Source: Kiritimatiellia bacterium
Lineage (GTDB): Bacteria; Verrucomicrobiota; Kiritimatiellia; RFP12; UBA1067
Direction of reading: 5' to 3'
DNA length: 34,569 bases
Assembly: GCA_017613085.1 (NCBI GenBank)
Contig: JAGAEL010000077.1
Location: 1-34,569, forward strand
This document shows positions 1 through 34,569 of this stretch, piece after piece. Both the position numbers and the translations under genes were made by a program. The notes under the pieces were generated by a model. It did no database searches, was not told the DNA's origin, and saw nothing but the letters and a program-made list of their open reading frames with translations. Every line of letters begins with the position of its first letter. The first letter of the stretch is position 1.

Positions 1-1
1 C

Positions 2-1516
2 GACGGTGCGCAGGGCGGCCGTCCGCCGCGCCGCGATGACCATGGCCGTGGGAACGGACGTCCCCGTCCCGAACGTCTTCCGCCCCTGCCGCTGGACATC
101 CACATCCTGCCGGAACAGCGTGCGCTCGGCGGCGTGATCAAGAAGATCCAGTCCTCGCACCGGGCTTTCCCGTTGCGCGAACTGGCGAACCTTTTCTGCA
201 ACAACCCCGCCTCCTGCCAGATCCGGATCGAGCCGAACAAGGGCGAGACGATGCAGCTTTTCCAGTGCGCGTGTTGCGGCGCACCGGCACTTTCGGAAGA
301 GGAACTGATCCAGCACCTCTGTTCCTGCCACCTTCAGGACTACTTCGAGGCGGTGGAGACCACCTGCGAGCCGCCGACCGGGCAGTTCGTCTGCGTCGCC
401 CGTTGCGGATTGAGCGGCGTCCTCCTCGGACCGCCCAACCACCACAGTTTCACCGCGAAAGTCCACGAAGTGCTCCGCACCCGTTACCCGGGTATGAGCG
501 AATCGGAATACCGTTCGCGCATCGAGATGGTCAAGGAACCCGAAGTCATCGAGCAGTGGCGGCAGGAATGTACGAAGAAGACGCTCTTCCGCGCCAAGAA
601 ACCGGACGCCCCAAAGGCAGAGGAAGCCCCCGCCGCCGAAGGGGAAGCCCCCGCAACGGAGAGCGCCGAAGAGGCGGCCCCCCTGGTCGAACGCGAAGTG
701 GCGGAAAATATCTTCCTGCGCGAAATCGTCCCCGGCCTGATCACCTCTGTCCGCCGGGTCCTGTGCCCGCTTCCCGCCGCGCTGAAGACGCCGAACCGCC
801 GTCTCCGCTCCACGCTGGAACACGTCGTCGATTACGAACGCCGCAACCGCCCGATGTCCATCCTCGGCGCCTTGCGCGGCGCCTTCAGGAGCCGTAAACT
901 CTACCTCTTCCGCGCCAACCACGAACAGGGGCAGGAGTTCGTTCAGCTCTTCCACCCTGTCCCGCTCGAAGCCGGACACGCCGTCAAGGAGTTGTGCGAC
1001 ATCGCCACCTTCGTCGACGAACATCCCGGATGCACCAAGCAGGAACTCGTCCAGGCGCTCGCCGGCGACGACACGGAGAAGGCCAAGCAGACCCTCGTCC
1101 AGCTCAACCTGCTTGTGGCGAAGGGCCACGTGGTCTATTTCTTCAACGATACGCTAGCCGCCCCGTGCGAACATCCCTTCTTCCAGCACAAGGCACCGCC
1201 GAAACCGGCCGCGCCTGTTGCGTCGTCCGAAGAAAAAGCCGAGACGGTAGCGGAAACGCCCGCCGCCGAAACGCCTTCCTCGGAAACGACGGCAACGGAA
1301 ACGCCCGCCGCCGAAACGCCTTCCTCGGAAACGACGGCAACGGAAACGCCCGCCGCCGAAACACCTTCCACGGAAACAGCGGCAACGGAGACACCCGCCG
1401 AGGCGACTCCACCGGAAGCACCGGCTGCGGAAACCGAAGCAGCCCCCGCTGAAACGGCGGTTGCGGAAACGGAGTCTGCCGAAACGGCGCCCACGCCGGA
1501 AGTTCCCGCAGAGTAA
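2..1516 (+). CDS. 5'-truncated conserved hypothetical protein, Cys/His-rich, with acidic Thr/Pro/Glu repeat tail
   Basis: The frame is open from base 2 to a TAA at 1514-1516 with no stop. Coding character continues upstream of the first in-frame start (GTG at 134): the residues just before it include [14 protein letters not shown]. The gene is therefore probably cut by the window edge and does not start at 134. A cysteine/histidine cluster (CACCGAP, then HLCSCH about 15 residues later) looks like a zinc-finger-type site. It is followed by the motif GLLGPPNHH-like ([12 protein letters not shown]) and a charged helical stretch (EVIEQWRQE). The last 100 or so residues are low-complexity Ala/Pro/Thr/Glu, built from a 15-residue repeat. 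I recall similar uncharacterised proteins from Verrucomicrobia-type genomes, but no function is known to me. The stop lies 4 nt before ribBA, suggesting co-transcription. Confidence 0.7.
1251..1400 (+). repeat. 45-bp in-frame tandem repeat
   Basis: Three consecutive 45-bp units begin at 1251, 1296 and 1341, and a decaying fourth begins at 1386. Each encodes a 15-residue unit, [15 protein letters not shown], with small changes in later copies (SSETTAT becomes STETAAT). The first two units are almost identical at the DNA level, so the array is recent or homogenised. It lies in the acidic C-terminal tail of the truncated hypothetical protein and probably varies in copy number between strains. 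Confidence 0.9.
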
Positions 1517-1520
1517 GGCG

Positions 1521-2717
1521 ATGAACGAGGTTTTTGATTCGATCGAGGACGCACTGGACGCACTTCGTCGGGGCGAGGTGATTCTCGTCACGGACGATGC
1601 CGACCGGGAGAATGAAGGCGATGTCATCTGCGCCGCCGAACACGCGACGCTGGCGAACATCAACTTCATGGCGACCCATGCGCGCGGCCTGATCTGTATG
1701 CCGATGTCCCGCGCCTTCACGGAAAAGCTCGGTCTTCCGCAAATGGTGGAGAACAACACGGACAACCACTCCACCGCGTTCACGGTCTCGATCGACCACG
1801 TTTCAACCACGACGGGGATTTCCGCCGAAGAGCGTTCCGTAACCGCGATGCGTTGCGTCGCGCCCGATGCAAAACCGGAAGATTTCCGCCGCCCCGGCCA
1901 CATGTTCCCGTTGGAGGCCCGTAAAGGCGGCGTCCTCAAACGAGCCGGACACACGGAGGCGACGGTAGACCTGCTCCGGATCGCGGGATTACGGGAGTGC
2001 GGCATCTGCTGTGAAATCATGAACGACGACGGACGCATGGCGCGCTTGAACGACGTGCGCGCGTTCGCCAAAAAGTTCAACCTCCGCCTCGTTTCTATCG
2101 CCGATTTGATCGCCTACCGCCGCCGCACGGAAAACTTGATCACGAAGATCGAACAGGTCGATATGCCGACGGTCTACGGGCATTTCCTCCTGACCATGTA
2201 CAAGTCGCAGCCCGACGGGCTGGAGCATCTGGCTTTGACGATGGGCGACCTTTCCGGAACACCGCCCCCGCTCGTCCGCGTCCACAGCGAGTGTTTCACC
2301 GGCGACGTGCTGGGATCCTGCCGTTGCGATTGTGGAAACCAGCTCCACGCCGCCCTGCGCATGATCGCGGGAGAGGGACGCGGTGTGCTTCTGTATATGC
2401 GCCAGGAAGGACGTGGAATCGGCCTTGAAAACAAACTTCACGCCTACAAGCTTCAGGAAAAAGGACTGGACACCGTAGAGGCGAACATCGAACTCGGCTT
2501 CCCGCCGGATCTGCGCGACTACGGAATCGGGGCGCAGATTCTCGCCAGCCTCGGCTTAACCGAAATCCGCCTCCTGACCAACAACCCTTGTAAAATCGCG
2601 GGACTGGAAGGCTACGGGCTGAAGATTGTCGAACGGGTCCCGATTGTCGTCCCCCCGAATGAATTCGACGCGAAGTACCTCGAAACCAAAAAAGAAAAAA
2701 TGGGACACCTTATCTAG
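1521..2717 (+). CDS. ribBA: Bifunctional 3,4-dihydroxy-2-butanone-4-phosphate synthase / GTP cyclohydrolase II
   Basis: This protein makes both riboflavin precursors: RibB converts ribulose 5-phosphate to dihydroxybutanone phosphate plus formate, and RibA opens GTP to the diaminopyrimidine. The ATG at 1521 gives 398 residues, normal for the fusion. The N-terminal half (about 1-205) carries the RibB signatures [21 protein letters not shown] and [10 protein letters not shown]. The C-terminal half carries the RibA zinc ligands in [17 protein letters not shown] and the [13 protein letters not shown] loop. No key residue appears lost. The start is 4 nt after the preceding stop, with AAGG just upstream. 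It is the last gene of its transcript and converges on ispG. The reading frame could be extended upstream to 1461, but that would overlap the previous gene and has no homology to RibB. Confidence 0.97.
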
Positions 2718-2818
2718 TGTTGGGGTTATTTTTATTTTTGACAATGGTGACAGTTGTGAACAATTGAGATTTGTGAACATTCTCTGTTTGTTCAATCGTC
2801 AACGTGCCACAACACTAG
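2714..2818. repeat. AT-rich segment bounded by 9-bp inverted repeat
   Basis: The 97-bp gap between convergent ribBA and ispG is AT-rich and is bracketed by a perfect 9-bp inverted repeat, ctagtgttg at 2714-2722 and caacactag at 2810-2818. Each arm contains the TAG stop codon of the adjoining gene. Inside are a direct repeat, ttgtgaaca, at 2754-2762 and 2771-2779, and T-rich runs at about 2726-2739. It could be a small MITE-like remnant or a termination region; I see no strong intrinsic terminator stem. Confidence 0.45.
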
Positions 2819-3891
2819 CCCGAATAGTCGCGGGCCATGCGGCAAATGGTTTCTACCGCCTCGGATTGCGGAATCTTGCAGACGAATTCGCCGTGCAGAT
2901 AGACGGCGAAGGTATCACGTCCGCCCGCGACGGCAATGTCCGCGTGTTTCGCCTCGCCCGGCCCGTTGACCACGCACCCCATTACCGCGATATGCGGGCG
3001 GGGCGCTTCGGGATGGGCACGGTAATACGCCTCCAGACGACATTCCACCGCCTCGGCGACACCCGCGACATCGACCTGCGTCCGCCCGCACGTCGGGCAG
3101 GACGTAACGGAGGCACCCGGCGGACGAAGCCCGATGCTCCGAAGCAGTTCGACCCCGACACGGACTTCCTTGTCCGGCGTGTCCGTGAGCGAGACGCGGA
3201 TGGTGTCGCCGATTCCCTCCAACAGCAACGCGCCCAGCGCGACGCACGAGCGCACCGTCCCGGGCAGAAACGTCCCCGCCTCCGTAACGCCCAGATGCAG
3301 CGGGTACGGGAACCGTTCCGCCAACAGGCGATAAACCGCCAGCGTCCGGGGAACATCGGATGCCTTGGCGGAAATCACGATTTCCCGATACTCCTCCGCC
3401 TCCAGCAGGGCGACGTGCCGCGCCGCGCTTTCAACAAGTGCTTCGGGCGTGGCGCCGCCGTATTTTTCAAAGAGGTCGCGTTCCAGCGAACCGCCGTTTA
3501 CACCGATGCGGATCGGGATCCGCCGAGGCCGCGCCGCCGCCACGACCGCTTTCACACGGTCCGCGCCGCCGATGTTTCCGGGATTGATACGAAGCGCATC
3601 GACGCCCGCCTCGATGGCCGCGACGGCCAGGCGGTAATCGAAATGGATGTCCGCGACCAACGGGACAGGGGAAGCCTTGCGGACACGCGCCAGAACATCG
3701 GCGGCCTCACGGTCAGGAACCGTCAACCGCACCAGTTCCGCGCCGAGTCCAGCCGCCGAACGGATCTGCGCGAGCAACGCAGACTCATCGTGCGGATCCG
3801 CGTTCGTCATGGTCTGCACACGGACGGGGGCGCCGCCGCCTAGGGCAAGCCCCCCTGCGTAAACCGTATGCGTCTGGTCACGGGTGAACAT
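2815..3891 (-). CDS. ispG: 4-hydroxy-3-methylbut-2-en-1-yl diphosphate synthase
   Basis: IspG carries out the [4Fe-4S]-dependent reductive ring opening of MEcPP to HMBPP in the non-mevalonate isoprenoid pathway. The TIM-barrel half contains VADIHFDYRLA and LRINPGNIG. The C-terminal half carries the cluster cysteines in SCPTCGR and GCVVNGPGE. At about 358 residues it is the short bacterial form. I prefer the ATG at 3891, about 9 nt downstream of AGGG. A GTG at 3897 overlaps the rseP stop by 4 nt (GTGA) and would add two residues. It is the last gene of the TIM-barrel/rseP/ispG run, and pairing of rseP and ispG is common in bacteria. Confidence 0.97.
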   Translation of the reverse strand: MFTRDQTHTVYAGGLALGGGAPVRVQTMTNADPHDESALLAQIRSAAGLGAELVRLTVPDREAADVLARVRKASPVPLVADIHFDYRLAVAAIEAGVDALRINPGNIGGADRVKAVVAAARPRRIPIRIGVNGGSLERDLFEKYGGATPEALVESAARHVALLEAEEYREIVISAKASDVPRTLAVYRLLAERFPYPLHLGVTEAGTFLPGTVRSCVALGALLLEGIGDTIRVSLTDTPDKEVRVGVELLRSIGLRPPGASVTSCPTCGRTQVDVAGVAEAVECRLEAYYRAHPEAPRPHIAVMGCVVNGPGEAKHADIAVAGGRDTFAVYLHGEFVCKIPQSEAVETICRMARDYSG

Positions 3892-3893
3892 GG

Positions 3894-5369
3894 TCACTTA
3901 CCCTGCGCGGGCGACACGGAGGCCGGCACTTGATTCGTCGCACTCCCCTTCCCCTTCGTTGCCAAATCGGCGAGTTTTTCCTCCAACGCCTGTTCGGCTT
4001 TGATGAGTTTACGCTGCACCAGGAGATCGCGGAATACGAGGAACAGCATCAAACCGATGAGCAGGTAAGCGAAAAAGTTCGTGACGATCGAGACGAACTT
4101 CGGATGCGGTTTCCGGCGGAAAAGGATCTCGTAGAGGGCGAACAGAATGTGGCCGCCGTCGAGAACGGGAAGCGGCAGGAGGTTGAGGATCGCAAGGTTG
4201 ATGCAGATCATGCGCAGAAAACCAAGACCGTCCCACATACTCCCTTTGGCCGAACGGTAAAGGCCGACCACGATCGTGACAGGTCCGCCGATGTTTTGGG
4301 CGACGGCCTTGCGTTCTCCTTTTGCGCGGGGTTTGACCAGCGCCTTGAGGACACGGACGACGGAGAGCGAATCCCACTTCAACTGCTTCCACGGGTTGCG
4401 GTACATCATCCAGGACATCACCTGTTCGCTCGGATCGTCCAGCATAACCCCGATCAACGGACGTTTCTCCTCTTGATCCATCACAGGCGTGACCTCGAAG
4501 GTCATGCTCTCCCGCCCGCGCAGAATGCCCAGCGTGACGGGGCTGACCCCGTTTTCACGCATCCGTTCGATAAAATGCCACGTACTGCCGACGGACTGTC
4601 CATTCAACGTGACGAGTTCATCGTTTGGCAGAAGCCCCGCCTTTTCGGCGACCGACCCGGCAAGGACATTCGTCACGACGCATTTCCGGACCGGCGCGAC
4701 GCCGCCGAGCATCTTGAGACCGAAGATGTTGTTCGTCGTGAACGGGAGTTCCAACGTGATCCGCGTACCGTCCGGACGGACAATCCCAAAGGTACCGGTC
4801 TCCTGATCGCCGGCGAGCATACTTTCCACGCGCAGATCCGACCACGTCTCCACGGCGGCACCGTTCACCGTCTCAATCCGGTCGCCCACGCGGAGGCCGC
4901 GCTTGTACGCATCGGAACTACGCAAGACCGATCCGATCTCCGTACCCGTCACGTTCATGTTTGCAGCGGGCACAAGGGAAAGCAGGAACGCCAGGATGAC
5001 GGCGAGAAACACGTTCCCCAACGGGCCGGCGAACGCGACGAGGATCCGTTTCCACGGCGCGATGTCGGGAAGCGGCTCCTCGCCTCCGTCTTTTTCTGCC
5101 GAGTTGTCGCCCTGGATATTCTGCATCCCCGACGGGTCGAGCTGCGGCAGCGCGACATACCCGCCGAACGGGATGCAGCAGATTTTGTATTCGATCCCGT
5201 TCACCGTCTTCTTCCAGATGGCGGGGCCGAAACCGATGGAAAACGCATCGACCTTCAGCCCGAGCCACCGCGCCGCCAGATAATGGCCGAACTCGTGGAT
5301 AAAGATGGCAAGGCTAAACAGGAGGGCCACCACGACCCCGTAAACGACAGCCATAAAGAAAGACGCCAT
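3894..5369 (-). CDS. rseP: RseP-type site-2 intramembrane zinc metalloprotease (M50)
   Basis: This is an inner-membrane protease that cleaves anti-sigma factors or signal peptides within the membrane. The first transmembrane helix contains the zinc motif HEFGH (residues 25-29). The third zinc ligand motif, LPVLDGGH, sits in the C-terminal membrane region. Two PDZ-like domains lie between them, at about 140-225 (LRVGDRIETVNG) and 235-310 (LLPNDELVTLNG). The length of 491 residues is slightly above the usual 430-455 because of a hydrophilic segment after the first helix and a charged C-terminal tail. The start is supported by GAGGTG 5 nt upstream. An ECF sigma/putative anti-sigma pair at 19416-20416 is a conceivable substrate pair, which is inference only. 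Confidence 0.95.
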   Translation of the reverse strand: MASFFMAVVYGVVVALLFSLAIFIHEFGHYLAARWLGLKVDAFSIGFGPAIWKKTVNGIEYKICCIPFGGYVALPQLDPSGMQNIQGDNSAEKDGGEEPLPDIAPWKRILVAFAGPLGNVFLAVILAFLLSLVPAANMNVTGTEIGSVLRSSDAYKRGLRVGDRIETVNGAAVETWSDLRVESMLAGDQETGTFGIVRPDGTRITLELPFTTNNIFGLKMLGGVAPVRKCVVTNVLAGSVAEKAGLLPNDELVTLNGQSVGSTWHFIERMRENGVSPVTLGILRGRESMTFEVTPVMDQEEKRPLIGVMLDDPSEQVMSWMMYRNPWKQLKWDSLSVVRVLKALVKPRAKGERKAVAQNIGGPVTIVVGLYRSAKGSMWDGLGFLRMICINLAILNLLPLPVLDGGHILFALYEILFRRKPHPKFVSIVTNFFAYLLIGLMLFLVFRDLLVQRKLIKAEQALEEKLADLATKGKGSATNQVPASVSPAQGK

Positions 5370-5390
5370 GGAAGCACCTCAGGTGTGGGA

Positions 5391-6323
5391 CTAGCGCGTC
5401 GCGTCCATCAGGCCGCGAAAATACCCGACGCATTCGGCGATATCGACGATCGGATCGTTCATGTTCGTCTCGTACTCCAACGAACACATCCCGGTGTAAC
5501 GATACTTGCGGAGCGCCTTGACGAACGCGAGCAGATCGATCTTCCCGCGAGGCAGGGGCGTACCGCACCCGCTCTTGTTGTCCGCGGTGACATTCTTCAA
5601 GTGAATGTCGTAGACACGGTCGTGGTACTTGATGAAGGAGTCGACCGGGTTCGTGCCGAAACGGAGTTCGTGGCCGATGTCGAGGCAAAGCCCGATCCGC
5701 TTGTCGAGGTCGGCGATCATCTCCATCGCGCTGGCCGCGTGGGGGAAAAGGTACGGAATATCCGGTCCGTGATTGTGGATCGCATAGCGGATGTCGTACT
5801 CCTTGACGAGCTTGTCCACGTATTCAAGAAGCTTGCGGGACGAGACGCGCTGCGGCTTGTCTTTACCGGGAACGTTCTTCATCTCGAACGGAACCGCGAC
5901 GAGGGTTTTCACGCCGCAGCGTTTCGCGTATTCAAAGGCATTCTTGGCCGCCTCTTCCGACCCCATGTAGATCGGGCCGCAGGCATAGCCCATGACATCG
6001 GACGCCTTGCACTGTTCATGGAAGGCCGCGATCTGCGCGGCGTCGCTCGTCAAAGGAAGGTGGAAATCTTTGATGCAGAGGTAGTGGACATCCACCTTCT
6101 TCATCATTTGAAGCGCCTTGTCGAGCTTGAACTTGACGAAGGTAAACCCGGCGATGCCGAGACGGAAAGTATCCGCAGGGTTCCCGTAGGGATAGTCCGT
6201 CACAGCCGACGGACAGCTGGACGCGGCACACGAATCCTCCGCCGCATTTGCCGAAAATTTTGCAACACCGGCAGCCGCCAACCCTAGACCGGCCGTCGAA
6301 AAGAAAGAACGTCTTGTAAACAT
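5391..6323 (-). CDS. Tat-exported sugar phosphate isomerase/epimerase-like TIM-barrel protein
   Basis: The N-terminus, MFTRRSFFSTAGLGLAAAG, is a twin-arginine (Tat) signal: RRSFF followed by a hydrophobic stretch ending at ANAAE, so a folded, probably metal-binding protein is exported. The mature part matches the AP-endonuclease-2/xylose-isomerase-like family, with IHNHGPDIPY, GLCLDIGHE, DIHLKNV and SLEYE strands that supply barrel-end metal ligands (His, Asp, Glu). The substrate cannot be read from the sequence; members act as ketose epimerases or sugar isomerases. SD-like AAGGGG lies upstream of the ATG. The gene precedes rseP by 21 nt. In Verrucomicrobia/Planctomycetes-type genomes such secreted TIM-barrel proteins are abundant and linked to glycan catabolism. 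Confidence 0.85.
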   Translation of the reverse strand: MFTRRSFFSTAGLGLAAAGVAKFSANAAEDSCAASSCPSAVTDYPYGNPADTFRLGIAGFTFVKFKLDKALQMMKKVDVHYLCIKDFHLPLTSDAAQIAAFHEQCKASDVMGYACGPIYMGSEEAAKNAFEYAKRCGVKTLVAVPFEMKNVPGKDKPQRVSSRKLLEYVDKLVKEYDIRYAIHNHGPDIPYLFPHAASAMEMIADLDKRIGLCLDIGHELRFGTNPVDSFIKYHDRVYDIHLKNVTADNKSGCGTPLPRGKIDLLAFVKALRKYRYTGMCSLEYETNMNDPIVDIAECVGYFRGLMDATR

Positions 6324-6368
6324 CGCGAATACCCCTTTTTGAACGAAACAGAATCAAACAACCCCAAA

Positions 6369-6397
6369 AGAGTACCACACCCGGAAGAACTAGGCAA
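6369..6397 (-). promoter_or_regulatory. Candidate promoter for the TIM-barrel/rseP/ispG operon
   Basis: On the minus strand TTGCCT (6397-6392), a 17-bp spacer and TACTCT (6374-6369) form a moderate sigma-70-like promoter, about 46 bp before the ATG at 6323. The -10 is weak (T, A and the final T match). It is the best candidate in the 150-bp gap. Confidence 0.4.
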
Positions 6398-6433
6398 GCG
6401 CTCTTCCACCCTTTCAGGGCTTGGTGATACAGA

Positions 6434-6462
6434 ACGCGAGGGAAGCCGAGCTTCCCCCGCGT
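6434..6462 (-). terminator. Strong hairpin downstream of etfA
   Basis: A 13-bp stem (6434-6446 with 6450-6462) has a 3-nt loop. Read as plus-strand RNA it has an A-C mismatch; read as minus-strand RNA the same position is a G-U pair, so the stem is continuous in the etfA direction. It starts about 12 nt after the etfA stop. No real U-tract follows, so it may be a mRNA 3'-end stabiliser or a non-canonical terminator. Confidence 0.6.
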
Positions 6463-6473
6463 AAACGAAACGG

Positions 6474-7484
6474 TTACTGCCCCATCAAGGCGTTGACTTT
6501 CGCCATAACCTCGAAGGCGTCCGCAACGTAGACCACATCCGCCTTGCCCTGCGCCCAGCCGCAGTTCGGATCCGTGTTGACGGCGCGGCGTTCGTTGATG
6601 AAGCGCCAGCCGACAACGTGCGGCTCCTCGCCGTGGCAGCAGGTGGCCAGCCCCTTCGGATGACGCGGCGTGCTGCCCGTCTGCCCGACCTGGTTCATGT
6701 GGCTCATAAACGAGAACACCTTGGCGGCCTCCGGCATATCGACAAGCGACTTGGACGACCCCAGCGACGCGCCGGACTTCGCAAGAAAGCCCGTGATGGT
6801 CGCCGCAGCCTCTTCCAGGTGCGCCGCACCGTCGCCCTGTTTCTTCGTCCAGCCCGCGCCCGCCACGAACAACAGCTTGGCGTCGGGACGAATCGTCTGG
6901 CCGTCCGCAGAGGGCGCCTGGACGCCGGTCACGGTCGTACGCTCATCGTCGGCCGTGATCCCCGCGTCGACAGCCGCCGCATTGGCGGTACCGGCCTCGG
7001 CGGCGAACGGGTCGAAGATGCCGGCATCGACCAGCAGCACCCACGGACGCGCCGCACGGGAGAATGAACCGAGGATACGCTGGCGGTAAAACCAGCGCTG
7101 GACGCGGAGGGTGTCGCCTTCCGCCGTCAACGCGCCGACGTGGGTATCGATCGCGGCGCCGATCCGATAGGCGGCGCCGGGTAGGGCGCGGGCGAATCGG
7201 AGGGTCTGCGGGGCGACCACGACATCCGCGCCTGCGGCCTTGACCAACGCGACCGCCGCCGCGACGTACGTCGCGTAACGGGGCCGCGCAAGGGCGTCTC
7301 CCTCCGCCGCGTAGTACGCCGTCGCGCCCGCGTTGGCGAGCTGGTCACAGGCGGCCTTCGCGTTCGCGCCGAGAATCCCGATGGAGAACGGCGTGGTGAG
7401 CTGTTTGGCGGCCGTGACCGCCTCGAACGCGGCCTTGGGCAGGGAACCGTCGGGCTGCGTGTGCAAAAGTACGATAAGATTCAT
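6474..7484 (-). CDS. etfA: Divergent electron transfer flavoprotein alpha subunit
   Basis: EtfA with EtfB carries electrons on FAD between flavin dehydrogenases and a quinone or ferredoxin partner. The C-terminal FAD domain is recognisable from HMNQVGQTGSTPRHPKG and AVNTDPN, followed by the ADVVYVADAFEVM helix. The usual EtfA signature between them, SGAIQH, is replaced by HGEEPH in CCHGEEPHVVG, a clear departure from the family. The N-terminal half is a nucleotide-binding alpha/beta domain with VVVAPQTLRFARALPGAAY. The length, 336 residues, is usual. It is the last gene of the operon, 19 nt after etfB. No acyl-CoA dehydrogenase or ETF-quinone oxidoreductase is nearby, so the electron partner is unknown. 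Confidence 0.85.
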   Translation of the reverse strand: MNLIVLLHTQPDGSLPKAAFEAVTAAKQLTTPFSIGILGANAKAACDQLANAGATAYYAAEGDALARPRYATYVAAAVALVKAAGADVVVAPQTLRFARALPGAAYRIGAAIDTHVGALTAEGDTLRVQRWFYRQRILGSFSRAARPWVLLVDAGIFDPFAAEAGTANAAAVDAGITADDERTTVTGVQAPSADGQTIRPDAKLLFVAGAGWTKKQGDGAAHLEEAAATITGFLAKSGASLGSSKSLVDMPEAAKVFSFMSHMNQVGQTGSTPRHPKGLATCCHGEEPHVVGWRFINERRAVNTDPNCGWAQGKADVVYVADAFEVMAKVNALMGQ

Positions 7485-7503
7485 GTGTGCGATTCCTTTC
7501 CCG

Positions 7504-8310
7504 TTACTTGCCCAGCCATTCGACGATTTCCTTGGCGATGTCGTCGGTGGACATATCCTTCACCACGCGGGTGTCGCGTTTCTGCGCGGGCACCTCGGCC
7601 CCGGCGTACGCGATCCCGCCGACGCCGATCTGCGGCGCGGGCTTCGCCTTCATCAGGGCGGGCATCACCAGGCGCATATTCGCCATACCGACACGCGGGT
7701 TGTTCGGAGGTTCGGGCAGACTGCCTGTCGCCCAGCCGATCACCGCCGGCGCGCCCTTGCAGGTGGACGTCTGGTAGCAGCCGCCTTCCATGCGCTCCAG
7801 CACGGAGAAGGAACCGTCGGCGTTGACCTTGAACTCGTCCACGCCCATGAAGAAGTCGCGGATGCCGAGGCGTTCGCAGACCAGCTGCAGCGTCACGCCC
7901 GCGTCACGCGAGGCGGAAGCGCAACCGCCGAAGACGAGCAGGTTGTTCTTGTCGAGGCCGGGAATCGACTGGATCGCGCCGGCAAGCGCCTCCGCGACCA
8001 AGGCGGCATCGGTGAACCCGCTGGCGGAACCGTCGACGGCGACCAGTTCGAAGGGCACCTTCTGCGCGACGGACATCATCAACTGCTGCAGCTTGGCTTT
8101 CGGGCCGAGGCTCACGAGGTAGACCTTGCTCCCCGCGACGGACTCCGCGAGATGCGCGGCCTCGTAGAGCGCGCAAGCCGCCCACGGATCCAAGACGGAG
8201 GGAAGCATGGTTTCATTCTTCAGTCCGGGGCCGTTCGGCGTCGAGACCGGTTCGAGCGTCTGCAACGGGTCAGGCACGAGACTGCCGCAAACCACGATTT
8301 GGTATGCCAT
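7504..8310 (-). CDS. etfB: Divergent electron transfer flavoprotein beta subunit
   Basis: This is the partner of the adjacent EtfA; canonical EtfB binds AMP and, in bifurcating forms, a second FAD. The ATG at 8310 (MAYQIVVCGSLVPDP) has AAGGAA upstream. A longer reading to 8394 would run into pta and is rejected. The 268-residue length fits. Family traits are the start VVCGSLVPDP, the DPWAACALYEA helix (cf. NPFDEIALEEA) and the C-terminal LVMPALMKAKPAP (cf. PGIMKAKKKP). The segment usually reading GKQAIDGD is here FGGCASASRDAG, so AMP/FAD binding may differ. Cys residues in CASAS and GGCYQTSTCKG are unusual. It lies between pta and etfA with short gaps. Confidence 0.85.
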   Translation of the reverse strand: MAYQIVVCGSLVPDPLQTLEPVSTPNGPGLKNETMLPSVLDPWAACALYEAAHLAESVAGSKVYLVSLGPKAKLQQLMMSVAQKVPFELVAVDGSASGFTDAALVAEALAGAIQSIPGLDKNNLLVFGGCASASRDAGVTLQLVCERLGIRDFFMGVDEFKVNADGSFSVLERMEGGCYQTSTCKGAPAVIGWATGSLPEPPNNPRVGMANMRLVMPALMKAKPAPQIGVGGIAYAGAEVPAQKRDTRVVKDMSTDDIAKEIVEWLGK

Positions 8311-8336
8311 GATTTCGTTCCTTTCAAAAAGTTCCG

Positions 8337-9350
8337 TTACTTGCACTGCAGAACGGTAATGCAGATCTGGCCCACGATGTCTTTCGCGCTGCATCCGCGT
8401 GAGAGGTCGTTGACCGGCTTGGCGACGCCCTGGAGGAGCGGCCCGTAAGCCTGGTTGTTCCCCAGACGCTGGACGAGCTTGTAGCAGATGTTGCCCGCCT
8501 GGATGTCCGGGAAGATCAAAACGTTGGCGTCGCCCTGAATCGCCCCGCCCTTGTTCTTGGCGGAAGCGACGGAGGGAACGAGCGCGGCATCGGCCTGCAC
8601 TTCGCCGTCCACGGGGTAGTCAAGCCCGAGTTCGGCGAAACGCGCCTTCGCGAGCGCGGCGGCGGTCGTCACCTTGTCCACCAATTCGTGTTTGGCGCTC
8701 CCCTTCGTGGAGAAGCTGAGGAAGGCGACCTTGGGCTGTTTCGCGACCAGCTGCTCGAAGGTCTTCGCGGAGGAGACGGCGATGTCCACCAGTTCCTCGG
8801 CGGTCGGGCAGATGTTCACGGCGCAGTCCGCGAACAACAGCGTGCCGTCGCCGGAAACCGTCGGCGTCCCGAGGTCCATGATGAACGCGGAGGACGCCTT
8901 CTTCACCGCCTTGTCCGTTCCAACGCACTGGAACGCGCCGCGCAGCATATCCGCCGTGGAGGCGATCGAACCGGCGACGAGTCCGTCGGCGTAGCCGCGC
9001 GCCACCAGCATATTGCCGTAGTAGATGCGCTTGCCGGTCATCGTCTTGACCGCTTCCTCTTCCGTAATCCCTTTGGCCTTGCGTTTCTCGTAGAACGCGG
9101 CGGCCAGTTCCTGCACGCGGGCGGAGGACGTGTAGTCCTCTACGGCGATTCCGGCGGAGGCCAGGGTTACGCCCGCCGCCGCCTCGGCGGCGGCGATTTC
9201 CGCCGGCGTTCCAAGAACGAGGGGTTCGCAGACGCCGAGCTGCTTGGCTTCGACGGCCGCCTGAATGACACGCGGGTCCTGGCCTTCCGGGAGGACGACT
9301 TTCTTCTGCGCCGCCTTGGCGCGGGGAATCATCTGATCAAGAATACTCAT
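8337..9350 (-). CDS. pta: Phosphate acetyltransferase
   Basis: Pta interconverts acetyl-CoA and acetyl phosphate; with acetate kinase it yields ATP in fermentation. At 337 residues it is the short catalytic form without the N-terminal DRTGG/regulatory region. Family motifs are VVLPEGQDPRVIQAA near the N-terminus, YYGNMLVARGYADGLVAGS, FADCAVNICPTAEELVDIA, and near the C-terminus ANVLIFPDIQAGNICYKLVQ and GVAKPVNDLSRGC. The ATG at 9350 has AAAGGAAA just upstream. No ackA is visible in the window. Its place between a ROK-like sugar-kinase-fold gene and etfBA suggests coupling of hexose use, acetyl-phosphate formation and flavin electron transfer. Confidence 0.96.
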   Translation of the reverse strand: MSILDQMIPRAKAAQKKVVLPEGQDPRVIQAAVEAKQLGVCEPLVLGTPAEIAAAEAAAGVTLASAGIAVEDYTSSARVQELAAAFYEKRKAKGITEEEAVKTMTGKRIYYGNMLVARGYADGLVAGSIASTADMLRGAFQCVGTDKAVKKASSAFIMDLGTPTVSGDGTLLFADCAVNICPTAEELVDIAVSSAKTFEQLVAKQPKVAFLSFSTKGSAKHELVDKVTTAAALAKARFAELGLDYPVDGEVQADAALVPSVASAKNKGGAIQGDANVLIFPDIQAGNICYKLVQRLGNNQAYGPLLQGVAKPVNDLSRGCSAKDIVGQICITVLQCK

Positions 9351-9373
9351 GGTTTCCTTTCGTAAAAAAAGCG

Positions 9374-10759
9374 TTAGAGTTCCGGCAGGGACGCGGCCGC
9401 GACGGACTGCCCAAGGCGGCGCGCCTTCTCATCCGGCATGAAGATTTCCACCTGTTCCGCGATTTCCGGGTAACGGTCCCGCAACACGGCCTTCGCGGTT
9501 TCGAGAATCACCGTGCCGCCGAAACCGGAGGTGACGCGGCCGAGGATCATCAGGTTGTCGAACCCGTAGAACTCGCGGTACCAGGGCACCGTGTTCGCCA
9601 GCGCGATACCCGTCTGCTGGTAGATGCGGTACGCGACGACGTCTTTTTCCTCCATCTTCGCCTGGACGACCTTCAGGCGTTCGGGAAGCGGCATGGACTT
9701 GGCGAACTTCATCCCGCACGTCAACGCGAGGTGGTTCACCGCCTGTTGCGAGAAGTACATCGCGCCGACGCCGGCATCGCCCGACCATTCGTCGCACGGC
9801 GCGTCCTTCGCCATATCGACCGGCGCGAACGCGAGTTCCGAGAGCCGCCCCGTCAGGCAGCCGTCGCGGTCGATGAACCCGGCGGCCTCGCTCGACCCCA
9901 TCGCGACGCCGAGGATGCCCTTGCGCCCCAGCGCCATCAAGCCGGCGAGCGCCGTGACGTCACCGTCGTTCGCGACTTCGAGCGGCACGTTCCACTCCTG
10001 CTTCAGGCGCATAAAGAGATTCTGCGCGGTGGCGAACTGCCCCGGGTTCTTCTCTTCGATCGCACGGAAAAGCGAAGCGATCTGCAGATGGTTGTCGATG
10101 ACGATCCCCGCCGTGCTCCCGCCGATCGCATCGACGCGCGGCAACGACGCGGCCGCCTCTTTCAACCCGTCGTTCAACATCCGGTAGTGGTACTCCGGAT
10201 CAGCCTGGTTGCGCGGATCCCACGGGAACTCCTTGCTGAAGACCACCTTGCCCTTTTTGAGCGCGCTGATCTTGAAGTCGCTCGCGCCGAGGTCGAACCC
10301 GATGCGGCAGCCGTTCTTGCGCTGATCGATGGCGAGCGTGCGTTCATTCGCTTCCGGCAGCTGGTCGTAGCGTTTGAGCTGCACGGTGAGGGGGCGTCCG
10401 TAAACCTTCGACATAAACTGATAATCGAACTTGCGGTCGCCTTCCGCCGTATACGCCTGCTTGATCGGGAGGCAGATCTTGCGAGGCCCGGCGAGCATGA
10501 TTTTCCAGCCGCCGGCAGACCAGAGCAGGAACTTCACCACGCGCTCGCAAAGGCGCCGCGCGCAAGGGCAGTCCGCCGCACCGTGCGGAATCGGCAACTC
10601 AAAGCGCACGACATACCCGTTCTCGCGTTCAAGCGCGACCGCGAACACCTCGTCGCCCTTCTGCGCCCGCGCGCGCAGTTTTTCCAGCATCCCGTACGGC
10701 GCACGGAAACCCGACTTGTCCCCGCACCCGCACGACTTCTTTTCTTGGCTCTTCTTCAT
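9374..10759 (-). CDS. ROK-family-like protein with N-terminal extension (probable sugar kinase)
   Basis: Residues about 153-461 have the actin-like ASKHA fold of ROK proteins: IGFDLGASDFKIS (phosphate-1 motif), GGSTAGIVIDNH, VANDGDVTALAGLMALG and LMILGRVTSGFGG. The usual ROK zinc motif (CxCGxxGCxE) is missing; the matching stretch reads LSELAFAPVDMAKDAPCDEW. A 150-residue N-terminal extension is unusual and begins with a small Cys cluster (SCGCGDKS), followed later by CPCARRLC. It could bind a metal. A glucokinase/hexokinase role is plausible from the neighbours galK and phosphohexomutase, but a regulatory or non-catalytic role is possible. Twelve nt separate it from galK. Confidence 0.75.
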   Translation of the reverse strand: MKKSQEKKSCGCGDKSGFRAPYGMLEKLRARAQKGDEVFAVALERENGYVVRFELPIPHGAADCPCARRLCERVVKFLLWSAGGWKIMLAGPRKICLPIKQAYTAEGDRKFDYQFMSKVYGRPLTVQLKRYDQLPEANERTLAIDQRKNGCRIGFDLGASDFKISALKKGKVVFSKEFPWDPRNQADPEYHYRMLNDGLKEAAASLPRVDAIGGSTAGIVIDNHLQIASLFRAIEEKNPGQFATAQNLFMRLKQEWNVPLEVANDGDVTALAGLMALGRKGILGVAMGSSEAAGFIDRDGCLTGRLSELAFAPVDMAKDAPCDEWSGDAGVGAMYFSQQAVNHLALTCGMKFAKSMPLPERLKVVQAKMEEKDVVAYRIYQQTGIALANTVPWYREFYGFDNLMILGRVTSGFGGTVILETAKAVLRDRYPEIAEQVEIFMPDEKARRLGQSVAAASLPEL

Positions 10760-10771
10760 CCTAACCCTCTC

Positions 10772-11950
10772 TTACTCACCCTTGACCAAACACGCGCCGG
10801 CCGCAGGATGGATCATGCTGACCGTACACGGGTTTTCAAACTTCGCGTTGTAAACGTTGGCGATCGCGGCGGCGGCCGTTTCCGCGTCACGCGGATGCAC
10901 CAGCACCACGACCGACCCGCCGAAACCGCCGCCGGACAGGCGCGCGCCCAGAACGCCGGGAATCTTCTGGCAGATGTCCACCACGGCATCCAGCTCTTCG
11001 CAGGAATTCTCGAACAGATAACGAGAACTGGCGTGCGAATCGAACATCAGCCTGCCGAATCCGGACAGGTCGCCCTGCTGCAACATTTGCGCGCCCAGCA
11101 AGACGCGCTCGTCCTCCCCGATCGGATGCGCGGCGCGGTCGGCGGCGACCGGATCGAGTCCCCGCTTATAGGGCGCCCACTCCGCCATCGTGACGTCGCG
11201 CAGATGGGTGACCGGATGCCGGAGAACCTTCGCGAAATGCGCGGCGGCCGTTTCGCAGGCCTGACGGCGCTGGTCGTAGGCGCCGTCCACCAGACGGTGC
11301 TTCGCGTTCGTGTTCACCATCAAGAAACAGGCGTCGGGGCCCATGTCCACGGTCTCGTAGACGACGGAACGGAAATCGGTCTTGACCAGCATCCCCTCTT
11401 TCCCCGCGAGGCTGGAAATCTGGTCGAGCAGGCCGCATTTGCAGCCAGCGTACTCGTGTTCCGCCTTCTGGCCGATCTTCGCCATCGTGACGGGATCGGT
11501 TTCGACCCCGTAGAGCTTGGCGAGCGCAAGCCCCGTACACATTTCGAGCGCGGCCGAGGAGGAAAGCCCGCTGCCGAGCGGGATGTTCCCGAGGAACATC
11601 GCGTCGAACCCTTTCAACGGTCCGGCGGCAAGCGCGACGATCCCCGCCGCCGTCCCCTTCACGTAGTTCTGCCACGTGTCGTTACGGGACGGCAGGATCT
11701 CGTTGATGTCGAAGGTCACTTCGCGCATCAGGTCGCCCGCAACCAAGCGGCAGGACGTGCCGTCCGTCGGACGGACGGCGAAGAACGTGCCGTAATCGAT
11801 CGCGGCGGAAAAGACGAATCCCTCGTTGTAATCCGTGTGGTTGCCCAGCACCTCGATGCGGCCGGGGGCGTAGGCGACGACGGAAGGCTCGCCGCCGAAA
11901 TGCGCGGCGTATTTTTCGAGAAGTTCGCGGTAGACGCTTTCGTTCTGCAT
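10772..11950 (-). CDS. galK: Galactokinase
   Basis: GalK phosphorylates alpha-D-galactose to galactose 1-phosphate, the entry step of the Leloir pathway. The three GHMP-kinase landmarks are all present: APGRIEVLGNHTDYNEG (galactokinase signature) near residue 28, PLGSGLSSSAALE (ATP loop), and LSGGGFGGS near the C-terminus. The length, 392 residues, is typical. AAGGAG lies 6 nt before the ATG at 11950. It is downstream of a phosphohexomutase and upstream of a ROK-like gene in the same operon; no galT or galE is in the window. The E in GRIEVLGNHTDYN matches bacterial galactokinases rather than other GHMP sugar kinases. Confidence 0.95.
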   Translation of the reverse strand: MQNESVYRELLEKYAAHFGGEPSVVAYAPGRIEVLGNHTDYNEGFVFSAAIDYGTFFAVRPTDGTSCRLVAGDLMREVTFDINEILPSRNDTWQNYVKGTAAGIVALAAGPLKGFDAMFLGNIPLGSGLSSSAALEMCTGLALAKLYGVETDPVTMAKIGQKAEHEYAGCKCGLLDQISSLAGKEGMLVKTDFRSVVYETVDMGPDACFLMVNTNAKHRLVDGAYDQRRQACETAAAHFAKVLRHPVTHLRDVTMAEWAPYKRGLDPVAADRAAHPIGEDERVLLGAQMLQQGDLSGFGRLMFDSHASSRYLFENSCEELDAVVDICQKIPGVLGARLSGGGFGGSVVVLVHPRDAETAAAAIANVYNAKFENPCTVSMIHPAAGACLVKGE

Positions 11951-11968
11951 GGTGACTCCTTGTGGGCG

Positions 11969-13291
11969 TTAGGCCCGGATGACGGAAAGGACTTCGTCAC
12001 GCCGGGCGGCCATCTGTTCCGGTGTCGCCGCCTCCAGGTTGAGACGGATCAACGGTTCGGTGTTCGAGCAGCGGACGTTGAACCACCAGTCGGGGTACTC
12101 AACGCTCACGCCGTCCAACTCGAAAATATGGCCGTCGGCGTATTTCGCCTTCAGCGCATCGAGCACCTTCGCGGTGTCGCCTTCGACACGGGTGTTGATC
12201 TCGCCGCTGTCCGAATACTTGCGGAGCGGGGCGATCATTTCCGACAGCGTTTTGCCGGAGGCGCTGACCATATTGGCGACATGCAAGACCGCCAACGCCG
12301 CGCTCTCGGTGGTGAAGTTGTCCTTGAAGTAGTAATGGCCGCTCAGTTCGCCGGCGAACAGCGCGTCGTTCTCGCGCATCTGCTGCTTGATGAACGCATG
12401 GCCCACGCGGCTCATCATCGCCTTGCCGCCGTTGGCCTCGATCACTTCCTTGACCACCTTGCTGCTGCGGAGGTCGTAGAAGATCGCCCCCTTGCGCTGC
12501 GAGAGGACGTCCTGCGCAATCAACGCGGTGGTCAAGTCCATCGTGATGATCCCGCCCTTCTCGTCCACAAACCCGACGCGGTCGGCGTCCCCGTCGAACG
12601 CCACGCCGAAATCGTACGCGCCGCCCTTCACCAGCTCCTGCAACTCCTTGAGCGTGTCGGTATGGAGCGGGTTCGCCTCGTGGTTGGGGAACGTGCCGTC
12701 GGGCGTACCATACAGCGCGTCCCACTGGAGGATCCCCTCCAGCGACTTCGCCTCCCAAATCCCCATGCCGTTCGCGAAATCGACCGCGATCTTCACGGGG
12801 CGCGCCAGGTGCGCGAACGGGCGTATGTGCGCCACGTAGCCTGGTACGGGATCGTACGACGACAACTTGCCGGGAACCGCCGCCTTGGGGGCGAACGACT
12901 CCTCGCGCACGATGCGCTCGATGTCCTGGATACCCGTCGCCCCGCTGATCGGCACGGCGTCGGCACGGCAGAGCTTAAAACCGTTCCAGGGCGCGGGATT
13001 GTGCGAAGCGGTGATCATCACGCTCGCATCCGTCTTGAGGGTGCCGTTCGCGAAATAGGAAATCGGCGTGGAGACGTGACCGAGATCGATCACATCCGCG
13101 CCCTGCTCCATCGCGCCTTTTGCAAAAGCGGCGAAAAGCGGTTCCGAGTGGGGACGGATGTCGCGCCCGACCGCCACGTTGCGGCATCCCGTGAACGTGA
13201 CGAAGGCCCGCCCAATCTTGTAGGCGACCTCTTCCGTCAAATCCGTCCCGTAAACACCGCGGATATCGTAAGCCTTGAAAATACCAGCCAT
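11969..13291 (-). CDS. Phosphomannomutase/phosphoglucomutase
   Basis: An alpha-D-phosphohexomutase that moves phosphate between C6 and C1 of glucose or mannose, feeding nucleotide-sugar synthesis and linking galactose to glycolysis. The ATG at 13291 (MAGIFKAYDIRGVYG) has AAGGAG 8 nt upstream; the open frame to 13327 adds only a weak tail and lies across the promoter. The product is 440 residues. Seen motifs are the phosphoserine loop ITASHNPAPWNG, the metal loop AFDGDADRVG, the sugar-binding loop GELSGHYYF, and the phosphate-binding VRCSNTEPLIRLNLEA. This combination is that of PMM/PGM enzymes (AlgC/ManB type), not phosphoglucosamine mutase. It heads the six-gene minus-strand operon. Confidence 0.95.
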   Translation of the reverse strand: MAGIFKAYDIRGVYGTDLTEEVAYKIGRAFVTFTGCRNVAVGRDIRPHSEPLFAAFAKGAMEQGADVIDLGHVSTPISYFANGTLKTDASVMITASHNPAPWNGFKLCRADAVPISGATGIQDIERIVREESFAPKAAVPGKLSSYDPVPGYVAHIRPFAHLARPVKIAVDFANGMGIWEAKSLEGILQWDALYGTPDGTFPNHEANPLHTDTLKELQELVKGGAYDFGVAFDGDADRVGFVDEKGGIITMDLTTALIAQDVLSQRKGAIFYDLRSSKVVKEVIEANGGKAMMSRVGHAFIKQQMRENDALFAGELSGHYYFKDNFTTESAALAVLHVANMVSASGKTLSEMIAPLRKYSDSGEINTRVEGDTAKVLDALKAKYADGHIFELDGVSVEYPDWWFNVRCSNTEPLIRLNLEAATPEQMAARRDEVLSVIRA

Positions 13292-13318
13292 CCAGAAACT
13301 CCTTTCAAAACGCCGCCC

Positions 13319-13347
13319 AGTATACACCTATTTTGGCAAAATGAACA
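13319..13347 (-). promoter_or_regulatory. Candidate promoter of the phosphohexomutase-galK-pta-etf operon
   Basis: On the minus strand there is a strong -10, TATACT (13324-13319), with TGTTCA 17 bp upstream as a weak -35. The -10 is about 27 bp before the ATG at 13291, leaving room for the AAGGAG ribosome site. It is the only good promoter seen upstream of the six-gene run. Confidence 0.5.
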
Positions 13348-13363
13348 GCTGATTTTTTTGCCC

Positions 13364-13376
13364 GGCAAGTCTTGCC
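13364..13376. promoter_or_regulatory. Palindrome between divergent promoters (possible operator)
   Basis: GGCAAGTCTTGCC is a perfect 6-bp inverted repeat around one central base. It sits between the divergent promoters of the phosphohexomutase operon and rfbD, so it could bind a dimeric regulator. No regulator gene is adjacent. Confidence 0.35.
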
Positions 13377-13420
13377 CGTCGCACGCCGTACCCGCGCGCG
13401 GATTCAGGGCAAAAGAAACC

Positions 13421-13449
13421 TTGTTTCCCGCCGTTGATTGTGGTATAAG
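13421..13449 (+). promoter_or_regulatory. Candidate promoter of rfbD
   Basis: TTGTTT (13421-13426), a 17-bp spacer and TATAAG (13444-13449) form a good sigma-70-like promoter, 31 bp before the rfbD ATG at 13481. Confidence 0.55.
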
Positions 13450-13480
13450 AAGCCGCGCAAGGGGAAACGGATACATCACC

Positions 13481-14323
13481 ATGAAACTTTTGATCACCGG
13501 CGGGAAGGGTATGCTTGGGCGCACGTTGCAACGTGTGTTGTCCCGGCATACGTTGTTGATTGCCGATCTCCCGGAAGTCGATATCACGCGGCTTGACTCG
13601 ATCAGCCAAGCCTGCCGGTCGTTCCAGCCGGACGTGATCATCCATTGCGCGGCGATGACCCGCGTGGACGATTGCGAAACGGCGGAAGAGGCGGCGTTCC
13701 TTGTCAACGGGAAGGGTTCGGAGAATGTCGCCCTCGCCGCGAGTACGTGCGGGGCGCGCCTCATCGCCATTTCAACCGACTACGTGTTCGACGGCGGCTT
13801 GCCGCGCCCCTACCGAGAAACGGATCTGGCGCAACCCGTCACCGTCTACGGGAAATCCAAATTGGCGGGCGAACGCGCGATCCAGACGATTCTCCCGGAA
13901 CGTTCCACCATCCTGCGGATCGCCTGGCTGTACGGGGAAGACAGACCGAGTTTCGTGCATACGATGCTCCGCCTCGGCGCACAGGATGGCGCCCCGTTGA
14001 AGGTTGTCGACGACCAGCGGGGAAATCCCACTTCGACCGATGCCGTCGCCGGACTTGTCGAACGGCTCCTTTACCCCCCCTTGACCGGCATCGTCCACGG
14101 GTCCTGCGAAGGCGAATGTAGCTGGTTCGAGTTCACGCGGGAGATTTTCCGGCTGGCGGGGTTGAAGCGGGGTGTCGAGCCTTGCACGACGGCGGAGTTC
14201 CCGCGCCCCGCGCCGCGTCCCGCCAATTCGCGTCTGGAAAAAGCCGCGCTCGCCGCCGCCGGACTTCCGGCCATGCCGGACTGGCGCGACGCCCTGTCAC
14301 GTTTTTTCACAACAAGAAGGTAG
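13481..14323 (+). CDS. rfbD: dTDP-4-dehydrorhamnose reductase
   Basis: RfbD reduces dTDP-4-dehydrorhamnose to dTDP-L-rhamnose, the last step of rhamnose donor synthesis for LPS. The 280-residue extended SDR has the NAD(P) loop GGKGMLGR, then HCAAMTRVDDCE, STDYVFDG and the catalytic YGKSK, all typical of RmlD. The ATG at 13481 is the first sensible start: the same frame is open far upstream, but that stretch is antisense to other genes. AAGGGG is about 16 nt upstream, which is rather far. rfbA, rfbB and rfbC are not in the window. The next gene, an O-antigen ligase, starts 13 nt downstream, so both belong to surface polysaccharide assembly. Confidence 0.93.
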   Translation: MKLLITGGKGMLGRTLQRVLSRHTLLIADLPEVDITRLDSISQACRSFQPDVIIHCAAMTRVDDCETAEEAAFLVNGKGSENVALAASTCGARLIAISTDYVFDGGLPRPYRETDLAQPVTVYGKSKLAGERAIQTILPERSTILRIAWLYGEDRPSFVHTMLRLGAQDGAPLKVVDDQRGNPTSTDAVAGLVERLLYPPLTGIVHGSCEGECSWFEFTREIFRLAGLKRGVEPCTTAEFPRPAPRPANSRLEKAALAAAGLPAMPDWRDALSRFFTTRR

Positions 14324-14336
14324 AGAAGAGGTTCCT

Positions 14337-15839
14337 ATGTTAGCTTTCATTCGAAACGCAGTCGTCCTGCAAATCCTGATCCTCGCCGCCGTCGTCTCGT
14401 GGGTACACGGCGGGACGCGGCCCGATCTGTTGATCCCGACCGTCCCCTGGCTGACGCTGCTCGTCATCGAGATGGCGCTGGTATTCCCGCAGGCCAAATC
14501 GACGGAAACGCTTTCCGAGGCCCGCCTGCGCGTCTGGCGGTCCCTCGTGCGCGATCCCCTGCTCTACATGGCGATCCTCCTGACGATCTACCTGTCCATC
14601 CCCCTCTTCAATGCGGCGGGCGCGCCTCGTTTCCTCAATGCGAGCGGAAAATGGTTCATCCCCTTCCCGCCCTTCCGCCGTCTGCCGTTCTGCGTGAAGG
14701 CCGATGAACAGGCGGTGTTGCTGCTCTGGTTCGTCCCGTCGCTTTTCTCCGCCCTCGCGGCGCGCCACGCGCTCCTGAAGCGCGGCAAACGGCTGCTGCT
14801 CGAAGGGCTGTGCTGGAACGGCGCGTTACTCTCCGCGTTCGGCTACTGGCAGCTGTTCACCGGCGCGAAGAGCGTCTATTGGGGCAAGCAGACGTTCGCC
14901 TACTTCTTCTCCACCTTCGGTTATCCGAATTTCGCGGGCGCGTTTTTCACGCTCCTGTTCCTGATTTCGCTCGGCCTCTGGTTCGGCCACGTCTCCGTCG
15001 GCCTGATCGGCCCCCAGGCTGGGAACTTTGCACGGGCCCGCGACGACCGCAAGTTCTGGACGCGGCACCGGATGCTCTTCGCGATGTTCTTCAACCTCAT
15101 GGGGGCGCTCGGTTCGCTCTCCCGCGCCGCGATCCTGCTGTCCGTCCTTCTCGGCGTCGTCTACGGGATTTACATGTTCATCGGTTCCTGGCAGCACGCG
15201 GGCACCGGCAAGCGCACGGTGCTTCTGACGACGGTGGGGCTCGTCGTGTTCATCGGCGTCCTTTCGTTCACCATCCTGGCGCCCGCCTCCTTCAAGAAGG
15301 AAATCGTCACCATCACGCCGGAGAGCGTCCTCGACCGCGTGAGCGGCGCGGGCTACCACCCGCGTGTGGCATGGGATATCTTCCGCGACTATCCCCTCTT
15401 CGGCGTCGGCGGCTGGGGATACCCGCACTACCAACGAATCTATATGCAGGCGGAAGACTTCAAGCATTTCCAGACTGTCGGCGGCGTGAACGTACACAAC
15501 GACTTTCTCCAGTTCCTGGCGGAGCTCGGCGGCGTCGGGACCGGGTTGGTCATTCTCACGGTCTTCTGTCTCGTCATCCCCGCTATCCTGGAACAAATCA
15601 AACTCTCGAAATATCTTTCCCAACCGCGCGAGAACGAATCCAAGGTGCCGCATCCGAAATGGCTCTACAAAATTCCCCCGGAGGAACTGGGCGTTTGGTT
15701 CGGCTGTACCGCCACCGTCCTTCATTCGCTCGGTGACCTTCCGTTCCGGACGTCCTCCATCCAGATCGTCTGGTTCTGCGCACTCGCCTGTGTGAGCGGG
15801 TTCATCCCCAAGGATCATCACACGTCTTCTCTCCAGTAG
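14337..15839 (+). CDS. O-antigen ligase/polymerase (WaaL/Wzy-like) membrane protein
   Basis: A polytopic inner-membrane protein of 500 residues with about ten hydrophobic segments. WaaL-type enzymes join undecaprenyl-linked polysaccharide to lipid A-core; Wzy-type ones polymerise repeat units, and sequence alone does not separate them well. The periplasmic-loop signature is clear: RVAWDIFRDYPLFGVGGWG followed by NVHNDFLQFLAELGGVG, where the His of VHND matches the ligase motif. The ATG at 14337 has AGAAGAGG just upstream; the longer open frame overlaps rfbD and is not used. The product ends 7 nt before the methyltransferase gene. Confidence 0.88.
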   Translation: MLAFIRNAVVLQILILAAVVSWVHGGTRPDLLIPTVPWLTLLVIEMALVFPQAKSTETLSEARLRVWRSLVRDPLLYMAILLTIYLSIPLFNAAGAPRFLNASGKWFIPFPPFRRLPFCVKADEQAVLLLWFVPSLFSALAARHALLKRGKRLLLEGLCWNGALLSAFGYWQLFTGAKSVYWGKQTFAYFFSTFGYPNFAGAFFTLLFLISLGLWFGHVSVGLIGPQAGNFARARDDRKFWTRHRMLFAMFFNLMGALGSLSRAAILLSVLLGVVYGIYMFIGSWQHAGTGKRTVLLTTVGLVVFIGVLSFTILAPASFKKEIVTITPESVLDRVSGAGYHPRVAWDIFRDYPLFGVGGWGYPHYQRIYMQAEDFKHFQTVGGVNVHNDFLQFLAELGGVGTGLVILTVFCLVIPAILEQIKLSKYLSQPRENESKVPHPKWLYKIPPEELGVWFGCTATVLHSLGDLPFRTSSIQIVWFCALACVSGFIPKDHHTSSLQ

Positions 15840-15846
15840 GTGTCCC

Positions 15847-17061
15847 ATGTCCCAGGAAGCACTATCCCTCGAACTGGCGGACGAAATCCGTCGCCGCGTT
15901 TTCGATGAACCCGGCTTTATCAAGGTCACGCAGGTCTTACGGAAACGGGGAAACCTCTTCCGCGTAAGCCTCCGCCCCGTCACGATCAAGGGCGAGCACA
16001 AGTTCCAAGGCGAAATGACCGACGCGGAAAGCGGCGGTCGTCCCATGATTAAAAACTTCGCGGAAGAGGACGCGCGCGCCGGTCTCGAAGAAATGCTCGC
16101 CCAGACCGGCGCACGGGAACTGCACCTGATCACGGCTTCCGGCGACCTCCATGTGCGCGTTACGAAGAAGGGGCACGAACTGGTTTCGCGCAGCGCCAAG
16201 CAGAACCGCGAAGCGGAAACCGCGCACGACCGCGTGAAGGATCTTCCCCTGAACCGGTTTGACGCCTCCGTCCTGCTCCGCGCCATCGGGCTTGCGGACA
16301 AAGAAGGGAAAGTACTCCCCTCCATGCGCGCCAAGTACGACCAGGTGAACGCCTTCCTCAGCGCGTTAGACCCGGTCATCGACACCTTCTCGGGAAAACA
16401 GCTGAACCTGATCGACTGCGGCTGCGGGCGCGCCTATCTCACGCTCGCCGTCTACGTCTACCTCACGCAGATGCGCGGGTTCGACGTCAAGGTCTGCGGG
16501 ATCGACCGGCGGGGCGACGTGCTTGAAACCGCCAGGCGGATCGCGCGCGACCTGGATGCGGCAGCGGACGTGACCTTCCTGGAGGGCGATATCGATGCCG
16601 TCGAACCTCCGTTCAAACCCGACCTCGTCTTAAGCCTCCATGCGTGCGACACCGCGACAGACGCGGCCATCGCGCGCGGCACGGAGTGGCACAGCCGCCA
16701 CATTCTCTGCGTCCCCTGCTGCCAGCACGAACTGCACAAGACGTTGAAGGAAGGCGGCCCGATGCGTTCGCTCCTGCGTTTCGGCATTTTGCGCGAACGC
16801 CTGGCCGACTTGTTGACGGATCAGTTCCGCGCCCAGATTCTGCGGATCCTGGGATACCGCGTGAACGTGATGGAATTCGTCTCGCACGACGCCACCGCGC
16901 GGAACATCCTCCTCAAAGCCGAGTACACGGTGAAGCCCGGTCAGTCCCAGGCGGTCAGCGAATACCTTGAACTGCGCGACTTCTGGCAGGTCAAGCCCTG
17001 GCTTGAAACGCGGCTCGCCGGACGGTTAGCCCCCTTCTTCGCCCGTTTCGGGGAGGCGTGA
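15847..17061 (+). CDS. SAM-dependent methyltransferase (Methyltransf_32-like)
   Basis: A 404-residue protein. The C-terminal two thirds is a Rossmann methyltransferase: motif I LIDCGCGRAYLTLAVYVYL at about 187, acidic VCGIDRRGD in motif II, then VLSLHACDTATD and CVPCCQHEL. The last two are characteristic of the family that includes Methyltransf_32/TRM13-like and GSTCD-like proteins, so an RNA substrate is plausible but not shown. The N-terminal 150 residues form an uncharacterised alpha/beta domain. AGG of the preceding TAGGTG serves as a weak SD. It sits between the O-antigen ligase and the Lpt permease. Confidence 0.8.
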   Translation: MSQEALSLELADEIRRRVFDEPGFIKVTQVLRKRGNLFRVSLRPVTIKGEHKFQGEMTDAESGGRPMIKNFAEEDARAGLEEMLAQTGARELHLITASGDLHVRVTKKGHELVSRSAKQNREAETAHDRVKDLPLNRFDASVLLRAIGLADKEGKVLPSMRAKYDQVNAFLSALDPVIDTFSGKQLNLIDCGCGRAYLTLAVYVYLTQMRGFDVKVCGIDRRGDVLETARRIARDLDAAADVTFLEGDIDAVEPPFKPDLVLSLHACDTATDAAIARGTEWHSRHILCVPCCQHELHKTLKEGGPMRSLLRFGILRERLADLLTDQFRAQILRILGYRVNVMEFVSHDATARNILLKAEYTVKPGQSQAVSEYLELRDFWQVKPWLETRLAGRLAPFFARFGEA

Positions 17062-17075
17062 GACGCGAAAAAGGA

Positions 17076-17104
17076 TTGCTAACGCCGTAACGGCAAGGTA
17101 TACT
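17076..17104 (+). promoter_or_regulatory. Promoter giving a near-leaderless lpt transcript
   Basis: TTGCTA (17076-17081), a 17-bp spacer and TATACT (17099-17104) form a strong sigma-70-type promoter. The ATG is at 17116, only 11 nt after the -10, so the mRNA leader would be about 5 nt and has no Shine-Dalgarno. The spacer contains the small palindrome gccgtaacggc. Confidence 0.65.
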
Positions 17105-17115
17105 AGACTCACTTT

Positions 17116-18213
17116 ATGCGCATCCTTTCCCGATACATCCTGCACGAGTTCCTGGTTCCGTTGACGTTCTGCCTGACGGGCTTCATCGGCATCTACGTGA
17201 TGTTCGAGTTGTTCCAGTCCTTCCAGCGCCTTCTGGAAACCAAGCCTTCGACGTGGACGGTGGTCGCGTTTTTCGCCGGGTATCTAAGCCCCTACCTCCA
17301 GTGGCTAGTCCCCGCCGCGCTGATGCTCGCCACGCTGTACACCATGTGGAATTTCTGCCGGCACAGCGAAGTCACGGCGATGCGCGCGAGCGGCGTCGGT
17401 TTCTCTTCGATCGTCGCGCCGATCCTGACCGTCGCCGCCTGTTTCGCCATCGGCGTGGCCCTCGTGAACGAATACTACGCGCCGTCCGCCTCAGAATGGG
17501 CGAAGAACTTCCGGGCGGCCCGCTTCCGCCCGCTCGACTCGAAACTCTACACCAACGTCCCCTACTACAACCAGAAGGCGCACCGCATCTGGCGCGTGGA
17601 CAAGATGGACACGCGCACCCCGAACCTCTTGCAGGGCGTAAAGATTTCCATTGACCGCCCGGACGGGAGCCGCGACGTGGATATCGCCTGTCGCAAGGCG
17701 GAGTACCTTGACGGCGAATGGTGGCTCTCCTACCCGCAATACCAGTATTTCGACGAATTGAACAACCCCATCGCGAATCCGACGCCCGCGTTGGCGCACC
17801 TCATGATCCGTTCCTTCCCGGAGTTCGACGAAACGCCGCGCGATTTCCTGTTGATGAACAAGCCGTGGGAATACTACACCGCGCGCGACATGGTGCATTA
17901 CCTGAAGAACCACAAGAACTTGAAGCCCGTCGAACGCGCCTCCAAGGTCTACGACCTGTGCAACCGGTTCGCGATCCCGTTCTCCTGTCTCATCATCACC
18001 CTCTTCGCCATTCCGGCCGGCGTGGCGACAGGACGCCAGAGCGTTTTCAAAGGGGTGATTTTCGCGGTCGGCATGTTTTTCGCCTTCTATGCGTTCAGCA
18101 TCGGCTGCATGGTCTTGGCGAAAAACGGATTGCTGCCCCCGCTAGCCGCCGCATGGTTCCCGAATCTGCTTTTCCTCGGAATCGGCCTCTTCCTTTTCCA
18201 CCGCCAGCGCTAA
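17116..18213 (+). CDS. LptF/LptG family permease (LPS export)
   Basis: A YjgP/YjgQ-family protein that forms, with its partner, the membrane part of the LptB2FG ABC exporter extracting lipopolysaccharide from the inner membrane. The 365 residues show the usual plan: N-terminal RILSRYILHEFLVPLTFCL with three hydrophobic segments by residue 125 (including MRASGVGFSSIVAP), a large periplasmic beta-jellyroll-type domain (about 130-285), and three C-terminal transmembrane segments (FAIPFSCLIITLFAIPAGVATG, then two more). The motif TAMRASGV is characteristic. Only one of the F/G pair is here, so I do not assign F or G. There is no Shine-Dalgarno: the start lies directly after the promoter. Confidence 0.9.
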   Translation: MRILSRYILHEFLVPLTFCLTGFIGIYVMFELFQSFQRLLETKPSTWTVVAFFAGYLSPYLQWLVPAALMLATLYTMWNFCRHSEVTAMRASGVGFSSIVAPILTVAACFAIGVALVNEYYAPSASEWAKNFRAARFRPLDSKLYTNVPYYNQKAHRIWRVDKMDTRTPNLLQGVKISIDRPDGSRDVDIACRKAEYLDGEWWLSYPQYQYFDELNNPIANPTPALAHLMIRSFPEFDETPRDFLLMNKPWEYYTARDMVHYLKNHKNLKPVERASKVYDLCNRFAIPFSCLIITLFAIPAGVATGRQSVFKGVIFAVGMFFAFYAFSIGCMVLAKNGLLPPLAAAWFPNLLFLGIGLFLFHRQR

Positions 18214-18233
18214 CCCCGGAAGACGCAAACCCT

Positions 18234-19403
18234 ATGCGTGACATACGGCGAGATGTGATACACCACATAGGCCGCCGCTGCCGCGAGTGGGACTACAGCG
18301 GCCGGGCAATCTACATGATCACCATAAGCCTACGGACACGCGGCAAACCGGTACTGGCGGACTGGCCCAGTATTCAGAGTTCCGGCGATGTCCTGCGCTC
18401 TGCCGGAAACGGTGGAGTTATCTCCATGCCCCTCACCGCCTTAGGTGAAAAGGTGCTTGCCTGTTGGCGGCGGATACCCGAATTCTGGCCGATGGTCGAG
18501 TTACTGGCATACCAGGTGATGCCCGACCACTTCCACGGCCTACTCTTCGTAAAGGACACCCTAATCAGGAAGACCCTTGGCGATGTGATTCGCGGCTTCA
18601 AGACGGGCTGCCGCGAAGTTGGCTGGGAAGAGGGGTATGTGGATAACATCCTCTTCCGCGAGGGGCAGCTCAGGCGCATGGCCGACTACATCCTCGACAA
18701 CCCGCGCCGCCTCGCCGAAAAGCGCGCCAACCCCTCGCTTTTCCGCCGTGTACTGGACTTGGAAGTAAGCCTCCCCGTTTCCGGCGGTGCGCACAACCAG
18801 AAGCCCTGCGCTCCGGCGGAAACGCCGGAGTTTATCACCGCCCACTTTTCGGCCATCGGCAACACCGCGCTTTTACGCTGGCCGGTGGCCCTGCAGGTGC
18901 AGTGTTCGCGCGCCGACTTCAGGTACAGGCGCGAGCGACTGGCGAACGGCGGCTGGAAGATCCTTCGCGACAGCTCCGACGTGCCGCTCGTGGAATACAC
19001 CTCACCCGCATTTGAGGAGAAATGCGAAGACACCCTGCGGTGCGCCCAAAACGGTGCCGTGCTGATAAGCCCCTGCATCTCCCATGGAGAGCGTGAAATC
19101 ACCCGCCGCGCCCATCTCGCAGGGGCGCGGATAATCGCCCTACGCAACAAGGGCTTTGCGAAATTCGAGAAGCCAAACGGTGCGCTCTTCGACCAGTGCG
19201 CCAAGGGCAACCTGCTCTTGCTCGCGCCTGCCGCATGGCCTTACATCCCCGGCGAGAAACCGCCCACACGCGAAACCTCACTCGTACTCAACCGTATCGC
19301 GCAACTCCTCGCCGGAGAGGGCGCCGCCGACATTGACTATCATGGCGTGGTCTTTAAAGATATCGACGCCAAGGTCTTCGCGGCCGTACGCAGTGTTACT
19401 TGA
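18234..19403 (+). CDS. RAYT-like HUH (Y1) transposase with C-terminal DprA/SLOG-like domain
   Basis: The N-terminal part is a Y1-type HUH nuclease of the REP-associated tyrosine transposase kind: hydrophobic strand IYMITISLRTRGKPV, HUH motif MPDHFH (H99, H101), and the candidate nucleophile Tyr152 in ADYILDNPRR. Residues about 255-389 form an additional domain with VLISPCISHGEREI, ARIIALRN and GNLLLLAPAAWPY, resembling Rossmann-type DprA/SLOG proteins (inferred, not proven). The same two-part layout recurs at 29092-30168. Two in-frame palindromic elements interrupt the protein at residues about 55-62 and 193-199. The ATG at 18234 follows the Lpt gene by 20 nt, so it is probably read through from that promoter. 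Confidence 0.82.
   Translation: MRDIRRDVIHHIGRRCREWDYSGRAIYMITISLRTRGKPVLADWPSIQSSGDVLRSAGNGGVISMPLTALGEKVLACWRRIPEFWPMVELLAYQVMPDHFHGLLFVKDTLIRKTLGDVIRGFKTGCREVGWEEGYVDNILFREGQLRRMADYILDNPRRLAEKRANPSLFRRVLDLEVSLPVSGGAHNQKPCAPAETPEFITAHFSAIGNTALLRWPVALQVQCSRADFRYRRERLANGGWKILRDSSDVPLVEYTSPAFEEKCEDTLRCAQNGAVLISPCISHGEREITRRAHLAGARIIALRNKGFAKFEKPNGALFDQCAKGNLLLLAPAAWPYIPGEKPPTRETSLVLNRIAQLLAGEGAADIDYHGVVFKDIDAKVFAAVRSVT
18391..18417. repeat. REP-like hairpin, family 1, copy A (inside transposase gene)
   Basis: An 8-bp stem (18398-18405 with 18410-18417) closes a GAAA loop, preceded by tcctgcg. It matches copy B at 22 of 27 positions; the differences keep the stem (one C-G to G-C swap and two G-U/Watson-Crick changes). 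A preceding TTCCGGC (18380-18386) can also pair with GCCGGAA (18402-18408). Confidence 0.7.
18804..18830. repeat. REP-like hairpin, family 1, copy B (inside transposase gene)
   Basis: A perfect 8-bp stem, ctccggcg (18811-18818) with cgccggag (18823-18830), around GAAA, preceded by ccctgcg. It aligns with copy A and is likewise preceded by a tttccggcg stretch (18778-18786) and followed by tttatc. It is translated in a different codon phase from copy A. Confidence 0.75.
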
Positions 19404-19415
19404 TTTTGGCTACCT

Positions 19416-19793
19416 TTACAACAGGAACGCCTCTTCCTGCAACGCGAAAAAACTCTCGTCGTCCATTCCCTGAATGTCCAGCAGAAGCTCTTCCTCGGAA
19501 AGAGAACCGGTGTTCACGGTCACCACGGAAGGGGCTTTCGACGTTTTCCTGGCCCCTGCCAGATACCATGCCGCACCGGACACCAGACAGAGAACGGCGG
19601 CGACTTTAACGAAGGCGGAGACGCGCCGGGCAAACAGGCGGCGGGAAGCGGAGCGGACGGCGGCTATATGCACCGCGTCCAGAGCCTGTTGAGACGGCCG
19701 CTCGCCGGCATACACAGTCTTGCCCCCGGAAAGGGACTGAAACGCGGACAATTCCTCCTCGACCATTTGCTCTGTCAAAACGTCCTCGTTCAT
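19416..19793 (-). CDS. Putative membrane-anchored anti-sigma factor
   Basis: A 125-residue protein whose start overlaps the ECF sigma gene stop by 4 nt (ATGA), the usual arrangement for a cognate anti-sigma factor. It has a cytoplasmic N-terminal part of about 58 residues, a single transmembrane segment (VSAFVKVAAVLCLVSGAAWYL) and an acidic C-terminal tail rich in Glu, Asp and Leu. No zinc-binding HxxxCxxC motif is present, so if it is an anti-sigma factor it is not the ZAS type. The function is inferred from position and topology, not from sequence similarity. It converges on the RAYT-like gene with only 12 nt between the stops. Confidence 0.6.
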   Translation of the reverse strand: MNEDVLTEQMVEEELSAFQSLSGGKTVYAGERPSQQALDAVHIAAVRSASRRLFARRVSAFVKVAAVLCLVSGAAWYLAGARKTSKAPSVVTVNTGSLSEEELLLDIQGMDDESFFALQEEAFLL

Positions 19794-20416
19794 TTCGCCA
19801 TCCTTTTCTGCGGCTTCCGTCCGGAAGCCTCCTCGTTAAACCAACCCTTCAATTTCCCCAATGCGTCGTGCATCCTGCCGAGCGCCGTGTTCAGCGGGAT
19901 ATCCAACTGGCGGGCGATCTCGTTGAACGGAAGCCCCGCCTCAGTCCGCATGAGGAAGACCTCGCGCTGCCCCTCCGTCAACGAGGCGACCGCCTCTTGG
20001 ACGCGGAGCCGCATATCCTCCAGTTCCACGCTCTGTCCCGGCGTACAAGTTTCAGACGGGATCAAATCACCAAGGGTCGTCCCGTCCCCTTCCCCGTCCA
20101 CGCAGAGCGGCACATCCAGACTGGTATCCGGCTTCTTTTTCCGACGCAGGTCGATCGTCAAGTTCCGCGCAATCCGCCAGAGCCAAGCCCGGAAGGAAAT
20201 GTCGCTGAACTTCTCCGCCGAACGGATAACCCGGAACCAGCACTCCTGGAACAGGTCTTCCGCATCGGCCCGGTTTCCCGTCATACCCAGAAACCAGGCG
20301 AAAAGCGGCTGACGGTAACGCGCAACAAGCGCGTCCATCGCGGAAACGTCCCCGCGAACGTAAGCCGCCATCAACGCCGCATCGTCAACTTCAGGATAGG
20401 ATCGTTCAACCGGCAT
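19790..20416 (-). CDS. RNA polymerase sigma factor, ECF subfamily
   Basis: A 208-residue sigma-70 factor with region 2 (ALVARYRQPLFAWFLGMTGN, then ADAEDLFQECWFRVIRS) and region 4 (LTEGQREVFLMRTEAGLPF, then NEIARQLDIPLNTALGRMHD), the helix-turn-helix for -35 recognition. The region between is short, as in ECF factors. The ATG at 20416 is preferred because it begins just before the first conserved helix; no Shine-Dalgarno is evident, and the frame remains open upstream into aroC. It is followed by a putative anti-sigma factor with ATGA overlap and lies 26 nt behind aroC. The target regulon cannot be read from the window. Confidence 0.92.
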   Translation of the reverse strand: MPVERSYPEVDDAALMAAYVRGDVSAMDALVARYRQPLFAWFLGMTGNRADAEDLFQECWFRVIRSAEKFSDISFRAWLWRIARNLTIDLRRKKKPDTSLDVPLCVDGEGDGTTLGDLIPSETCTPGQSVELEDMRLRVQEAVASLTEGQREVFLMRTEAGLPFNEIARQLDIPLNTALGRMHDALGKLKGWFNEEASGRKPQKRMAK

Positions 20417-20442
20417 AAGAATGAAACGAGGTGAATCCGGAT

Positions 20443-21630
20443 TTATTGGGGCGCATCCCAGAAAACGTGCGCGTCCGGCGTTCCGGCAAGGCCGCATCCG
20501 GTCAACGACAACCGCCGGAGCGCGGCAAAACGCGGCTTCATTTCGTCCAGCGAATCGCCGCCCAGCTTTTCCGCCAGCGCATCCGCCAGGACGTGCGCGA
20601 CAACCGCCTCCAGGACGACGACCGCGCGCGGGACGGGACAGAAATCGGAACGTTCGTAGTGCGTCTCCCCTTCCCGCCCCGTCGCAAGATCCACGGTGGG
20701 TTGCGGCTTCAGCGTGGTGGGGATCGGCTTCATCGCGGCGCGGAGCCAGATTATCTCCCCGTTCGAGATACCGCCCTCGATGCCGCCGCAGCGGTTTGAG
20801 GCGCGGACTAGCGTGTCGCCCGCAAGGCGGATCGGGTCGTGCGCCTCCGTCCCGCGCCGCGCGCTGTTGGTGAACGCATCCCCGATCTCGACTCCCTTGA
20901 CGGCCTGCACACCGAGGACGGCCGCGCCGAGGCGGGCGTCCAGGCGGCGTTCCGGCGTCACAAAGGAACCCAGTCCGGGCGGTACGCCGAACGCGGCGAC
21001 CTCGATCACGCCGCCCAGCGTCTCGCCCGCCGCCTTCGCCTGTTCAATCACCCTTTGGGCAAGGTCATCGGATGCGGTGTCCGGCATCTGGGTCGCAAAC
21101 GTCCGCGCCTGTTGGACGAGGGCTTCGGAAACCGACTCGCCCGCGAGGGGGCTTTGCACACCGCCGAGGGAAGAGACGAAACCGCCGACACGGATCCCGA
21201 ATTCCGCCAAGAAGGCGCGAAAGAGCGCACCGGCCGCGACACGCGAGGCCGTTTCGCGCGCGGAGGCTCGCTCCAACGCCGGACGGATATCGGAATACCC
21301 GTACTTCGCCAGCGCGGCGAGGTCGGCGTGACCGGGGCGCGGCGTTGTGTACGAAGGGATGGCGCGGCCCCGCCATTTTTCAAAATCCGCGTTGACGATC
21401 TGGAGCGCGACGGGGGCGCCCGTCGTGCGGCCTTCCATCACGCCGGCCAGAATCCGCGCCGTGTCCGTCTCGATCGCCATACGTCCGCCGGCACCGGTTT
21501 TCAACTGGCGCCGCGCAAGGTCCGCCCGGATCATGGCCGCGTCAACCGGGATTCCGGCGGGAAGCCCTTCGACCACGGCGGTCAGGCAGGGACCGTGCGA
21601 TTCACCGGCAGTCACAACGTGCAACGACAT
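20443..21630 (-). CDS. aroC: Chorismate synthase
   Basis: AroC eliminates phosphate from EPSP to make chorismate, using reduced FMN, and is the last common step to aromatic amino acids and folate. The signatures are GESHGPCL at the N-terminus, RPGHADLAALAKYG, and the segment SNRCGGIEGGISNGE (FMN/substrate region). The C-terminal part KPQPTVDL and RSDFCPVPRAVVV is also typical. The ATG at 21630 (MSLHVVTAGESHG) has GGAGG 8 nt upstream; an in-frame GTG at 21639 lies inside the spacer and is less likely. The protein has 395 residues. It is transcribed with apgM (25-nt gap). Confidence 0.97.
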   Translation of the reverse strand: MSLHVVTAGESHGPCLTAVVEGLPAGIPVDAAMIRADLARRQLKTGAGGRMAIETDTARILAGVMEGRTTGAPVALQIVNADFEKWRGRAIPSYTTPRPGHADLAALAKYGYSDIRPALERASARETASRVAAGALFRAFLAEFGIRVGGFVSSLGGVQSPLAGESVSEALVQQARTFATQMPDTASDDLAQRVIEQAKAAGETLGGVIEVAAFGVPPGLGSFVTPERRLDARLGAAVLGVQAVKGVEIGDAFTNSARRGTEAHDPIRLAGDTLVRASNRCGGIEGGISNGEIIWLRAAMKPIPTTLKPQPTVDLATGREGETHYERSDFCPVPRAVVVLEAVVAHVLADALAEKLGGDSLDEMKPRFAALRRLSLTGCGLAGTPDAHVFWDAPQ

Positions 21631-21655
21631 GGATTCCACCTCCGTACAGGGGACG

Positions 21656-22837
21656 TTACTTCAAGAGCAGATCCATCAACCCCGAACCGTAGAGACGGCC
21701 GAGCGAACCGCGTTTCGCGGATTCCTCGTCGTACACTTCCACCCCGTCCGGCTCGACGCCGGGCTGATACACGGCGACGGGGACCGGCGTCCGCGTGTGT
21801 TTGCCGATGGCAATCGGAACGGGGTGGTCCGGCAGAATGCAGTAGGCGACGCCGGGACCGAGCGCTTTCATGACGCGGCCGACCAGACGGTGGTCGAAAT
21901 CCTCGATCACCTTCAGTTTTAATTCCAAATCCTTGGCGTGGGAGACCTCGTCCGTCGCTTCGAGATGAACGTACACGAAATCATACCCGTCGTCACGGAT
22001 CGCCTTGATCGCGGCATCGGCCTTCCCTTCAAAATCCGTATCGATGTACCCCGTCGCGCCGGGGACACGGATGACATCCAACCCCATGCAGCGCCCCAGA
22101 CCATTGATGACATCGACGGCGGAGATCACGGCGCACTTCGCCCCGTAGCGTTCGCTTACGCTGTGGATCGCGCCGGTTTTCCCGCCGCTCCAAGGCCAGA
22201 TCCCGTTCGCCTGGCACCCCTTCAACACCTCCGCCGCACCGGCGATCAGGTTGCGAAGGGTTTCCGCCGTGACGATGCCGGCATCGGATTTCGTCCGGGG
22301 CAGATGCTTGGCGACCGCATGCCCGTGGTTGTCGTCCGGCTTGTCGTAGGAGATGTCCGTGCTGAACTCTTTACCGTGCAGCACCAGGAGGTTGCGGTAA
22401 CTGACACCGGAATGGAAAGTCACTTTTTCGGAACCGAGTTTCTCGTTGAGCAGACGGATCGTCTCTTCGGCATCCTTCTGGGCGATATGCCCGCCGGAGA
22501 AATCGCGGAGAATACCTTCCTCGTCAACCGTGATCAAGTTCACACGGAAGACAACATCGTCGGGACCGACCGGGATGCCGCGACTCGCGGCCTCCAGCGG
22601 ACCGCGCCCGCAGAGTTCGGTGGCAAGGTCGCCGCCCAGCACGGACATATTGGCGACATCGCTGGACGTCGGGAATCCGTCCGGCAACGTCCGGAACGTA
22701 CCGCTGCGTCCGAGACGGGCGATGGCGTCCATCGCGGGGGTGTCGGCGCACTGGAGCGGCGTCCGGAAGTCGAGCTGTTTAAGCGGTTCATCGGCCATAC
22801 CATCGCCGAGGAACAAGACGGTTTTAAAAGGCTTCAT
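21656..22837 (-). CDS. apgM: Cofactor-independent phosphoglycerate mutase, archaeal type
   Basis: It interconverts 3- and 2-phosphoglycerate with two metal ions in an alkaline-phosphatase-fold domain. The features are LFLGDGMADEP (metal/nucleophile region), TSSDVANMSVLGGD with the catalytic Ser, then VHLEATDEVSHAKD and ILPDHPVPIAIGKHTRTPVPV, the second metal site. The ATG at 22837 (MKPFKTVLF) with AAGG upstream is used; the TTG at 22858 would overlap the preceding stop. The length of 393 residues is right for the short ApgM type rather than GpmI (about 510). It is 17 nt after the pyrophosphorylase gene. Confidence 0.93.
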   Translation of the reverse strand: MKPFKTVLFLGDGMADEPLKQLDFRTPLQCADTPAMDAIARLGRSGTFRTLPDGFPTSSDVANMSVLGGDLATELCGRGPLEAASRGIPVGPDDVVFRVNLITVDEEGILRDFSGGHIAQKDAEETIRLLNEKLGSEKVTFHSGVSYRNLLVLHGKEFSTDISYDKPDDNHGHAVAKHLPRTKSDAGIVTAETLRNLIAGAAEVLKGCQANGIWPWSGGKTGAIHSVSERYGAKCAVISAVDVINGLGRCMGLDVIRVPGATGYIDTDFEGKADAAIKAIRDDGYDFVYVHLEATDEVSHAKDLELKLKVIEDFDHRLVGRVMKALGPGVAYCILPDHPVPIAIGKHTRTPVPVAVYQPGVEPDGVEVYDEESAKRGSLGRLYGSGLMDLLLK

Positions 22838-22854
22838 GTACGTAACCTTTCTGA

Positions 22855-24213
22855 TCAACGGGATTCAAGGCAAATGCCCTTGGCGCGAAGTTCGGCGGCA
22901 TCGAGCGCGTAGGCGGGATCGATCTCCAGCGGGATCTGCGAATCCGCAGGGAGGCCGAGCCAGCGGCGCCACTTCGCCTGGAGGTCGCGGCGGCAGGTCG
23001 CGGGCGAATCATTCCCGTCCGCATTCTTGACGGGCGAAAACTCCTCCGCCCGGTCGAACGCCAGGTTGAGAACGGTTTCGGCATCGGGCAGGACATCGAA
23101 GATGAACTTCTCGAACTTGCATCCGTTCGCGCTCTCCGGCTTTACGACCGTGCCGTCGTCGAGGCAATACGGTATTTTTTTATGCGCGATATGCAGGGGC
23201 ATCGCCTTGCGGGCCTCGCGTTCCATGAACGCACGGGAGAAAACGTGGATAGCGACGCTTCCGTACTTGAAGTACAGTTCGCCGTCTTCGCGGCGGCGGT
23301 TCGCCTGTTCGTCCGAAAGCTCGGAATATTCCACCATCTCGAACCGGTCGCCGCGTTTGACCACGACACCCACGCCCTCGTGCGGGTCGCGCTTGGCGAC
23401 GAGCTTCAGCGAGATATCCGCCTTGCGCATCGTGTGCAAGCCGATGAACGCCGCGTCGGCGATCTCCACCATGGGGTTGTCCACCTGGAAGTAGAACACC
23501 GTCTCGATTCCGCGACGCTTCATGTCCTCAAGGCAGCCGTTCCGGTCGAGCGCGGTCAACGTGCCGCCGTGCCCGTCCGGGCTCATAAAGATGTGCGACG
23601 GCTGGTCGAGAAGGATATGCCCCTCCGCGTCGAGCGCCGGCCACATTCCCTGGCGGAAGAAAACGACATCCGCCGGATCCAGTCCGAAGTATCCGTTTTC
23701 GCGGAAACACGCCTCCGTCGCCTCGTGGTTCATCTCGCTCGTCATAATGTAGAACGGGACACGTGCGCCGTGGCGGCGGCTCAACGCCAGGATCTTGCGG
23801 CTGTGGAAATAGAACAGCGGGCGGCCGGAAAGCGGTCCGATCCCGTAGGCGCCTTTCGGGCCGTCGTATCCGAGGCGCGAGCCCTGTCCCCCCGCGACCA
23901 GCAGGACGGCGACGCGACCGGCGGCGAGCTCGCGTTCGCCGACGGCTTTCGCCTCCGCATACAACGAGTCCGTCCATTCGACCACTTCGGGGGCGACCGC
24001 CTCCGGACGGCCGTCGACCGATGCGCCTTCGGTCGGCGCGGCTTTCAAAAGCCCTTTCATGCGCTCCAGGCTCTCGAAGTCAATGCCGGCGACCTGTCCG
24101 AGCAGCGCGGCGCGCGCCTCCCCGGAAAGCGTTTCCCAAAACCGCAACACCTGCTCTTGCCCATGCCGGGACAAAAGTTCCTTGGCTTCCTCGTACGTCA
24201 TCTCTCTCTCCAT
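22855..24213 (-). CDS. UDP-sugar pyrophosphorylase, eukaryotic UAP1/UDPGP type
   Basis: This nucleotidyltransferase of the UDPGP/AGX (UAP1) family transfers UMP to a sugar 1-phosphate, making UDP-GlcNAc/GalNAc or UDP-glucose. The core motif is VLLVAGGQGSRLGYDGPKGA (residues about 102-121), followed by FYIMTSEMNHE, FMSPDGHGG, QVDNPMVEIAD (catalytic Asp) and GCKFEKFIFD. The 452-residue size and gap-free order match the eukaryotic-type family, which is scattered in bacteria, rather than GlmU or GalU. Substrate specificity is not readable with confidence. AAGG precedes the ATG at 24213; an alternative ATG four codons in also has GGAG upstream. It heads a five-gene minus-strand operon. Confidence 0.9.
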   Translation of the reverse strand: MEREMTYEEAKELLSRHGQEQVLRFWETLSGEARAALLGQVAGIDFESLERMKGLLKAAPTEGASVDGRPEAVAPEVVEWTDSLYAEAKAVGERELAAGRVAVLLVAGGQGSRLGYDGPKGAYGIGPLSGRPLFYFHSRKILALSRRHGARVPFYIMTSEMNHEATEACFRENGYFGLDPADVVFFRQGMWPALDAEGHILLDQPSHIFMSPDGHGGTLTALDRNGCLEDMKRRGIETVFYFQVDNPMVEIADAAFIGLHTMRKADISLKLVAKRDPHEGVGVVVKRGDRFEMVEYSELSDEQANRRREDGELYFKYGSVAIHVFSRAFMEREARKAMPLHIAHKKIPYCLDDGTVVKPESANGCKFEKFIFDVLPDAETVLNLAFDRAEEFSPVKNADGNDSPATCRRDLQAKWRRWLGLPADSQIPLEIDPAYALDAAELRAKGICLESR

Positions 24214-24254
24214 GAAACCTTACCCTTTCACCGAAGGGGTCGCAAAACGCGGTC

Positions 24255-24263
24255 ATTCTAGCA
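24255..24263 (-). promoter_or_regulatory. Extended -10 promoter for the pyrophosphorylase operon
   Basis: On the minus strand TGCTAGAAT is an extended -10 (TGn plus TAGAAT), about 42 bp before the ATG at 24213. No good -35 lies at 17 bp, as expected for extended -10 promoters. Confidence 0.45.
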
Positions 24264-24298
24264 TATTTCTTCCACTTGAGACAGGGCAAAATTCAAAA

Positions 24299-24327
24299 TT
24301 GCTTTCCAGCGGGGGATTCGCTACAAT
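24299..24327 (+). promoter_or_regulatory. Promoter predicting a leaderless HAD-gene transcript
   Basis: TTGCTT (24299-24304), a 17-bp spacer and TACAAT (24322-24327) form a strong promoter. The ATG at 24334 starts 7 bp after the -10, where transcription itself is expected to begin, and no Shine-Dalgarno fits between. Confidence 0.65.
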
Positions 24328-24333
24328 GGGCGA

Positions 24334-24969
24334 ATGAAAAACGCGCTGTTCGATTTGGACGGGACGCTCGTCCACACCCTCCCGGATTTAACCCGCGCCC
24401 TCAACCTGACGCGGGGCGAATACGGACTTGCGCCGATCACGGAGCAGGATGTCCGGCTCTGTATCGGCAACGGGGTGCGCCGTCTCGTCGAACGGGCGAT
24501 CCCGGAACTTCCAGACAGCATAGACGCGCTGCTCGAACGGCAGTTGTTCCATTACGCGGCGCACAGCCTGGATGCCTCCGTCCCCTACCCCGGCATCCCC
24601 GACCTTCTCCGCCGACTGCGCGACGCGGGCTGGAAGACCGCCGTCGTCACGAACAAAGCCGCCGCCGCCACGCGGCAGCTGCTCGACGGGCTGGGGATTT
24701 CGCCGTTGCTCGACGCAATTGTCGGCGGCGGTGAAACGACGGCGCTGAAACCCGATCCCGAACCGCTGCTGTTGGCGGCGCAACGCATGGGTGTGACGCT
24801 TGACGAATCGGACTGGATGATCGGCGACCACTACACGGATCTCCGCGCCGCACGGCTCTGCGGCATACAGGGGTGCTTCTGCACATACGGATACGGCCAG
24901 GCGCGCGGCGAACCGTATGCGTGCGCAATCCGATCGGTTGCCGAACTTGACACCCTCCTTTTAGGATAA
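24334..24969 (+). CDS. HAD-superfamily phosphatase (phosphoglycolate phosphatase-like)
   Basis: A 211-residue HAD hydrolase with motif I FDLDGTLVHT (nucleophile and acid/base Asp), motif II VVTNKAA, motif III Lys in ALKPDPEP and motif IV MIGDHYTDLRAA. The alpha-helical cap inserted after motif I (C1 type) and the close match to Gph proteins suggest phosphoglycolate phosphatase, but substrate assignment in this family is uncertain. Motif IV reads GDHYTD, where Gph enzymes usually have GDS/TxxD, a small deviation. The start follows a promoter with essentially no leader. The ABC-F gene begins 23 nt downstream. Confidence 0.88.
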   Translation: MKNALFDLDGTLVHTLPDLTRALNLTRGEYGLAPITEQDVRLCIGNGVRRLVERAIPELPDSIDALLERQLFHYAAHSLDASVPYPGIPDLLRRLRDAGWKTAVVTNKAAAATRQLLDGLGISPLLDAIVGGGETTALKPDPEPLLLAAQRMGVTLDESDWMIGDHYTDLRAARLCGIQGCFCTYGYGQARGEPYACAIRSVAELDTLLLG

Positions 24970-24992
24970 CGAAATCGAGGTAAAGGTGCTGC

Positions 24993-26978
24993 ATGATTGA
25001 GTTCCGCGACATCGAAGTACGCTACGGCACACAGATCGTCCTTGAAAAGGTGAACTTCCGAATCAACAAGGGCGAGCGCGTCGGGATCGTCGGTCCGAAC
25101 GGTTCCGGAAAGTCCACCCTCTTCCGTTTGATCATCGGGGACGCCGATCCCGACGAAGGGCGCGTACTGATCGAAGAAAATCCCCGGATCGGCAACGTCC
25201 GGCAACACCTCCATCCCGAAACGCCCGAAGAGACGCTGTTGGAATATGCGTTGCGCGGTATTTCCGGCCTTTGCGAACTGGAGGCGGAAATCCACCGTCT
25301 CGAAGACGCGCTCGCTACCGAGGGCGATCCTACCGAACGTAAACGCCTGCTGCGGAAAATCGGCGACGCGCAGACCCGCTTTGAACACCTAGGCGGTTAC
25401 GACCTGGAGACGCGGGTCAAAGCATCGCTCGGCGGCCTGGGATTCGCGCCTGCGGAATTCGACAAACCCTTCGCGAGTTTCAGCGGCGGATGGCAGATGC
25501 GCGCCGAGCTTTCGCGCGTCCTCGCCTCCCATCCCGACCTGTTGTTGCTGGACGAGCCGTCCAACTACCTCGACATTCCCGCCATCGCCTGGCTCCAAAG
25601 GTTCCTACGGAACTACGACGGGACGCTTGTGTTGATTTCGCACGACCGTTTCCTGCTGCGGACCTTGACCTCCATCACGGTAGAGGCCGATGCGCGCACG
25701 GCGACGCGGTACAACGGCGACCTCGACTTCTATTTGCGCGAACGCGAAATCCGTTACCAGAACCTGCTCGCCGCCAAACAGAACCAAGACCGGCGGATCG
25801 AACAGCTGCAACGTTTCGTAGACGAATTCCGTTCGCAGGCCACCAAGGCGGCACAGGCGCAGAGCCGCGTCAAGATGATTGAAAAAATCCAGGCGGAAGC
25901 GGTAGTCCTTCCGAAACGCAGCCTTGCGGCCGGTTACCTTCGCCTATCTCCCGCCCCCCACGCCGGAGTTGAAATCGTCCGCATGGAACACCTCTCCTTC
26001 TCCTACGACGGGAAGCGGGATGTACTCCACGACGTCAACCTCTCCATTTCGCGGGGTGAAAAAGTCGCCTTAATCGGATTCAACGGGATGGGCAAGACGA
26101 CGCTCCTGCGTATGATTGCCGGTGTCCGGAAACCGACCGCCGGAACCTGTACGCTGGGACATCTCGTCAAGCCGGGTTACCTTTCTCAGGAATTTTCGGA
26201 GACGATCGACCCCGATGTATCCGTCTACGAATGTGCGAAACGCTGTCTTCCGAACACCGTCATCGAACGCGACCTCCGCGCACAGCTCGGGGCATTCGGC
26301 TTCTCGGCGGACGACATCACCAAGCCGACAGGCGTGTTAAGCGGCGGGGAGAAAATCCGGCTCGCCTTCCTGCGGCTCTTCCTCGATCCGCCGAACCTGA
26401 TGCTGCTCGACGAACCGACAACGCACCTGGACATGGAGGGACGGGAAACGCTGGAAAAAGCGCTCAAGGCGTACAACGGCACCGTCTGCCTTGTAAGCCA
26501 CGACATCGAATTCGTGCGGAACACGGCAGACGCCATTCTCGAAATCACGCCGGCAGGGATTCGGCGTTTCCCCGGCGGGTACGACTACTACGTGGAAAAG
26601 ACGGGCGGCCTTTCCGAGACACCGCCCACCGCCGCAGAAGCAACGGAACAGCCGGTAAAAGAATCCGGGGCGTTGACTGGGAAGGAATTGCGTCGGGCGC
26701 GGGCGCAGGCGCGGGAAAAGCTTGCCCCGGCGATCCGGGCGTTGCGGAAGAAAGTTGCCGAGGAAGAAGAGCAGATCGCTTCGTTGGAGAAACAGCTCGA
26801 AGAGATTTCTGCAGTCCTGTTCAATCCCCAGCCGGACACCGACTTCCCGAAGTTGAACCGGGAACTGAAATTCGTGCAAGACAGGCTCGACGTCTTTAAC
26901 GAGGAATGGGAGCGGGACGCGGAGGAACTCGACCGCCTCGTTGCCGAACAGGAAGCGGCGCAGAAGGAGTTTTCCTGA
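24993..26978 (+). CDS. ABC-F family ATP-binding protein (ribosome-associated type)
   Basis: A soluble protein with two ABC domains and no transmembrane part, as in the ABC-F translation factors (Uup/YheS/EttA group). ABC1 has GPNGSGKST, FSGGWQMR and LLLLDEPSNYLD. An interdomain linker of about 80 residues (arginine/glutamine-rich, near 235-315) follows. ABC2 has GFNGMGKTT, LSGGEKIRL and LMLLDEPTTHLD. The C-terminal 100 residues are charged and predicted coiled coil, as in Uup-like members. AAAGG lies upstream of the ATG at 24993. It is the last gene before a strong terminator. A role in ribosome rescue or antibiotic protection is possible from the family, but the subtype is not determined. 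Confidence 0.93.
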   Translation: MIEFRDIEVRYGTQIVLEKVNFRINKGERVGIVGPNGSGKSTLFRLIIGDADPDEGRVLIEENPRIGNVRQHLHPETPEETLLEYALRGISGLCELEAEIHRLEDALATEGDPTERKRLLRKIGDAQTRFEHLGGYDLETRVKASLGGLGFAPAEFDKPFASFSGGWQMRAELSRVLASHPDLLLLDEPSNYLDIPAIAWLQRFLRNYDGTLVLISHDRFLLRTLTSITVEADARTATRYNGDLDFYLREREIRYQNLLAAKQNQDRRIEQLQRFVDEFRSQATKAAQAQSRVKMIEKIQAEAVVLPKRSLAAGYLRLSPAPHAGVEIVRMEHLSFSYDGKRDVLHDVNLSISRGEKVALIGFNGMGKTTLLRMIAGVRKPTAGTCTLGHLVKPGYLSQEFSETIDPDVSVYECAKRCLPNTVIERDLRAQLGAFGFSADDITKPTGVLSGGEKIRLAFLRLFLDPPNLMLLDEPTTHLDMEGRETLEKALKAYNGTVCLVSHDIEFVRNTADAILEITPAGIRRFPGGYDYYVEKTGGLSETPPTAAEATEQPVKESGALTGKELRRARAQAREKLAPAIRALRKKVAEEEEQIASLEKQLEEISAVLFNPQPDTDFPKLNRELKFVQDRLDVFNEEWERDAEELDRLVAEQEAAQKEFS

Positions 26979-26988
26979 ACCGAAAATA

Positions 26989-27030
26989 AAAAAAGGACGA
27001 AGCCCGCGCTCGCGGGCTTCGTCCTTTTTT
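26989..27030. terminator. Bidirectional intrinsic terminator
   Basis: A perfect 19-bp stem (26989-27007 with 27012-27030) has a 4-nt loop and is flanked by A-run and T-run. Read from either strand it gives a GC-rich stem followed by Us, so it terminates both the ABC-F gene (plus) and the RNA ligase operon (minus). Confidence 0.95.
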
Positions 27031-27072
27031 GTCGGCCTTTCCAAGCCGACATTCGTCACAAAATCCAGCTTT

Positions 27073-28170
27073 TTAATCCTGCTGCTTCAACAGATATCGA
27101 TTGGAAACGACTTTGAAATGCGTGTCGTCGATACCGTCAGAGGCTTTCATAACGATTCCCTCCCGCTCGTTTCCGCGAGCGGTTTTGCCTTCGGCGAATT
27201 TGAGCGCATCCTCCATCGTTGCAAGCGTGTCGAAGAAAGGAAAATCCATTTCCAGCACCTGGACGTGCGGAATTCCAAGCTGCTTGCAAAACGCTACGCG
27301 CTCCTTCGGCATCATAAACCGTTGCGCCGTAATATCCCAGATCCGGAAAACATGGAATTCAAAGTCGGTGTATCGGTCCCGGTCTGCGTTTATACCGGGA
27401 CCGACCAGTTCGCCTTGCAACGCCAATTCCTGTTTCGTCGCATCGTAATGCTTTTTTAATTTCGTTTCTATGTCGTCTTTCGACACCACTTGCCAGAACG
27501 CCGCCCCTTTTTCACCCTCCGCCGGACGCTTCAAGCGGAGATTCCGGGAACAGACGCCGAAAGGGTCAACGGTATCGATTTCGGGAGAAAAGAAGATCGT
27601 AGCGGAGGAACCGTCATCTTTTGCGGTCACCTCGAACAGGCGTCCCTTCATGGTGGTAAAATAATCGGTCAAACCCTGAAGACGTTCCTCGTCGCTTTTC
27701 GGAATCAAAGACGGAAAGTCCCCCATCGCCTCGGCGTTGAGCGGATTGCCCATCGCTGGCTGGAGCATTTCTTTGACTTCATCGTAGTGATCGACCTTGA
27801 GCAAAGACGTCAAATCCGTTCCGATCTCCCTACCTTCGGCTTCGGGGAACTTCGAAACGGGCATAAGTAACCCTTGGGAAATCACACCTCGCAGTTTCGC
27901 CGTCTTGATACGGATCCCTTCGCGAAGGACACTGCCGCCTTTTGAAACGAACCGCCGCAAACACCGTTCACGTAAAAAGGCGTAACGGGCATCATCCGGG
28001 GGCAGATAGCTGTCGATTTCAAAATAAACGGCGATATCGCCGGGGGTAAACTCATCACGTCCGGTGACAACACGCCACCCCTTGCCCACCATCGTCGCGA
28101 CGGACAACCGCTCCGTATCCGGTATCGGATCACACGAGGCAATCTCCACAATCGATGCCAATTTCCTCAT
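27073..28170 (-). CDS. RNA ligase (DRB0094/Rnl5-like family)
   Basis: A 365-residue nucleotidyltransferase-superfamily RNA ligase, probably ATP-dependent, that seals 5'-phosphate/3'-OH ends or nicks. Motif I, the adenylated lysine, is TAKDDGSSA (KxDG), preceded by an N-terminal OB-fold-like domain (about 1-150) as in the Deinococcus-type enzyme. Other core motifs include VCSRNLRLKRP, ALQGELVGPG, EGIVMKASDG (motif IV) and HFKVVSNRYLLK (motif V). AGGAG sits 7 nt before the ATG at 28170. It follows the epimerase gene by 22 nt, so it is probably the last gene of the surface-sugar operon, which is an unexpected place for an RNA repair enzyme. Repair versus modification activity is not deducible here. 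Confidence 0.88.
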   Translation of the reverse strand: MRKLASIVEIASCDPIPDTERLSVATMVGKGWRVVTGRDEFTPGDIAVYFEIDSYLPPDDARYAFLRERCLRRFVSKGGSVLREGIRIKTAKLRGVISQGLLMPVSKFPEAEGREIGTDLTSLLKVDHYDEVKEMLQPAMGNPLNAEAMGDFPSLIPKSDEERLQGLTDYFTTMKGRLFEVTAKDDGSSATIFFSPEIDTVDPFGVCSRNLRLKRPAEGEKGAAFWQVVSKDDIETKLKKHYDATKQELALQGELVGPGINADRDRYTDFEFHVFRIWDITAQRFMMPKERVAFCKQLGIPHVQVLEMDFPFFDTLATMEDALKFAEGKTARGNEREGIVMKASDGIDDTHFKVVSNRYLLKQQD

Positions 28171-28192
28171 CTCTCTTCTCCTCTAAGTCGCG

Positions 28193-29095
28193 TTACCTTG
28201 CCGACAAACGAATCGCCTCTTCGATGTCGATCTTGATCTTTAAATTTAACTCGGATGTCGCCCTCTTGACGACAGGGACATATACCGACGGGCGTTGCGT
28301 TGTCGGCTCGCCTTTGACACAAATCGCATTCCCGCGACCCAAAACCTTACTGACTTTTTCAGCCAGCTGTTTAATCGTCAAAGCAACATCCGACCCAACG
28401 TTATAAGGTCTACAAGACACCCCTCGCTCAAGTATGGCGAACAGCCATTCCACCAGGTCATCGGCATAAAGATAACTGCGATAAGGCGTTCCATCGCCGT
28501 TGATGACAATCGGTTTCCCGTCAAGGCAGTTCTGGATGAAGTTGCCGATGGCATAGTGGATACCACGGTTGAGATACGGCCCTGTAAATGCGAAACAACG
28601 GGCGATCTTGACCTCAAGACCGGAATCGACAAGCAAGTTTTCCGCTGCAAGCTTTCCCTTGCCGTACGCCGTCACCGGTACACATTCGTCATCTTCATGC
28701 GATGGCGACGTGCGCGGTCCATACACGGCCCCTGAACTTGTGAACAACAGCGTCGAGCAATCGGCAGACTTTGCGAACTCAACGACACGCCGTACCCCAT
28801 CGAGAATGACACTCGTCATTTCTTCGTCGGAAAGCGTCGTGACGGCACTCGTGGCGGCATGGATGATGGCGTCGAAATGTCCTTCGGGGAAAGTAAAGTC
28901 GCGCACGTCACCGGCAACAAACGAGAACCCCGGCTGGTTGGCAAGGCGGGGGTTCTCCGCAACAAACCTTTCGGGCGAACGCGAAAGCACAACCCACTCA
29001 CTCTCCGCCCATCGCCATTCAGGGTGGCGTAGCCGATAATCAAGTATGGACTTACCGAAGAACCCCGTGCCGCCGGTGATGAAGAGGCGTTTCAT
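28193..29095 (-). CDS. NAD-dependent epimerase/dehydratase or reductase (extended SDR)
   Basis: A 300-residue extended SDR with nucleotide loop GGTGFFGK, AATSAVTTL, SSGAVYGP and catalytic YGKGK (YxxxK), followed by ARCFAFTGPYL and PYNVGSD. It resembles nucleotide-sugar epimerases and 4-ketoreductases. Because of the RfbH-like and TPP enzymes upstream, a reductase for a branched CDP-hexose (YerF-like role) is a reasonable guess, but the substrate is not seen. Its start overlaps the RAYT-like stop by 4 nt (ATGA), so translation is coupled. The region has lower GC than the rest of the window. Confidence 0.85.
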   Translation of the reverse strand: MKRLFITGGTGFFGKSILDYRLRHPEWRWAESEWVVLSRSPERFVAENPRLANQPGFSFVAGDVRDFTFPEGHFDAIIHAATSAVTTLSDEEMTSVILDGVRRVVEFAKSADCSTLLFTSSGAVYGPRTSPSHEDDECVPVTAYGKGKLAAENLLVDSGLEVKIARCFAFTGPYLNRGIHYAIGNFIQNCLDGKPIVINGDGTPYRSYLYADDLVEWLFAILERGVSCRPYNVGSDVALTIKQLAEKVSKVLGRGNAICVKGEPTTQRPSVYVPVVKRATSELNLKIKIDIEEAIRLSAR

Positions 29096-30168
29096 AGGCC
29101 ACCTTTCTTGGCCATAACATGCGGCCCATCAGCCTTCCAGTAGAGCGACAGCCCGTCTCCCGCCGTGGCAATTTCTATTATCTCGGCGTTTATGTCAAGG
29201 CAGATACCGCGCCCAAAGGCGACTTCATCATTTCCTCGCCCGATCTCAAGGCAGCGTCCCTCCGCAAACGGCGTAACGTATACGCTCTCCGGTTTGAAAC
29301 GCCTGTTCGGTATACAGGATGGCAACATCCTTATAAAACGGGCATTTCTCCTTCGGCAGAGCATATCGCGAACCGCCCTTTCACCTTTCGAGATAAAGCC
29401 GCTGATTACCACATACCCCTTGTCAACAGCAGATTCGAACCGCTTCACAACCTTGGAGATGGCCTCAGGCGAAACCACTTCGCGAGACACACGTAACGAC
29501 ACCATCTTGATGTCGGGGTCTAAGAGCGCGAGATTTCCTACACCTTTCCAGTAGTCGCCGATACTGAGGCGCGGCGAACAAAGCGGCTCCACAACGCGGA
29601 GCGAATGGGCCGTACCGTACATCACCTCCCACTTCAGCGGATTGTAAGCGATGTAGCGCTCGGTTGAATCGATCATCTCACGAGAAATCAGAATATAATC
29701 GTGATAGCCCTGTTGCCATAATTGGCTGGTTTGACCGAGCGCAGACCGCCCATCGCTGCTAGATGCCCCCTCGACATCACGCATCATGTCAGCATTGGCC
29801 ACACCCATAACATTGATGGCCAAACTATGTTTGGCCAACTTGGTTGTATAGTTCTTGAACCGCCTAATCGCATTCCCGAGCATTTTCAGAGGCTCGTGAA
29901 GCCCCGGCAAGAGGGCGCAGTTGAAGTGAACATGGTCGGGCATCACCACGTGGCCGAAAAGCAAAATCCCCCTGTTAAGGAGCGGAATCGCCTCTATCGC
30001 CTCCTTCACCTTCCCGCCCAGCGGAGAGAGTGCTACCTCTCCATTCACCACCTTGCCAAAGAGTGGCTGCCTCGGCGCGGTCGCGATCGTGATGAAGAGC
30101 GACGCGCCTTTCGCGTAGTCCCAGCCCTTGAACCGCCGGTAACGCCTTATCTCGCCGCCCTTCTCCAT
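29092..30168 (-). CDS. Second RAYT-like HUH (Y1) transposase with C-terminal domain
   Basis: A diverged homologue of the protein at 18234-19403, 358 residues, with start MEKGGEIRRYRRFKGWDYAKG. The HUH motif is MPDHVH (H79, H81), and the candidate nucleophile Tyr172 is in STERYIAYNPLKW. The C-terminal half shares GNLALL and the GFISKGER motif with the first copy (SPCISHGER). Between FKNYTTK (residue 110) and LWQQGYHD (150) is an extra stretch of about 38 residues that begins with a REP-like palindrome. The ATG at 30168 has AAGGGGGG upstream; a TTG at 30174 is less likely. It is embedded in the sugar operon, overlapping the next gene by ATGA. Confidence 0.82.
   Translation of the reverse strand: MEKGGEIRRYRRFKGWDYAKGASLFITIATAPRQPLFGKVVNGEVALSPLGGKVKEAIEAIPLLNRGILLFGHVVMPDHVHFNCALLPGLHEPLKMLGNAIRRFKNYTTKLAKHSLAINVMGVANADMMRDVEGASSSDGRSALGQTSQLWQQGYHDYILISREMIDSTERYIAYNPLKWEVMYGTAHSLRVVEPLCSPRLSIGDYWKGVGNLALLDPDIKMVSLRVSREVVSPEAISKVVKRFESAVDKGYVVISGFISKGERAVRDMLCRRRNARFIRMLPSCIPNRRFKPESVYVTPFAEGRCLEIGRGNDEVAFGRGICLDINAEIIEIATAGDGLSLYWKADGPHVMAKKGGL
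29811..29838. repeat. REP-like palindrome, family 2, internal copy
   Basis: A 9-bp stem, tggccaaac (29817-29825) with gtttggcca (29829-29837), around a TAT loop, flanked by cattga. It lies inside the second RAYT-like gene, coding residues 111-117 (LAKHSLA). Confidence 0.8.
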
Positions 30169-30184
30169 TAACAACCCCCCTTAG

Positions 30185-30212
30185 CATTGATGGCTGAACT
30201 GTGTTCAGCCAA
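30185..30212. repeat. REP-like palindrome, family 2, upstream copy
   Basis: A 9-bp stem, tggctgaac (30191-30199) with gttcagcca (30203-30211), around a TGT loop, flanked by cattga. It lies about 17 nt upstream of the second RAYT-like start and contains the TGA stop of the TPP-enzyme gene. Compared with the internal copy, two base pairs are exchanged in a fully compensatory way. Confidence 0.85.
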
Positions 30213-32004
30213 TTGACCAATTCTTCAGCTCTTCCCTCGTCAGAAACGGCGCCATGTCTTCAAGTGGCGCAGATACCATCGTGCCGTCGGGCAGCCGCTT
30301 CGACGCCGCCTTTGGCGCGAAGAACTGCCTTTCATCAACAACGATCTCGGCAAGCAACGGCCCGTCATCCTTTATCGTTGCAAGAAGCCTTTGTACGTCA
30401 CTTTCGCATACGACCCTAATAAATGGAATGTTATAAGCGTATGCAATTCGCTCAGCCTGCGGGAAACTGAGCCCGTTGCCATCGCACACGCCGACCAGAG
30501 GCCGTCCCTTGAAGAGGTTTTGCTGCGTCTGGCGTATGGAATGGTAACCGTTGTTGTTCAAATACAGAATCTTGAGATTGAGTCGGTTGTAAACGACGGT
30601 CTGCAACTCCTGAAGGTTCATTTGGAAGCTTCCGTCTCCGTCGATGCAGATTACTCGCCTGCCGCCTCTCGCCACGCAGGCACCTATCGCGGCTGGGAAA
30701 CCGTATCCCATCGCCGCACAGCCCGAATTCGTGAAGAGCCTCGTGTTGTGCTTGATGACCGCAGCCTGAAACCCAATCACGCATGCGCTCCCGTTGCCAC
30801 ACACCACCTGCTCGTCATCGTCAAGGCCTTGGAAGAAATCGGACACAAACACATACGGATTGAGCGGTATCCCCTCTCCGCGATATTCCGGCAATACGGC
30901 AGGGAACCGCGCATTGACGGCACGGCACCATGTGATCCACTCCTCGTGCCCCTTGCCGCGAACTGTCGCGAGATCGGCCTTGAGAAGATCGCCAACGACA
31001 TCGCGCAGATCGGCCCATACCGGCATGTCAATATTTACCGTGGGTTTCTTGAGTTCATTTTCGTCTATGTCAACGACGATCTTGTACGCACCCCGCGCAA
31101 AGTCCCTGTAGTTGTAGCTGATCATCCTGATGTTCATCCTGCAGCCAAGTACCAGCAAGAGGTCGCAGTTCTGCACGATGAAGTTTCCGCCGCGGGTTCC
31201 GACAGTCCCGGGCCTTCCGCAGGAGAGTTCATGGTCGTCCCAAATGAGGTCGTGTGCGTTCCAAGCGGTCACGATCGGGATCCTCGCAGCCTCGGCGAAA
31301 CGGAGAACGTCGTCCCTGCAGTCGGCAAGACGAACGCCTGTACCCAACAACAACACCGGACGCTTGGCTGTTTTAAGTTTTTCGACAATGGCATTGGTAA
31401 GCGATGTGTCGTAGCGCACGGTCTTTTCGCCGCCGTCAGACTCAGGATCGTAATGTCGCAGGTTTTCGGTATCGACAATCGCCGCCTGCACATCGAGCGG
31501 GACATCCAGCCAAACAGGCCCTGGGCGTCCGTTGACCGCAAGATGATATGCCTTCTCCAGATGATAGGCGATATCCGCTGGGTCAAGTACGATTACGGCA
31601 TACTTCGTCATCGGGCGCACACTTGCCACAATGTCGTATTCTTGATCGCCAAGCTGCCTAAGCGGGACCTCCGTCGCATGAATCGTCGTCTCGCGCTTGA
31701 CCTGCCCGGACACCACGAACATCGGAATCGAATCAAGCCACCCCCCCAACACACCGGTGATCGCGTTGGTGCCGCCGGGGCCGCTCGTGACGCAGACCGC
31801 CGCAAGACACCCTGACATCCTCGTGTAACCCTCCGCCGCGATGGCGGAAGCCTGTTCGTGGTGGTTGTAGACGCACGTCAGCCGTTCATGGTGTCCGAAG
31901 GCGTCGTTGAGGTGCATGGCCCCTCCGCCCGTCACGGTGAAGACGTGCGCAACCCCCTTTCCAGCGAGGTAGTCGGCTATGAACTCCGATACTTTCTTCT
32001 TCAT
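30205..32004 (-). CDS. Thiamine-pyrophosphate-dependent enzyme, acetolactate-synthase/YerE-like
   Basis: A 599-residue TPP enzyme of the acetolactate synthase/IlvB fold. The N-terminal Pyr domain has the catalytic Glu in YNHHEQASAIAAEGY; a central FAD/Rossmann-type domain holds LLLGTGVRL and LGCRMNIRMI; the C-terminal PP domain carries CIDGDGSFQMNLQELQT followed by NNNGYHS (the GDG-N27-NN motif). Neighbours are typical of O-antigen loci, not branched-chain amino acid synthesis: RfbH-like, HMGL-type aldolase, HAD and an SDR. YerE, which adds an acetyl-derived unit to a CDP-hexose in yersiniose synthesis, is the best-known analogue, so a branched-sugar role is inferred. The start overlaps the HAD stop by 4 nt. 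Confidence 0.85.
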   Translation of the reverse strand: MKKKVSEFIADYLAGKGVAHVFTVTGGGAMHLNDAFGHHERLTCVYNHHEQASAIAAEGYTRMSGCLAAVCVTSGPGGTNAITGVLGGWLDSIPMFVVSGQVKRETTIHATEVPLRQLGDQEYDIVASVRPMTKYAVIVLDPADIAYHLEKAYHLAVNGRPGPVWLDVPLDVQAAIVDTENLRHYDPESDGGEKTVRYDTSLTNAIVEKLKTAKRPVLLLGTGVRLADCRDDVLRFAEAARIPIVTAWNAHDLIWDDHELSCGRPGTVGTRGGNFIVQNCDLLLVLGCRMNIRMISYNYRDFARGAYKIVVDIDENELKKPTVNIDMPVWADLRDVVGDLLKADLATVRGKGHEEWITWCRAVNARFPAVLPEYRGEGIPLNPYVFVSDFFQGLDDDEQVVCGNGSACVIGFQAAVIKHNTRLFTNSGCAAMGYGFPAAIGACVARGGRRVICIDGDGSFQMNLQELQTVVYNRLNLKILYLNNNGYHSIRQTQQNLFKGRPLVGVCDGNGLSFPQAERIAYAYNIPFIRVVCESDVQRLLATIKDDGPLLAEIVVDERQFFAPKAASKRLPDGTMVSAPLEDMAPFLTREELKNWSIG

Positions 32005-32648
32005 ACAATCAGCTCCAGAATCTGTTCCAGGCTGCCGACGCAGCCGATGTTGGGATATCTGTCAATGTCGGATTCCGTCTTGAACCCGAACCCGAAAGTC
32101 ACGCCGATGAAGTCAACGCCCGCGTTGGCGGCACCGACGGCATCATGCTCCGTGTCGCCGACAAGTACGATCCCTTTCCGTTCGACGCCCAGTTCACCGA
32201 TGCACATCTCGACGATGTCGGCCTTTGTGAGGCGGTTGAAGTTGTCCGCACCGTGCATCGACTTGCAGTATGGGGCTATGCCGAAATGCTGCAACACCTG
32301 AATCGCATAGTCTTCGCGCTTGTACGTCGCGACCCCAAGGGCCATGCCGTTACTGGACAATGCCTTCAGAGTCTCGATGAGTCCCGGATACGGCTTGGCC
32401 TTGAACAGAGCGTTCTCCTTGTAGTAGCTTCGAAACCGATTCGCAGCCTCCTGCGCCCCGGCTTCGTCCATGCCATAGTAGCGCATGAACGACGCCTGTA
32501 TCGGAGGCCCGACAAAGCGTAGCATCGTCTCGTGCGGAAGCGGCTCGCGACCTAGGGACAGAGCGGCATGCACGGCGCTCTCTAGCACGCCGTCCGTAGT
32601 GTCGAGCAGCGTTCCGTCAAGGTCGAACAATACGGCGGACTTCTTCAT
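32001..32648 (-). CDS. HAD-superfamily phosphatase in the sugar operon
   Basis: A 215-residue HAD hydrolase with FDLDGTLLDTTDG (motif I), ATYKREDYA (motif II, T in place of the usual S), RLTKADIVE (motif III Lys) and LVGDTEHDAVGAANAG (motif IV). The C1 cap region is helical, as in phosphoglycolate phosphatase or beta-phosphoglucomutase relatives. It overlaps both neighbours by 4 nt (ATGA on each side), so it is tightly linked to the TPP enzyme and the aldolase. A sugar-phosphate or keto-acid phosphate may be its substrate; this is inference from context. A true phosphoglycolate phosphatase paralogue is elsewhere at 24334-24969. Confidence 0.87.
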   Translation of the reverse strand: MKKSAVLFDLDGTLLDTTDGVLESAVHAALSLGREPLPHETMLRFVGPPIQASFMRYYGMDEAGAQEAANRFRSYYKENALFKAKPYPGLIETLKALSSNGMALGVATYKREDYAIQVLQHFGIAPYCKSMHGADNFNRLTKADIVEMCIGELGVERKGIVLVGDTEHDAVGAANAGVDFIGVTFGFGFKTESDIDRYPNIGCVGSLEQILELIV

Positions 32649-34252
32649 ATCGCTCTGTAAGCTGTCGTAGTTATGAACTTGAGCGACATGCGCCGGCCAA
32701 GTTCTGGAAGCACCTTGTCAACGTATGAGTTGATCTCCGATCCAAGACGCTTGACGAAATCGTATTCCATCTTCGATGCGTAGTAGTTCTCACGGTCCGA
32801 CGAATAACCGTCGAACCCGGCAAGGACCACGTCGCGAACGCCCGCCTTCGAGAGAACCTTCAGCATCATAATGAAGGAGTTGTCTATGAACACAGCACTG
32901 CGGTCAACCAACGATTCGTAATCGAGCGTGAAGTCGAACTCGCCTTTCGTCCTCGTCAGGTTGGACGTCGCGATAAGCTTGATCGAAGCTGCGTTCGCGG
33001 TAATGGCCGAGACTTGCTGGTTGTACCGCTTCGAGTTTGTCAGAAAGACCGCATCAACCGCAAACCCATCGGGGATGTAGTTGATTGAAATTATATACGG
33101 ACTCTTCGCCGCGACGTATTCCATAATGGAGGAACGTTCATCGACGATCGTCTTCCCCGGTCCCAAAACAAGAACGCTCCTTCCGTCCAACAAATGCTTC
33201 AATCCCTCGTACGCGGCGGAATCGTCACATCCGTGCCTCTGATAGTCAACATACAACTGCTCTATGTAGTTCTTGTCGTAGAGAAGCTTCTTGTCGCCCT
33301 GAAGCCGCGAAAGTATCTCGTTGACCGACTTGATGGACAACGTCTTCTTGTCAACAAGATAACTGACGTAGTTCGGATGGCAGTCATTGGACGCCGCGAC
33401 GAAAGCCTTCAGCGAATACCCCCAATGGTACTTGGCGTAGAGGGGAAGGATGTTCGCGTCTATCGCCTCCAGCAGCTGGCTGACATGGTAGTCCTTGCCG
33501 AAGTTGTCTCGCATATACATGCAAAGCAGTTCGATCGGCGCGTTTCCTGCGCCCTTGCCCATGCCGAACAGGGAACCGTCGCAGAGCAACGTCCTCGCCC
33601 TGTTCCTGTGTCGGTTGATGAGCTCAATCGAATTGGCATACGCGAGCTGGAAGTTGTTATGCGAATGGTAGCCGACGGCGATGTCGCTATCCACATGCCG
33701 GTCGAGCATCTCGTAGTAGTGGAAGAGATTGCCCTTGTGCAGCAAGCCGTAGGTATCGACGATGGAAACCGCATGGGGCTCGACTTCGTTCACGAGCCGG
33801 ACCAGGTCCATCAACTCGTCGTCCGTGTAACTCGTTATCGACACGAGCTGCGAAAATACGATATAGCCCATGTCCTTAAGTTGGCGGCAGAAGGCCATGG
33901 CGGGTTCCCGCAGATGTTTCTTGAATATGACCCTAATTCCGTCAAGGCATGATTCGGCGCATGGTTGGACGTGCGAAATGTCACACGTCCCGAAGTCAAT
34001 CATGCCGACCAGTTTTGTACGACCCCGATCAAGCCCCCCGAACACCTTTGCGACGCTTGTCGTATCTGGGAATATGCTCCGGTCCGGATCGAACGTCCTT
34101 CGCTGGTCGAGGAACCCGACCTCGATAAAGTCCACGCCGGCGCTTACAATGCGCTCGAACACGCCGATGAGCGTGTCGTGTCCGAAGCACCAGTCGTTGT
34201 TGTACCCGCCGTCACGGAGGGTACAGTCGAGCAGCACGACATTACTTCCCAC
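32645..34252 (-). CDS. HMGL/DRE-TIM aldolase fused to a C-terminal Rossmann-like domain
   Basis: The N-terminal 300 or so residues are a DRE-TIM metalloaldolase barrel: LLDCTLRDGGYNNDW, VDFIEVGFL and the metal motif HSHNN, like 4-hydroxy-2-oxovalerate aldolases and HMG-CoA lyases. From about 365 a second alpha/beta domain begins with VLVLGPGKTI and includes SINYIPDGFAVDAVFLTNSKR and VVLAGFDGY, similar in character to the DUF115/MptE-like domain (tentative). The 535-residue fusion has no named activity that I know. The start is a GTG at 34252 with GAGG just upstream; it overlaps the RfbH-like stop by 11 nt. Cleavage or formation of a 2-oxo acid for the downstream TPP enzyme is possible, not shown. 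Confidence 0.85.
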   Translation of the reverse strand: MGSNVVLLDCTLRDGGYNNDWCFGHDTLIGVFERIVSAGVDFIEVGFLDQRRTFDPDRSIFPDTTSVAKVFGGLDRGRTKLVGMIDFGTCDISHVQPCAESCLDGIRVIFKKHLREPAMAFCRQLKDMGYIVFSQLVSITSYTDDELMDLVRLVNEVEPHAVSIVDTYGLLHKGNLFHYYEMLDRHVDSDIAVGYHSHNNFQLAYANSIELINRHRNRARTLLCDGSLFGMGKGAGNAPIELLCMYMRDNFGKDYHVSQLLEAIDANILPLYAKYHWGYSLKAFVAASNDCHPNYVSYLVDKKTLSIKSVNEILSRLQGDKKLLYDKNYIEQLYVDYQRHGCDDSAAYEGLKHLLDGRSVLVLGPGKTIVDERSSIMEYVAAKSPYIISINYIPDGFAVDAVFLTNSKRYNQQVSAITANAASIKLIATSNLTRTKGEFDFTLDYESLVDRSAVFIDNSFIMMLKVLSKAGVRDVVLAGFDGYSSDRENYYASKMEYDFVKRLGSEINSYVDKVLPELGRRMSLKFITTTAYRAI

Positions 34253-34569
34253 AATACCTCCTGATCGTCTCCACCATGTAGTCGATCTTCTCGTCGCCCA
34301 TGCCGGGATAGAGGCCGATCCAGAGAGACGAGTTCATAATGGTATCGGTGTTGGCGAGCGAACCGGCCACGCGGTAGTCGATACCCTCGCACATCGTCTC
34401 GAAGCACGGATGGCGGATGATGTTGCCCGCGAAGAGGTTGCGCGTCTGGATGTTCGCCGCCTCAAGGTGCTTCGCAAGGTCGTTGCGCGTGAAGCCAGCG
34501 TCCGGCTTCACCGTCATCAGGAAACCGAACCACGACGGATCGCTCTCCGCATACTTCTCGAAAAGTCGC
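34242..34569 (-). CDS. rfbH: RfbH-like PLP-dependent CDP-4-keto-6-deoxy-D-glucose 3-dehydrase, 5' truncated
   Basis: Only the last 108 residues are in the window; the frame is open through the right edge, with LFEKYAESDPSWFGFLM just inside it. The fragment matches the C-terminus of RfbH/DdhC (E1), a PMP-dependent DegT/DnrJ/EryC1-type enzyme that removes the 3-hydroxyl of CDP-4-keto-6-deoxyglucose. Matching phrases are WFGF, RNLFAGNIIRHP, GSLANTDTIMNSSLWIGLYPG and the closing helix YMVETIRR. The stop (TAA) falls inside the start region of the aldolase gene. Upstream genes such as CDP-glucose 4,6-dehydratase (rfbG) and cytidylyltransferase (rfbF) are expected beyond the edge. Confidence 0.9.
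   Translation of the reverse strand, partial: RLFEKYAESDPSWFGFLMTVKPDAGFTRNDLAKHLEAANIQTRNLFAGNIIRHPCFETMCEGIDYRVAGSLANTDTIMNSSLWIGLYPGMGDEKIDYMVETIRRYCGK

Follow-up and report, generated by a model that had tools for sequence, protein, structure and literature searches.

The RAYT-like gene and its surroundings

The window, by which is meant the whole stretch of 34,569 nucleotides from a rumen bacterium analysed here, carries at positions 18234 to 19403 of the + strand a gene for a RAYT-like HUH (Y1) transposase of 389 amino acids (P0001), which was recognised through NCBIfam, profile and fold matches. P0001 matches the NCBIfam family NF047646 (REP_Tyr_transpos) with E=3.5e-7, a score under the curated cut-off, and comparison of P0001 with Pfam and PHROGs gave no match; among 12 homologues, three matched the Pfam family Y1_Tnp, P0001 itself not being one of them. 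A profile built from 12 P0001 homologues led to the ISDra2 TnpA structures 2xma, 2xm3 and 2xo6 at E of about 1e-3, and the top Foldseek match in the PDB for the predicted fold of P0001 is a RAYT-REP complex (4er8; E=1.4e-3, probability 1.00), this RAYT bound to its REP hairpin also being the closest fold for the HUH part of the model. The HuH motif DHFH lies at residues 98-101 (18525 to 18536, + strand), where H99 and H101 are invariant in 12 homologues, and the putative catalytic tyrosine is Y152 (18687 to 18689, + strand) in the motif YILDNP, where Y152, N156 and P157 are likewise invariant in 12 homologues. P0001 thus has the HuH motif and the single tyrosine followed by xxxNP (DHFH; Y152-ILDNP) of RAYT/TnpAREP proteins, together with kinship in fold and sequence to solved RAYT and Y1 transposases, and is, as judged from its sequence and predicted structure, RAYT-like.

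The HUH core is followed by a C-terminal domain of about 185 residues (approximately residues 205-389; 18846 to 19400, + strand), which forms a conserved block in 12 homologues and is conserved across the RAYT family of P0001. The full-length model matched the DprA structures 4ljr and 4ljl with a probability of 0.99 but with E of 0.06-0.1, and ShosA (8zva) was matched in a likewise weak manner. Assignment of a DprA-like domain was dropped, as the likeness was seen with the full-length model only and the domain folded alone gave no match; in the model, this part of P0001 is possibly DprA/Rossmann-like, which is a lead only. A literature search for a RAYT joined to a DprA domain found none, its matches being incidental.

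An LptF/LptG permease gene on the same strand (window positions 17116 to 18213) precedes the RAYT gene, 20 nt separating the two. A second, distant RAYT-like homologue of 360 amino acids, with 26% identity over the HUH part, is encoded at 29092 to 30174 of the - strand, and a gene near it (window positions 27073 to 28170) codes for RNA_ligase and PHA02142 OB-fold domains. Type I restriction-modification loci contain or adjoin the RAYT gene in some relatives (L066, L070 and L162, the last at G106:C11). A constant link with type I restriction was considered from L066, L070 and G106:C11 and rejected, given that the window gene instead follows LptF/LptG.

Two related hairpins within the reading frame

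Two hairpins lie within the RAYT frame. Hairpin A (18391 to 18420, + strand) has a foot at 18391-18396, arms at 18397-18405 and 18410-18418 and the loop GAAA at 18406-18409, while hairpin B (18804 to 18833, + strand) has its foot at 18804-18809, its arms at 18810-18818 and 18823-18831 and the same loop GAAA at 18819-18822. An earlier note on this DNA had described two 27-nt stretches here, TCCTGCGCTCTGCCGGAAACGGTGGAG in A (18391-18417) and CCCTGCGCTCCGGCGGAAACGCCGGAG in B (18804-18830), and these were confirmed to be identical at 22 of 27 positions. Both pair fully around GAAA over 8 bp, or 9 bp when an outer G-T pair is counted, and the four differences between the stems all stay paired (C-G to G-C, T-G to C-G and G-T to G-C). 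Two 8-bp GAAA hairpins were obtained in none of 2000 dinucleotide shuffles of the RAYT gene (mean 0.0005 per shuffle), and a pair of 27-mers with at least 22 identities in none of 60.

The copies had been said to be translated in different codon phases, which holds, although the phases given (positions 3 and 2) do not: counted from the gene start at 18234, the first nucleotide of A is in codon position 2 and that of B in position 1. The encoded peptides differ, as had been noted, being LRSAGNGG in A and PCAPAETPE in B. Openness of the 27-nt unit in all six frames was considered and set aside as not special, since 26.5% of random 27-mers at 63% GC are likewise open. In the AlphaFold model of P0001, whose confidence is moderate (mean pLDDT 71.5), pLDDT falls below 50 at site A (residues 50-60) and site B (residues 185-196), such that both hairpins sit in predicted low-confidence loops. 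As single-stranded DNA, hairpin A is wobble-rich and weak, its minimum-energy fold (-7.1 kcal/mol) keeping the inner 4 bp alone; hairpin B forms its 8-bp stem (-11.5 kcal/mol).

Variable sites in the homologous genes

Homologues were sought in 115 genomes belonging to the same family, as well as in GTDB contigs, and the aligned RAYT homologues, whose named sources are rumen and gut MAGs of Kiritimatiellae, Lentisphaerae and Verrucomicrobia, are about 41-76% identical to P0001 over their best stretch. Relative to P0001 they carry 1510 inserted residues at only 11 of 388 positions, chiefly residues 130 (746 inserted residues), 46 (275), 189 (170) and 111 (126). Site M, between HuH and the tyrosine (residues 123-134; 18600 to 18635, + strand), thus holds 746 of the 1510 in homologues and is hairpin-free in the window gene. 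Segment lengths range across the homologues from 14 to 157 amino acids at site A, from 10 to 75 at M and from 12 to 86 at B, and near-empty versions of the hairpin sites exist. In the homologous genes of related Kiritimatiellae and Lentisphaerae, many hairpins of a single family are found in-frame, in both orientations and in several codon phases, mostly at a few sites.

The two nearest relatives differ from the window gene in this respect. The nearest, L067, has a 21-nt hairpin insertion just after HuH which the window gene does not have, and L066 has hairpin arrays in both orientations at sites A and B. It had been proposed that A and B are in-frame insertions on the ground that the homologue at 29092-30174 appears to have gaps there; at 26% identity this comparison is weak evidence, and the real evidence comes from close relatives, in which length variation at the same sites, including near-empty homologues, and the L067 insertion missing from the window bear out the proposal. 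The search for homologues without the segments, suggested as a check, likewise found near-empty sites among the aligned homologues.

Two further arrangements were seen in relatives. At the 3' end of the L067 RAYT gene (L067:4110-4260) there are 2-3 hairpin copies, apparently after a frame shift relative to P0001. At site A of another homologue (L071:3140-3550), the 18-nt unit TCCTGTTCTTCGCCTGTG is repeated about 22 times in-frame, each unit carrying the foot and the 5' arm, with the last one completing a GAAA hairpin.

A hairpin family with covarying stems

The family unit consists of a 5' foot, TTCTG(C/T), followed by a 9-bp stem, in most cases with GC at its start and GT at its end, around a tetraloop. 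Covariation was assessed in a gap-free alignment of 36 in-gene or gene-adjacent hairpins from homologous genes, where 95.7% of pair cells hold standard pairs, a fraction raised by the collection itself, which took only hairpins that had the foot and no fewer than 7 of the 9 pairs. Eight of the nine pairs have changes on both sides, and the covariation score is 0.772, as opposed to 0.222 (sd 0.026) for shuffled alignments and no more than 0.208 when the structure is slid; because events are shared between related genes, there are fewer independent events than cells. Foot columns 3-5 (CTG) are invariant in the 36 hairpins, CTG having been part of the collecting motif. In a control free of this selection, RAYT open reading frames contained 94 hairpins with the motif versus 30 with the reversed motif, and RAYT flanks 85 versus 72. 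The strong stem covariation among these hairpins of homologous genes upholds the earlier note's view that constraint acts on nucleic-acid structure and not on the peptide.

These results bear on whether the variable segments could be GC-rich low-complexity linkers expanding by replication slippage, the hairpins being a by-product of inverted repeats. Tandem arrays do exist (the 18-nt unit of L071, about 22 times, as well as L044 and L048), and the hairpin sites are predicted loops, as would be expected of such linkers; slippage alone, though, does not yield a conserved foot, covarying stems and both orientations, nor the excess over the reversed-motif control (94 versus 30 in RAYT open reading frames), and this explanation is highly improbable.

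The loops of the homologues fall into the classes GAAA, CGTG, CTTG, GGCA, TTYT, ATT, GCCA and AAAG. On a RAYT tree built without the variable sites, loop class tracks RAYT clade, requiring 14 changes as compared with a mean of 25.4 when shuffled (none of 200 shuffles as low), with classes assigned by hand and 12 of 39 homologues in no class. These 12, having no clear cognate hairpin, count against reading the hairpins as cognate substrates of the enzymes.

Distribution across genomes

The wider search used two covariance models, whose E-values all come from a shortened calibration: R1, run on 115 genomes, with training that partly overlaps the loci found, and R2, built without A, B, L066, L067 and L071, that is, with the window's nearest relatives left out. 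In 56.6 kb of sequence, this leave-clade-out model recovered both hairpins, B with E=4e-5 and A with E=0.004. Immediately upstream of B, at 18767 to 18796 of the - strand, R1 also gives a weak match in the window (E=0.66; 11.6 bits), which does no more than hint at a third copy, degenerate and inversely oriented.

All of the genomes are MAGs, and the window's own (G000) is 67% complete. A scan of it for the exact 27-nt pattern with up to three mismatches found no further copy beyond A and B. All three R1 matches in this genome lie in RAYT genes, as do all four R2 matches with E of at most 0.5, A being found only at E=0.17. The earlier suggestion that the hairpins belong with a RAYT is thus in keeping with every model match in this 67% complete genome, while its expectation of many genomic copies failed there, with 3-4 matches, all in RAYT genes; dispersed copies occur in G023 and some other genomes.

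When G023 is set aside, 109 R1 matches are listed, of which 61 are at RAYT loci (no more than 1.3 kb from a RAYT segment), and 27 of these 61 come from 13 loci not used in training R1. This concentration at RAYT loci, along with the agreement between loop class and RAYT clade, argues for the hairpins being cognate to the enzymes. In G023, a genome of the same genus, the 41 listed R1 matches all lie elsewhere than at the RAYT genes, with R2 adding one in a RAYT gene on C269; hairpin and gene are thus not always together, which counts against that reading. The dispersed copies of G023 have the same foot and loop and are scattered, several of them near the ends of long open reading frames. A tandem hairpin array with a period of about 43 bp was also seen in this genome (L132, G023:C216:226-903), away from any detected RAYT. 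Dispersed copies are also present in G024, G037 and others, and at L162 (G106:C11) a family hairpin lies inside the reading frame of a type I restriction R-subunit (HsdR); the hairpin family in general is not confined to RAYT genes.

The dispersed copies in G023, G024, G037 and others and the HsdR case are what would be expected of a general genomic palindrome family, like the Rickettsia palindromic elements, for which RAYT genes are merely permissive sites and the enzyme has no role. Indifferent insertion of this kind would not be expected to place 61 of 109 matches outside G023 at RAYT loci, nor to make loop class follow RAYT clade, and such a family is quite an unlikely source for A and B. 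The same concentration in RAYT genes and the match of loops to RAYT clade, as if every RAYT read the gene that encodes it, could instead point to self-regulation, in which binding of the RAYT to hairpins of its gene or mRNA would keep its expression down, the hairpins being selected as a control element. Copy number, orientation and position vary greatly among close relatives, some homologues having none, where a control site would be expected to be more constant, and feet occur on both strands, whereas a site in the mRNA needs a single orientation; we consider self-regulation unlikely.

Relation to known REP systems

Quentin et al. (2018; PMC6006769) name in-frame REP insertions within tnpAREP genes as a trait of subclass 2.4, and although the earlier note was right that hairpins are present inside their own RAYT gene, this is not unprecedented. 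Like the window family, TnpAREP subclass 2.4 (RAYT group 4) has REP hairpins in its own tnpAREP gene with the frame unbroken, and its main variable site is between HuH and the tyrosine, like site M in homologues of the window gene (PMC6006769); in-frame insertions are found there in homologues, with none in the window gene. The two groups differ in motifs, subclass 2.4 having NH[IFV]H, WQ and YIxNNP (PMC6006769, Table 1) and the window gene DHFH, WEE and YILDNP; in the foot, GT[AG]G as opposed to TTCTG(C/T) in the window family; in domains, none after the core as opposed to a conserved C-terminal region of about 185 residues; and in sites, one main site as opposed to several, including one before HuH (A) and one after the tyrosine (B) (PMC6006769). 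In-gene REP insertion is therefore already known, and the window family is set apart from subclass 2.4 by its motifs, foot, domain architecture and extra sites.

REP, BIME and REPIN elements with their RAYTs share with the window family a short hairpin whose 5' foot is conserved and unpaired, an HUH tyrosine transposase and occurrence in both orientations, whereas classical REPs are high-copy, mostly extragenic and GTAG-bearing and the window family is low-copy and, in its own genome, found only inside RAYT genes (PMC8266576; PMC3116915; PMC2817692). The 5' GT[AG]G foot of the REP (GTAG superfamily) elements is absent from the window family, and their high, mostly extragenic copy number is not seen in G000 (67% complete). 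Rickettsia palindromic elements and other intragenic REPs are also palindromes lying in-frame in coding genes, but those of Rickettsia are spread over many unrelated genes, with no dedicated transposase known for them, in contrast to the clustering of the window family in RAYT genes (PMC3733652); insertion into many unrelated genes was not found for this family, the one clear non-RAYT gene elsewhere being HsdR at L162. A literature search for RAYTs of Kiritimatiellae found no description, most subscription journals being outside its reach.

Proposed origin of the in-gene hairpins

The best explanation, to which we give a probability of roughly three in four, is that A and B represent a REP-type hairpin for which the RAYT of this gene is the cognate enzyme, and which was inserted in-frame and then multiplied in permissive loops. 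It draws directly on the hairpin family, its covariation, its presence or absence in homologues, the common sites and the course of loop class along the RAYT phylogeny. Described RAYTs recognise folded single-stranded REP DNA by its foot, its loop or a bulge, cleavage taking place at CT (or CA) dinucleotides (PMC8266576), and by analogy the hairpin of A and B is probably a DNA hairpin recognised by the encoded RAYT, with the TTCTG(C/T) foot and the clade-specific loop as the likely recognition parts on single-stranded DNA. The stem would be free to drift by compensatory change, pairing alone being required. Copies would enter loops where the protein tolerates them, presumably by insertion of the hairpin into the gene, and would then multiply locally, in both orientations and in several codon phases, through cleavage and strand transfer by the RAYT or perhaps through slippage at hairpins. 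The reading frame would be held by purifying selection on the enzyme, the protein tolerating whatever the hairpins encode. Counting against this cognate REP-type reading are the foot, which differs from that of described REPs (no GT[AG]G), the weakness of hairpin A as DNA, the own genome at 67% completeness and the training of R1 on part of its loci.

A more far-reaching and rather doubtful suggestion is a self-contained transposase-hairpin unit, whereby some genomes would have cognate hairpins solely in the frame of their own RAYT, the main target of the enzyme would be its own gene, and its loops would be diversified by repeated insertion of the substrate.

The insertion of cognate hairpins proposed here would take in-gene REP insertions beyond the one RAYT subclass for which they are described, to an architecture that differs from it and has another foot motif. 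It would also provide natural pairs of gene and hairpin in which loop type follows enzyme clade, so that RAYT-REP recognition could be tested through loop swaps among clades, as well as a case in which a single stretch of DNA may be retained as structure and codons at once.
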